This document shows positions 1 through 64,000 of a stretch of DNA of 64,000 nt, piece after piece. The position numbers were made by a program, and so were the translations under genes. The notes under the pieces are model-generated. The model was not told the DNA's origin, made no database searches, and saw only the letters and a program-made list of their open reading frames with translations. The stretch lies in the NCBI RefSeq assembly GCF_002933345.1, contig NZ_PDKR01000002.1, positions 1 through 64,000 on the forward strand. The letters are read 5' to 3'. The stretch is from Candidatus Pantoea edessiphila (GTDB lineage Bacteria; Pseudomonadota; Gammaproteobacteria; Enterobacterales; Enterobacteriaceae). The stretch's first letter is position 1, and every line of letters begins with the position of its first letter.

Positions 1-45
1 TAACAAGGTAACCGTAGGGGAACCTGCGGTTGGATCACCTCCTTA
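1..45 (+). rRNA. rrs: 16S ribosomal RNA, 3' end (partial)
   Basis: The first bases match the universally conserved end of bacterial 16S rRNA, including the anti-Shine-Dalgarno CACCTCCTTA that terminates the mature molecule. The rest of the gene lies outside the window. Downstream there is only a tRNA-Ile stump and a tRNA-Asp, with no 23S or 5S, so this 16S gene is not followed by a normal rRNA operon. The position just ahead of metA matches rrnE of E. coli. Confidence 0.97.
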
Positions 46-131
46 CTTATTTATATAAAAATGCTTTTCTGCGAAGTACCTACATAAATTGTCTGATAAT
101 TAATTTGTTGTCTTAATAATAAAGATTCAGC

Positions 132-152
132 AGGCTTGTAGCTCAGTTGGTT
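132..152 (+). pseudogene. Truncated tRNA-Ile(GAU) remnant
   Basis: The segment AGGCTTGTAGCTCAGTTGGT matches the acceptor and D-arm of enterobacterial tRNA-Ile(GAU) with one mismatch, then stops abruptly: no anticodon arm, T arm or 3' acceptor strand follows. It sits where tRNA-Ile normally lies in a 16S-23S spacer. It is best read as the breakpoint of a deletion that removed the rest of the spacer, 23S and 5S. It cannot make a functional tRNA. Confidence 0.85.
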
Positions 153-224
153 TCTTTCAAATGAAATCAATAATTATTTTACATTAACTATATTTAAGAT
201 TTAACACTATATAACAATGATATT

Positions 225-301
225 GGAGCGGTAGTTCAGTTGGTTAGAATACCTGCCTGTCACGCAGGGGGTCGCGGGTTCGAGTCCCGTCCGTTCCGCC
301 A
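225..301 (+). tRNA. tRNA-Asp(GTC)
   Basis: This is a complete 77-nt cloverleaf nearly identical to E. coli tRNA-Asp, with anticodon GTC at 259-261, the GGTTCGAGTCC T arm and an encoded 3' CCA. Distal tRNA-Asp genes follow 5S in some enterobacterial rRNA operons, so this one probably marks the ancestral end of the operon that starts with the 16S gene. It is the only tRNA in the window with an encoded CCA. Confidence 0.97.
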
Positions 302-315
302 GTTGTATTTATATT

Positions 316-360
316 AAGAGTATATTTTAAGATTATCTTCTATTTTACTCTTTTTTATTT
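316..360 (+). terminator. Probable terminator after tRNA-Asp
   Basis: AAGAGTA (316-322) pairs with TACTCTT (346-352). The interior can form a second small AAGAT/ATCTT stem, and the hairpin runs directly into a T-rich tract. The position between tRNA-Asp and metA fits the end of the rRNA/tRNA transcript. The stem is AT-rich, so confidence is moderate. Confidence 0.45.
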
Positions 361-384
361 TTCTTAAATGATAGGAAATGTTTT

Positions 385-1317
385 ATGCCAATCATAGTTC
401 CAAATTGTTTGCCAGCAGTGAAATTATTACGTAATGAAAATATTTTTGTAATAACTTCATCAAGTTCTAGAGTCTGGGAAACCCGTCCTTTGAAAATATT
501 AATACTTAATTTAATGCCAAAAAAAATTGAAACTGAAAATCAATTGCTACGTCTAATTTCTAATTCTCCTTTACAAATTGATGTAAAATTGTTACGTATT
601 AATGGTCATCAATCAAGAAATACATCAAGTGAACATCTTAATAACTTTTATTGTCAATTAGATAATGTTTATAATGATAATTTTGATGGTTTAATAGTAA
701 CTGGCGCACCTTTAGGCTTAATTGATTTTAAGGATGTTTCTTATTGGTCTCAAATTAAAAACATATTCTTTTGGGCAAAAGAACATGTTACATCAATGTT
801 ATTTATATGTTGGGCTGCACAAGCTGCTTTAAATATTTTTTATGGAATCCCTAAAAAAATAAGACATGATAAGCTGTTTGGTGTATTTAATCATAGATTA
901 TTAAATTCTAATGATTTGCTGATACGTGGTTTTGATAATAAATTTTTTGTTCCTCATTCCCGTTATGCAGATTTTTCTATTCAGCTTATTATTAATAATA
1001 CGGATTTGCAATTGCATGCTGTATTAGAGGAACCATTTTCCAATGTCTATCTTATGTCAAGTACAGATAAACGTTTGGTTTTTATCACTGGTCATCCAGA
1101 ATATGATTTACTTACGCTTTCTGATGAATATCATCGTGATTTTAATTTAGGTACTTTATGTAAAAAACCTTGTAATTATTTTCCAAAAGACAATACTGAA
1201 CTATTACCTAATATAACTTGGCGTAGTCATGGCAATTTGTTATTTTCTAATTGGCTTAACCATTATGTATATCAAACAACATGTTCTAACTTGTTAGATA
1301 TGAATTTAATATCATAA
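385..1317 (+). CDS. metA: Homoserine O-succinyltransferase MetA
   Basis: MetA activates homoserine with succinyl-CoA, the first committed step of methionine synthesis. The 310-residue product is colinear with E. coli MetA (309). The nucleophile Cys142 (LFICWAAQ) and the ITGHPEYD block with the active-site His and Glu (about 237 and 239) are intact, as is the [13 protein letters not shown] block. Positions equivalent to E. coli R27, I296 and P298, where feedback-resistant mutants map, are Ser27, Thr298 and Cys300 here, so methionine or SAM control may be relaxed (inference). The gene follows the rRNA remnant as in the E. coli rrnE-metA order and ends in a hairpin facing pgi. Its substrate comes from LysC and ThrA, both encoded here. 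Confidence 0.95.
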
Positions 1318-1349
1318 CAATATCACGCTATATTAAGTTAAAGATGAAA

Positions 1350-1383
1350 ATTAAAATCATGTTAATGATTTTAATTGATGTTT
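1350..1383 (+). terminator. Hairpin between metA and pgi
   Basis: A perfect 11-bp stem, ATTAAAATCAT (1350-1360) and ATGATTTTAAT (1365-1375), with a four-base loop lies 33 bp after the metA stop, followed by a short T-rich stretch. It sits between convergent genes, so it could serve either strand. The stem is AT-rich and the T tract interrupted, so a terminator role is only likely. Confidence 0.42.
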
Positions 1384-1557
1384 TAAATATAACTTGTTGT
1401 ATTAACAACTTATATATTCCAGATTGAGTAAATATAAAATTGTTTAATAACAAATATTAAATAAATTTAATATATTTTATATCTTATAACAGAATTAAAT
1501 TTCTTTAAAATATTTTTATTTTATAAATGGTTTTATTTATAATAATTTTTTAATTGA

Positions 1558-3204
1558 TTATCGCCAATTTTTATAACAATTAATTAATTCATTAGTAGAA
1601 CTATCATATTTTTTTGTTTTATCTTCAGTTTTTAATTCTGATAGAATATCATTTGCTAGTGTTTTGCCTAATTCTACTCCCCATTGATCAAAACTAAATA
1701 TATTTAATATAGAACCCTGTGTAAAAATTTTATGTTCATAAAGTGCAATTAAAGCACCAAGATTAAATGGAGTAAGCTTACGAATTAATATCGAATTTGT
1801 AGGATGATTGCCATCCAATGTCTTAAATAATGAGATATTTTTTATAAATTTGTTTATTTGTTTTTTATTAATAAATTCTTTTTCTATTTCATTAGCGGTT
1901 TTACCAAAAGCTAATGCTTTGGTTTGTGCAAAAAAATGAGATAAAAGTTTTAAATGATGATCATTTAAAGGATGATGATGGATTGCAGGTGCAATAAAAT
2001 CACAAGGAATTAATTTAGTACCTTGATGTATATGTTGATAAAATGAATGTTGACCATCAGTGCCAGATTCTCCCCAAATTATAGGACCAGTTTGATAATT
2101 TACATTATTTCCTTCCCTATCAATGTTTTTGCCATTAGATTCCATATTTACTTGTTGAAAATATGAAGCAAAATGGCGCATATTTTGATCATAGGGCAAA
2201 ATAGCTTCAGTTTCGGCACTAAAAAAATTATTGTACCAAATTCCAATTAATCCTAATAATATTGGTATATTTTTTTCAATTGGTGTTTCAGAGAAATGTT
2301 TATCCATTTCATATGCACCGTTAAGAAATTGCTCAAAATTACTAAATCCAATAGAAAGAATAATCGATAGTCCAATTGATGACCATAAAGAATATCTTCC
2401 TCCTACCCAATTCCAAAACTCAAACATATTATTAATATTAATTCCAAATTTTTCTACTGCTTTTTTATTAGTAGACAGCGCGATAAAATGTTTAGACATA
2501 TTTTTTTTATTATTTGTTTTTTCTAAAAACCAATCACGTGCACTATGAGCATTAGTTAATGTTTCTTGAGTATTAAATGTTTTAGATGCTATTAAAAATA
2601 ATGTTGTTGCAGGATTTAAATTATTTAATGTCTTATTAATATGTGAACCATCAATATTAGAAACAAAATGCAAATTAAGGTGATTTTGATACGGACATAA
2701 TGCTTCAGTTACCATTAATGGACCAAGATTTGAGCCACCTATACCAATATTTACTATATCTTTAATAGGCTTTCCTGTATAGCCTAACCAATTACCATTA
2801 ATAACTTCTTCAGAAAAAATTCTCATTTTGTTTAATATCTTGTTTATCTTAGGCATAATATTTTTTCCATTTAATATTATAGGTGTATTACTACGGTTAC
2901 GAAGAGCAATATGTAATACAGCTCTATTTTCAGTGAAATTAATTTTTTCACCAGAAAACATAGAATCAATGTTATCTTTAAGATAAGTCTCTTTTGCTAA
3001 TGCTTGTAGTTTATCTATTGTTTCATGTGTAATACGATTTTTTGAAAAGTCTATCAAAATCTGATCCTTAAAAAGGATAGAAAATTTAGAAAATCTATTA
3101 CAATCTTTATTAAATAAGTCAGAAAGGTGTAATGATTTAATTTGTTCAAAATGTTTTTTTAATTCTTTCCAAGCTATGGTATTTGTTGGATTAATATTTT
3201 TCAT
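1558..3204 (-). CDS. pgi: Glucose-6-phosphate isomerase
   Basis: Interconverts glucose 6-phosphate and fructose 6-phosphate in glycolysis and gluconeogenesis. The 548-residue protein matches E. coli Pgi (549) end to end. Landmarks are the sugar-phosphate-binding [11 protein letters not shown] and [13 protein letters not shown] segments, [10 protein letters not shown] with the catalytic His region, and the C-terminal EHKIFTQG and [11 protein letters not shown] blocks with the active-site Lys. It is divergent from lysC, as in E. coli, across a 379-bp AT-rich spacer that must hold both promoters. No frameshift or missing motif was seen. Confidence 0.96.
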
Positions 3205-3583
3205 ATCGAAACTCTTTATATTAAAAATTAGTTGTTTTGATTATAATCATAAAATTTCAATAAAAAACAATTGAAATTAATTTTTATTGAACAATTAATT
3301 TAATAAGTTATATTATATTAATTTATATTATTTTTGATTTATATTATTTTTTGTATAACTTTAAAAAGTAATTTTTCATCTTTTTTTATATCAATACTGA
3401 TTGATATATTTAAATTATTTCAAATACTTTATCAAATATATGTTTTTATTAAATATAGTAGATGATTTTTTTGAATTATCATGAAAATTATAAATTTATT
3501 TTTTCTAATTAATTAAAATATGTTCTTTTGATATTTCTTTATTGAGTATTTGTTGTTTATTTTTTATATATGAGGTCATAATA
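3205..3583. other. pgi-lysC divergent spacer without a riboswitch
   Basis: This AT-rich spacer separates divergent pgi and lysC. In E. coli and many relatives the lysC leader carries a long, structured, GC-containing lysine riboswitch. I see no L-box motifs and no GC-containing stem here, only A/T runs and a usable Shine-Dalgarno sequence (GAGGT) before lysC. The promoters must lie inside but cannot be assigned by eye. Confidence 0.6.
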
Positions 3584-4933
3584 ATGACTCAAAAACTGAT
3601 CGTAGCAAAATTTGGAGGTACTAGCGTTGCTGATTTTAATGCAATGAGCCATAGTGCTGATATAATTATTAATAATTCTAATATACGTCTAGTAGTTTTA
3701 TCTGCTTCTGCTAGGATAACCAATATTCTTGTATCCCTTTCTGAAGGTAAAGATAAAAGTAATAGACTTTATTTAATTAATAAGATTAGTAATATTCAGA
3801 ATTCAATTATCTATAAAATTAAAGAAAATAATTCTTTAAAAATATTAATAAATAATATGATAGGATCTATTGAAATATTAGCTGAAAAAGCTTACAGAAT
3901 TAATTCTGAATCGTTAAAAGATGAAATAGTAAGTTATGGTGAATTAATGTCTAGTATTATTTTTGTTAATATTTTACGTGAAAGAAGAATGAATGTTGAG
4001 TGGTTTGATGTTCGAAATGTAATGAAAACAAATGATAATTTTGGTTGCGCTCAACCAGATATTAATACATTATCTAATCTAGTTAATAAATATCTTAAAC
4101 CACTTATAATACATAAAATTGTAGTTACTCAAGGTTTTATTGGTAGTGAAATTCAAGGACGAACTACTACTTTAGGTCGTGGTGGCAGTGATTATACAGC
4201 TGCTTTATTAGGTGAAGCATTGAGAGCAACACGAATAGATATTTGGACAGATGTATCTGGAATTTATACCACTGATCCACATCTAGTAGCAACAGCTAAA
4301 AGAATAGATGAAATAACTTTTAAAGAAGCTGCAGAAATGGCAATTTTTGGAGCAAAAGTGTTACATCCGTCTACTTTGTTACCTGCAGCAAGAAGTAATA
4401 TCCCAGTATTTGTTAGTTCTAGTAAAAATCCAGAAAAAGGAGGCACATATGTTTGCAATAAAACTGATACCACACCTTTATTTAGAGCTTTAGCTTTACG
4501 TCGTAGACAAACTTTATTAAATCTAAGGAGCTTAAATATTTTTCATCAACTAGATTTTCTAGCTAGAATAACTAACACATTATCAAATCATGGGATATAT
4601 ATTGACCTTTTAACTAGTTCTGAAGTAAACGTAGCAATAACATTTAATGATAGTTATCAATCAAGAGGAATTAATATTATTAATAATAAATTATTATGTG
4701 AACTTTCATCTTTTTGCCATGTTAATATAGAAGATAATTTATCTCTTATTGCTATTATTGGTAATAATTTATCTAAAGCTAATGGTATATGCAAAATGAT
4801 ATTTGGAATGTTAGAACCATTTAATTTGCGGATGATTTACTATGGTATCAGTAATTACAATATATGTTTTATAGTATCAAATATAGATTCAGAAAATATC
4901 ATTCGTATTTTGCATCATAATTTATTTGAATAA
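3584..4933 (+). CDS. lysC: Lysine-type aspartokinase III
   Basis: Phosphorylates aspartate, the entry step to lysine, threonine and methionine. The start is the ATG preceded by GAGGT; it gives 449 residues, the exact E. coli length, and removes an unconserved upstream extension. Catalytic landmarks remain: KFGGTS near the N terminus, Glu120 in SYGE, Arg199 and Asp203 in LGRGGSDYTA, Lys258 in FGAKVLHP. The C-terminal ACT region is altered at lysine-control sites: Ile319 and Asp324 replace E. coli M318 and G323, and Tyr339 and Ser345 replace S338 and T344. A Gly-to-Arg change (Arg44 in SASARITN) lies close to the active site. With the ThrA kinase domain degraded, this is probably the only working aspartokinase encoded in the window. 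Confidence 0.96.
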   Translation: MTQKLIVAKFGGTSVADFNAMSHSADIIINNSNIRLVVLSASARITNILVSLSEGKDKSNRLYLINKISNIQNSIIYKIKENNSLKILINNMIGSIEILAEKAYRINSESLKDEIVSYGELMSSIIFVNILRERRMNVEWFDVRNVMKTNDNFGCAQPDINTLSNLVNKYLKPLIIHKIVVTQGFIGSEIQGRTTTLGRGGSDYTAALLGEALRATRIDIWTDVSGIYTTDPHLVATAKRIDEITFKEAAEMAIFGAKVLHPSTLLPAARSNIPVFVSSSKNPEKGGTYVCNKTDTTPLFRALALRRRQTLLNLRSLNIFHQLDFLARITNTLSNHGIYIDLLTSSEVNVAITFNDSYQSRGINIINNKLLCELSSFCHVNIEDNLSLIAIIGNNLSKANGICKMIFGMLEPFNLRMIYYGISNYNICFIVSNIDSENIIRILHHNLFE

Positions 4934-5137
4934 AACTTTTATAATGATATAATTATCATAATAACAATTTATTTATAATATTAAATGTATAAATAAATAC
5001 TGGAAGTATTTATATTAAGTATTATTCAGTAATTATTTTGAAATATATTCATTTTATTTTATAAATATTTATTTCTATTTACTATAAAATTTATTCTTAT
5101 ATGGTTTAATAAATGATAATTTAGTTCTTATCATTAT

Positions 5138-6872
5138 TTAATATTTCTGATAAAATTTGTGTACAGTTAAAGTTTTCATTAAATTTACACAACCATTATC
5201 ATATATATATTTATTATTTTTTTTAAACCATAAATATTTAATTAAAAAATTACTATCAAATAATTCTGATATGTGTATGCATTTATTTAATAAAAGACTA
5301 TGAGCTAATTTAAGGTTTTTTGTTTTTAATAATTTATAATTTATAGTTATTTGAATGCTAAGTATGAAAAAATATAATCATATAGCATTATGATATTTTT
5401 ACTGTTTTTTTGCAAAACACGATAACGGCTAGGGGTATTAAAAATAACCAATTTCTTCTACAGAAGATTATTTTTTATTTTTCTAGTTAATTACATAACC
5501 TTATTATTAATCTTGATACTTCATTTGATTGCCAGCGGAGAAATAGTTCTCTTTTTATTAAAGGATATATAATAATTATACTTATTAATTAATTTATCTT
5601 TATATATTTTTGTTTTATAACAATAAATGCAATTAATGAAGGCATTATTAACATATGTTGAATATTATTTTGAAAATATATAAATTTTTTACTTGATTAG
5701 ATGATAACGCTATAATATAACTATTGTTATCCTTTTTAATTGATAATTTTTGTGTTTATGGCATGATTTATCAATTCTTCAATATTTGAATTAGGTACTG
5801 TAATTTTAGAAAAACAGTGTAATTTATATGACAATTCAATTGTTCAGTTGATTATTTATAAGTCAAGGAATATTGACTTTAAGCTAAAAGGGCTGTTACA
5901 GCATTTACTGAACTAGCTTCATTAATACGAACCATAATATTACTAGTAAGATTATCTAAAAAAGGTGTTAAACACCGTGAATAATTAATATCTATTCTAT
6001 TTTTAATTTAAAATGACTATTTAAAGATAATGGTTTTGCCGAAATTAACATTGCCAAGATTATTTAATCTATTTATTTAATTTATATAGTTTTAATAAGT
6101 TTTGAAAAAATTATGTTCGCCTTTATTATTATTTAATTCAGCAACATAAGTATTAATTTCTATTATAATTTCATAACCTATTAAAGTAATAAATTTATTG
6201 CTATATCATTAATAATGATTGTATAGTAATAAACCAGTCCGTAATTTTTTTACCTTCTCTAAAGAATTCTATTGGGCAACCGTAATAAAATAATTTATTT
6301 AAATATTGTCGAAAAAATTATATAATAAAATTTATTACTTTTTAAGGTTTTCGGATAAAAAAGCACCTAGCCGACGAAAAATATAATCCTATAAGCTAGA
6401 AATTAAGATTTGTACCCGCTGCAATATAAGGTAGTGTTAATCCTTGTTTGATATGATATAGCACATAAGATATCAAAAAATAATCTACATGACTGCGATG
6501 ACAAGGAAAATAAACGATTTTGTGACCATTCTGTGATAAATTACGTAATATATTAATTCCAGTAATGTTTATGGTTCCATAAAATCTTTTGATGGGAATT
6601 AAAATAGTGAGGATATTTGTTATTTTCAACAAAAATATAACAAGGTAAATTTATACCATCAATTTCTATAGATAACAATGGATTAGGCAAATTAGATTTA
6701 ATACATTGCCTACGTAATGTTATTAAATCTACGATTGAATAATCGTGTAATACATATACAATATATTTTTTGTCAATATTACTAATATTATTTTATGTAA
6801 CTGTTTTACTTTTTATTAATAAAGATATTAATAGATCTATTAAATAAATGTATGTTTTATACCAATTACATT
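5138..6872 (-). pseudogene. plsB: plsB pseudogene (glycerol-3-phosphate acyltransferase)
   Basis: Translating the minus strand in shifting frames recovers PlsB from end to end. From the N terminus: LLISLLIKSKTV and YIVYVLHDYS, then [14 protein letters not shown] (about 6620-6800). About 180 residues are missing, followed by a 78-codon open piece (6396-6632) with the acyltransferase HX4D motif in [11 protein letters not shown]. After it come FRRLGAF, FYYGCPIEFFREGK, NNLGNVNFG, SNIMVRINEASSVNA, EQLNCH, NNIQHMLIMPSL, IYPLIKRELFLRW and a final SELFDSNF block ending at a stop. Many stops and frameshifts separate the pieces, so no acyltransferase can be made. PlsB normally acylates glycerol 3-phosphate at the inner membrane. 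Its place after pgi/lysC and before yjbJ matches E. coli order. Confidence 0.9.
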
Positions 6873-7468
6873 TTAACAAAATACTCCCTAATTGAATGAA
6901 TTATTTAATATAGTTATAATTAAAGATTTTAAAATAAAAATGTATTTAAGAATATATATATTTTATTAATTATAATTACGAAAATAAATAATATTATTAG
7001 TATATTTTATATACTTTGAGTTTTAATTCAATACTAATTAATTAATTTTAATAAATAATTGTTCAATAAAATTTAAAATAATTCTAATATTTTATATAAC
7101 AAATATTAGAATTATTTTATGATGTAAAAGTTTATTTTATTTATTAACTATTAATATTTAAAATTATCAATTGAGATAAATTCATTAATTTATAATTAAA
7201 ACTTTATTTTAATGATTTCCTTTGGTATATGTTAATTATATTTTAAATATTATACGTTATATTAATAATTTTGATGTATAATTATTAATATAATGAATCA
7301 AAATTTCAATAAAATTGATCAACTTTATAAAATTTATATTATGACAATATTGAGAAATATGTAAAATTATCTACTAAAGTTAGTTTTTTGATATATAAGA
7401 AACTGTTATTTCAACGTTTTAATTATCTTCTATAGAGGTAATATTAAACCTAAATTTGGAGGTTTAAA
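6873..7468. other. Gene-free AT-rich gap (dgkA-lexA-dinF position)
   Basis: In E. coli dgkA, lexA and dinF lie between plsB and yjbJ. Here I see no open frame or recognisable remnant, only A/T-rich sequence. The promoter of yjbJ must lie at its right end. Confidence 0.5.
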
Positions 7469-7708
7469 ATGAATAAGGATAAGATTGGCGGAAATTGGAA
7501 ACAGTTTAAAGGTAAAATAAAAGAAAAATGGGGAAAATTAACAGACGATGACTTTAAGTGCTTTGAAGGTAAACGAGATCAATTAATCGGTAAAATTCAA
7601 GAACGTTATGGTTGTGCTAGAGATGACGCAGAGAGAGAATTAAAATTATGGGAAAGTCATAATAAAGATTGTCTGTGGGAAAGCCATAATAAGGATTGTC
7701 GTTGGTAG
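7469..7708 (+). CDS. yjbJ: CsbD-family stress protein YjbJ with duplicated C-terminus
   Basis: A small hydrophilic CsbD-family protein. MNKDKIGGNWKQFKGKIKE and EGKRDQLIGKIQERYG match E. coli YjbJ (69 residues) closely. The product here has 79 residues because the end, (L)WESHNKDC, occurs twice in tandem before the final RW. A Shine-Dalgarno TTTGGAGG precedes the ATG, and an intrinsic terminator follows, so it is monocistronic. In E. coli yjbJ is abundant under stress; the biochemical role is not established. Keeping it in a genome this reduced suggests it matters to the symbiont. Confidence 0.92.
   Translation: MNKDKIGGNWKQFKGKIKEKWGKLTDDDFKCFEGKRDQLIGKIQERYGCARDDAERELKLWESHNKDCLWESHNKDCRW
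7646..7699 (+). repeat. Tandem 27-bp duplication inside yjbJ
   Basis: Two adjacent 27-bp units encode the same nine residues (LWESHNKDC). They differ at several bases (TTA/CTG, AGT/AGC, AAA/AAG), all silent. The duplication is therefore not brand new, and both copies have been held to the same protein sequence. Confidence 0.95.
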
Positions 7709-7747
7709 TAGGTAATCAATATTTAATAAACAACTAAATTTTAAGAT

Positions 7748-7774
7748 AGGCACAAGGAAGTGCCTTAATTTTTC
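7748..7774 (+). terminator. Intrinsic terminator of yjbJ
   Basis: AGGCAC (7748-7753) and GTGCCT (7760-7765) form a GC-containing stem with a six-base loop, followed by TAATTTTTC. It lies 40 bp after the yjbJ stop and before dusA. Confidence 0.78.
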
Positions 7775-7850
7775 TTGGTAAAATTTAATTACTATAGTTT
7801 TAATATTTCTTCCTTAATTATCAATTTATAATAAATTTAAATTGAGAATC

Positions 7851-8813
7851 ATGAATAATTATTATCGACGTTTTGCTGTAGCACCTATGCTTGCTTTGAC
7901 TGATCGTCATTGTCGTTACTTTTATCGTAAATTGAGTGCTTACGCAATTCTATATACTGAAATGATAAATACAAATAAAATTATTAATGGTAAATACAAA
8001 TTAGATGAAAACAAAGATCAGCATATAGTTGCGTTACAATTGGCAGGTAATAATTCATCTGAATTAGCATATTGTGCCAAGCTGGCGGAAAGTCATGGTT
8101 ATAATGAAATTAATCTAAACATTGGTTGTCCATCTCACAGAGCACAAAAAGGTTATTTTGGTGCTTGTCTTATGAATAATGCAAATTTAGTAGCTGATAA
8201 TATTAAAGCTATATATGATGTTGTAAATATTCCAATAACAATAAAAACTAGAATTGGTATAGATGGAAAAGATAGTTACAATTTTTTAAGCGATTTCATA
8301 GGGACCATATCAGAACTTAGCAGTTGTATTAATTTTATTTTTCATGCAAGAAAAGCTTGTCTTCTGAAATTTAATGCCAAAAAAAATCGCGAAATACCAC
8401 CTTTAAACTATTCTTATATCTACAATCTTAAAAAAGATTTCCCTTTTTTTGTAATAGTAATCAATGGAGGAATAGAGACATTAGAAGAAGCACAAGTTCA
8501 TTTACAATATCTTGATGGTGTTATGATGGGACGAGAAATTTATAAGAACCCTATGATTTTATCTGGGGTTGATGATAAAATTTTCGGTTTTAAAAAAACA
8601 ATAAATCCTATATTATTAATTAAAAGTATGTATCCTTATATTGAAGATGAAATGAAAAAAGGAGTTAATATTAGTAAAATAATGCGCCATACTATAAATT
8701 TATTTAAAGGTCTTCCTGGTTCAAATCAATGGAAGCGTCACTTAAGTGAAAATATTTACAGATCTAATGCAGGTATTTGGGTAATAGAAGAAGCATTGAA
8801 AATGCTTAAGTGA
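7851..8813 (+). CDS. dusA: tRNA-dihydrouridine synthase A
   Basis: A flavin enzyme that reduces uridines in the D-loop of tRNA. The protein starts close to the conserved RFAVAPMLALTDRHCRYF block. Catalytic Cys93 sits in NLNIGCPS, followed by GACLM, IKTRIGIDGKDSY, FHARKA and INGGI, with DGVMMGRE near the FMN phosphate site. The ATG at 7851 was preferred to an in-frame TTG three codons upstream; neither has a strong Shine-Dalgarno sequence. Length is about 320 residues, slightly shorter than E. coli because the N-terminal tail is missing. It sits between yjbJ and dnaB as in E. coli, with zur, pspG and qor deleted. Confidence 0.93.
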   Translation: MNNYYRRFAVAPMLALTDRHCRYFYRKLSAYAILYTEMINTNKIINGKYKLDENKDQHIVALQLAGNNSSELAYCAKLAESHGYNEINLNIGCPSHRAQKGYFGACLMNNANLVADNIKAIYDVVNIPITIKTRIGIDGKDSYNFLSDFIGTISELSSCINFIFHARKACLLKFNAKKNREIPPLNYSYIYNLKKDFPFFVIVINGGIETLEEAQVHLQYLDGVMMGREIYKNPMILSGVDDKIFGFKKTINPILLIKSMYPYIEDEMKKGVNISKIMRHTINLFKGLPGSNQWKRHLSENIYRSNAGIWVIEEALKMLK

Positions 8814-9034
8814 AATGATTTTCATCCAAGCTAGTTTAGTTTCTGCAATTTTTTGTAACTATATAATAAATAAATTGTTATTTAAAAATTTTAGTTAATT
8901 AAAAAAATTAATCTCTACCTATTGATCATTTATTTGAATTATTAAATCATGCCTCAAATAGAGAATCGAAGAACCAAGCTTAATTAAAGCATAATTTTTC
9001 ATATTTTCTTTCAAAAATATTAGTTAATATTATT

Positions 9035-10438
9035 ATGTTAAGAAAAAAAAATACAAATAAGCAAAATAAAAATCAAGATTATCATTTAGAAAATATAAAG
9101 ATTCCACCTCATTCCATAGAGGCAGAACAATCTGTTTTAGGTGGCTTAATGTTAGATAATGATCGTTGGTTTAATATTTCTGATTTCATTATAGCTGATG
9201 ATTTTTTTAATTTTGCTCATAAAATTATTTTTTTAGAAATGCAGTATTTATTAGAAAGTAAAAAACCAATTGACTTAATAACTTTATCGCAGTCACTTGA
9301 AATTAACAGCAAACTTGAAATAGTAGGAGGTTTCGCTTATTTAGCTGAACTAACTAAAAACACACCAAGTGCGGCAAATATTTGTGCATATGCAGAAATA
9401 GTACGTGAACGTGCAATATTAAGGGAAATAATATTAGTAGCAAATAAGATCGCTAATGCTAGTTATGATCCACAGGGTAGAAATAGTGAAGAATTACTTG
9501 ATTTTGCTGAATCTAATGTTTTTAAAATTGCAGAATCACGTTTTAATAAAAATGATGGCCCGAAAAATATTAGTCAAATCATTGAAAATACTGTTTCACG
9601 TATTGAATCATTAATAAAAAATCCTCAAGATGGTATTACTGGTATTAATACTGGATATCAAGATTTAAATAAAAAAACATCTGGTTTACAACCGTCTGAT
9701 TTAATAATCATTGCAGCACGTCCTTCTATGGGTAAAACTACTTTTGCTATGAATCTATGTGAAAACATTGCAATGTTATATGACAAACCGATTTTGATTT
9801 TTAGTTTAGAAATGCCTAGTGAACAAATAATAGTACGTATGCTATCATCATTATCAAGAGTTGACCAAACACGTATAAGAACAGGTCAACTTGATCAAGA
9901 AGATTGGACTCGTATTTCTAGTACAATTAACATTTTATTACAAAAAAGAAATATTTATATAGATGATTCCTCTAGTTTAACACCTACTGACATTCGTGCA
10001 CGCGCTCGTCGCATTTATCGAGAAAATAATGGATTAAATATAATTATGATAGACTATTTACAACTTATGAGTATACCTTCTTTTTCTGATAATCGTAATT
10101 TAGAAATAGCTGAGATTTCTCGTTCATTAAAATCACTTGCTAAAGAGCTCAATGTTCCAGTTATTGCACTTTCTCAATTAAACCGTTCTCTAGAACAACG
10201 TTCGAATAAAAGACCTATGAATTCAGATTTACGTGAATCAGGATCACTTGAACAAGATGCTGATTTAATAATGTTTATTTATCGTGACGAAATATATAAT
10301 GAAAACAGTGATTTAAAAGGTGTTGCAGAAATAATTTTAGGTAAACAACGCAATGGTCCTATTGGTACTGTGTATTTAACTTTCAATGGAAAATGGTCAC
10401 GTTTTGATAATTATGTAGGTAGTTATTACGATAATTAA
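9035..10438 (+). CDS. dnaB: Replicative DNA helicase DnaB
   Basis: The hexameric 5'-3' helicase of the replication fork, 467 residues against 471 in E. coli. The N-terminal primase-interacting domain begins near IPPHSIEAEQSVLGGLML. The RecA-like domain has Walker A ARPSMGKTTF (Lys234), Walker B IIMIDYLQLM, LSQLNRSLEQR, and a C-terminal IYRDE and LGKQRNGPIG. The N-terminal leader before IPPHS is Lys/Asn-rich. No intein or frameshift is present. It is followed by ssb, the intervening alr-uvrA block of E. coli being lost. Confidence 0.97.
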   Translation: MLRKKNTNKQNKNQDYHLENIKIPPHSIEAEQSVLGGLMLDNDRWFNISDFIIADDFFNFAHKIIFLEMQYLLESKKPIDLITLSQSLEINSKLEIVGGFAYLAELTKNTPSAANICAYAEIVRERAILREIILVANKIANASYDPQGRNSEELLDFAESNVFKIAESRFNKNDGPKNISQIIENTVSRIESLIKNPQDGITGINTGYQDLNKKTSGLQPSDLIIIAARPSMGKTTFAMNLCENIAMLYDKPILIFSLEMPSEQIIVRMLSSLSRVDQTRIRTGQLDQEDWTRISSTINILLQKRNIYIDDSSSLTPTDIRARARRIYRENNGLNIIMIDYLQLMSIPSFSDNRNLEIAEISRSLKSLAKELNVPVIALSQLNRSLEQRSNKRPMNSDLRESGSLEQDADLIMFIYRDEIYNENSDLKGVAEIILGKQRNGPIGTVYLTFNGKWSRFDNYVGSYYDN

Positions 10439-10675
10439 GTTATATTTATATATTTTGATATAACATTAGTCTTAAATAATTTTTAAGATATTAAAATTAT
10501 TTAATAATATTAAATTATTATAATTAGCTAATAAAAATTCAGTGTGTTTTTATATTGCTATCAATCTCTTTTTCTTGATATTTATTATTTTTATATTACA
10601 ATATAAAATAATTATTTTAAATTAAATGCTTATTTAATTATATAACAATTTGCTATTTAAATAGGAAATTATAAT

Positions 10676-11203
10676 ATGGCAAGAGGTATTAATAAAGTTA
10701 TTTTAATAGGTAATTTAGGTCAAGATCCAGAAGTAAGATATATGACTAATGGAAGCGCTGTAGCTAATTTTACACTAGCTACTTCAGAAAATTGGCGTGA
10801 TAAAAATACTGGGGAAAATAAAGAATCAACTGAATGGCACCGTGTAGTCATTTTTGGTAAATTAGCAGAAATAGCCAATGAATATTTACGAAAAGGTTCT
10901 CAAGTATATATAGAAGGTCAATTACGTACTAGAAAATGGCAAGACCAAAATGGTCAAGAACGATACACTACAGAAGTGGTAGTAAATGTAGGTGGGAATA
11001 TGCAAATGTTAGGTAACCGTCAACAAAGTAGTATTTCTGCCATTCAAGGAACTAATCAAAATAGTAATAATTGGAATCAATCAAATAATCCTAATATTGG
11101 GAATCAGGTTAATTTAGATAAAGAAGTTTGTTTAAAACAAAACGTTTCACAAACCAAAGGTGATGAATCTTTAATAAACTTTGATGACGATATTCCGTTT
11201 TAA
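10676..11203 (+). CDS. ssb: Single-stranded DNA-binding protein
   Basis: Coats single-stranded DNA and recruits replication and repair proteins. The OB fold (about residues 1-110) is close to E. coli SSB, with [29 protein letters not shown] and [10 protein letters not shown]. The linker, Gly/Gln/Pro-rich in E. coli, is Asn/Gln/Ser-rich here. The acidic tip ends exactly in DDDIPF, the peptide that binds HolC (chi) and other partners. HolC and HolD are both encoded later in this window, so the SSB-chi-psi bridge appears preserved. Confidence 0.97.
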
Positions 11204-11707
11204 TTAAATTATTACCTTAATTTTAATTATATATTATTAATAAATTTATTTATAAGTAAATACATTATAACATGTTTTTATATATAATATAGAAAATAAT
11301 TTTCTTTAATGTGAATACGATATTGATATTACTATGTTAATATAAAAATTTCTGTATAATTAAATCTATAATATTAATTATTATTTTTAACTAACCGTAG
11401 CTCTAAGAAAATTGCATAAAAATAAATTGGTTTTAAATTTAAAAACAAAATTAAAATAAAAAATATCTTCTTCTTAAGAAGATATATATTTTCTGGTATT
11501 TCAATAATCAAATTTTTTAATCTTTAATATATAATCAATTAAATTTGTAAATTTTGTTTTAAATATTGATATAGATAAGCAAAATTTTATTTATAATTAA
11601 ATCAAACTTACTATAGTTTAATAAATATTCATAAGTAGTTTTATCTATACTCTAAGATATTAATTTTATTATTAAATAAATGTTATTTATTCGGGGGGAA
11701 TAAAATT
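11204..11707. other. Gene-free gap with an AT-rich palindrome
   Basis: There is no supportable gene between ssb and the outer-membrane gene. A near-perfect palindrome at 11463-11485 (ATATCTTCTT, three-base spacer, AAGAAGATAT) is followed by a T-containing stretch and may be a weak terminator or remnant. At the right edge six consecutive G residues (11693-11698) form the ribosome-binding region of the next gene. Confidence 0.45.
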
Positions 11708-12301
11708 ATGTTAAAGAGGTTTATTACAGGAAGTATATTATCTTTTGTTTTATTAACTGGCATAATGGTAACATCACAGATGTCGTACGCAGCTGAAGGT
11801 GTTGTTTCTGTCGGAAGATATAATACCATGCTATCTATTGGAGCTGGTACTAATACTAAAGGGCCATTTTTAAGTGGAAGTTTATTATATACATATTATA
11901 AAGGGAATACATTTGATTTGGGTTTTGGTTATAATATGGACATAAGAAAGTCATTTAGATTATATCCTTCTGTAAAGGTGGTTTTTTCTAAATATGAAGA
12001 ATCGACAAACGGAACCAAAATGTCTTTAGCAATAGGTACTGGTATTAAGTATTTTTTTGACTCATATTGGAGTATATACAGCCAATACCACTATGGTTTG
12101 GAATGTTTTTCTATAAAAAAGAACCCTAATAGCTATCATGCTTTACATGCTGGAGTGCAATTTAAACCTATTTCTAAAATTAGTTTAGAAGCGGGTTATA
12201 GGTATATAATATTAAACAATAATAATGCTCCTTCTTCAGGTTATGCATCAATTGAATATTTAGCCAAAAGTCCTTATTTAGGTATATCAGTATTGTTTTA
12301 A
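11708..12301 (+). CDS. yfaZ: YfaZ-family outer-membrane beta-barrel protein
   Basis: A 197-residue exported protein. Residues 1-28 form a signal peptide: positive start (MLKRF), hydrophobic core and a cleavage region near SYAA/EG. The mature part is an alternating small-barrel pattern with family landmarks resembling E. coli YfaZ: YNTMLSIGAGTNTKGPFLSG, LGFGYNM, AIGTGIKYFF, SLEAGYRYI, and a terminal aromatic residue (ISVLF) typical of outer-membrane insertion. The Shine-Dalgarno region GGGGGGAA is unusually G-rich for this genome. A clear terminator follows. The function of YfaZ is not established. PagP or another small porin-like barrel is less likely given the conserved GYRYI block. The gene is not at its E. 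coli location. Confidence 0.72.
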   Translation: MLKRFITGSILSFVLLTGIMVTSQMSYAAEGVVSVGRYNTMLSIGAGTNTKGPFLSGSLLYTYYKGNTFDLGFGYNMDIRKSFRLYPSVKVVFSKYEESTNGTKMSLAIGTGIKYFFDSYWSIYSQYHYGLECFSIKKNPNSYHALHAGVQFKPISKISLEAGYRYIILNNNNAPSSGYASIEYLAKSPYLGISVLF

Positions 12302-12304
12302 TAT

Positions 12305-12341
12305 TACCACTAAAAAAAGAGTGGTAGATTATTGTTTTATT
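12305..12341 (+). terminator. Intrinsic terminator of the yfaZ-like gene
   Basis: TACCACT (12305-12311) pairs with AGTGGTA (12320-12326) around an A-rich loop, followed by a T-rich tract. It starts four bases after the stop codon, so the gene is probably a single-gene transcript. Confidence 0.78.
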
Positions 12342-12523
12342 ATCAGGAAGGATATAAATTAAATATAATTTATTTATATAATATATTAAGTATTAAGTTT
12401 AAAATAGCAAAGCTCAATATCAATAGATATAATCAGGCTAAGTTGGCATCTGAGCTTGCTTATCTTAAAATAAGATATTTCCAGCATTACTACTAATTTC
12501 AGTACTTATTTTTTATTATATTG

Positions 12524-12596
12524 TGCCCAGAGGCGGAATTGAACCACCGACACGGGGATTTTCAGTCCCCTGCTCTACCTACTGAGCTATCTGGGC
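12524..12596 (-). tRNA. pheU: tRNA-Phe(GAA)
   Basis: The minus strand folds as tRNA-Phe: acceptor GCCCAGA, D arm TAGCTCAGTAGGT, anticodon loop CTGAAAA with GAA, and T arm GGTTCAATTCC. The 3' end reads discriminator A then CAA rather than CCA, so the tail must be added by CCA-transferase. Its place beside cutA matches E. coli pheU-dsbD-cutA, with dsbD lost. Confidence 0.95.
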
Positions 12597-12787
12597 AACA
12601 AATGAATCTTATTAGACCGTAAATATTATATTTAGTCAACTGCTATTTTAATAAAAACACAATATTCATTGTATACTTTTATGTTTTTATAATTTTACTT
12701 AAAAAGTATAAAAAACAATCTACTTTTGGGATTAATCAAAATTTAATTATTTTAAATTATTTATTTTTGAAGTTTTTTTAACAAATT

Positions 12788-13102
12788 TTATATGCTTAAC
12801 CAAGATAAATATGCGTCATCTATATATGAAATTGGAATGACCAATATTTCTGGAATTTCATAAGGATGTATTTCTTTAAGTAACTTTATCAATGTTTTTT
12901 GATTAATTCTCTTACATTTAATTAACATTTGGATCTCATTAGCATGTTCTAATTTATTTTTCCAGAAATAATACGAAATTATTCCTGGAATTAAATTAAT
13001 ACAAGATGCTAATTTGGCATGTAGTAATTTTTTGGCAATTTTATGAGCATGTGATTCCGGTACGGTAGAAATCACTAAAATCACACCTGTTTTGATTTTC
13101 AT
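12788..13102 (-). CDS. cutA: CutA1 divalent-cation tolerance protein
   Basis: A small trimeric ferredoxin-fold protein linked genetically to copper tolerance in E. coli; its exact function is unresolved. At 104 residues it is slightly shorter than E. coli (112), missing the N-terminal tail. Family landmarks are VISTVPESHAHKIAKKLL, KLASCINLIPGI with the conserved Cys, YYFWKNKLEHANEIQMLIK, and HPYEIPEILVIPI followed by YLSWL. The neighbours pheU and fxsA are those expected from E. coli gene order. Confidence 0.93.
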   Translation of the reverse strand: MKIKTGVILVISTVPESHAHKIAKKLLHAKLASCINLIPGIISYYFWKNKLEHANEIQMLIKCKRINQKTLIKLLKEIHPYEIPEILVIPISYIDDAYLSWLSI

Positions 13103-13326
13103 TTAATATTCTTTATTAAAATTTCCATAAATTTATCGAACTAATAGCACAATTTGCAATTTTAAAATAATTATTAATATAATTACAATATAATAAATTA
13201 ACAAGTCTTAATTAATAATACATTTTAAATAAATTAAACTATTAAAAGAAATTAGCTTCAAAAGGATATTTATTAATTTAAAGTAAATAAAGATAATTCA
13301 ATATTAAATATTTATGTGCGTTTTAT

Positions 13327-13366
13327 GATTATTTATATGTTTATAAGATTATTTATATGTTTATAA
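13327..13366 (+). repeat. Perfect 20-bp tandem duplication upstream of fxsA
   Basis: GATTATTTATATGTTTATAA occurs twice back to back with no mismatch. It lies 35 bp upstream of fxsA and may overlap its promoter. Confidence 0.95.
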
Positions 13367-13400
13367 AAACAATATAAAATATGCATTGTAGGAGAATTCA

Positions 13401-13850
13401 ATGCGTTGGTTATTATTAATAATATTTTTTATCCTGTCATGGATTGAAATTTCTTTATTTATTTATATCTCTAACATACTTGGCGTTGCGTTTACTATAT
13501 TGCTAGCATTATTTACCTCATTTATTGGTCTATTACTTGTTAAGAATCAAAGTGTAAAAAATTTTATATTAATAAAAGAAAAATTAATATATAATAAAGT
13601 ACCAACGAAAGAAATAGTAAAAATTATTTCTTTGATAGTTAGTGGTTTCTTGTTATTATTACCGGGATTTTTTACTGATTTATTTGGCTTATTATTATTA
13701 ATACCACTAATACAAAATTACTTAGTTTTCAAAATTATGAAGCGTTTTGTTATCTGGGCTACTTTTAATAATAAGAGCTTTACTATAAATGGGGAATTTG
13801 AAAGGAAAAACAACAAATATATTAATCAATATGATGATAATAAATATTAA
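13401..13850 (+). CDS. fxsA: FxsA family inner-membrane protein
   Basis: A polytopic inner-membrane protein, 149 residues (E. coli 158). Landmarks are the start MRWLLLIIFFILSWIEISLF, VKNQSVKNFILI, and the strongly conserved LLLLPGFFTDLFGLLLLIP. Four hydrophobic segments are visible before a charged, disordered tail ending in NGEFERKNN and a short Asn/Asp-rich end. Overexpressed FxsA relieves F-plasmid exclusion of phage T7 in E. coli; its normal role is unknown. A good Shine-Dalgarno AGGAG precedes the ATG. In E. coli it lies between aspA and groES, so the neighbourhood is conserved. Confidence 0.92.
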   Translation: MRWLLLIIFFILSWIEISLFIYISNILGVAFTILLALFTSFIGLLLVKNQSVKNFILIKEKLIYNKVPTKEIVKIISLIVSGFLLLLPGFFTDLFGLLLLIPLIQNYLVFKIMKRFVIWATFNNKSFTINGEFERKNNKYINQYDDNKY

Positions 13851-13923
13851 CTTATTACAAATTTAAATTGAATTAAAATATAGACATTGTGATTTACTGT
13901 CGCTTTATTTTATTGGAAACTTA

Positions 13924-13975
13924 TTATATTTATAAAAATTAATTATATTTATAAAAATTAATTATATTTATAAAA
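13924..13975 (+). repeat. 19-bp tandem repeat, about 2.7 copies
   Basis: The unit TTATATTTATAAAAATTAA is repeated in register twice, with a third partial copy of 14 bases. It lies in the fxsA-groES spacer, upstream of the heat-shock promoter. Confidence 0.93.
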
Positions 13976-14019
13976 CAAGTAGTTAAAATATTTTTGTAAA
14001 AAATTTGTTGCAATTACCC

Positions 14020-14049
14020 CTTGAAAGGATTAATTCATGTCCCTATTTA
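14020..14049 (+). promoter_or_regulatory. Heat-shock (sigma-32) promoter of groESL
   Basis: CCCCTTGAAAGG contains the sigma-32 -35 element CTTGAAA (14020-14026). After 13-14 bp TCCCTATTTA (from 14040) fits the -10 consensus CCCCATNTA with one mismatch. The layout and distance to groES match the E. coli groE promoter. It is one of the few C-rich stretches in intergenic sequence here, which suggests selection. Confidence 0.85.
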
Positions 14050-14138
14050 TTTCACCAACAAGGCTAGTAAGTCATTTGGTCGGTATTCAAAACCAACAAA
14101 ATATAAAATGATTGGATTTCTTAAAGGAGAACTATCAA

Positions 14139-14435
14139 ATGAAAATTCGTCCGTTGCACGATCGTGTTATCGTCAAGCGTCAAGAAGTCGAAGCTAAATC
14201 GGCTGGTGGTATTATGCTAACTGGTTCTGCAGCATCTAAATCCACTCGTGGTAAAGTACTGGCTGTTGGTAACGGTCGTATTCTTGAGAGTGGTCAGGTA
14301 AAACCATTGGACGTAAAGGTTGGTGATGTAGTAATATTCAATGAAAATTATGGTGCTAAAACTGAAAAAATTGATGAAGAAGAAATATTAATCATTACAG
14401 AAAGTGATATTTTAGCAATTGTTGAAAAATTTTAA
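14139..14435 (+). CDS. groS: Co-chaperonin GroES
   Basis: The lid of the GroEL folding chamber. The start is the ATG giving [14 protein letters not shown], the conserved N terminus, with AAAGGAGA upstream; an upstream in-frame extension is not conserved. The product is 98 residues (E. coli 97), with the mobile loop around [18 protein letters not shown] and the end [11 protein letters not shown]. It is the first gene of the groESL operon, 55 bp ahead of groEL, under the sigma-32 promoter. Confidence 0.98.
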
Positions 14436-14478
14436 ACTTTAATTTTATGCATAGTTCACTGAATATAATGAAGTTTGA

Positions 14479-16146
<1,668 letters not shown>

Positions 16147-16195
16147 TTATGTTTTGACTGTTATTGCTCTTTAAATATATTTAATTTTCTATTTC

Positions 16196-16234
16196 CCCTC
16201 TAATTAATAATTAATTGATTAGAGGGAGTTTTTT
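16196..16234 (+). terminator. Intrinsic terminator of groESL
   Basis: CCCTCTAAT (16196-16204) pairs with ATTAGAGGG (16218-16226) around an AT-rich loop, followed by AGTTTTTT. It lies 50 bp after the groEL stop. Confidence 0.85.
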
Positions 16235-16604
16235 GGCAAATTTTTAAAAATTAGTTTTAATTTGATATAATAGAAATAATCATTATATGATAAACATCAA
16301 TTCTATTGATTTGTATTATATGATCAAAATTTACCGCGATTTACTATAATTTATTTTTTGATCTGTATTAGAGTTAATAAAAAATAAATGAATATTTTTA
16401 TTATGATTAATAAGTAATTATATAATTAATTATTTATTACAATAGTACTTTTTAGTATTATTTATTATAAGTTTATAATAAATTTCTGGCAGTTTCTATT
16501 TTGAAAATTGATAACATATTAAAAAACCTGTATTTTCATAAAATATCTTTATATGTTATATCATCTTTAATCTATGTTTAGGATTAATTTTAATAAGGGA
16601 CTAA
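16235..16604. other. Gene-free groEL-efp spacer
   Basis: AT-rich sequence with no supportable gene. In E. coli the elongation factor P modification gene epmB lies between groEL and efp on the other strand; no remnant of it could be recognised here. The efp promoter must lie in this spacer. Confidence 0.5.
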
Positions 16605-17171
16605 ATGTTTTGTTTTAGTAATGATCTACGTTCTGGTTTGAAAATTATTATTGATAACGAACCATATTCTATAGAGTCTAGTGAATTTGTTAAACCTGGA
16701 AAAGGACAAGCATTTGTTCGCGTTAAGATGCGTCGTTTATTAACAGGTACTCGTATTGAAAAAACTTTCAAATCTAATGATTCTTTCCAGTGCGCAGATA
16801 TAACAGATATTAATTTAATATATCTATATAATGATAATGATTTTTATTATTTTATGCATCCCGATAATTTTGAGCATTTTCAAGTTAATAAAAAAATTAT
16901 AGGCGAAACTAATAAATGGATGCAAATAAATATTGAGTACATTATAACTCTGTGGGATAATGTGCCAATTAATATTAAAGCACCTAACTTTATAGAGGTT
17001 AAAATTATCAAAACCGAACAAAGTCTGAAAGGTGATACAGTTGGTACTAGTAATAAATTAGCTGTATTAGAAACTGGTGCAATAATTAAAGTACCATTAT
17101 TTTTAAAAGTTGGTGAAATCATCAAAGTTGATACACGTTCTGGAGAATATGTATCTCGTATAAAGCAATAG
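16605..17171 (+). CDS. efp: Translation elongation factor P
   Basis: Binds between the P and E sites of the ribosome and relieves stalling at polyproline. It has 188 residues like E. coli. The KOW-like N-terminal domain carries [11 protein letters not shown] with the modifiable Lys at residue 33 (Lys34 in E. coli), followed by [15 protein letters not shown]. The C-terminal OB domain ends in [14 protein letters not shown]. The central domain (about residues 65-130) is more divergent than usual. Lys33 is retained although the neighbouring epmB is gone, so modification would depend on enzymes encoded elsewhere, if at all. Confidence 0.96.
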
Positions 17172-17790
17172 ATATAATTAATTTCAAGAAATCATTTTTA
17201 CTTAATATCATAAACTTATATTTAATTGGTTCTTACTTACAAGAATGGAAAACCACTCTGAATATGTATGTGAAAATATTATTAGGGTTTTTTATTTTTT
17301 TATCAAAATGTTTTTATTAATTATTTCAATTTGTATCTACTTTCTACCAATAAATAGTAACTATATGAGGTTGTAGACAAATTTAATCATAGTAAATTAA
17401 CAAGTAGTGAAAAATTTGAGGCGATATTAATATTTATATTTATAATAGGTATAAGACCTAATATCTAATATTGGTAAAAAACCTTGTTTTTTATGATATT
17501 TTAGCTACTTAGAATAGTATTATTACAAATAAATAATCAAGATTCTCGAATAGGATGATATACTAATAAAAGCTTTTAAAAAAATGTAATGTTTTTTTGT
17601 TTTGCAGTAAAATAGATATATAAATTATTAATCATATCATTAGATATTAAGTAGCAATATCATTTCCTAGAGATCGAGATTAATTAAGAATTTTATTTAA
17701 TTTATTTTTTCTAAAGTATTTAATTAGAAGATCTAATCTTTAATGTTTTTCAAAATATTTTTATATAGTTTTAGTTGAAATATTATTAAT
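17172..17790. other. Gene-free gap at a synteny break
   Basis: AT-rich, with no supportable gene. Left of it the order follows the 94-min region of E. coli and right of it the 72-73 min region, so this gap contains a rearrangement junction relative to E. coli. No repeat, tRNA or mobile-element remnant is visible at the junction. Confidence 0.5.
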
Positions 17791-17819
17791 AGCGGATACG
17801 ATATAAAGGTGTATCCGCT
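17791..17819 (-). terminator. Hairpin downstream of degQ
   Basis: AGCGGATAC (17791-17799) and GTATCCGCT (17811-17819) form a perfect nine-base, GC-rich stem with an 11-base loop, 17 bp after the degQ stop on the minus strand. The following minus-strand sequence is AT-rich with only short T runs. It is probably the degQ terminator or a 3' stabilising structure. Confidence 0.65.
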
Positions 17820-17835
17820 AATGGGTATTGCTTAT

Positions 17836-19212
17836 TTATTTTAATAATAGATAGATATTTTTATTTTTTCTTATTACATTTAAGACCATCACTAATGAAG
17901 TTTTATTTTTTATTGTTTTAATCATTTCTCTAATTGTATGTATACGCCTGTTATTAACATCAGTAATTATATCATCTTCTCGTAAACCAAATTGGTATGC
18001 TTCTGTTTCTTGTTTTATTCTTTTAATTTTTATACCTTCATTACCATTTTGTGTTTTACCATTAATAAAAAATGCACCTTTTAATAATGGCAATACATCT
18101 TTATAAATTGGTCTTAATTTATCAATAATAACATTAATTTTTTTTGGTTTTCCATTTCGGATTAATACTAATTTAATATTTTTTCCAGGAATTGCATTTC
18201 CGATTTTGATACGTAACTCCATGAAACTATTTACAGGTTTATTATTCATCAATACAATAATATCTCCTGATTTAATCCCTGTTTTTTTTGCAATTGAATT
18301 AGTTATAACTTTTGAAATTAATACACCTTTTTGCATATTTAAATTAAAAAATTTTGCCATGTCAATAGTAATATCGCTACATTTAATACCTAATTGGCCT
18401 CTTCTTATTTCTCCATATTTTATTAATTGATTTACAAAATTTATTATCATATTAGTAGGTAATGCAAAACCAATACCTATATTTCCTCCACTTGATGTTA
18501 ATATTGCGGTATTAATCCCAATTAATTCACCTTTTAGATTTATTAAAGCGCCACCAGAATTACCCTTATTAATTGCAGCATCTGTCTGAATGAAATTTTC
18601 CAATCCTTCAATAAAGTTAACACCATTTCTACCTAATGCTGATACAATACCAGCAGTGACAGTTTGACCTAAACCGAAAGGATTACCGATAGCTATAGTA
18701 AAATCTCCTACTTGTGTATAATCAGAATTAGCAAATTGAACTTTAGTTAAATTTTTTACTTCTTTAATTGTTATCAAGGCAATATCTGTCTGTTCATCAT
18801 GGCCAATTAATTTAGCAACATATTCTCTATTATCTCCTAATTTAACATGAATTTTACCTGCTCCATTCACTACATGATTATTAGTTAATATATATCCTTT
18901 ATTCTCATCTATAACAACACCAGAACCTATTCCTTCAAAAAGTTGAATTTGATTTTTATAATTATGATTTGGTATCTGTCCAAAAAAGCATTTTAACGAT
19001 TCAGGAATAACTATTCCTTTAGTATTAAGTTTTTTACCTTCAACATGAATACTGACTACTGCAGGTAATACTTTTTTTAAGATAGGTGCTAAACTAGTAA
19101 TTTTTTGATTTTCAATCCGTTGTATAGGAATAGATGCTATTGCGTTTAAAATAATGACATTGATACAGATAATTAATAATAAAGAGTTTAAAAATTGAAG
19201 TTTCTTTTTCAT
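17836..19212 (-). CDS. degQ: Periplasmic serine protease DegQ (HtrA family)
   Basis: An envelope quality-control protease and chaperone. From the start MKKKLQFLNS the protein has 458 residues (E. coli DegQ 455). A signal peptide ends near AIASIP. The trypsin-like domain has the triad His113 (TNNHVV), Asp143 (QTDIAL) and Ser219 (GNSGGAL); two PDZ domains follow, around residues 255-345 and 365-455. The loop lengths and its place beside zapE and rplM favour DegQ over DegP. The upstream in-frame ATG would add 10 residues before the Lys-rich signal start and is not preferred. A GC-rich hairpin follows the stop. zapG (yhcB), normally between degQ and zapE, is missing. Confidence 0.93.
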   Translation of the reverse strand: MKKKLQFLNSLLLIICINVIILNAIASIPIQRIENQKITSLAPILKKVLPAVVSIHVEGKKLNTKGIVIPESLKCFFGQIPNHNYKNQIQLFEGIGSGVVIDENKGYILTNNHVVNGAGKIHVKLGDNREYVAKLIGHDEQTDIALITIKEVKNLTKVQFANSDYTQVGDFTIAIGNPFGLGQTVTAGIVSALGRNGVNFIEGLENFIQTDAAINKGNSGGALINLKGELIGINTAILTSSGGNIGIGFALPTNMIINFVNQLIKYGEIRRGQLGIKCSDITIDMAKFFNLNMQKGVLISKVITNSIAKKTGIKSGDIIVLMNNKPVNSFMELRIKIGNAIPGKNIKLVLIRNGKPKKINVIIDKLRPIYKDVLPLLKGAFFINGKTQNGNEGIKIKRIKQETEAYQFGLREDDIITDVNNRRIHTIREMIKTIKNKTSLVMVLNVIRKNKNIYLLLK

Positions 19213-19630
19213 TTCATACAACGCTCTCTCTCTGTAACACAAATTAAAATAGAAGAATTTAATATTTTTTAAAAAATTAAATTCTTAATTTGAATTTTTG
19301 ATAAATTTTAATAAATTATATCTCTGACAAGCTATTTACTTGGAAAATTAACATAATTAAATAATTTTTATTTATTCTTAGTATTTTATTCTTACTTTAT
19401 ATTCAATTTTTTTGAATTCTAATTATTAAAATATATTTAATCAACACTAGTTATAATTTAAAAAAAATGAAACAATATACCTCATTAATTGAATCTTTAT
19501 ATTATGTTCAAAAATACGAAGAATTTAAATTTATTAATAATTATTTTTATCCATATTATCATAACTATATAATTTATAAATATTATTTTATTAAGATTCT
19601 TCTTAAGATATTTAAAACATTAAGAAAGCT
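19213..19630. other. degQ-zapE divergent spacer
   Basis: AT-rich, with no supportable gene; promoters for both divergent genes must lie here. In E. coli yhcB (zapG) occupies the equivalent interval, and I see no clear remnant. Confidence 0.45.
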
Positions 19631-20743
19631 ATGCGAAAATTAACTCCTATTCTTTTATACAAAAAAGCTATAATAAAAGATAATTTTATGTTTAATAAAA
19701 TACAATATAAAACCATAAAATTATTAGATGACATACATAAAAATATGATTAATAATCAACTAATTAAAATATCAATTTTTAAAAAATCATTGTTATTTTT
19801 ATTGAAATTGATGCAAAAAGATAAAAGAAATATAAAAGGAGTTTATTTATGGGGAGATCCTGGTTGCGGTAAAACTTGGTTAATAAATTTATTTTTTCAA
19901 TCTATTAATGGAAATCGTAAACTTCATTTTGATTTTTATAGCTTAATGTTGTTTATTCATAAAAAATTAAAGATTCTTCAAGGTTTTAGTAATCCATTAT
20001 TAATTATTGCCGATCAATTTAAGTTAAAAATAGATATTTTGTTTATTGATGAATTTTATATATCTGATATTACTGATGCTGTGATAATTAGTAATTTAAT
20101 TATAGAACTATTTAAACGCAATATTATATTAATAATAACATCTAACTTTTCTCCAAATAATTTGTGTCATAATAAATTACAAAACAATTTTTTTTCATCA
20201 ATAAATGAAAAAATAAACAAACATTATCATATCATAAATATGAATTCTGGAATTGATTATAGAGCTCGTACTATAAAATCTATCTGTTTATGGAAATTTC
20301 CGCTTAATTTGAATACTTATAACTATATGGATAGAATATTTTATGATCTATCGGGGGATAAAATTAAAAAAAAATCAAATTTGAAAATTAATTATCGTAA
20401 TATGGTAGTGCTTGGAATTAGTAATAGAGTTTTATCAGTTGATTTTAATTCCATCTGTGGAGAAGGTCATAATCAACATGACTATGTTAAATTATCACGT
20501 TATTTCCATACCATATTAGTACACAACATTCCGATTATGACATATGATAATGAAAATATGGCAAAAAGATTCTTATTATTAATTGATGAATTGTATAGAA
20601 ATCATATTAAATTAGTAGTTTCAGCTGAAACTGACGAAGTCAATATTTATCAAGGCAAAAAATTAAAATTTGAATATAAACGTTGTTTATCACGTATTCA
20701 GGAAATGCAAAGTGATAAATATTTTTTGGCTAACAGTTATTGA
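19631..20743 (+). CDS. zapE: Cell-division ATPase ZapE
   Basis: An AFG1-type AAA ATPase that acts on FtsZ rings in E. coli. It has 370 residues (E. coli 375), with Walker A in GVYLWGDPGCGKTWL, Walker B in DILFIDEFYISDITDA and the sensor-like ITSNFSPNNL. GIDYRART, QHDYVKLSRYFHT, IKLVVSAE and the C-terminal KRCLSRIQEMQS are all conserved. The segment between about residues 200 and 280 is diverged and Lys/Asn-rich. It is upstream of rplM as in E. coli. No strong Shine-Dalgarno sequence is seen before the ATG. Confidence 0.93.
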   Translation: MRKLTPILLYKKAIIKDNFMFNKIQYKTIKLLDDIHKNMINNQLIKISIFKKSLLFLLKLMQKDKRNIKGVYLWGDPGCGKTWLINLFFQSINGNRKLHFDFYSLMLFIHKKLKILQGFSNPLLIIADQFKLKIDILFIDEFYISDITDAVIISNLIIELFKRNIILIITSNFSPNNLCHNKLQNNFFSSINEKINKHYHIINMNSGIDYRARTIKSICLWKFPLNLNTYNYMDRIFYDLSGDKIKKKSNLKINYRNMVVLGISNRVLSVDFNSICGEGHNQHDYVKLSRYFHTILVHNIPIMTYDNENMAKRFLLLIDELYRNHIKLVVSAETDEVNIYQGKKLKFEYKRCLSRIQEMQSDKYFLANSY

Positions 20744-20929
20744 TTTTATGAAAAATAAAAAATAAAATTCGATTTTTATATTTTAATTATTTATAATTTT
20801 ATAATTGGATAATTTACATCCAATTTTCAATTTTAAAGAAGTAATTTAAGTTTTTTACAAAAAAATCAATATTTTACTTAGATAATTGAAGATTTATAAC
20901 ATTAAACGCATATTTAGGTAAACTTTTTA

Positions 20930-21358
20930 ATGAAAACTTTTATGGCTAAACAAAAAAATGTTCAACATGATAATTATATTATTGATGCATCTGGGAAAAA
21001 TCTAGGTCGATTAGCAACTAAAATAGCATACCTTTTAAGAGGCAAACATAAAGTAGAATATACTCCACATGTTGATATTGGTGATTATATTATTGTCTTA
21101 AATGCTGAAAAGATTTTATTAACTGGTAATAAACGTTCTAACAAAATTTATTATCGCCATACTGGTTATATAGGTGGAATTAAAAAATCTACTTTTGAAG
21201 AAATGATTGTTCGTAATCCAGAACGAGTAATTAAAATAGCAGTTAAAGGAATGCTCCCGAAAACTAAATTGGGGGACGTTATGTATAGTAAGTTAAAAGT
21301 TTATATCGGGAATAATCATAAGCATGTAGCACAAAAACCTCATTTACTTAACATTTAA
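20930..21358 (+). CDS. rplM: 50S ribosomal protein L13
   Basis: L13 binds 23S rRNA early in 50S assembly. The length is exactly that of E. coli (142). Diagnostic segments are [48 protein letters not shown] and [12 protein letters not shown]. It is followed 19 bp later by rpsI, the usual rplM-rpsI operon. Confidence 0.98.
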
Positions 21359-21377
21359 CATAATAGAGAAAAAATCA

Positions 21378-21776
21378 ATGGCTGAAATTCAGGGCTATAA
21401 TTATGGTACTGGTCGTCGAAAAAGTTCATCTGCGCGTGTATTCATTAAATCAGGTAGTGGAAATATTTTAATAAATAAACGTTCTTTAGAAAAATATTTT
21501 GGTAGAAAAACTGCTTGTATGATTGTGATGCAACCTTTAGATCTACTTCACTTAACTAATAAATTAGATTTATATATTACTGTTAAAGGTGGTGGTGTTT
21601 CAGGTCAAGCCGGAGCAATTCGTCACGGTATAACTCGTGCGTTATTAAAATATGATAATGGATTACATGAAGACCTACGTAAAGCAGGTTTCATTACTCG
21701 TGATGCTCGTCAAGTTGAACGTAAAAAAGTAGGTTTACGTAAAGCACGACGCAGTCCACAATTTTCAAAACGTTAA
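21378..21776 (+). CDS. rpsI: 30S ribosomal protein S9
   Basis: S9 contacts the head of the 30S subunit; its C-terminal tail reaches P-site tRNA. It has 132 residues (E. coli 130), with [36 protein letters not shown] and the invariant end [18 protein letters not shown]. It is the second gene of the L13-S9 operon, closed by an intrinsic terminator. Confidence 0.98.
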
Positions 21777-21813
21777 TTAATTTATTATTTAGAATAAGGA
21801 ACGTAATTAATAA

Positions 21814-21845
21814 AAAACCTGCAGAGCAGGTTTTCTCTTTTTTAA
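21814..21845 (+). terminator. Intrinsic terminator of rplM-rpsI
   Basis: AACCTGC (21816-21822) and GCAGGTT (21826-21832) form a stem with a three-base loop, preceded by an A tract and followed by TTCTCTTTTTT, a classic terminator. It lies 40 bp after the rpsI stop. Confidence 0.9.
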
Positions 21846-22007
21846 TTTAAAAATCAAGATAATATTTAAAATTTAGAATAATTATGCACTTATGGTTTAG
21901 ATATTATAAATAACTTTAATATTATTTTTAAAGTATAATTTAATATTTAACTCATATATAATTATGAAATTTGTTATTTATATTACTAATAATAATGGAG
22001 GTTTTTA

Positions 22008-22652
22008 ATGGCAGTAGCTGCTAATAAACGTTCAATAATGACGTTGTTTTCTGGTCCTGCTGATATTTTTAGTCATCAAGTTCGTATTGTATTAGCTGAA
22101 AAAGGTGTTAATGTAGAAATAGAGCAAGTTAAGATGGATAACTTACCTAAAGATCTAATCAAACTAAACCCATATGGAACTATTCCTACTCTTATAGACC
22201 GTGAATTAACATTATATGAATCACGCATTATAATGGAATATTTAGATGAAAGATTTCCACATCCACCATTAATGCCTGTCTATCCAATAGCGCGTGGAGA
22301 AAGTCGTTTAATAATACATCGTATAGATCGTGATTGGTATAGCATAGTTAATACTATAACAAATACTGCTGATATTAATGAAGCCCAATTGGCTTCTAAG
22401 AAGTTACGTGAAGAGCTACTTTCAATAGCTCCTTTATTCGACCATACGCAATTTTTTATGAGTGAAGAATTTAGTTTAGTAGACTGTTATTTAGCTCCGT
22501 TGCTTTGGCGTCTACCATTAATGGGTATAAACAAAGAAGAACTATATTCTAATTCTTTACAGGAATATATGAATCGAGTTTTTAATCGTCATTCTTTTGT
22601 AACTTCATTAACTGAAGTTGAACGTGAAATGCATTTTCAAATTAGGAGTTAG
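22008..22652 (+). CDS. sspA: Stringent starvation protein A
   Basis: A GST-fold protein that binds RNA polymerase in E. coli under starvation and acid stress. It has 214 residues (E. coli 212), with MTLFSGPADIFSHQVRIVLA, LYESRIIMEYLDERFPHPPL and EFSLVDCYLAPLLWRLP. Shine-Dalgarno TGGAGG precedes the ATG. The stop lies three bases before the sspB start, so the two genes are cotranscribed. Confidence 0.97.
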   Translation: MAVAANKRSIMTLFSGPADIFSHQVRIVLAEKGVNVEIEQVKMDNLPKDLIKLNPYGTIPTLIDRELTLYESRIIMEYLDERFPHPPLMPVYPIARGESRLIIHRIDRDWYSIVNTITNTADINEAQLASKKLREELLSIAPLFDHTQFFMSEEFSLVDCYLAPLLWRLPLMGINKEELYSNSLQEYMNRVFNRHSFVTSLTEVEREMHFQIRS

Positions 22653-22655
22653 TCT

Positions 22656-23117
22656 GTGGAAAATTCAAACATTACTAATGTTCGTCCTTATTTATTACGT
22701 GCTTTTTATGATTGGTTATTAGATAATCAATTAACACCTTATCTATTGGTTAATATTAATACACCTGAAATTGAAGTACCTCTTATATATACTTCTAATG
22801 GTCAAATTATCTTAAACGTTGAACCACAAGCAGTAAAAGATTTAAATTTAGGTAATGATTTTATTACATTTAATACAAGATTTCATGGTATTTCACACTA
22901 TATTAATCTTCCCATTAATTCTATTTTAGCAATTTATGCTCATGAAAACGGTATAGGTACTGTATTTGAATATGATAATCCATCAGATAAGAAAAATATA
23001 AATTTTCAAACTGATATAAAAAACTTACCGTTTAATAATAAATACTCTAATATCAAAGATAAAATTGACAAAAAAATTATTAACAAAAAACAACCTAAAT
23101 TTCGTGTTATAAAATAA
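22656..23117 (+). CDS. sspB: ClpXP adaptor SspB
   Basis: Delivers ssrA-tagged proteins to ClpXP. The start is GTG, giving MENSNITNVRPYLLRAFYDW, colinear with E. coli. The substrate-binding core has DWLLDNQLTPYL, NGQIILNVEPQAVKDL and LAIYAHENGIGTVFE. The linker after residue 110 is shorter and Lys/Asn-rich instead of acidic, but the extreme C terminus PKFRVIK resembles the ClpX-binding motif of E. coli (RPALRVVK). It has 153 residues (E. coli 165). Confidence 0.95.
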   Translation: MENSNITNVRPYLLRAFYDWLLDNQLTPYLLVNINTPEIEVPLIYTSNGQIILNVEPQAVKDLNLGNDFITFNTRFHGISHYINLPINSILAIYAHENGIGTVFEYDNPSDKKNINFQTDIKNLPFNNKYSNIKDKIDKKIINKKQPKFRVIK

Positions 23118-23403
23118 TTTATTATCTTTAATAAAGTATTTTATTATTTATTTTTCAATAAATTGTAAATATGAATAAAAGAGCATATAGAGATTAGTTT
23201 TGTATTAAAATGTTATTACTGTACTGTATTGAAATGAGCTTTGCTATTTTGTATTATGATACAAATATTTACTATTTTATAATTTGATACATTGGCAGTT
23301 ATATTGTTATTATAATATCTTATAAACTTCCATATAATAATTTTGATGCTTAGAATCATTAACTTTGTATCTATTCAGGTATATGTAAGAATTTTATATA
23401 CTT

Positions 23404-23451
23404 TGATAAATATATAGATATATCTGGTGATAAATATATAGATATATCTGG
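23404..23451 (+). repeat. Perfect 24-bp tandem duplication
   Basis: Two identical adjacent copies of a 24-bp unit starting TGATAAATATATAG and ending ATATCTGG. It is the longest of several perfect tandem duplications in the spacers of this window. Confidence 0.95.
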
Positions 23452-23487
23452 AATTTAATATATTACGTATATTAAAGCTAACAAAGC

Positions 23488-23509
23488 AACATACTTTTAA
23501 AAGTATGTT
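23488..23509. terminator. Perfect 22-bp palindrome, possible terminator
   Basis: AACATACTTTT is followed directly by its reverse complement AAAAGTATGTT. It can form a nine-base stem with a TTAA loop. It lies between sspB and lptB, which face each other, with no strong T tract on either side. The role is uncertain. Confidence 0.35.
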
Positions 23510-23725
23510 TATTGATTAATTGTTATTAATATAACCATTAATAACCTATTTTAAGATTTATACTAAAATATATTTATTAAGATTATTAAATTAATTTAAT
23601 TGAAAAATTATCAACAAATAATTTACAGGAAGTTAAATCAAAAAAAACTGGTATAAAAATAGTATATAATACAATAATATTTTATAGAAAATTAAGTTAT
23701 TTCATAATTTAAAATTATTGCTTTT

Positions 23726-24385
23726 TTAAGCATTTGAAATAATTTTTCCTTGACTTAGTAAATAAACTCTTCTACAGATATTGAATATTTTATTAATATT
23801 TACATCGGTAATTATTATACCTATTCCTGTATTTGCTAAATGACTAATGACTTTTTTTATTATATTTACTTCATTTTCATCCATGTTTGAAAATGGTTCA
23901 TCCATTATTATAAACTTGGGATTTGCAGTTACTGTACGAGCAATTTCTACAACTCTTCTATTTGCTCCATATAATTCACATCCCATATGTTTACGTAAGT
24001 ATTCTATTTGTAATTCTTTTATTAAATTATTAGCATAATACTGACGTTGTTTTTCATTAAAGTCTTCTCGAACCTGAAGTACAGCCATAATATTATCGTA
24101 AACACTTAATCGACGGAAAATAGATGGTTCTTTTGGAAGATATCCAATCCCAATTTTTCTACGATTATATAAAGATAAAGCACTTATATCATTATTGTCT
24201 ATAATAATTTTACCTTTATCAATTGGAACGATACCTATCAATATATAGCATATTATAGTTTTACCAGAACTATTAGGACCAGATAATCCAATAATTTCTC
24301 CGGATTTTATTTGCAAACTTAGGTTGTCTATTACATTTATTTTTTTATATATTTTAGTTAGTTTTTCTACAATTAATATTGACAT
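23726..24385 (-). CDS. lptB: LptB-like ABC ATPase, catalytic motifs degraded
   Basis: LptB powers LPS extraction from the inner membrane through LptFG. The 219-residue frame aligns to E. coli LptB (241) without gaps up to about residue 215, then stops about 20 residues early. Walker A (GPNSSGKT, Lys42) and Walker B with Glu163 (FIIMDEP) remain. The Q-loop Gln85 is Lys (YLPKEPS), the signature LSGGE at 138-142 is LYGAN, the D-loop is changed and the H-loop His195 is Val (ITDVN). These residues are needed for ATP hydrolysis and dimer closure in ABC proteins, so the enzyme is probably inactive or near pseudogene state. lptA and lptC are absent beside it, and lptFG are absent beside pepA. The conserved IFRRLSVYDNIMAVLQ supports the LptB assignment. 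Confidence 0.85.
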   Translation of the reverse strand: MSILIVEKLTKIYKKINVIDNLSLQIKSGEIIGLSGPNSSGKTIICYILIGIVPIDKGKIIIDNNDISALSLYNRRKIGIGYLPKEPSIFRRLSVYDNIMAVLQVREDFNEKQRQYYANNLIKELQIEYLRKHMGCELYGANRRVVEIARTVTANPKFIIMDEPFSNMDENEVNIIKKVISHLANTGIGIIITDVNINKIFNICRRVYLLSQGKIISNA

Positions 24386-24749
24386 AATTATTGATCTAAT
24401 TTATTTAATATATTCATAATATTAAATTAATTTTATTAACAAACATTAATTTAATAATTGATTTTTTTAATATTTTTTTAAATAAATAATTTTATTTAAT
24501 ACAATAGAATATAAAATTAACAATGATCTTGAATGATTTAATATAATTTAGTAAAATGACATTTTTGATTTATATTTGTTTCTTAATATATACCAAGAAA
24601 ATATATTTTGTTGGTATACAATTATTAACAAATATTATGTTTAATTAATAATGAATAATTATACAAATAAATTTAATAACTAGATATATTATAGAATCTA
24701 AAAATTTATTCAGATAGATTTGTTAAAAAACAAAGTGAAATAAATAAAA
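24386..24749. other. lptB-ibaG divergent gap
   Basis: AT-rich, with no supportable gene. In E. coli lptA, lptC, kdsC, kdsD, yrbG and the mla operon lie between lptB and ibaG. All are gone here and I could not recognise remnants. Promoters for the two divergent genes must be inside. Confidence 0.5.
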
Positions 24750-25007
24750 ATGAAAGATAGTGAAATTAAGAAATTGTTGATTACATCTTTACCTTTAGAA
24801 AAGGTTTATGTTAGTAGTGATAGTAGTAATTATTTCAAGATAATAGCTGTGGGTAAAATATTTAGTAAACTTAACTATGTTCAAAAACAACAATTAATTT
24901 ATAAACAATTGGCTAAATACATTTCAAACAATACAATTCATGCTATTTCCATAAAAACGTATACTCCTGAAGAATGGTCAAGTAATAAAGAGATAGGTAA
25001 TTTTTAA
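24750..25007 (+). CDS. ibaG: BolA-family protein IbaG
   Basis: A small BolA-like protein that partners with monothiol glutaredoxin in iron-sulfur handling. It has 85 residues, colinear with E. coli IbaG, with VYVSSDSSNYFKIIAVG, KKQQL-like YVQKQQLIYKQL and the conserved IHAISIKTYTPEEW, which contains the helix-turn-helix-like region. It lies 59 bp upstream of murA in the same direction, as in E. coli. Confidence 0.94.
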   Translation: MKDSEIKKLLITSLPLEKVYVSSDSSNYFKIIAVGKIFSKLNYVQKQQLIYKQLAKYISNNTIHAISIKTYTPEEWSSNKEIGNF

Positions 25008-25042
25008 TTATTGAGTGTATATATTATTATAATCTATCATAG

Positions 25043-26329
<1,287 letters not shown>

Positions 26330-26337
26330 CTTAATTA

Positions 26338-27306
26338 TTAATAAGTTCTTTGTACCAAAATATTCGCAAGTGATCTTAATGCATCACTCCATGGATTTTC
26401 AGGAATTACTCTCAATGCTTGTATAGCCTTATTTATCTCATATTCTGCTCTTTTACGTGTCCATTCCAATGAACCATATTGGCTCATTATTTTTAATATC
26501 TGATCCATCAAATCACTACTACCTTGCTCAATTGCTATACGAATCATTTTTTTTTGTTCTAATGAGCTATTTTGTATTGCATGTAATAAAGGAAATGTAA
26601 GTTTCCCTTCTTCTAAGTCATTACCTATCTTTTTTCCTGTTTTTTCGATATTTGAGTTATAATCTAAAATGTCGTCGATTAATTGAAAGGCAACACCTAT
26701 ATGGAATCCATAAATTTTTAGTGCTTTTTCTTGTAATGGATCTGCATTTGCAATAATGCAGGAAGTTTGTGCTGCAGCTTCAAATAAATGAGCAGTTTTT
26801 CTATAAATAACGTTCATGTAATTTTCTTCAGAAATATTTACATTATTGCAATTTATTAATTGTAAAATTTCTCCTTCAACTATCGAATTTATTGTTTCAG
26901 ATATTAATGATATAATTTTCATAGACCCTATGCTAACCATCATTTGAAAAACTTTAGTATAAATAAAGTCTCCTACTAATACACTAGATGAATTACCAAA
27001 TTTTATATTAGCTGCTGTTTTACCGCGACGAAGACGAGATTCATCAATCACATCATCATGTAATAATGTTGCAGTATGAATCAATTCTATCATTGCTGCA
27101 TTAATTATATGTAATCTACCTTGATAACCAATAGAAAGGGCGGATAACAAAGCTACTATAGGTCTTATACGCTTACCTCCGCTATTAATAATATGAGAAC
27201 CCAACTCATTAATAAGCGATACACTAGAATCCAACTGATTAAAAATGGCTCTGTCAACATCTTTTATGTCTTTTTCAATTAGAGTGTTAATTTGTTTTAA
27301 ATTCAT
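26338..27306 (-). CDS. ispB: Octaprenyl diphosphate synthase IspB
   Basis: Makes the C40 side chain of quinones. It has 322 residues (E. coli 323). The first aspartate-rich motif is LLHDDVIDES (Asp84, Asp85, Asp88) and the second is QLIDDILDY (Asp211, Asp212, Asp215); GGKRIRP and a Lys in IGNDLEEGKLTFPL are also present. It is convergent with murA, eight bases apart, and divergent from rplU, as in E. coli. Confidence 0.97.
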   Translation of the reverse strand: MNLKQINTLIEKDIKDVDRAIFNQLDSSVSLINELGSHIINSGGKRIRPIVALLSALSIGYQGRLHIINAAMIELIHTATLLHDDVIDESRLRRGKTAANIKFGNSSSVLVGDFIYTKVFQMMVSIGSMKIISLISETINSIVEGEILQLINCNNVNISEENYMNVIYRKTAHLFEAAAQTSCIIANADPLQEKALKIYGFHIGVAFQLIDDILDYNSNIEKTGKKIGNDLEEGKLTFPLLHAIQNSSLEQKKMIRIAIEQGSSDLMDQILKIMSQYGSLEWTRKRAEYEINKAIQALRVIPENPWSDALRSLANILVQRTY

Positions 27307-27534
27307 TTCTCTTGTCTTTCTTTATTTTATTATTAACTATTATTAATCAAATTATTGTTTAATATACTTTATATTATATATAATTTATTTAATAAATAAT
27401 ATTGAATTTTTATTTTATATAATATTGTTTGATTATACTATTGTTTTAATTTAACAGTTTGTGTAAAATTCGATTTTTTATGAAGAATAATATTCTAATT
27501 AAATAACTAAAATAATAATTAAGGTAAAATTTAT

Positions 27535-27846
27535 ATGTATGCTATTTTTCAAAGTGGTGGCAAACAATATAAGGCGACTGAAGGACAGATCATTAGATTG
27601 GAAAAATTAGATGTTAAAACTGGAAATTTTATCAAATTCAATAATATTTTAATGATTTCAGGCGACAAATGCTTAAAAGTTGGCACACCATTTGTCTTGA
27701 ACAGTAATATTAATGCAGAAATTATTAATCATGGGCGTGATAAGAAGATTAAAATTATTAAGTTTCGTCGTCGTAAACATTACCGTAAACAACAAGGACA
27801 CCGTCAATGGTTTACTGATGTTAAAATTGTTAACATTAACTTTTAA
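27535..27846 (+). CDS. rplU: 50S ribosomal protein L21
   Basis: L21 binds 23S rRNA. It has 103 residues as in E. coli, starting [18 protein letters not shown] and ending with [22 protein letters not shown]. It is followed 15 bp later by rpmA, then obgE, the standard cluster. Confidence 0.98.
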
Positions 27847-27861
27847 AAGAGGATTTTAAAA

Positions 27862-28119
27862 TTGGCACATAAAAAAGCTGGTGGTTCATCTAGAAATGGG
27901 CGTGATTCTCATTCAAAACGCCTAGGTGTAAAGTGCTTTGGTGGCGAGTATGTTGTAGCTGGAAATATTATTATTAGACAAAGAGGTACTAAGTTTCATG
28001 CTGGTAAAAATGTAGGATGCGGTCGAGATCATACCTTATTCGCTCTTACAAATGGAAAAATTAAATTTGAGGTTAAAGGATCAAAAAATCGTAAATACGT
28101 TAATGTAATTAATTTATAA
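27862..28119 (+). CDS. rpmA: 50S ribosomal protein L27
   Basis: L27 reaches the peptidyl-transferase centre with its N-terminal tail. The start codon is TTG, directly followed by the conserved [15 protein letters not shown], with AGAGGA at good spacing upstream. It has 85 residues, exactly as in E. coli; [20 protein letters not shown] is diagnostic. The rare TTG initiation in a ribosomal protein gene is notable. Confidence 0.97.
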
Positions 28120-28196
28120 ATTATTACTATTATTGATAAGTGAATTAATTGTCATTCACTAATTCAATCTATGATTGATGTACTTAAAAATAGTAG

Positions 28197-29222
<1,026 letters not shown>

Positions 29223-29258
29223 AATAATAGATTTTAGTTTTTATATTAACAATATTAA

Positions 29259-29282
29259 ATTGAGTAATTGAGTAATTGAGTA
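29259..29282 (+). repeat. 8-bp unit in three perfect tandem copies
   Basis: ATTGAGTA is repeated three times without mismatch in the obgE-greA spacer. Confidence 0.93.
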
Positions 29283-29406
29283 AAACATCGACTCAATGTG
29301 TGTTCTTTTGTTTTGAGTTGTTTAATAATCAAGCTTTTTATCTATTTTAATTTTAGTTTTTAAAATAATGATTATAGTTATATTTAAATATATTTATTAT
29401 ATTATT

Positions 29407-29442
29407 ATGTAATAAGTTAAAGTAATGTAATAAGTTAAAGTA
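29407..29442 (+). repeat. Perfect 18-bp tandem duplication
   Basis: ATGTAATAAGTTAAAGTA occurs twice in direct succession in the obgE-greA spacer. Confidence 0.95.
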
Positions 29443-30006
29443 AAAATTTTACTTTGTAAAGTATACAATTAAAAAACTCTTTGTCGATTATATAAAAATA
29501 TTATTTAATAATATACAATATATTTCATATATTTATATATTAATTTGATATATATAAGTTATATTAATTAGAGTTGTCATTACTTTTTATATAATGTTCT
29601 CTGTAAACAAACATATATTATTACATTTATAGTTATATTTAATAAATAAATTTTAATGCAAAATTAAGCAAAAAAGATATTTTTATGACATTGATTTTAT
29701 TAATAAAACCATAAAGAAACATATCATATTATATTATAAACAATGAAAACTAATCAAATTACTTTAAAATATAATATATTAAATTCAGAAAAATATTATA
29801 AAAACATAAAATTTATAAAAAGCTAATTATTTTAATTGGAGATGATAAATTATAAAATTTTATTACCTAATAATATTTTACAAATATAATTGTTTTATTT
29901 ATAAAATGATAGTTAAGGAGAGGCAATATTCTCTTAAAGAACACTTTCTTTAACCACTGATCAGGAGAAATAATTAAGATAGATGAGAAAATAAGGAAAT
30001 CATTAA

Positions 30007-30483
30007 ATGAATCAAATTCCAATGACCTTAAAAGGTGTTGAAAAGTTAAGAAAAGAGCTAAATGAACTAAAAACTATTAAACGTCCCCGTATCATCGCTT
30101 CTATAGCTGAAGCACGTGAATATGGAGATTTAAAGGAAAATGCAGAATATCATGCTGCTCGTGAAGAGCAAGAATTTTGTGAAAGTCGTATTAAGGAAAT
30201 TCAAATAAAACTCTCTAATGCTCAGATAATTGATATTACTCAAATACCAAACACCGGACGTGTAATCTTTGGTTCAACAGTAAGCATTATTAATATTAAT
30301 ACAAATGAACAATTTACTTACAGAATTGTAGGTGATGATGAAGCTGATTTTAAAAAAAATTTAATATCTATAAATTCACCTATGGCTAGGGGTTTAATTA
30401 GCAAAAAATCTAACGATGTTGCAATGATTAAAACTCCAGGTGGTGATGTGAAATATAAAATTTTAAATGTTGAATATCTTTAG
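30007..30483 (+). CDS. greA: Transcript cleavage factor GreA
   Basis: Rescues backtracked RNA polymerase. It has 158 residues, as in E. coli. The N-terminal coiled coil carries [20 protein letters not shown], including the acidic tip that reaches the polymerase active site. The C-terminal FKBP-like domain has [13 protein letters not shown] and [10 protein letters not shown]. It is a single-gene unit closed by a strong terminator. Confidence 0.98.
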
Positions 30484-30525
30484 AAATTAATGTGTTAAAA
30501 AATTAATTATAAAATATGACAGAAA

Positions 30526-30550
30526 AGGCTACGGAAGCGTGGCCTTTTTG
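30526..30550 (+). terminator. Intrinsic terminator of greA
   Basis: AGGCTACG (30526-30533) pairs with CGTGGCCT (30538-30545) with one G-T pair and a GAAG tetraloop, preceded by an A run and followed by five T residues. It lies 42 bp after the greA stop. Confidence 0.9.
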
Positions 30551-31378
30551 ATTAATTAAAATAAATAATATTTGATATGCTTTTATTAAAATTTATTTTT
30601 CTTTATAACATAATTTCCAATATATTAATTAAATTATTTTATCAATTTAATATTGATAATTGTTCATTCTATTTAGTTTTATTAGAGTAAAATAATAATT
30701 TTAATATCTTTCTTGAATATTTAAGATTAATCTTAAATTTTTCTATAAAGGGATTGAAAATAGATACTTCTATCGCCATTTCTTTTTTATAACTATAAAA
30801 ATTTTTCAAAACCTAATTAGGTTAAGATTTAAATATATCTATATAATATAGTTACCTTATAAATAACGTATAAATCATAATTTAAACTTTAAATATTTTG
30901 TCTATTTTAGAATTAAATAATAATATCGAGATTTAATATGTTATAAAATTTTATTTTCTTTAAATTTTTACAAAAAATATTATTTTTTCTTAAAATTTAC
31001 ATCTGATTTATAAAAATAAATATATTAAAGATTGTTTTGCTAACTGTGAAATAGAAATTGGAAATCTTATAAATTTTATTTTAATGTTAGAAAATAGATT
31101 AATATAATACATTAATTAATATATTATATTATTTTAGGGATTATGATGAACTATGATATTTTAGGAATAAATGAATATTTATAAGTATTGTATTAAGTTA
31201 TATCAATATATAGATATAATTATTAAACTTAAGTATTGGATTTTTGCATAAATTACATGATATTAAAATCAAGTAAAATAGATAAAATTTAAATAAGTAG
31301 GTATTTAAATTCCAAAGGTAACAGAATGATAATACTACTATATCTATTAACATGTGTTGCAACGTTGAGGTTAATCCT
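30551..31378. other. Gene-free greA-ftsH gap
   Basis: AT-rich, with no supportable gene. In E. coli yhbY and rlmE (ftsJ) occupy this interval; both are absent and no remnant was recognised. The ftsH promoter must lie here, unless ftsH depends on distant read-through. Confidence 0.5.
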
Positions 31379-33256
31379 TTGAGCGATATGGTGAAAAACC
31401 TAATCCTTTGGTTGGTCATCGCGATAGTATTGATGTCTTTATTTCAAAGTTTTGGACCAAATGAGCTAATTAGTCATAAAATTGATTATTCGACTTTTTT
31501 ATCAGAAGTAAATCAAGAGAGGATTCGTGAAGTTCGTATCGATGGGCGTGAAGTCACTGTCATTAAGAAAGATAATCATAAATATAAAACTTATATCCCC
31601 ATTAATGATTCTAAGCTACTTGATAATTTACTAACTAAAAATGTTAGAGTAGTTGGTGTCCCACCAGAAGAACCAAGTTTATTAGCTTCTATATTTATAT
31701 CTTGGTTTCCAATGATTATTCTAATAGGTGTTTGGGCTTTTTTTATGCGTCAGATACAAGGTGGTGGTAGAGGAGCGATGTCCTTTGGTAAAAATAAAGC
31801 ACGCATGCTAGCTGAAGATCAAGTAAAAATTACTTTTGCTGATGTTGCAGGTTGTGATGAAGCAAAAGAGGAAGTAAGTGAATTAGTTGAATATTTACGT
31901 GAGCCTAGTCGTTTCCAAAAATTAGGTGGTAAAATTCCTAGAGGTATTTTAATGGTTGGTCCGCCTGGAACGGGAAAGACTCTATTAGCTAAGGCAATAG
32001 CTGGTGAAGCAAAAGTACCTTTTTTTGCTATATCTGGTTCTGATTTTGTAGAAATGTTTGTAGGAGTAGGCGCTTCTCGTGTCAGAGATATGTTTGAACA
32101 AGCTAAAAAAACAGCACCTTGTATTATTTTTATTGATGAAATCGATGCAGTAGGTCGTCAGAGGGGAGCTGGTTTAGGAGGGGGACATGATGAACGTGAA
32201 CAAACATTAAATCAAATGCTAGTTGAGATGGATGGTTTTGAAGGAAACGAAGGCATAATAGTTGTTGCAGCAACAAATCGTCCCGATGTTCTTGATCCTG
32301 CATTACTACGTCCTGGTCGTTTTGATCGCCAAGTTGTAGTAGGATTACCTGATGTTCGTGGTAGAGAACAAATTTTGAGAGTTCATATGCGTCGTGTACC
32401 ACTTTCATCAGATGTTGACCCTACTATTATAGCACGTGGTACTCCAGGTTTTTCTGGCGCTGATTTAGCTAATCTTGTTAATGAAGCAGCATTATTTGCA
32501 GCAAGGATAAACAAATTAGTTGTTTCAATGATTGAATTTGAAAAAGCAAAAGATAAAATAATGATGGGTGCGGAACGTCGTTCTTTGGTAATGACAGAAT
32601 CACAAAAAGAATCAACTGCTTATCATGAAGCAGGACATGCTATTATTGGACGTTTAGTTCCAGAACATAATCCAGTTCATAAAGTAACCATAATTCCTCG
32701 AGGTCGTGCTTTAGGTATTACTTTTTTTCTTCCAAAAGACGATGAAATTAGTATAAGTAGAAAAAAATTAGAAAGTCAAATTTCTACGCTATATGGTGGT
32801 CGCTTAGCAGAAGAAATAATTTATGGCGTGGACTACGTTTCTACTGGTGCTTCAAATGATATTAAAATTGCTACTAATTTAGCTAAAAACATGGTTACCC
32901 AATGGGGATTTTCTGAAAAATTAGGTCCATTGCTATATGTTGAAGAAGAAAATGAAATTTTTTTAGGACGATCAGTAGCTAAAGCTAAACATATGTCTGA
33001 TGAAACTGCACGTATTATAGATCAAGAGGTAAAACGTTTAGTAGATAGCAACTATCAGCGAGCTAGATCTATTCTTTATGAGAATATAGATATATTGCAT
33101 GCGATGAAAGATGCTTTAATGAAATACGAAACTATCGATGCATTACAAATAGATGACTTAATGTCAAGACGTCAAGTTAGGTGTCCAGCTAGCTGGAAAA
33201 ATTCAGGTAATATTAAAACACAACAAAATGAAATTAATTCTGCAAATGAATCATAA
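31379..33256 (+). CDS. ftsH: ATP-dependent zinc metalloprotease FtsH
   Basis: A membrane-anchored AAA protease that degrades misfolded membrane proteins and regulatory targets. The chosen start is TTG, eight bases after GAGG, giving [13 protein letters not shown] as in one E. coli start; the ATG three codons later is the alternative. There are two membrane segments (about residues 5-25 and 100-120), Walker A GPPGTGKT, Walker [12 protein letters not shown], second region of homology [20 protein letters not shown], and zinc site HEAGH near residue 416. At about 625 residues it is shorter than E. coli at its disordered C-terminal tail. folP and glmM follow, as in E. coli. Confidence 0.97.
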
Positions 33257-33359
33257 AATCCAACTTAAATAATAATAATACTAATAGGCATAATAAAAAT
33301 GATTAGTTAAAGTATTATAATATTTAATTTTAAAATTAATTGATTTAGGGTTTAAAATT

Positions 33360-34205
33360 GTGAGATTATTTGCTAGGGATTCGTGTTTAGTTTTATCCAA
33401 TACGAAAGTGATGGGTATTTTAAATGTTACACCTGATTCTTTTTCGGATGGCGGTAAGTATAATTCATTATCAAGTGCTTTGCTGCAAGTCAAAAATATG
33501 ATTAATGCAGGAGCTAATATTATTGATGTAGGAGGAAAATCAACTCGTCCTGGAGCTGTTAATATAAGCATTGAAGAAGAGCTAGAACGTGTAATACCCG
33601 TAATTGAAGCTATTACAAAAAATTTTGACATTTGGATTTCGATAGATACTTCTAGAACGGAGGTGATGAAGGAATCTTTACGAGCAGGTGCTCATATCAT
33701 TAATGATATTCATTCATTATCTGAAGATGGAGCAGTAGAATTAGCTGCCATGAATAATTATCCTGTTTGTTTAACACATAATCCTATTATTTTATCTTCT
33801 TATAAATCAAGCAAACACGAAAATATTATTGATGTAGTGAATATATATTTTTCTAAAAAAATTGCTTATTATGAAAAATCAGGGATAAAAAAAAATAATA
33901 TTATACTAGATCCAGGTTTTGGTTTTGGTAAGAGTTTACTTCATAATTATCAATTATTAGCTAATTTAAAAAAATTCCATCATTTTGGTTTGCCATTATT
34001 AATAGGAGTTTCACGTAAATCAATGATAGGCAATTTGTTAAAAATTATTAATCCAACAGATCGTTTAGTAGGAAGTATTTCTTGTGCAGTAATTGCTTTA
34101 ATGCAAGATATTCAAATTATTCGTGTACATGATGTTAAAGAAACTTTAGAAGCGATCAATATAGTAAATACTGTGCAAAAAATGAAGGAATGCAGTTATG
34201 GGTAA
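33360..34205 (+). CDS. folP: Dihydropteroate synthase
   Basis: Condenses pterin diphosphate with p-aminobenzoate in folate synthesis; the sulfonamide target. The start is GTG, giving MRLFARD as in E. coli MKLFAQG. It has 281 residues, with [57 protein letters not shown] and IRVHDVKE, so pterin and substrate residues are kept. The loop that reads HMQG-P-TMQ in most homologues is replaced by THNPIILSS (about residues 138-146), which is unusual. It overlaps glmM by eight bases, so the two are translationally linked. Confidence 0.96.
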
Positions 34206-35559
34206 TCTCAAATATTTCGGTACTGATGGGATTAGAGGGAAGGTTGGAAAATTGCCAATTACACCTGATTTTGTTTTAAAGTTAGGTTGGGCGGCAGGAA
34301 AAGTCCTTACAAGAAATAGATCAAAACATGGATCGAAAAAAATAATAGTAGGTAAAGACACTCGTATTTCTGGGTATATGTTAGAATCGGCATTAGAATC
34401 AGGCTTATCTGCAGCAGGTTTATCTGCAGCATTTACTGGTCCAATGCCAACACCTGCCATAGCTTATTTAACTAGAACTTTTAGAGCAGAAGCAGGTATT
34501 GTTATTTCTGCTTCACACAATCCTTATGATGATAATGGTATTAAATTTTTTTCTTCAAAAGGTACTAAATTACCTGATTATGTAGAAGAATGTATCGAAT
34601 TAGAAATGGAAAAACCTATAACTTGTGTTGAATCTGCACAACTAGGACGTGCTAGTCGAATTGTTGATGCATCAGGCCGTTATATTGAATTTTGTAAAGG
34701 AACTTTCCCGAATAATCTAAATCTTAACGGATTAAAAATTGTTGTTGATTGTGCAAATGGATCTACCTATCATATCGCTCCTAATGTATTAAATGAGCTA
34801 GGAGCTAAAGTAATTCCTATTGCTGTACAACCTAATGGTATAAATATTAATAAAGAATGTGGTACATCACATGTTTATATGTTACAACGTGTACTTTCAG
34901 AAAAAGCTGATTTAGGTTTATCCTATGATGGTGATGGAGATCGTATTACTATGATTGATCATTTAGGACAAAAAATAGATGGTGATCAAATTCTTTATAT
35001 CATTGCACGGGAAGGTCTACTGCAGGGTAATTTACGTGGTGGAGCAGTAGGTACCTTAATGAGTAACATAGGATTAGAAATTTCACTCAAAAAACTTGGA
35101 ATTCCTTTTGAGCGTGCAAAAGTAGGAGATCGTTATGTAATTGAAAAAATGAATGAAAAAGGGTGGAGATTAGGCGCTGAAAATTCAGGCCACGTAATTT
35201 TATTAGACAAAACCACTACTGGTGATGGTATTATTGCTAGTTTACAAGTACTTACTGCAATGGTTCGTAATCAAATGAGTTTACATGATTTATGTGATGG
35301 TATCAAAATGTTACCTCAAATATTGGTAAATATTCATGTATCTAATAATAAAAATCCTTTGCAAAACAATAAAGTGAAAATTTTATTTAATGAAATAGAA
35401 AAAGAATTATTAGGATGTGGTAGAGTACTAATAAGAAAGTCAGGTACTGAACCTTTTATTCGTGTCATGGTAGAAGGTAAAGATGAAAAACAAATAAAAG
35501 AACTATCTGATCGTCTTGTGAATGAAATTAAATTAAGTATTAGTATTGATGAATTATAA
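34198..35559 (+). CDS. glmM: Phosphoglucosamine mutase
   Basis: Converts glucosamine 6-phosphate to glucosamine 1-phosphate for UDP-GlcNAc, feeding MurA. It has 453 residues (E. coli 445), with a small insertion near residue 42. Phospho-serine Ser106 lies in VISASHNP, the metal loop is YDGDGDR, the sugar site is AENSGHV and the phosphate-binding loop is RKSGTEP. It starts inside the end of folP. Confidence 0.97.
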
Positions 35560-35666
35560 ATTAATTGAAGTTATAGTATTTTAAAAATATTGCAGAAAAA
35601 AAGTTTCTTTTATAACATTTCTGTTATAATTTAATTGAATTATAGTGATTTTTTGATGGATTACTT

Positions 35667-36005
35667 ATGTATCTATTTCTTTTGATAATTTTCTTTACCG
35701 TATCCATATTTTTTGTGGCTTTAGTTATGCTTCAACATAGTAAAGGTGCAGGTATAGAAACTTCATTTAGTTCAAGATCAGATATGCTCTTTAATTCAAT
35801 CAGCTCTGATAGTTTTTTAAATCGCATTACTGCTATATTAGCTATATTGTTTTTTATCACTCTTCTAATGTTGATTAATTGGAATAGCAATACTTTTCTA
35901 AGTAGAAATTCTGAATGGGAAAAACTTTCTGTTCCTGTAAAATCTCAGAAAATAAAAACCAATGATTCTTCTTTAAAAAACAATAAAGTTAATATTACTT
36001 ATTAG
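35667..36005 (+). CDS. secG: Preprotein translocase subunit SecG
   Basis: A small auxiliary subunit of SecYEG. It has 112 residues with two membrane helices (about 1-22 and 52-72) and the conserved MLQHSKGAGIETSF loop between them. The tail is Lys/Asn-rich. It follows glmM and precedes tRNA-Leu(GAG), as in E. coli. Confidence 0.95.
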   Translation: MYLFLLIIFFTVSIFFVALVMLQHSKGAGIETSFSSRSDMLFNSISSDSFLNRITAILAILFFITLLMLINWNSNTFLSRNSEWEKLSVPVKSQKIKTNDSSLKNNKVNITY

Positions 36006-36057
36006 TCATTAATAAGTACATAATTGGATTATAAATTAGCCGCTAGCAAAAATAAAT

Positions 36058-36142
36058 ACCGAGGTGGTGGAATTGGTAGACACGCTACCTTGAGGTGGTA
36101 GTGCCTATTTTTGGTTTACGGGTTCAACTCCCGTCCTCGGTA
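36058..36142 (+). tRNA. leuU: tRNA-Leu(GAG)
   Basis: A class II tRNA with a long variable arm: acceptor ACCGAGG/CCTCGGT, anticodon loop CTTGAGG with GAG, T arm GGTTCAACTCC. It matches E. coli leuU apart from the first base pair and variable arm. TCA follows the discriminator instead of CCA, so the tail is added enzymatically. Its position after secG is the E. coli one. Confidence 0.95.
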
Positions 36143-36310
36143 TCATTATTTAGAAGATATTAATATTGATGAAATTAATTTATTTATCTTGGTTTATTAA
36201 CATATTTGCTGTTGATATTTTTATAATTAAAATAGCTAATATCATTTAAAATTTAATTTTTATATTTGTTTTGTTACTTTATTTTTTAGCATTTATTTTA
36301 AAGAATTTCT

Positions 36311-36384
36311 AGGAGGTTGTTTGTTATTTTGGATCATTTATTGTTTAATTGATAACAACAACCCCGGAATTCGGGGTTTTTTAT
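36311..36384 (+). promoter_or_regulatory. Leader with strong SD and intrinsic terminator before rimP
   Basis: A consensus Shine-Dalgarno AGGAGG (36311-36316) is followed four bases later by TTG, which opens a frame that continues without a stop into rimP. Inside this frame AACCCCG (36360-36366) and CGGGGTT (36372-36378) form a GC-rich terminator hairpin followed by six T residues. Transcription of rimP-nusA-infB-rbfA-truB started upstream would meet this terminator first. In E. coli this operon is autoregulated by NusA through leader terminators, so a preserved attenuator is plausible. Confidence 0.6.
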
Positions 36385-36437
36385 TTAATAAAAGTGATCT
36401 AAAACATCCTTTTATTTATATACGGGGAATAATAGTT

Positions 36438-36902
36438 TTGTCTAAACTTAAAAAAAACTTGACAAAGTTAATATCAACAGAGATAGAAAATTTAGGATAC
36501 CAATTAATAGGCATTGATTTTATCAAAAATCATATATCAACATTTCGTATTTATATTGATAGTAAAAATGGTATTAATATAGACGATTGTACAAATGTTA
36601 GCCACCAAATAAGTGCAATAATGGATGCGGAAAATCCAATTAACACTCCCTATAATCTTGAAATATCATCTCCTGGATTAGATCGTCCTTTATTTACCTT
36701 AGAACATTATATTTCCTTTTTAGGAAAAAAAGTGTGTTTATTATTATATGTAGCTGTTCAAAACCGTCGTAAGTGGAAGGGAATTATCAAATCTGTTAAA
36801 GGAGATATGATTACGGTAAAAGTTGAAGGAGATGATAAAGTATTTGCTTTAAATAATATAAAAAAAGCAAATCTAGTTCCTTGCTTCCAAAATTCGGATT
36901 GA
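36438..36902 (+). CDS. rimP: Ribosome maturation factor RimP
   Basis: Assists 30S assembly. The start is TTG after GGGGA, giving [20 protein letters not shown], which corresponds to the E. coli start. An upstream in-frame TTG at 36321 with a stronger Shine-Dalgarno sequence would add 39 residues encoded across a terminator hairpin. It has 154 residues, with [37 protein letters not shown] and [12 protein letters not shown]. It is the first gene of the nusA operon. Confidence 0.93.
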
Positions 36903-36914
36903 GAATAACCAAAC

Positions 36915-38402
36915 ATGAACAAAGAAATATTAGCTGTTGTAGAAGCCGTTTCTAACGAAAAATCTTTACCGCGTGAAAAAATATTTGAAGCATTAGAGCG
37001 TGCATTAGCTACTGCAACTAAAAAAAAATATGAGCAAGAAATAGATGTCCGTGTAACCATTGATCGTAAAACCGGTGACTTTGATACTTTTCGTAGATGG
37101 GAAATAGTTACAGAAGTAATACAGCCAACACGTGAAATAACATTAGAAGCTGCTCAATTTGAAAATGAAGAGTTTAATTTAGGTGAATATGTTGAAGATC
37201 AAATAGAATCAGTTAAATTTGATCGTATTACTACTCAAACTGCTAAACAAGTAATTGTACAAAAAGTACGTGAAGCTGAGCGTGCAATGATAATTAATAA
37301 ATTTCGTGAACAAAAAGGCGAAATGATTTCCGGTATAGTAAAAAAAATCAATCGCGATAGTATTTCTTTAGATTTAGGCAGTAATGCTGAAGCTGTGATT
37401 TTACGTGAAGATGTTTTACCACGAGAAAATTTTAGATTAGGAGATCGCATTAGAGGAGTATTATACTCTATACGTCCAGAAGCAAAAGGTGCTCAACTCT
37501 TTATTACTCGTTCTAAACCAGAAATGTTAATAGAATTATTTCGTATTGAAGTTCCTGAAATTAATGAAGAAATTATTGAAATTAAAGCTGCTACTCGTGA
37601 TCCTGGATCTCGAGCTAAAATTGCAGTTAAAACAAATGATAAACGTATTGATCCAATAGGTGCATGTGTCGGTATGCGTGGTGCACGGGTTCAGGCTGTC
37701 TCTAATGAATTAAGTGGAGAAAGAATTGATGTTGTACTATGGGATGATAATCCAGCACAATTCGTTATTAATGCCATGGCGCCAGCAGATGTAACATCAA
37801 TTGTAGTTGATGAGGATAATCATACTATGGATATTGCAGTTGAGACAAACAATCTTGCACAAGCAATAGGCCGAAATGGTCAAAATGTAAGGTTAGCCTC
37901 TCAGCTAAGCGGTTGGCAATTAAACGTAATGACTGTTGAAAATTTAAAAGAAAAACATCAAGCTGAAGCACATACAGCTATAAATATATTTACTAAAAAA
38001 CTTGATATTAGTCAAGATATTGCATTAATATTAGTTGAAAAAGGTGTATATTCTTTAGAAGAATTAGCTTATTTACCAATTAATGAATTGGTAGAAACTG
38101 GTGGTTTAAATGAAAATATAATCAGGAATTTGCGTAAAAAAGCAAAACATATATTAACTACTTTAGAATTAGCTAAAGAGGAAAGTATTGTTGTTCACAA
38201 ACCAAACAAAGATCTTTTAAGTCTGAAAGGTTTAAATCGTTCTTTAGTTTTTCAATTATCATTAAAAGGTATATCTACACTAGAATCTTTAGCAGAACAA
38301 AGTGTTGATGATTTGATTGATATTGAAGAACTAAACAAAACAAAAGCTGGTGCACTAATTATGGCTGCACGTAATATATGTTGGTTTGGTAATAAAGCGT
38401 AA
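36915..38402 (+). CDS. nusA: Transcription termination/antitermination factor NusA
   Basis: Binds RNA polymerase and modulates pausing and termination. It has 495 residues, as in E. coli. The N-terminal polymerase-binding domain comes first, then S1 (about 135-200, [10 protein letters not shown]), KH1/KH2 (about 230-345, including [18 protein letters not shown]) and two C-terminal acidic repeats (about 360-495). It lies 12 bp after rimP and 17 bp before infB. Confidence 0.97.
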
Positions 38403-38419
38403 TAACGGGAAGGAATATA

Positions 38420-41065
38420 ATGATAGATGTAACCGTACAATCGCTGGCCTCGGAAATTCAGATTTCAGTAGATCTGTTAATTGAACAATTTGCTAATGCA
38501 GGAATATCTAAATCTGAAGATGATGTAGTAACTCAGCATGAAAAAGAAGTTTTATTATCATATTTAAATCATGAACATGGTAAACAAAACTATTTTGATA
38601 AATTGATTTTACAACGTAAAATGCGTAGTACTTTAAATATTCCAAGTATTGGTGGAAAACATAAGTCAATAAATATCGAGGTCCGTAAAAAACATACTTA
38701 TAATAAAGATATTTTAGAAAATGAAAAAATTAATCCAATAAAACATTCTGTTTTAAAAAATAAAAAGATTTTTGAGCATAATATTAAATTAAAAAAATCT
38801 ATCTTAATTAAAGAAAAAACAGAAATTTTATCAAATAAAAATACATTATTTAATAATAAAACAAAAAACAACTCAATCAAAAAAGAAATGATATACAATC
38901 TGCAAAATAATAAAGAGCGTCTTGAATTTGATGCTGCTGTATTGAAGAGTAAAGCTGAAGAGACAGCACGTCTTAAACTTGAAAGAGAAGCACGTCTCGC
39001 AGTAGAAAACGCACGTATTCTAGCTGAAAAAAAAGCAGATGAATGGGAAAAGAAAGAAGAAAACGATTATAATATCATTAATTCTAATTATATTCATCAA
39101 GCTGAAGATGAAAATGACCGTCAAATAGAATCTAGCCATAAGTATAAACGTAATAACAAAATATTACGCTCAATAAAGAAAGGTAATAAACGTACAGAAT
39201 CTAAAAATGATATTGAAGAATTACGTAGTTTTATTAGAATTAGCAAAGGTAATAAAAATCGTAATAAACAAAGTTTGTTACATCAAAGCTTTAACAAACC
39301 AGTTCAAATAGTAAATCGTGATGTAATTATAGGAGAGACTATTACTGTTTCTGAATTAGCTAATAAAATGGCTGTAAAAGGCTCATTAGTAATTAAAGCT
39401 ATGATTAAAATGGGAGCAATGGCAACTATTAATCAAATTCTTGATCAAGAAACAGCTCAACTTGTTGCAGAAGAAATGGGACATAGAGTAATATTACGTC
39501 GTGAAAATGAATTGGAAGAATCATTAAAAAAAGATCTTGACATTAATGCAAAAAAAGCTAATCGCTCACCAATAGTTACTATAATGGGTCATGTAGATCA
39601 CGGTAAAACATCGTTGTTAGATTATATTCGTTCTTCCAAAATTGCAACTTGTGAAGCAGGAGGTATTACTCAACATATAGGTGCTTATCATGTTGATACT
39701 CATAATGGTATGATAACCTTTCTTGATACTCCTGGACATGCAGCATTTACTGCAATGCGTGCACGTGGTGCACAAATAACCGATATTGTAATATTAGTTG
39801 TAGCTGTAGATGATGGGGTTATGCCTCAAACAATTGAAGCAATACAGCATGCAAAAGCAGCTAAAGTACCAGTCATAGTAGCTATAACCAAAATTGATAA
39901 ACAAGGGGTTGATCAAGAACGTATTAAGAATGAATTAACCCAACATGGTATTATTCCAGAAGAATGGGGCGGAGAAAATATATTTGTTAATATTTCTTCG
40001 AAAACTGGAGTTGGGGTAGACGATTTGTTAAAAGCTATTTTATTACAAGCGGAAATGCTTGAGTTAAAAGCTGTAAATAAAGGTATGGCTAGAGGGATAG
40101 TAATAGAATCATCCTTAGATAAAGGCAGAGGACCAGTTGCCACTATATTAGTAAAAGAAGGACAACTTAATCAAGGCGATATTGTTCTATGTGGTTTTGA
40201 ATATGGTCGTATTCGTGCAATGCGTGATGAAATAGGACATAAAATAATAAAAGCAAGTCCTTCAATTCCAGTTGAGATTTTAGGTTTATCTGGTGTACCA
40301 TCTGCAGGTGATGAACTAACTGTTGTTAGAGATGAAAAAAAAGCACGTGAAGTTGCTCTCCATCGTCAAGGGAAGTTTAGAGAAATTAAATTAGCACGTC
40401 AACAAAAATCTAAATTAGAAAACGTATTTTCTAATTTAGAAACAAATAAAATATCTGAGCTAAATATCATTTTAAAAGCAGATACTCAAGGTTCTGTCGA
40501 AGCTATTTCTGATTCTTTAATGAAACTTTCTAATAAAGAAATAAGATTAAATATTATAAGTGGTGGTGTAGGAGGAATTACTGAAACGGACGCAACCCTA
40601 GCTTCTGCATCTAATGCCATTATAATAGGATTTAATGTAAGAGCTGATTCATCAGCTCGTTATATCATTGACAATGAAGGTTTAAATTTACACTATTATT
40701 CTGTAATATATAATCTCATTGATGAAGTAAAATTAGCAATGCAAGGAATGTTAACACCACAATGTAAACAGAAAATTATTGGATTAGCTTCAGTACGTAA
40801 TGTATTTAAATCAATAAAATTTGGTTCTATTGCAGGTTGCATGGTAACAGAAGGAAACATAAAGCGTAACAATCCTATTAGGATTTTACGTGATAATATA
40901 GTTATTTATGAAGGTGAAATTGAATCTTTAAGACGTTTTAAAGATGATGTTAATGATGTTAGAAACGGCATGGAATGTGGAATAGGAATTAAAAATTATA
41001 ATGATATACATGTTGGTGATTTAATTGAAGTATTTGAAAACATAGAAATAAAACGTATAGTATAA
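38420..41065 (+). CDS. infB: Translation initiation factor IF-2
   Basis: A GTPase that places initiator tRNA on the ribosome. It has 881 residues (E. coli 890). The N-terminal 50 residues are conserved ([15 protein letters not shown]). The long linker (about 60-290) has become Lys/Asn/Glu-rich while keeping a charged helical part ([19 protein letters not shown]). The G domain has [15 protein letters not shown] near residue 390, DTPGHAAF and TKIDK; domains II, III and IV follow. A strong hairpin lies between infB and rbfA. Confidence 0.97.
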
Positions 41066-41083
41066 TTAATACGGATTTATACA

Positions 41084-41114
41084 ATTCGATAGGTAAATAG
41101 AAAACCTATCGAAT
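41084..41114 (+). promoter_or_regulatory. Perfect 11-bp intercistronic hairpin between infB and rbfA
   Basis: ATTCGATAGGT (41084-41094) is followed after nine A-rich bases by its exact reverse complement ACCTATCGAAT (41104-41114). There is no T tract after it; instead CTAGGGTG, close to the rbfA ribosome-binding site, follows. It may stabilise or process mRNA or lower rbfA translation rather than terminate. Confidence 0.6.
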
Positions 41115-41132
41115 CTCTAGGGTGTTATAATT

Positions 41133-41516
41133 ATGACAAGAGAATTCAGTCGTTCGTTACGTATCTCACAAGAGATTCATAAAGAAATCACAATAATATT
41201 ACAAAAAAAAATTAATGATCCACGTTTAAAAATGATGATTACTATATCTGGTGTTGAAGTTTCTCGTGATTTATCTTATGCAAAAATATTTGTTACTTTT
41301 TTAAATGAAAAACGAAATTTAGATACCATACACGATGAGTTAAGAATATTAAAAAAATATAGTGGTTATATACGTTTTTTATTAGGTAAGAACCTGAAAT
41401 TACGCATTACTCCTTTATTAGATTTTTTTTATGATAGCTCTTTAAAAAAAGGTGAATATATTTGTAGTCTTATAAAAAAAATTAATACTGTTGTGTATGA
41501 AAATAAGGTAATTTAA
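41133..41516 (+). CDS. rbfA: Ribosome-binding factor A
   Basis: A KH-fold factor needed for 16S maturation and cold adaptation. It has 127 residues (E. coli 133), with [42 protein letters not shown] and [14 protein letters not shown]. Its stop codon overlaps the truB start by one base (TAATG), so translation is coupled. Confidence 0.96.
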
Positions 41517-42466
41517 TGCAAGTTAACAATCATCTCAATATCAATGGTATTTTATTGCTAGATAAACCAAATGGTATTTCATCTAATTACGCATTACAAA
41601 AAATAAAACATATTTTTAATTCTAATAAAGTAGGATACACTGGTACTCTTGATCCACTAGCAACGGGTATGCTACCTATTTGCTTCGGAGAAGCAACTAA
41701 ATTTTCACAATATTTAATAAATGCAAACAAACGTTATCTAGTTATTGCTCGTTTGGGTAAACGTACTGATACTGCAGATGCATATGGTAATGTATTAAAA
41801 GAAAACCTTATTAATTTTACCAAGCAAAATTTATATACTGTATTAGAAAGTTTTAAAGGTGTTATTTCACAAGTTCCACCTATGTTTTCAGCTATAAAAT
41901 ATAAAGGTTGTCCTTTGTATAAATATGCTCGTAAAGGTATAGTAATCAAACGTGATTCACGTTTGATTACTATCTATGAATTAAAAATCATTAAATACAT
42001 TGATGATGAATTAGAATTGGAAATAAGCTGTTCTAAAGGAACTTATATCCGTACTCTTATTGAAGATATAGGAGAGAAATTAGGTTGTAGTGCTCATGTT
42101 GCTGCTCTACGCCGTTTACAAGTTGCACATTGTTCTATAAATAAAATGATTACTTTAGATCAAATAAATAATTTATATTCAGTTTTTATTAAAACCGGTT
42201 TTTCTCTAAAGGAACTTGTTAATCAATTGATCTTACCAATTGACAGTCAGTTGTCTCATTTACCAATGATCAATTTATTACCTGATTTAGCAAATAAATT
42301 TAAACAAGGACAATCAATAATATTTATTGATAAAACCATACAAGAAGGTTTTGTTCGGGTAATAGAAAGTAAATTATGTAAATTTATTGGGGTTGCAAAA
42401 ATTATAAATAATTATATGTATCCACATCGTTTATTAAATAATTATCTAGATGATAAACAAATCTAA
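41516..42466 (+). CDS. truB: tRNA pseudouridine-55 synthase TruB
   Basis: Makes pseudouridine 55 in the T loop of tRNAs. It has 316 residues (E. coli 314). Catalytic Asp46 lies in GYTGTLDPLATGMLP, followed by KRTDTADAYG, VPPMFSAIKYKG and CSKGTYIRTLIEDIG. The C-terminal PUA-like part is shorter in conserved content. It starts on the rbfA stop and is followed by rpsO. Confidence 0.97.
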   Translation: MQVNNHLNINGILLLDKPNGISSNYALQKIKHIFNSNKVGYTGTLDPLATGMLPICFGEATKFSQYLINANKRYLVIARLGKRTDTADAYGNVLKENLINFTKQNLYTVLESFKGVISQVPPMFSAIKYKGCPLYKYARKGIVIKRDSRLITIYELKIIKYIDDELELEISCSKGTYIRTLIEDIGEKLGCSAHVAALRRLQVAHCSINKMITLDQINNLYSVFIKTGFSLKELVNQLILPIDSQLSHLPMINLLPDLANKFKQGQSIIFIDKTIQEGFVRVIESKLCKFIGVAKIINNYMYPHRLLNNYLDDKQI

Positions 42467-42598
42467 TTTTTATGAATTATTTATATAATTTATTAGTTAT
42501 TAACAACAAATATATTATTTTTAGAAAATATCTAATAAAATATCAAATATATAATCATTAGTTATATTAATATAATTTTGTATTACATGGAGTGCATT

Positions 42599-42868
42599 AT
42601 GTCTCTTAACATAGAAACTAAAAAAGAGATTATTTCTAAATACGGACGAAATTCTAAAGATACGGGAACACCTGAAATACAGATAGCTTTGTTAACTACT
42701 CGTATTAATTATCTTCAGGAACATTTTTCTAAACATAAAAAAGATCATCATAGTCGTATTGGATTATTACGTATAGTATCTCGACGTCGTAAGCTATTGA
42801 ACTATTTGAAGAGCAAAGATACTTTAAAGTATGCAAGTTTAATTGAAAATCTTAATATACGCCGGTAA
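42599..42868 (+). CDS. rpsO: 30S ribosomal protein S15
   Basis: S15 is a primary 16S-binding protein. The start is the ATG giving [11 protein letters not shown], after TGGAG, for exactly 89 residues as in E. coli; a seven-codon upstream extension is not conserved. [20 protein letters not shown] and [10 protein letters not shown] are diagnostic. It precedes pnp as in E. coli. Confidence 0.98.
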
Positions 42869-43068
42869 ATCTAGCTGATCTATTTTATAAGTAATAATAT
42901 ACATAAATATTAAATAAGTTTGTTATATACTTAAACAATAAGATTTAAGTATTAAATTAATTAGCAATAATATTAATTTGTTGCTTAATGTGATCTTTAG
43001 TTGCAAAGTTAAAATTTTAATAATTTATTAATTATTTTTGAACATGTAATTAAAGATCAGTAATAAAC

Positions 43069-43103
43069 GGCAGGCCAAAACAGCGCTGCCCTCAAAGTTG
43101 AGG
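43069..43103 (+). promoter_or_regulatory. Stem-loops overlapping the pnp ribosome-binding site
   Basis: GGCAG (43069-43073) can pair with CTGCC (43086-43090). Immediately after, CCTCA (43090-43094) can pair with TGAGG (43099-43103), which includes the pnp Shine-Dalgarno sequence. In E. coli the pnp leader forms hairpins cut by RNase III and controlled by PNPase itself. The shapes here suggest a reduced version, but they are short. Confidence 0.4.
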
Positions 43104-43112
43104 ACTTTGATT

Positions 43113-45212
43113 TTGTTAAATCCGATTTTAAGAAAATTCCAATACGGCCAACATACTATTACATTAGAAACTGGTATGATAGCTAGACAAGCTACCTCAG
43201 CAGTAATGGTGAGCATGGATGATACCGCAGTATTTGTAACTGTTGTATGCCAAAAAAGAACTATAGCAGATGAACAGGATTTTTTTGCTCTTAATATAAC
43301 TTATCAAGAACGTAGTTATGCAGCTGGTCGTATTCCAGGAGGATTCTTTCGTCGAGAAGGGCGTCCTAGTGAAAGTGAAATATTGATTGCACGTTTAATT
43401 GATCGTCCTATTAGACCTCTTTTTCCTGAAAATTTTCAAGATAAAGTACAAATTATAGCTACTGTACTTTCCGTTAACCCTCAAATTCATCCAGATATAG
43501 TTGCAATGATTGGCGCTTCAACCGCTCTATCTCTGTCAGGATTGCCATTTAATGGTCCTATTAGTGCTGCACGTATTGGATATATAAATAATCAATATGT
43601 ATTAAATCCAACTGTAAATGAACTAAAACAATCTAATTTAGATTTAGTAGTTTCTAGTAATAGAAATGCTGTGCTAATGGTTGAATCTGAGGCTAAATTT
43701 TTAACTGAAGAACAAATGTTAGATGCTTTAATGTTTGGTCATGAACAACAACAAGTTGTAATAGAGAATATAAATGAATTAGTCAATGAAAATGGTAAAT
43801 CATGTTGGGATTGGCAACCAGAAAAAACTAATGATATATTAAAATCTCGTATTGAAGAATTGTCTATATATAGATTAAGTGATGCTTATTACATTCCTGA
43901 AAAACAAAAACGTCATGAACAAATTAACTTAATAAAAAACGATATTATTTCTAAAATGCAGATTGAAGACATATCTTTATCAAATATTCAAATTAATGAT
44001 ATATTTCATTCTATAGAAAAAAAGATTGTGAGAAATCGTATAATAAATGGTGAGTTGCGTATTGACGGTCGCGAAAAAGATATGATTCGTAGTTTGGATA
44101 TTAGAACTGGTGTATTACCGAGAACTCATGGTTCTGCTTTATTTACTAGAGGAGAAACTCAAGCATTAGTTACTACGACATTAGGTACTACAAGAGATGC
44201 TCAAAATTTAGATGAATTAATGGGAGAACGTGTAGATAATTTTTTATTTCACTATAATTTTCCTCCGTATTCTGTAGGTGAAATAGGTATTATTAGTTCA
44301 CCTAAACGTCGGGAAATTGGTCATGGTAGATTAGCAAAACGTGCAATATTAGCTGTTATGCCAAGTGAAGAAGAATTTCCTTATACTGTTCGTATAGTAG
44401 CTGAAATTACTGAATCTAATGGTTCTTCTTCTATGGCTTCGGTATGTGGAGCTTCTTTAGCTCTTATGGATGCTGGAGTACCAATTAAATCTGCTGTTGC
44501 AGGTATCGCAATGGGTCTAATAAAAGAAGATAAAATTTTTATTGTATTATCTGATATTTTAGGAGATGAAGATCATCTTGGGGATATGGATTTTAAAGTA
44601 GCAGGAAGTAGAGAAGGCATAACTGCTTTACAAATGGATATTAAAATTGAAGGAATTACTCGTGAAATCATGCAAATTGCTTTGAATCAAGCAAAAGGTG
44701 CTAGATTACATATTCTGAACGTTATGGAACAAGCTATTAGCAAACCTAGAAATGAAATTTCTGAATTTGCTCCACGTATCTATACTATTTATGTAAGTCC
44801 AGCTAAAATAAAGGATATAATTGGCAAAGGTGGGTCAGTAATTCGTAATCTTACAGAAGAAACATCTACTAATATTGAACTTAAGGATGATGGTACTATA
44901 AAAATTGCAGCTACTGATAATATAAAAGCTGAATTAGCTATTAAAAGGATTAAAGAAATAACTTCAGATATAGAACTTAATAATATTTATAATGGTAAAG
45001 TAACTCGTATTTTAGATTTTGGTGCTTTTGTTACCCTTCAAGGGAATAAAGAAGGTCTAGTGCATATTTCTCAAATAATTGATAAACGCATCGATAGAGT
45101 AGCTGATTATTTAAAAATAGGTCAAGAAGTATTAGTAAAAGTTATAGAAATAGATCGACAAGGTCGTATCAGACTAAGTATAAAAGATGCTATAAAAAAA
45201 TCAAACATTTAA
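43113..45212 (+). CDS. pnp: Polynucleotide phosphorylase
   Basis: A 3'-5' phosphorolytic exoribonuclease of the degradosome. The start is TTG, as in E. coli, giving [21 protein letters not shown]. It has 699 residues (E. coli 711). There are two RNase PH domains, with [12 protein letters not shown] and [19 protein letters not shown], and the active-site region [18 protein letters not shown]. The KH domain ([15 protein letters not shown]) and S1 domain ([17 protein letters not shown]) follow. It lacks the C-terminal tail after the S1 domain. Confidence 0.97.
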
Positions 45213-45737
45213 ATCTAATATTAAGTTAAAATATATTGTAGATAAATTAATTATATTCAATAGTATATATTATTAATATTTAATTAAAATAATTTATTTA
45301 TATTTCATTACTAATATTGATTTTATAATCATTTTTAAATTTTTAATATTTTATATAATAAGTAGATATGAGAAATGTTTTGGAAATATTTATAATAATA
45401 AAAATCATTTTTAATAAAATACAATCAGGAGGGTAATTATAGAATTTACTAAGAATTAGTTTTATTTGCCTTAATTAAAATATTTAATTAAATAATTATA
45501 AGTTTGTAGTTATAAAATTTTATTTTTATATAATTTAATTAACCACAAAATATTACAAATTTTTATTAAAATAAAACAATTTATTGTATTTTTAAAAGTC
45601 GTCATCATACTATGATGATGCACTTTTCTTTTTGTTAATACTTTTCTGTTTCAATCAATCTATATTATATTTTTAATAAAAAAATTATTAATAAATTATA
45701 TAAACTAGTCTCTAAATTTAAGAGGAAAATACATTGC
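45213..45737. other. pnp-deaD gap (nlpI lost)
   Basis: AT-rich, with no gene. E. coli has nlpI here. The only clear structure is a terminator-like hairpin at 45594-45635. The remaining 100 bp form the deaD leader. Confidence 0.5.
45594..45635. terminator. Strong terminator-like hairpin upstream of deaD
   Basis: AAAAGT (45594-45599) pairs with ACTTTT (45622-45627) outside an inner stem TCATC/GATGA around an ATACTAT loop, followed by CTTTTTG. A tract and T tract flank both sides, so it could act on either strand. It lies 380 bp after pnp and 100 bp before deaD, so it may end the pnp transcript or attenuate deaD. Confidence 0.62.
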
Positions 45738-47525
45738 ATGACTGACATTAAAACTACTTTTAATGATTTTGGATTAAATTCTGAAATACTCAAATCGTTA
45801 AAAAACATGGGCTATATTAAGCCTTCTCCAATTCAAAAAAGTTGTATTCCTTATCTACTATCAGGTTATGACGTATTAGGAATGGCACAAACCGGAAGTG
45901 GTAAAACTGCAGCTTTTGCTTTGCCTTTATTAAACAATATTAAGTCTAATATAAAAGCACCACAAATTTTAGTATTGGCAATAACTAGAGAACTAGCTAT
46001 TCAAGTTACTGAAGCTATAACTAAATTTTCTCAATATATAAAAGGATTAAATATAGTTGCTATCTATGGTGGCCAGCGTTATGAGATACAATTAAGAGCA
46101 TTACGTCAAGGACCCCAAGTAATTGTAGGAACTCCTGGACGTCTTTTAGATCATTTAAAACGTGGAACATTAGATTTATCACGATTAACAGGATTAGTAG
46201 TAGATGAAGCAGATGAAATGTTGCGTATGGGTTTTATTGAAGATGTAGAGAGTATTATAGAAAGGATTCCTAAAAATCGTCAGACTGCCCTATTTTCTGC
46301 AACTATGCCAGATGCAATTCGTCGTATAACTAAACGTTTTATGAAAAATCCAAAAGAAGTACGTATTAAATCAAATATAGAAAATCAACCTGATATTAGA
46401 CAAAGTTATTGGACAGCTTGTGGTCGTAAAATTGATGCATTAATTCGTTTTTTAGAAGCAGAAGATTTCGATGCTGCAATTATTTTTGTACGAACCAAAA
46501 ATGCTACTGTAGAATTAGCTGATACTTTAGAAAAGAATGGCTATAATAGTGCAGCATTGAACAGTGATATTAATCAATCAATACGTGAACAAACTTTAGA
46601 ACGTCTAAAAGATTGTAGAATTGATATTTTAATTGCAACCGATGTTGCTGCACGTGGTTTAGACGTAGAACGTGTTAGTTTAGTTATTAATTATGATATT
46701 CCATTAGATGTAGAATCTTATGTTCATCGTATTGGAAGAACTGGCCGTGCTGGTCGTTCTGGTCGTGCACTTTTATTTGTTGAAAACCGTGAACGTCGTT
46801 TACTACGTAACATTGAAAAAAGTATAAATACAAAAATAACAGAAGTTAAATTACCTAACGCTGAAGTTCTTGGTCAACGTCGTTTAGCTAAATTCACCGA
46901 AAAAGTCAGAAAACAACTTCAAAATAATGATCTTGATCAGTATCGCCGATTACTTTCTAAAATGCATCCAGAAAAAAGCTTAGATATGGAGACATTAGCT
47001 GCAGTGTTACTAAAGATAGCTCAAGGAGAACGTCCATTAGTGTTACCTAAAGATACACCATCATATACTACTAATAATACCTTAAATCGTAATAAATTAT
47101 ATAATAGATACACTCGAGATTTGCGTAATTCACGCAATAAAATTAAACTAGAAAAAAATAATCCTTACCAAGGAACTAATTTAAATATTAAGATAGGTGA
47201 AATGCAATTATATCGCATTGAAGTAGGACTTAATGACGGAGTAGAAGTTCGTCATATTGTAGGCGCTATTGCAAATGAAGGTTCTATCAATAGTAGATAT
47301 ATAGGAAATATTAGATTATTTAATACACATTCAACTATAGAGTTATCAAAAAATATTACATGTAATATCATGCAATGTTTTAATAAAACACGTATTTTAA
47401 ACAAGCTAATAAACATGCAATTAATAGGAAATGTACAATTAAATAAAGGACATATTAACCGTCAATCTAGCAGGAATAATAGACATTTCAATGTAGAACG
47501 TCGTATTATTTTAAACAAATCATAA
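45738..47525 (+). CDS. deaD: DEAD-box RNA helicase DeaD (CsdA)
   Basis: A cold-shock RNA helicase for ribosome assembly and mRNA decay. It has 595 residues (E. coli 629), with Q motif PSPIQKSCI, motif I AQTGSGKT (51-57), motif [17 protein letters not shown] and [11 protein letters not shown]. Motif Ia reads ITREL, with Ile81 in place of the usual Pro. The DeaD-specific C-terminal domain ([23 protein letters not shown]) is kept, but the Arg/Gly-rich tail is replaced by a short Asn/Arg-rich end. A strong terminator follows. Confidence 0.96.
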
Positions 47526-47635
47526 CTTCAATGATCAAAATTAATAGAAAGGATGATTCCATATTTATTATATGATTGATATATTAAAATATTGGTATAT
47601 ATCAATATATTAGTTATTAAATAACCTTAATATAC

Positions 47636-47671
47636 CATAAAAAAGGAACTATAATAGAAAGTTCCTTTTTA
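47636..47671 (+). terminator. Intrinsic terminator of deaD
   Basis: AAAAGGAACT (47641-47650) pairs with AGTTCCTTTT (47660-47669) with a nine-base loop, preceded by an A tract and running into T residues. It lies 115 bp after the deaD stop. Confidence 0.85.
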
Positions 47672-47820
47672 CTAAATAACTAATAAATTATTTTGTTTTT
47701 TTAGATATTAAAATAATATTATATCAATAATATTGATGTTATGCTTAATTATTATTTATTAAATTAATCAATTTAATTTAATATACTATATATTACCTTA
47801 AATATTTTAAGGATGAAATT

Positions 47821-48251
47821 TTGTCTAGTTTTTATCGTATTCTAGATTTTTTAAAAAAACAGCATATACTTTCATTGTGTTGTAATACTGATTATCATCA
47901 TGTATGGTGTGCTAATTGTTTTTATGTATTTAATAAATATAATATGTCATTTTGGATAATGACTAAATTAGATACAATACATGGATCAAACTTAAAAAAA
48001 CACCCTTATGTTGCTGGTACGATTAATAACCAAACAAAAAATATACTTCTAGTTAAAGGAATACAATATAAAGGATATATTTCAATATTAGAGGGTAAAA
48101 TTAAAAAAAAGCACTCAATAGCTATCAAAAAATCTTTCCAATGTCTTTTATGATATCTTCTCCGATCTGGTCTATTTCATTAAATGAAATAAAAATGACG
48201 GATAATACAGATAAATTTGGAAAAAAAATTAGTTGGTACAGGAATTTTTAG
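47821..48251 (+). pseudogene. yhbP: yhbP (UPF0306) with one poly(A) frameshift
   Basis: From TTG (SD AAGGAT) the frame gives SSFYRILDFLKKQH, VWCANCFYVF and YVAGTINNQTKNILLVKG, all matching E. coli YhbP. It then runs off frame and stops at 48153. The missing C-terminal part continues in another frame: MISSPIWSISLNEIKMTDN and KFGKKISWYRNF, ending at 48251. The shift falls in a run of six A (48127-48132). One more A restores a 143-residue protein, against 147 in E. coli. No other damage is visible, so the gene is either newly inactivated or read by polymerase slippage on the A tract. YhbP is an FMN-binding split-barrel protein of unknown function. Confidence 0.85.
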
Positions 48252-48345
48252 ATAATAAAGATATCAATATAAATTATAGTTATAAAATCAAGTCATTGAT
48301 ATAATTAACCAATATTTTTTGTTAAAGTAGAAAGTTTTTATTTAA

Positions 48346-48732
48346 TTAACAACGTATAGCAATTGCTTCAATTTCAATTTTTACATCCTTTGGAAGTCTA
48401 TTAACTTCAATACAGGAACGTGCTGGAAATTTAGCTTTATTTTCTATAAAAAATAATTCGTAAGTTGAATTAACTATATCAATCTCATTAATATTTATTA
48501 AAAATACTGTGGTTTTAACAATATTACTTACTTTTAATCCTGCTTCTTCAAGAATTGATTTTATATTTTCTAATGACTGTTGTGTTTGTTTAGATATTTG
48601 ATCATCAATCATACCTGTAATTGCATTTATTGGAATTTGACCAGAAGTAATTACTATATTACCTAAATCTACACCTTGAACATAAGGACCAATGGGAATA
48701 GGAGCATTTTTTGTGTTTATACTTGAGAACAT
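48346..48732 (-). CDS. ridA: Enamine/imine deaminase RidA
   Basis: Hydrolyses reactive 2-aminoacrylate and related enamines from pyridoxal enzymes such as threonine dehydratase. It has 128 residues, identical in length to E. coli. IGPYVQGVDLGNIVITSGQIP, TVFLININEIDIVN and the substrate-binding Arg in FPARSCIEVNRLPKDVKIEIE are conserved. It is the last gene of the minus-strand run, 105 bp after pyrB; pyrI, normally between them, is missing. Confidence 0.96.
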   Translation of the reverse strand: MFSSINTKNAPIPIGPYVQGVDLGNIVITSGQIPINAITGMIDDQISKQTQQSLENIKSILEEAGLKVSNIVKTTVFLININEIDIVNSTYELFFIENKAKFPARSCIEVNRLPKDVKIEIEAIAIRC

Positions 48733-48837
48733 TTTTATTCCTAATAATATTTTAATCTAATAACCTAGATGTTATTTTTTATGTTATCTTATATTTTTTT
48801 AAATATAGTTTTTGTTTATAATTTTCATTATTTAATC

Positions 48838-49770
48838 TTATATTACAAATTTATCATTTAAAAGCAAAGCTAATAAAGCTTGGCGAGTGTAAAGACCGTT
48901 TTTAACTTGATTAAAATATCCGGCATAATGTGTATTATCTACATTAACATCAATTTCATTAACACGTGGCAGAGGATGAAGAACTTTCATATTATTACGA
49001 GCATTCTTTAAATCATTAACTTGTAATACTAAATTTGATTTAATATTAACAGGTTCTAATGGATCAATGCGTTCTTTCTGTATGCGAGTTACGTAAAGAA
49101 TATCTATACAAGAAATTATTTCTTTAAAATTATTGTAATATGACCACGGAATCTCTTCTTCATCCAGAAAATCGGTTATATATTTAGGCATAGATAATAT
49201 AACAGGAGAAATAAAAAAGAAGCGATTACCATTAAACTTAGCTAACGCTTGAGTAAGTGAATGTACGGTACGACCATATTTTAAATCACCTATTATAGCT
49301 ATATTTAAATCTGTTATACGTTTTTGTGTTTCATAAATTGTAAATAAATCAAGTAGCGTTTGGGTTGGATGCTGATTAGCTCCATCGCCTGCATTTATAA
49401 TTGGGATACCATCAGAAAACTTCGTTGCTAAAAGTGTAGAACCTTCCTGTGGATGACGCATGATTATAGCATCAACATATTTACTAATTACTGAAATTGT
49501 ATCAACAAGAGTTTCACCTTTACTTAATGAAGTAGTATTTATATCAGTAAAACCAACTACTGAAGCACCTAAACGATGAATAGCAGTTTCAAATGATAAA
49601 CGAGTACGGGTTGATGATTCAAAAAAACAACTAGCTATTACATTATGTTTTAATAGCTCAGGTTGTGGTTTTTTCTTTAGCATTGCAGTAGCATTTAATA
49701 CAAGCATTAATTCATCTGAACTAAAATCATTTATTGAAATAATATGTTTATGATATATTGTATTATACAT
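48838..49770 (-). CDS. pyrB: Aspartate carbamoyltransferase catalytic subunit
   Basis: The first committed step of pyrimidine synthesis. It has 310 residues (E. coli 311), with carbamoyl-phosphate site [10 protein letters not shown] (52-61), [16 protein letters not shown] and LHPLPR. The regulatory subunit gene pyrI is absent downstream. Upstream there are only 48 bp to argI, leaving no room for the pyrL leader and attenuator. The catalytic trimer would be active but lacks CTP/ATP control. It is probably cotranscribed with argI. Confidence 0.96.
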
Positions 49771-49818
49771 ATATTTCTTTTTTTCCTCATATTAAGTCTC
49801 TAATATAAAATTAATAAA

Positions 49819-50826
49819 TTAAATTTTAACGAGAGTTGCAACCATAATTGCTTTAATAGCATGAACTCTATTTTCTGCTTGATCAAAAACAATACTATTT
49901 TTTGATTCAAATACTTCATTACTTACCTCAATACCATTATGAAAATTATATTTTCCTGATAGTTCTGAACCAAGAATTGTATTTTCGTCATGTAATGAAG
50001 GTAAACAGTGTAAAAATTTAACATGAGGATTATTAGTAAGTGATAGCATATTATTATTAACTTGATAATTACGTAATAAATCAATACGTTCCTTCCAATT
50101 TTCTTCCATTTCTCCCATAGATACCCATATATCTGTATAAATAAAATCTACATTCTTTACTCCATCAATAATATTATCAGTAAAAATTATTCCTCCTCCA
50201 TTGTGCTTAGATATTTTTAAACAATATTTAATAAAATTATTTTTTGGCCATAAAACTTTAGGTGATAAAATACGCAATTTAATTCCTAATAAAGCAGATG
50301 CTTCTAATATGCTATTTCCTATATTGTTTCTGGCATCACCTACATAAACTAATTTTATTTCATTTAACTTTTTATCTGGAAGATGTTCCTGTATAGTTAG
50401 TAAATCAGCAATCAATTGAGTAGGATGAAATTCTGATGTTAAACCATTCCAAACTGGAATACCAGCATATTTAGCTATCTGCTCTATTGATTTTTGACTA
50501 AATCCACGATATTCAATTCCATCATATATACGACCTAGTACACGTGCTGTATCTTTTATTGATTCTTTATTACCGATTTGAGTATCAAATTGATTTAAAT
50601 AAGTAACATTAGCACCTTGATCATAAGCAGCAACTTCAAAAGAACATCTAGTACGAGTAGAATTTTGTTCAAAAATCAAGACAATATTTTTTCCCTTTAA
50701 ATATTGAATTTCATTTAAACTTTTTTTTGCCTGTTTTAATCTAGAAGAAAGCCTAATTAAATAATTAATTTCATCACGAGAAAAATCTAATAACCTTAAA
50801 AAATGACGTTTATATAAATGACACAT
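49819..50826 (-). CDS. argI: Ornithine carbamoyltransferase
   Basis: Makes citrulline from ornithine and carbamoyl phosphate. It has 335 residues (E. coli 334), with carbamoyl-phosphate motif STRTRCSFE (56-64), [34 protein letters not shown] and HCLPSLHD. It sits 71 bp downstream of valS and 48 bp upstream of pyrB, which uses the same carbamoyl phosphate. In E. coli these genes are separate units; here intervening genes were lost and they form one compact run. Confidence 0.96.
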
Positions 50827-50897
50827 ATATCTCCCTACATTTATATTATACTTTACTAAATAAAAATTATTTTAATAAGATATTGGTATGGTTTTAA

Positions 50898-53747
50898 TTA
50901 TAAATTTTTAATTTCAATAAGATGATTCATTAATATTATTTTTTTTTGCTCCAATTCTTTCATTTTGTTCTGTTGCTGTAATACAACTTTTTGTGGAGCG
51001 TGTAAAATAAATTTATTATTAGTAAGTTTATGTTTTATTTTTTGTATTTCTACATCTAATTTTATTATTTCATTATTTAAACTACTTAATTTAATATCTT
51101 TATCTATATTGTCAATTATAGGTAATATTATTTCTGCTCCTTTGATAACTTTAGTTATTGAAATTAAATTTTGATTTTTTTTAGCTAAAATAGTTAATGC
51201 TTTTAAACCTGCTAAATTTATTAACATATTATAATTAGCTTTTACGATAGACAAAACTGATGTAGAACAATTAATTAAAAATAGTTCTATGAATTTATTT
51301 GATTGTATGTTAGTTTCCCTACGGATATTACGTATTGTACTAATAAATTGTTTTATCCATTCGAAATGTTCTTCTATTTCTTTATCTTCTTTTTCTTTTT
51401 TATAGACAGGAAAGGGTTGATACATTATGGTGCTTTCGTCAATGTTTTTTAATCTTTTTACTTTTTGCCAAATAGCTTCTGTAATAAATGGAATAATTGG
51501 ATGTGCTAAACGAAGTAATGATTCTAAAACAAAAACTAAAGTATTCTTTACACTATGTACCTCAAGTTTATTTCCCTCTTTAAATACTATTTTAGCTATT
51601 TCTAAATACCAATCACAAAATTCATTCCATGTGAAATCATATAATATGTTAGCTGCAATATCGAAACGATATGAATCAAGTGCTTCACGATAATTTTTTA
51701 CACCATTATTAAATTTTGACAAGATCCAACGATCTGCATTAGATAACTTAATATCTTGATAAATTTGATTATGGTTAAATTCTTTTGTATTAATGATTAC
51801 AAAACGGCTAGCGTTCCATAGCTTATTACAAAAATTTCGATATCCTTCTAACCGTTTCATATCCCAATTAATATCACGACCAGTCGATGCTAAAGCAGTT
51901 AGAGTAAATCTCAAAGCATCCGCACCTGATGGTTTTATTCCGTTTGGAAACTGTTTTGCCGTAATCATAGAAACTTTGTTAGCTAATTGTGGTAATAACA
52001 TATTACTAGTACGTTTTTTTAATAATTGTTCTAATGAAATTCCATCTACTATATCAATAGGGTCAATAATATTACCTTTAGATTTTGACATTTTCTGACC
52101 TTGTTCATCTCTAATTAAACCGGTCATATAAACAATTTTAAAAGGAACTTGTGGGTTATTATCTATGTCTTTAATGAAATGCATAGTTAACATAATCATA
52201 CGAGCAATCCAAAAAAAGATAATATCAAAACCACTGACTATAATATTAGTTGGATGAAAAGTATTAAGTAAGTTATTGTTTTTTGGCCACCCTAGTGTAG
52301 CAAAAGTCCAAAGACTAGCTGAAAACCATGTATCTAATACGTCATCATCTTGCCATAATATAATATTAGGATCTAAATTATTTTTTTTTCGAACTTCCAT
52401 TTCACTTGACCCAACATAAATACTACCATCATTTGAATACCAAGCAGGTATACGGTGTCCCCACCACAATTGGCGAGAAATACACCAATCTTTAATATTA
52501 TACATCCAGGAAAAATACATATTTGCATACTGTTTTGGTATAAATTTTATATATCCTTTTTTTACTGCTTCTATTGCTACCATTGCTAATGGCTTCATAC
52601 GAACATACCATTGGTTGGTTAACATTGGTTCAATAACAACACCACTTCTGTCACTATATGGAATAGTTAAATTATGAGATTTAACTTTTTCTAATAAATT
52701 AATTTCATTTAGAACTTTTATTATATCTTTTCTTGCAACAAAACGATCAACTTTTCTAAATCTTAAAGGAATTTCGCAACTATTAATTTTTTCTCCGTTT
52801 GTATTATAAATTTGATAATAGTCACAAATACAACCATTTGATGTAAATATATTAATCATAGGTAATTTATGACGAAGACCTACGTCATAATCAACAAAAT
52901 CATGCGCTGGTGTAATTTTTACACAACCGGTACCTTTATGTATATCTACAAAGCTATCACCAACTATAGGAATTTCACGTTTTACAATTGGAACTATAAC
53001 TGATTTTCCGATAAGATTTTTATAACGATAATCTTTAGGATTAACTGCAACTCCAGTATCACCAAATAATGTTTCTGGTCTTGTAGTTGCAATTATCAAA
53101 TAATTTTTGCCTTCGTTAGTTTTAACCCTATTGGCAAGTGGATATCTAATATACCAAATTGTACCTTTAATATCTTTATTTTCTATTTCTAGATCAGAAA
53201 TTGCAGTGCACAACTTAGGATCCCAATTTACTAAACGTTTACCACGATAGATTAATTTTTCATTATATAATCTAATGAACGCTTCTTTAACTGCTGTGGC
53301 AAAACCCTCATCCATAGTAAATCGTTCCCTTTCCCAATCAACTGAATTACCAAGACGACGCATTTGATTATTAATGGAATTTCCTAATTCTTTTTTCCAA
53401 TGCCAAATTTTTTGAATAAATTCATCACGTTCATAATCTTGACGTATTTTACCCTCATCTTTTTTTATTTTATTTTCAACAATTATTTGAGTTGCTATAC
53501 CAGCGTGATCTGTACCAGTTTGCCATAGTGTATTTTTTCCTTGCATTCTATGATAACGTATAATGATATCCATTATTGTTTGCTGGAAAGCATGACCCAT
53601 GTGTAAACTGCCAGTAACATTGGGGGGTGGTAGCATTATGCAAAAGCTTTCTTCATTTAAATTTTCTTGGGGCTTAAAATAACCCTTCTTTTCCCAGTTT
53701 TCATATATAATTTGCTCGAAACTTTTTGGATCAAATTTTTTTTCCAT
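50898..53747 (-). CDS. valS: Valyl-tRNA synthetase
   Basis: A class I synthetase for valine. It has 949 residues (E. coli 951). The HIGH motif is LHMGHAF (near residue 50) after PPPNVTG, the editing domain has [16 protein letters not shown], the second signature is KMSKSKGN near residue 553, and [12 protein letters not shown] lies between. There is an anticodon-binding domain and a C-terminal coiled coil (about 885-949, Lys/Gln/Leu-rich heptads). It is 14 bp downstream of holC, as in E. coli. Confidence 0.97.
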
Positions 53748-53761
53748 TTTTATATATTATC

Positions 53762-54214
53762 TTAATTACTGAATTTTGTTATATTTAACTTAAAACCAAT
53801 TTTACGATATTCTTTGTAACGAATACGAGCTAATTTTTTTAAATGCTCTTTATAAGGTACAAAGTCTACTATTTCATTAAAATTGCTAGCAATATTTATA
53901 ATGCCAACGACTAAATTAATTAAAACATCATATGATGATGAATTTATTTTGGTTTTTAACCATGCTATTTCTATGGGAACTTTACAAGTTATATTTTCTC
54001 CTATAAGACTATGAGGTATAAAGGCATTTAAAGGTTTTTGCCATAACATTTCATCAATACGTATAGCTTGATATATATTTTCACAATATATTAAAATGTT
54101 TTTCCCCTTATACCAATATTTCTTAACTATATAACATACTAACACTTCAATATTGTTTAGATCGTTATCTGATACATATTGTGGTGTCATGGTGTAAAAT
54201 GTTGCTATTTTCAT
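53762..54214 (-). CDS. holC: DNA polymerase III chi subunit
   Basis: Chi links the clamp loader to SSB. It has 150 residues (E. coli 147). MKIATFYTM, VCYIVKKYWYKGKNILIYCE, EMLWQKPLNAFIPHSL and VDFVPYKEHLKKLARIRYKEYR are recognisable. It lies between pepA and valS, as in E. coli. With holD and a conserved SSB tip also encoded here, the chi-psi-SSB link appears functional. Confidence 0.95.
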   Translation of the reverse strand: MKIATFYTMTPQYVSDNDLNNIEVLVCYIVKKYWYKGKNILIYCENIYQAIRIDEMLWQKPLNAFIPHSLIGENITCKVPIEIAWLKTKINSSSYDVLINLVVGIINIASNFNEIVDFVPYKEHLKKLARIRYKEYRKIGFKLNITKFSN

Positions 54215-54249
54215 GGAAATTATATAATTAAATTAATAAAATTTTAATA

Positions 54250-55758
54250 CTAATCATACTCATTTAATCCTGAGCGATTTAACAAATATTGCGAAATCAT
54301 TGCTACTGGACGACCAGTAGAACCTTTTGTTTTTCCTGATTTCCAAGCTGTACCTGCAATATCTAAATGCGCCCAATTATATTTACGTGTAAAACGCGAT
54401 AAAAAACAAGCTGCAGTTATAACTCCTGCAGAACGATCACCAATATTTACAATATCGGCGAAATTGGATTCTAACTGATCATTATATTCATCGGTTATAG
54501 GTAAGCGCCATGCTCTATCTCCCGATTGTTCAGACGCATTAATGAGGTCGTGTGCCAATGGGTTATGATTTGACATTAAACCGCTCATATGATGGCCTAA
54601 AGCAATGACACAAGCTCCTGTTAAAGTTGCTATATCAATTACTGATTCTGGTTCAAATCGTTCAACATAAGTTAATACATCACATAATATTAATCTACCT
54701 TCGGCATCTGTATTTAATACTTCAACAGTTTGTCCTGACATTGTTTCTATTATATCTCCTGGACGAAGAGAATTTCCATCTGGCATATTTTCACAATTTG
54801 CCATAATACCAATTACATTAATTGGTAAATTCAATGTTGCTATTACATTCATGATGCCATATACTGCAGCTGCACCACACATATCATACTTCATTTCATC
54901 TAAACTACTAGAGCACTTTATGGAAATACCACCAGAATCGAACGTTACTCCTTTACCAATTAATACAATAGGTCTATCAGTAGATGATGTATTGGTTTTA
55001 TAATGAATTATTGACATCAATGGCTTATTATAAGAACCTTTACTAACTGCTAAATAAGCATTCATTCTTAATTTTTTCATTTGATGTGCTTCAATTATAT
55101 TGGTATTTATACTATCAAATTTTTCTGCAATATTACTTGATTGCAATGCAAGATATTCAGAATTACATATATTTGGCGGCATATTACCAAGATCTTTTGC
55201 AAATTTTATACCATCTGCAATTGCAATACCATGTTGAATAGCTTTTTCACCTATGGTTAATTCTTTTCTAGTAGAAACATTAAAAACTAATTTACGTAAA
55301 GGTCGTCTTAATTCTACTTTATTTGTTTTTAGCTGGTCAAAATTATATAGCTTTTCTAGAGAAGCTTCAACTGCTTGGCGTACCTTCCAATAAGTATTAC
55401 GTCCTTTAACATGTAGTTCAGTTAAAAAACATACGGCTTCCATAGATCCTGTATTATTTAGTATATCTATAATTTCTTGAATTATATGTTTATATTGACG
55501 TTCATTAAGTTCTCGTTCCTTACCACAGCCGATAATTAAAATGCGTTCAGATAAAATATTTGGTACATGATGTAGAAGTAATGTTTGACCTACCTTACCC
55601 TCAAGTTCACCTCTACGTAATAAAGCACTTATGTATCCGTCGCTAATTTTATCTAATTGTTCTGCAATAACTGATAAACGTCTTGGTTCAAAAACACCAA
55701 CTATAACACAAGCACTACGTTGTTTTTCTGGACTTCCACTTTTTACACTAAAATCCAT
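54250..55758 (-). CDS. pepA: Leucyl aminopeptidase PepA
   Basis: A manganese-dependent hexameric aminopeptidase; in E. coli it also acts as a DNA-binding accessory in Xer recombination and carAB control. It has 502 residues (E. coli 503), with metal and catalytic segments [31 protein letters not shown] and HLDIAGTAW. It is the first gene of the minus-strand run pepA-holC-valS-argI-pyrB-ridA. Confidence 0.97.
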
Positions 55759-56649
55759 GTGCTCTCCTAAATTTTAAAAAAATATTAAAAAATAAATAAT
55801 CTACATATCATGGAAAATAATTATCTTATTATGCTTTATAATATATTAGAAAATACAAATATTAACTGATATTACATATAAATTAATTTTTATGTAAATA
55901 ATATTTGTAATAAATTGTAAAGAAGGTAAATTAATAACGGCTAAAATTATCCATTTATTAAATATTAGTAAATAAATTTTTAGCTTTAAGCTTGTTATTT
56001 AATAATAGCTATTGTATGAAATATACAATAAAATTGAATTAATTTATTTTTTTATTCTATATATCATGAAATTGATTTTACATCAATTGAAAATCTATCT
56101 TATAAAGATCTTCAAATTAAATTATTATAAGTAATAAAAATATAATTAATATTAGCATTTTATTATTAGGAATAAAAGCTAATAAATATATAGTATACTT
56201 ATTCACAGTGATATATTAAAAAAAAATAGGGTTATCAGTAAACGAAACTAACTAAATCAAAAATCAGCTTTATTTCAATTATAAATTATTATATTTCATA
56301 TTTAACCAATAAAATATTTATTAATTTAATTAATTGATTTTAATTAATATTAATCAATATATTAATTATAATTACTGTTTGGTACTATTTTAAAAAATTT
56401 ATAATATTATTAAAATAATTAATAAATGATATACTCTTTTAATTAATTTATAATTTTCTAATTAATTTTTATATATGAATTACTATTTTAAAATAATTGT
56501 ATTTGAAATACATTTGTATTATCTATACTATTCAGTACGGTATGAAACATTATCCTTTCAAAAAGGATAGCTCGATATATTAAAATTATTTTATCAATTA
56601 AAAAAATTTGATATTATTTTATTAATTTATAAAATTATCATATTGTAGC
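55759..56649. other. Gene-free gap (lptFG position)
   Basis: AT-rich, with no supportable gene. E. coli has lptF and lptG beyond pepA. Here the interval up to tRNA-Leu(CAA) shows no open frame or recognisable fragment. A small hairpin, TATCCTTT (56551-56558) with AAAGGATA (56562-56569), is the only clear structure. The pepA promoter must lie at the left end. Confidence 0.5.
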
Positions 56650-56732
56650 GCCGAAGTGGCGAAATTGGTAGACGCAGTTGATTCAAAATCAACCGTATTA
56701 CATACGTGTCGGTTCAAATCCGACCTTCGGCA
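56650..56732 (+). tRNA. leuX: tRNA-Leu(CAA)
   Basis: A class II tRNA: acceptor GCCGAAG/CTTCGGC, D arm TGGCGAAATTGGTAGACGC, anticodon stem GTTGA/TCAAC around TTCAAAA (anticodon CAA), long variable arm and T arm GGTTCAAATCC. It matches E. coli leuX. TTT follows the discriminator A, so CCA is not encoded. Confidence 0.96.
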
Positions 56733-56830
56733 TTTTATTAATATAAACAATTGATTAGTAATTATCTTGAAAAGATAATACATTGTTTATAATTAATCAA
56801 TTTGATCAGTAATATAAAATTAAAAAATCA

Positions 56831-56918
56831 TGCGAAGAGAGGGATTTGAACCCTCATGTCTATAATTTAAGACACTAGCATCTGAAGCTAGCGCGTCTGC
56901 CATTTTCGCCATCCTCGC
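56831..56918 (-). tRNA. tRNA-Leu(CAG)
   Basis: The minus strand folds as a class II tRNA: acceptor GCGAGGA/TCTTCGC, GGCAGACGCGCTAGC, anticodon loop TTCAGAT (CAG), long variable arm and T arm GGTTCAAATCC. It resembles the E. coli leuQ/leuP/leuV genes, which lie beside rsmC-holD, so the neighbouring holD supports the identity. CCA is not encoded. Confidence 0.95.
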
Positions 56919-57153
56919 ATATTATTTCTTTTTTTAAAATTGTTAACTTAAAATTAAAGTATTTGTCTTCGTTTATGTTAATTTATTTATTGTAAATAGT
57001 AAACCCAGAAATTAATATATCTTTATAATCTAACACTTGTTTGAAATAATTAAAATTTATTTTTTAGTTTTTTTAAAATAATTTTTAATAAAAAATATTG
57101 GCTCAATAATATTTATTAATATATGATTGATTTTTTGCTAAGTGGAATGTATT

Positions 57154-57579
57154 TTGATTAATATTAAAGATATTCGAACTAATTGTGAAATAAATTTTAT
57201 TTTAAAAAACATAGGCATTATTCAGTATAAGTTAAATAGACCAAAATTATTAAAAGGATTATCTAATTTAAATATTTCACCACATATAAAGATAGTAATA
57301 GTAACTGATAAAATATCTAAATTAGATAAAATATTTATAGACGACGTATTATACTCATTAAATATAATACATTCTCAGGTAAAAGTAATTCAGCCGGAAC
57401 AATTAACAACATCTACAGATAAATTAACTTGTCCTTATTGGTTAATAGGTGTAAAAACTAAAAAATTATCCAATAGTTTAACTTTATATACTAGTCATAT
57501 TTCTAAATTAATGAATAATAGTAGAGAAAAACGTTTATTTTGGAAAAAATTATGTAATTATTATACTTATTTTAAGTAA
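57154..57579 (+). CDS. holD: DNA polymerase III psi subunit
   Basis: Psi bridges chi and the clamp-loader core. The match to E. coli HolD is moderate but colinear: NIGIIQYKLNRP aligns with LGITQWSLRRP, then HIKIVIVTD, FIDDVLYSLN, VKVIQPEQL, CPYWLIGV and a C-terminal KRLFWKKLCNYY. The start is uncertain: TTG at 57154 has GGA at suitable spacing and gives about 141 residues (E. coli 137); GTG at 57142 would add four. rsmC and rimI, its E. coli neighbours, are absent. Confidence 0.82.
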   Translation: MINIKDIRTNCEINFILKNIGIIQYKLNRPKLLKGLSNLNISPHIKIVIVTDKISKLDKIFIDDVLYSLNIIHSQVKVIQPEQLTTSTDKLTCPYWLIGVKTKKLSNSLTLYTSHISKLMNNSREKRLFWKKLCNYYTYFK

Positions 57580-58595
57580 TTTTTAGTTTAAAAAGAAAAT
57601 TGTTTTAAATATTATTATTTATTAACATATGTGATAAAAGCATTTATATATGAATATAGTTATGACTGAGTACATGAATCAAGTAAACTATTTAATAGTA
57701 ATTTATTAAATTTAGTTATAAGATAATAATTTAATTATTAAACTTGAATTATTTATTATTTACCAACAAGTGAAATATTATACTTTTTTATTTTAGTTTG
57801 ATTTTTTATATTATTATTAATAATCTTTTAAATTTAAATAGTTATCTAAATCATTTAGTGATATTAATCATTCTGAATAGAAAAATTATTGGTAAAATTA
57901 TTAATTATCAAAAAACTATATTTTATAATTAAGAAATAATATAATCTTTTTTATCTAGTTTATAAAAAGATTATATTTAAGCATTGAACATCATTTAAAA
58001 AAAAAGACATTATTAATAATATCATAATGGATTATTTAACGGATATTTAAAACTTGAATTTAAAATAAGATGTGTTCTAAGATATTAAGCTCTTAAAGAT
58101 AAATATACATCCATTACTTTGAAATTTATCTTTTTATTAAAAATTATTATTCAATTAATAGAAAAATATTAAATATATTGTCAATTTGATTTGTATGTTT
58201 AAAAAAAAACTATAAAAATTCATTGAATTAATAAATTATTAATTTGTTTTTTTATTTTTGTTAAAATTTAATTTAATTCTAATATATAGAAATATTGTAT
58301 ATCGAATTGATTTTAATAATTAACTTACATTAAATTAATATCCTATAATTAATTTTTGCAGATCTTATATGTTTTTTAAATTTATTAATCATTTTCTATA
58401 AATGTTGTTTTATTTTTCTTTAGAATACTAATAAAATTAGATATATTTTAATTAGACAAAACATAATTCTTTAAAATGTTATATTAAAATCTATACTATA
58501 TTATTTATATATATACTATTAAGTAGTATTAATTTCTTATAAAAAAATATATTTTATATCTATAAAATACAAATAAAATAGGAAAAAAATAATAA
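57580..58595. other. Gene-free gap of about 1 kb
   Basis: AT-rich throughout, with no supportable gene. In E. coli many genes lie between holD and slt (rimI, yjjG, prfC and others). I found no recognisable fragment. A long-loop inverted repeat (AAAGATAAAT near 58095 with ATTTATCTTT near 58134) is the only structure seen. Confidence 0.45.
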
Positions 58596-60533
58596 GTGAA
58601 AATGATCTTTAAATGCTTGATTTTAATTCAATTTATTTTTTTTAATGAAAATATATATGCTACTTCTATTAAACAGCAACGTCAAAATTACAAACAAATT
58701 AAAACTGCTTACATAAATCATGATATAGATATTATATCCAGTTTGTTACCTAAACTAAAAAAATATCCCCTTTATCCTTATTTGCAATATGAATTTTTGA
58801 TAAAAAAAATCAAAAAAGAAAACAATTTAGCATCAATACAAGGTTTGGTAAAAAAATTCATTAATAAATATTCTGATATACCAATTGCCAATTCAATGAA
58901 TAATTATTTTATAAATTTATTAGCTCAACATAATAATGGAAAAACTTTACTTAATTTTAGTCCAAATAAACCAAAACAAACACAAGCATTATGTAATTGG
59001 TACTATATTAAATGGCTTTTTGACAAAAAATCAATAAATATTGAAGCTTTGAAAAAAATTTGGCTAAGTCGTGTTAATATATTGCATGATTGCAATAAAT
59101 TATTATTAATTTCAAATAAGCACATAAAAATACCTTCAAATATTATACTTGAACTTATTGGTTTTGCTATGAAGGCTAACAATGACAGATTAATAACTTG
59201 TTTAACAAAGATGCTGCCACCAAATTATAAAAATTTTGCAAATTTGATCCTACAAATAAAAAACAATCCATCATCTATTCTTAATTTAATTAAGAAAATG
59301 CATTATAGCTCCTTTAACTTTAATTTACAGGTAATCCGTTATTCTTTATTACATTTATCTCGTAAAAATCCTGAATTAGCAAAAAAAACAATGTCAATAA
59401 TAATAAAATCTTATCATATGACACCATCTGATATTCAAGTATTAAAAGAAATAGTAGCAAATAATATGATACAAAAAAATATCAGTAATGAACTAAATAT
59501 ATGGCGTAATTCAGTAATAGCTAATAGCAAATCTACATCTTTGATTGAACAGCATATTCGTAAATCCTTAATGAATAATAATCGTACAGAACTGAAATTT
59601 TGGATTTCTCGTCTACCATTAAAAGCAAAGGAAAAAGAAGAATGGCAATATTGGCAAGCAGATATCCTTTATTTACAGGGAAAGAAAAAACAAGCTAAAA
59701 GTATTTTTTATAAATTAATAAAAAAACGTAATTTTTATTCTTTAGTAGCAGCACAAAGATTAGGCATAAATTATTTTTTTAAAAACGATATAGCACCAGC
59801 GCCTGACAATACTATTTTAACACTCAAAGAAATGCCAAGAATACGTGAATTAATGTATTGGAAACAATATAATTTAGCAAGCAATGAATGGAATCATTTG
59901 ATTTCTAATAAAACTGTTAGACAATTAAAAATGTTAGCACGTTATGCTAACGAGCAAAAATGGTGGAATTTCAGTGTAAAAACTACTATTCAAGCTAAAA
60001 TATGGGATAATATTAAAGAAAGGTTTCCACTAGCATGGAACAATCTATATATCAAATATACTAATAATAAAAATATTTCTAAAAATTATGCAATGGCTAT
60101 TTCAAGACAGGAAAGTGGTTGGGATCCAGATGCACATTCATTAATGAATGCTATAGGACTGATGCAAATTGAACCAAATACTGCAAAGCAAGTCATAAAA
60201 ATATACCATATTAAAGATGATATTATAAATAAATTATTTGATCCTGAAATAAATATTTGGATTGGTACTAATTATTTAGAATATATTTTTAAACAACTTG
60301 GAAAAAACCGGATTTTAACTTCTGCAGCATATAATGCTGGATTATCAAATATAAATATATGGAAACATAGAAGTGCAGGCAAAATAAACGCAATAGCCTT
60401 TATTGAAGCTATTCCATTTCTAGAAACAAGACAATATGTCAAAAATGTTTTATTATATAATGCCTATTATAATTATCTTACTGGAAAACCTAGAAATATT
60501 TTAACTTCTGTTGAATGGAATCATCGCTACTGA
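58596..60533 (+). CDS. slt: Soluble lytic murein transglycosylase Slt70
   Basis: Cleaves peptidoglycan glycan strands to 1,6-anhydromuropeptides in the periplasm. It has 645 residues, as in E. coli. GTG was chosen because AGGA lies 12 bases upstream; ATG two codons later is the alternative. The signal peptide ends near NIYA/TS. The alpha-superhelical U and L domains (about 25-475) are Lys/Asn-rich but colinear. The C-terminal lysozyme-like domain has the catalytic Glu506 in AISRQESGWDP, GLMQIEPNTAKQ, DPEINIWIGTNYL and SAAYNAG. It precedes thrA; trpR and its neighbours in E. coli are missing. Confidence 0.95.
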   Translation: MKMIFKCLILIQFIFFNENIYATSIKQQRQNYKQIKTAYINHDIDIISSLLPKLKKYPLYPYLQYEFLIKKIKKENNLASIQGLVKKFINKYSDIPIANSMNNYFINLLAQHNNGKTLLNFSPNKPKQTQALCNWYYIKWLFDKKSINIEALKKIWLSRVNILHDCNKLLLISNKHIKIPSNIILELIGFAMKANNDRLITCLTKMLPPNYKNFANLILQIKNNPSSILNLIKKMHYSSFNFNLQVIRYSLLHLSRKNPELAKKTMSIIIKSYHMTPSDIQVLKEIVANNMIQKNISNELNIWRNSVIANSKSTSLIEQHIRKSLMNNNRTELKFWISRLPLKAKEKEEWQYWQADILYLQGKKKQAKSIFYKLIKKRNFYSLVAAQRLGINYFFKNDIAPAPDNTILTLKEMPRIRELMYWKQYNLASNEWNHLISNKTVRQLKMLARYANEQKWWNFSVKTTIQAKIWDNIKERFPLAWNNLYIKYTNNKNISKNYAMAISRQESGWDPDAHSLMNAIGLMQIEPNTAKQVIKIYHIKDDIINKLFDPEINIWIGTNYLEYIFKQLGKNRILTSAAYNAGLSNINIWKHRSAGKINAIAFIEAIPFLETRQYVKNVLLYNAYYNYLTGKPRNILTSVEWNHRY

Positions 60534-61100
60534 ATTATAAGTTAATAATTGATATTATAAAAATTTTTAATAATTAAATTTAACATTAAAAGTAAAAAAA
60601 CAAAAATTTATTAATATAATTTCGATAAAATAGATTTATTTTTAATATGTTTTTAATGATTTTATTAAATAAAAACTTAAGATTTAATATAATTTAATCA
60701 CTACTTTAATTAACAACTATTCTGCTAACAATGCTTATATAAATTTTTTATATAATATTCTTAAAAGATAAATTAGTTTATTTATATTTTTTATATAATT
60801 ACATATGATCTATATTCAAAATTTAGTCATTAATTTTTTATCCCGATAGGGGAGAATGCATGTAAGTTGAATGATATTTAAAATATTATTTAATACGGAC
60901 ATTTACTTGGTAAATCATATATTAATTCTTTTAGTTGCATAAAATTTTTGTAACTAAAGATTATAATAAATATCATATACTTAAATTAAGTTTTAAACAT
61001 CTTGCTAACACCTTAATTATTGGCATCGCTGTTATTATACATAGTGATATGAGCTGATATAAATAAAAAAAGAAAACATCACCTATCTGAAGTATAAATT
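60534..61100. other. slt-thrA gap, no thrL leader recognised
   Basis: AT-rich. There is no gene, and no Thr/Ile-rich leader peptide like thrL is visible in any frame. TTAGTTGCA (60931-60939) and TGTAACTAA (60949-60957) can form a nine-base stem with one G-T pair. A short CCCGATAGGGG hairpin lies near 60842-60852. Neither is followed by a T tract. Confidence 0.5.
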
Positions 61101-61119
61101 TCTTAACTTTTTGTTAAGA
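61101..61119 (+). promoter_or_regulatory. Small hairpin beside the thrA ribosome-binding site
   Basis: TCTTAAC (61101-61107) and GTTAAGA (61113-61119) form a seven-base stem with a T5 loop, ending four bases before the AGGAG of thrA. It is far weaker than the E. coli thr attenuator and has no T tract. It could modulate ribosome access, or be chance in AT-rich sequence. Confidence 0.35.
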
Positions 61120-61137
61120 TTCAGGAGATTTTACATC

Positions 61138-63585
61138 ATGCGAGTGCTAAAATTTGGTGGAACATCAATGGGTAATGCGAAACTTTTAATTCGTGTAGCC
61201 GAAATTTTAGAAGATAGCGCACAAAAAGGACAAGTTATTGCTGTATTATCTTCTCCAACTAAAATTACAACTTATTTGTTGGAAATAATTAAAACCAGAC
61301 TTAGTAATCAAGATAATTTATTAAGTATTAAGGATGCAGAATATATTTTTTCTAGCTTATTATTAGACTTGGTTGATATTCAACCAAAATTAAATTTTGG
61401 TTATCTAAAAAGTTTTATAGGACTAGAACTTAATAAAATAAAAAAGATGCTATATGGAGTAAAATTATTAAAACAATGTCCAGATAATATACAAGCCTCT
61501 ATTACATGTATTGGTGGAAAAATTTCAGTTGTTATTCTAGGAGAAATATTGAAGGTACGTAATAATCACACAAGTATAATAAATCCTGTAGAGAAAATCC
61601 TTGCTTTTGGAAGTTATTTAAATTCTACAATTGATATCATTGAATCTTCTAATCGTATTAAACTTAATAAAATTCCAGAAAAAAATATTATACTTGTAGC
61701 AGGTGCTATAGCTGGAAATGAACGTGGTGAAACAGTATTATTAGGAAACAAAGGTTCAGACTATTCAGCAGCGTTTTTAGCAGCATGTTTTAAAGCAGAT
61801 CGTTGTGAAATATGGACCGATGCAGATGGTTTATATATTTGTGATTTAAATCAAGTTCCTAATGCAAATATATTAAGATCAATATCTTATAATGAAATTA
61901 TAGAATTAATTTATTTGGGTGCTAATATTCTTAATATTAAGACTATCAATGTTCTTACTCGTTTTCAAATTCCGTGTTTAATTAAAAATATTACTAATCC
62001 TATATCAGAAGGGACTGTTATCAGCAATAAAATTGATCGCGATAAAAGTTTAATTAAAGGTATTGTTGATTTGAATAACGTAGTGATGTTAAACATTTCT
62101 GGCTCAAAATTAAAAAATGTAGCTGGTATGTTATCACATATAATAAACAGTCTTTCAAAATCTGGTATTTTTATATTTTCATTTATGGTTCATTACCAGG
62201 AAACTAATATTAGTTTTTGTGTATTAGAAAGTGACCTAAAATTTATTCAACAAACTCTTAAAAAAGAATTAAAATTCGAACTGCAAAATAAGTTACTTAA
62301 TCCTATTATAACAACTAAAAATCTAACGATGATTTCAGTGATAGGTAATGGTATATGCAGTGTTAAAGGGTTATGTAACAAAGTACTTTCACCATTGACA
62401 CGTGCCAATATTGATATTATATCAGTTTTACTGAATTCGTCTGGAAACTCAATTTCAATTATTTTGAAGAAAAATAAAGTTACAAATTTAATTAAACTAA
62501 TATACCGATCATTATTTATTAATAATAAGATAATTGAGCTATTCATAATTGGAATTGGAGGAGTAGGAAATGCTTTATTGAAGCAAATAGCTCAGCAACA
62601 AAAATACTTAAAGCAAGAAAAAAATATAAAAATATGTGTTTGTGGAATAGCTAACTCTCAACAGATTCTAATTAATTTAGAAGGGATTGATTTAAATAAT
62701 TGGAGATTAGATTTTTCAAAAACTAATAAAATATTTGATACTAATCACTTAATATCTTTAATTAATCAAAATCATATGCTAAATCCAGTTATTGTAGACT
62801 GCACTGCTAGTGAAGAAATTGCTAATAAATATATAAATTTTTTATCAAACGGTTTTCATATAGTAACATCAAATAAAAAAGCTAATACTTCTTCTTGGGA
62901 TTACTATAAAAAAATACGTAATATTACTAATAATTCTAACTGTAAATTTCTGTATGAAACTAATGTAGGAGCAGGTCTTCCAGTAATTGAAAATCTAAAA
63001 AATTTATTAAATAGCGGGGATGAATTGATAAAATTTTCTGGAATTTTATCGGGTTCCCTTTCTTTTATTTTTGGTAAATTAGATGAAGGCTTTTCTATAT
63101 CAGAGGCAACTAGTATGGCACGTAAAATGGGTTATACAGAGCCAAATCCTATAGAAGACCTTAGTGGTATGGATGTAGCTCGCAAATTACTAATTATAGC
63201 TCGAGAATTAGGATATAAATTAGAGTTAGAAGATATAAATATTGAACCATTATTACCAAATGATATTGATCATATTAATGATATTGACAATTTTATGAAA
63301 TATTTATCATCATTTAATGAATTATTTAAAAATAGAGTATCTAAAGCTCATACTTGTAATAAAGTCTTAAGATTTGTTGGTACTATTGAAAAAGGAGGTA
63401 TATGTAAAGTGAAAATTGATGAAGTGGGGGAAAATAATCCACTTTATAAAATTAAAAATGGTGAAAATGCATTAGCATTTTATAGTCGTTATTATCAGCC
63501 AATTCCATTGGTTTTACGAGGATACGGAGCTGGTAATGATGTAACAGCGGCTGGAGTTTTTGCTGATTTACTTCGTACTTTATAA
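61138..63585 (+). CDS. thrA: Aspartokinase I-homoserine dehydrogenase I, kinase domain degraded
   Basis: In E. coli ThrA catalyses steps one and three of threonine synthesis. The ATG giving MRVLKFGGTS, after AGGAG, is the conserved start; it gives 815 residues (E. coli 820). Numbering is identical to E. coli through the kinase. There E127, R204, K263, H266 and P267 are replaced by Gly, Asn, Asn, Asn and Ile, and DPR at 236-238 by DLN, while Lys5 and Asp208 remain. Kinase activity is therefore doubtful. In the ACT region S345 is Phe, Q432-G433 are Leu-Asn and SSSE at 352-355 is HYQE. The homoserine dehydrogenase half is intact: GIGGVGNALL, SNKKANTSS, TNVGAGLPVIENL, SGILSGSLSFIFGKLDEG and DLSGMDVARKLL. 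thrB follows 26 bp later. Confidence 0.95.
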   Translation: MRVLKFGGTSMGNAKLLIRVAEILEDSAQKGQVIAVLSSPTKITTYLLEIIKTRLSNQDNLLSIKDAEYIFSSLLLDLVDIQPKLNFGYLKSFIGLELNKIKKMLYGVKLLKQCPDNIQASITCIGGKISVVILGEILKVRNNHTSIINPVEKILAFGSYLNSTIDIIESSNRIKLNKIPEKNIILVAGAIAGNERGETVLLGNKGSDYSAAFLAACFKADRCEIWTDADGLYICDLNQVPNANILRSISYNEIIELIYLGANILNIKTINVLTRFQIPCLIKNITNPISEGTVISNKIDRDKSLIKGIVDLNNVVMLNISGSKLKNVAGMLSHIINSLSKSGIFIFSFMVHYQETNISFCVLESDLKFIQQTLKKELKFELQNKLLNPIITTKNLTMISVIGNGICSVKGLCNKVLSPLTRANIDIISVLLNSSGNSISIILKKNKVTNLIKLIYRSLFINNKIIELFIIGIGGVGNALLKQIAQQQKYLKQEKNIKICVCGIANSQQILINLEGIDLNNWRLDFSKTNKIFDTNHLISLINQNHMLNPVIVDCTASEEIANKYINFLSNGFHIVTSNKKANTSSWDYYKKIRNITNNSNCKFLYETNVGAGLPVIENLKNLLNSGDELIKFSGILSGSLSFIFGKLDEGFSISEATSMARKMGYTEPNPIEDLSGMDVARKLLIIARELGYKLELEDINIEPLLPNDIDHINDIDNFMKYLSSFNELFKNRVSKAHTCNKVLRFVGTIEKGGICKVKIDEVGENNPLYKIKNGENALAFYSRYYQPIPLVLRGYGAGNDVTAAGVFADLLRTL

Positions 63586-63611
63586 TGAAATGAAAAGTTA
63601 GGATTTTAATA

Positions 63612-64000
63612 ATGGTAAAAATTTATGCGCCGGCATCTATTGGTAATGTTAATGTAGGATTTGATGTATTAGGTGCAGCACTTGCACCCATAGATGGTTC
63701 ATTATTAGGTGATTATGTTACCATTAAATCTTCTGATCACTTTAAATTAGTTAATGCTGGCATGTTTGCAAATAAGTTACCCACCATTGTAGAAAATAAT
63801 ATTATCTATCAATGCTGGAAGCATTTTTGCTTAAAAATTAATAAAATCATACCTGTCAGCATAATTTTAGAAAAAAATATGCCAATAGGATCAGGTTTAG
63901 GATCTAGCGCTTGTTCTATAGTAGCTGGTTTAGTAGCAATGAACGAATTTTGTGGTCAGATTCTTAGTAAGAATGAATTATTAATATTAATGGGCAATTT
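63612..64000 (+). CDS. thrB: Homoserine kinase (partial, runs off the window)
   Basis: A GHMP-family kinase that phosphorylates homoserine for threonine synthase. The visible 129 residues start [23 protein letters not shown], as in E. coli ThrB, and include the ATP-binding [21 protein letters not shown]. The reading frame is open to the window end. It lies 26 bp after thrA in the usual thrABC order; thrC is expected just beyond. Confidence 0.97.

Follow-up and report, generated by a model that had tools for sequence, protein, structure and literature searches.

The thrA locus and the aspartate pathway

Close to the end of the window (the whole stretch of 64,000 nucleotides of Candidatus Pantoea edessiphila DNA that was analysed) lies thrA, an open frame of 815 amino acids on the forward strand (61138..63585) whose product is predicted here to be a homoserine dehydrogenase with a pseudokinase N-terminal half. 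The protein matches the Pfam domains AA_kinase, ACT, NAD_binding_3 and Homoserine_dh and scores 1013.9 bits against the NCBIfam model NF006959 (cut-off 726), and both its orthology and its domain order of kinase, ACT and dehydrogenase are those of ThrA of the E. coli type. The kinase half occupies residues 1-290 (61138..62007), the ACT regulatory region residues 291-460 (62008..62517), and the homoserine dehydrogenase half residues 462-815 (62521..63582), all on the forward strand. The start of thrB follows on the same strand as an open frame at 63612..64000 that extends beyond the window, and the downstream order in the contig, assigned by eye from open frames, is thrB, thrC, dnaK, dnaJ. An open frame of 99 codons runs antisense to thrA (62247-62546, reverse strand), and nothing marks it as a gene.

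The only Homoserine_dh match in this 836 kb genome, whose completeness is rated at 99.3%, is thrA. A second aspartokinase is encoded in the window by lysC (3584..4933, forward strand; 620.3 bits against NCBIfam NF006570, cut-off 455), with an ACT region at 4463..4930 on the same strand, the boundary being approximate. A metA-like frame at 385-1317 scores 457 bits, under the NCBIfam cut-off of 495, and elsewhere in the genome there are dapA and a match to the Asd family (aspartate-semialdehyde dehydrogenase). The pathway from aspartate appears to have been kept, and it requires an aspartokinase as well as the dehydrogenase half of ThrA. The single activity predicted for the window ThrA is that of a monofunctional homoserine dehydrogenase such as yeast Hom6 (PDB 1ebf, 1q7g), to which residues 462-813 match; unlike Hom6, the window protein retains a full-length kinase and an ACT region. 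An AlphaFold2 model of the window ThrA, computed with 14 named ThrA sequences, had a mean pLDDT of 61 and a pTM of 0.37, and parts of the conserved dehydrogenase also fell below 50.

Loss of the aspartate pocket from the kinase half

The original prediction for this locus was that the aspartokinase half of ThrA has lost its active site while the dehydrogenase half is intact. Its use of E. coli residue numbers was justified, for in an alignment to K-12 ThrA (NC_000913) the numbering is identical through residue 269, and each substitution that it named is present: E127G (61516..61518), R204N (61747..61749), P237L and R238N, which turn DPR into DLN (61846..61851), K263N (61924..61926), and H266N and P267I (61933..61938), again on the forward strand. 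When the site residues of E. coli LysC were mapped onto ThrA, two losses emerged that were absent from the first list, namely A39S (61252..61254, forward strand), equivalent to LysC Ala40, and F190A (61705..61707, forward strand), equivalent to LysC Phe184, an aspartate contact. Residues 127 and 204 correspond to Glu119 and Arg198 of LysC, which, according to PMC5481828, bind the amino group and the carboxylate of aspartate, respectively. PMC3195717 names Arg198 and Ser201 for aspartate, and Thr221 and Arg232 for ATP.

How far these residues vary in nature was judged from a control of 108 ThrA sequences, consisting of the best 80 named loci, 27 relatives and E. coli, with rows L027 and L035 left out where the longest-frame rule had chosen the wrong frame. 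E127, R204, D208, P237, H266 and P267 are invariant in all 108, and residue 39 is likewise Ala in 108 of 108 other ThrA, while F190 is Phe in 156 of 156 ThrA of the intact class. Position 263 is Lys in 102 of the controls, Ser in 5 and Arg in 1, and in symbionts that lack LysC (see below) it may be N, D, T, E, Q, H or others; position 238 is Arg in 100 controls, Asn in 4, Lys in 3 and Gln in 1. Because both vary in ThrA proteins with otherwise intact sites, K263 and R238 were dropped from the argument. The list of lost active-site residues in the original prediction thus stands for E127, R204, P237 and H266, and fails for K263 and R238, which are not diagnostic. P267 is also variable in some of the LysC-lacking symbionts, with H266 kept in 52 of 52.

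The decisive changes are E127G, F190A and R204N, which remove the aspartate contacts: the three aspartate-binding residues of the ThrA type are Gly, Ala and Asn in the window protein, and its aspartate pocket, as judged from these residues, is largely emptied. Aspartokinase activity has presumably been lost with it. Still present are KFGGTS (5-10), which includes K5, and S38, T44, S207-D208, T227-D228 and Y233, and the retention of K5, S38, T44, S207, D208, T227, D228 and Y233 means that nucleotide binding or weak activity is possible. The intact KFGGTS, S207-D208 and T227-D228 could even be taken as a sign that the site is tolerant and that the kinase half continues to work as an aspartokinase, but E127, F190 and R204, each of them invariant in the controls, are all lost here, and D208 is lost too in four sister species, which makes such an enzyme highly improbable.

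The LysC encoded in the same window retains E119, F184, R198, S201, D202, T221, D222, Y227 and K257, along with V115. The earlier statement that LysC keeps all of the equivalent residues is correct for E119, R198 and K257, but not for R232, the equivalent of ThrA R238, which is His.

Pocket loss within the genus

Six genomes represent the genus, and five of them have lost the pocket. The four congeners that share it encode proteins with 63-68% identity to the window protein and have open frames throughout, and the chance that the changes reflect an error of sequencing or assembly is accordingly negligible. The sixth congener, G003, has K263R and D230N but an otherwise intact site. Phylogenetic analysis of the dehydrogenase half separates the five species from all others with a support of 100, and the placement of G003 is not robust. 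Three shifts from the conserved state are fixed in the kinase half of all five species (F17L, A39S and E127G), and across the clade residue 190 has become Ala or Ser and residue 204 Asn or Thr. The four sister species have also lost D208 (to Asn or Glu), and the kinase half of one of them, G002, carries in-frame deletions of 4 and 7 residues.

The substitutions at residue 127 raise another reading, in which the pocket now binds some other metabolite, malate for example, as a substrate or a regulatory signal. PMC5481828 reports malate kcat/Km values up to 200-fold higher for E. coli LysC with E119G or E119S, and matching states occur as E127G here and as E127S in a genome from another lineage (G163; see below); furthermore, two of the three shifts fixed in the kinase half (A39S and E127G) lie in the pocket. 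However, R204 is lost as well, and its LysC equivalent binds the alpha-carboxylate, while D208 and further residues are gone from the sister species, not always in the same manner. A change of ligand is very unlikely on this evidence.

Whether the changes are concentrated in the site depends on the comparison made. Among conserved positions of the kinase half, 4 of 11 site positions (taken from papers) are changed in all five species, versus 3 of 48 other positions (Fisher 0.018). Taken by itself, the window species gives 4 of 11 versus 8 of 48 (p 0.21), and counting a position whenever any of the five species has a change there gives 6 of 11 versus 21 of 48.

Selection on the two halves of ThrA

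The dehydrogenase half was assessed at 44 positions with a conservation of 97% or more among intact ThrA, and all 44 are unchanged in each of the five species. A comparison of dN/dS between the ThrA halves had been proposed with the original prediction. In the five species, the codon-model omega was 0.130 over the kinase half, 0.072 over the dehydrogenase half and 0.228 over the fast-evolving ACT region. For LysC of the same genomes, the values were 0.082 in the kinase domain and 0.152 in the ACT region. The ratio of kinase to dehydrogenase omega was tried as a mark specific to the clade and rejected, since its value of 1.79 lies within the range of the eight usable intact groups (1.06, 1.17, 1.20, 1.25, 1.31, 1.33, 1.55 and 1.97). 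Omega values at the bound of 1.0 were not used in these comparisons (AK and ACT of group g113; ACT of groups g117 and g77), and some of the groups, with long trees, are near synonymous saturation.

A fixed tree assigns to the stem of the clade about 0.51 substitutions per site for the kinase half and 0.16 for the dehydrogenase half, as a difference of totals. Within the clade the ratio of kinase to dehydrogenase rates is 1.50, and the 68 tips with enough change have a median of 1.17 with quartiles of 0.89-1.47. This pattern suggests that change was rapid as the site was lost and that constraint then persisted at a level near that of intact enzymes. The kinase half is still under purifying selection, which goes beyond preservation of the frame. 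Multi-domain enzymes are known to include pseudoenzyme domains, in which the fold is kept and catalytic or substrate residues are lost. The kinase half of the window ThrA resembles such domains in that residues of its substrate pocket have been lost, and the rest of the domain shows the purifying selection expected of a pseudokinase.

A less demanding view is that the kinase half has no role at all and is passively carried along, frame-preserving changes being tolerated in front of a needed dehydrogenase and the remaining constraint reflecting only foldability. The in-frame deletions in G002 fit with passive carriage, as do the further site residues lost in sister species (D208 in four of the five) and the broad loss in a more distant genome, G152, described below. 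The kinase-half omega of 0.130 in the five species and the rate ratio of 1.50, near that of intact tips, speak against it, however, and we consider it a minority possibility, though one to be taken seriously.

Altered kinase sites in other lineages and their association with LysC

ThrA was also examined in 58 further genomes of the family, hand-picked as small or medium genomes with a strong match; the survey left out 14 small genomes with weak matches only, family genomes beyond the 295 drawn, and G322. Three more lineages with altered kinase sites were found, clearly in G163 and G152 and less so in G124. The ThrA of G163 has E127S, F190L and R204S, and its neighbours on the tree are large-genome relatives whose sites are intact. 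That of G152 has lost most of KFGGTS as well as T44, F190, D228 and Y233, with E127, R204 and D208 kept; 25 of its 59 conserved kinase positions are changed, and its ratio of kinase to dehydrogenase rates (3.29) is the highest of any tip. In G124, the changes are E127Q, F190L, P237L and R238D, with R204 and D208 kept, and this kinase may be only weakened. The three genomes occupy separate positions on the tree, several deep branches of which are weakly supported. F190 is lost in all eight ThrA proteins with altered sites. The 44 conserved dehydrogenase positions are all unchanged in G124 and G163, and G152 shows one change among them (L696M). Enrichment of changes in the site has a p value of 0.018 in G163, 0.31 in G124 and 0.33 in G152, and the evidence that change was targeted to the site is confined to what the five species share and to G163, while G152 looks more like broad decay.

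A search for LysC in 69 genomes found it in 10, namely the six congeners, G018, G124, G163 and G152. The ThrA kinase site is altered in eight of these ten, the exceptions being G003 and G018, and conversely all eight genomes with an altered site retain LysC. All 10 LysC proteins keep the catalytic residues with the exception of R232, replaced by His or Lys in some of them. Of the 59 genomes that lack LysC, 52 (25 genera) have a full-length ThrA, and E127, F190, R204, D208, D228, P237 and H266 are kept in every one of the 52; the other seven, with a truncated or broken ThrA, were excluded from this count (G010, G184, G271, G151, G253, G108 and G147). Altered sites are thus seen in 8 of 10 LysC-bearing versus 0 of 52 LysC-lacking genomes (Fisher p = 1.3e-8, kinship ignored), or, by genus, in 4 of 5 versus 0 of 25 (p = 1.8e-4, with the window's genus counted as affected and kinship again ignored). 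Without G124, the LysC-bearing counts become 7 of 10 genomes and 3 of 5 genera. LysC is not sufficient for loss, because G003, G018 and large-genome relatives keep the ThrA site. The original prediction included neither the similar losses in three other lineages nor the association with LysC.

PMC1885841 reports that Buchnera, Blochmannia floridanus and Wigglesworthia are without lysC and metL. The presence of lysC in the window genome, together with a search that found no urease alpha match, argues against membership of Blochmannia. The window genome and the 52 LysC-lacking symbionts are alike as small genomes that settle the same redundancy of aspartokinases, but the outcome is opposite, in that the latter keep the ThrA kinase site in the absence of LysC.

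Feedback control of the pathway

In the ACT region of the window LysC, the positions associated with the lysine site or with lysine insensitivity are altered (M318I, G323D and T344S), with F324, S345 and E346 kept. According to PMC10464499, M318I, G323D and T352I yield lysine-insensitive E. coli LysC; T352I is found in the LysC of G002 and G004. M318, G323 and T344 differ from E. coli in all six LysC proteins of the genus (with a gap at 318 in G002) and are kept in G018, G124, G163 and G152. The idea of a deregulated LysC as a general precondition for loss of the ThrA kinase site was rejected, since M318, G323, F324, T344, S345 and E346 are all kept in the LysC of G124, G163 and G152. The lysine site of DapA, which we take to consist of S48, A49, H53, H56, N80, E84 and Y106, is kept at all seven residues in the five clade members, and the DapA of G003 differs at 49 and 53. 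The altered LysC site together with the kept DapA site suggests that lysine control may have moved to lysine's own branch. This fits with a genus in which the shared first step would no longer be shut down by lysine, although the ACT regions evolve fast and their alignment is less certain.

The threonine site of ThrA is altered as well. At Q351 and Q432, whose counterparts in the plant enzyme bind threonine, the window protein has His and Leu, and at S345 it has Phe (62170-62172), with Leu at 345 in the four sister species. S345F has been used in E. coli ThrA against threonine inhibition, according to PMC4654888, and some of the LysC and ThrA substitutions correspond to alleles of feedback-resistant laboratory strains. 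Erosion of the threonine site was rejected as a special feature of the clade, since LysC-lacking symbionts with intact kinase sites have often lost the same glutamines (Q351 is kept in 36 of 52 and Q432 in 29 of 52). The Rfam threonine leader, which precedes thrA in E. coli and also occurs at the G163 locus, was found neither upstream of thrA in the window (60534-61137) nor at the thrA loci of five congeners, and a lysine riboswitch was found in none of the lysC loci searched, in a search run with no positive control. Overall, the window ThrA is like E. coli ThrA (NF006959) in length, domain order, place before thrB, dehydrogenase half and an identity of 53% over the protein, and unlike it in the apparent absence of the kinase aspartate pocket, the altered threonine-site residues and the leader not found in the window.

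These changes could be drawn together in a regulatory reading. The kinase half would then be a ligand-sensing pseudokinase, its pocket re-shaped early (A39S and E127G being fixed) so as to refuse aspartate and still to influence the dehydrogenase, and the pathway would have been re-wired, with lysine control taken off LysC and kept at DapA and threonine control weakened on ThrA. We regard this combination as improbable.

A probable dehydrogenase carrying a pseudokinase

The best explanation, with a probability of roughly 80%, is that the window ThrA is a working homoserine dehydrogenase carrying a pseudokinase as its N-terminal half, a state that would have arisen after LysC made the ThrA kinase redundant. 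The pocket would have been lost in an ancestor of the five affected species (A39S, E127G, F190A/S and R204N/T, with P237 and H266). LysC of the same genomes would provide aspartyl phosphate to all branches, leaving the ThrA kinase redundant and unmaintained, and this redundancy would be the cause of the loss of the kinase site. The fused dehydrogenase, the only one of the genome, could not be dropped, and the gene would have been kept on its account. Moderate purifying selection still acts on the kinase half, presumably because it serves the dehydrogenase as a scaffold and because translation reaches it first.

The original prediction of a bifunctional enzyme turning into a plain dehydrogenase agrees with the loss of the kinase substrate contacts, with the absence of change at conserved dehydrogenase positions (0 of 44), with the catalytic residues kept in LysC and with the occurrence of the loss in five species. 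It also held that the kinase part stays in frame for folding or oligomerisation. Such a role is plausible, and the dead half may be needed as a scaffold, may act as a regulatory relay or may simply be carried along. Because it precedes the dehydrogenase on one polypeptide, the frame must survive anyway, and in E. coli ThrA a dehydrogenase fragment released by proteolysis retains activity in the absence of the kinase half.

A search of a limited body of open-access full text, judged mainly from abstracts, turned up no earlier account of a naturally occurring ThrA whose kinase half is dead. The NCBIfam equivalog NF006959 names a bifunctional enzyme, and for proteins such as this one, in which kinase activity is probably absent, that name would bring a false reaction into metabolic models. 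The repeated losses also form a natural set of cases in which to ask why a domain of some 290 residues persists without its activity. Two opposite solutions to the redundancy of ThrA and LysC are seen across the family: LysC absent with the ThrA site kept (52 genomes, 25 genera), or LysC kept with the fusion half losing its site (four lineages).

Other ThrA rearrangements were encountered in the same survey. A mirror image of the window protein occurs in three genomes of one genus, G271, G184 and G010 (L166, L167 and L168), where a ThrA of about 300 amino acids consists of the aspartokinase only and a full-length ThrA match is absent. In G151 and G253 (L169 and L197) and in G147 and G108 (L160 and L165), ThrA is without its dehydrogenase half or contains internal stops.
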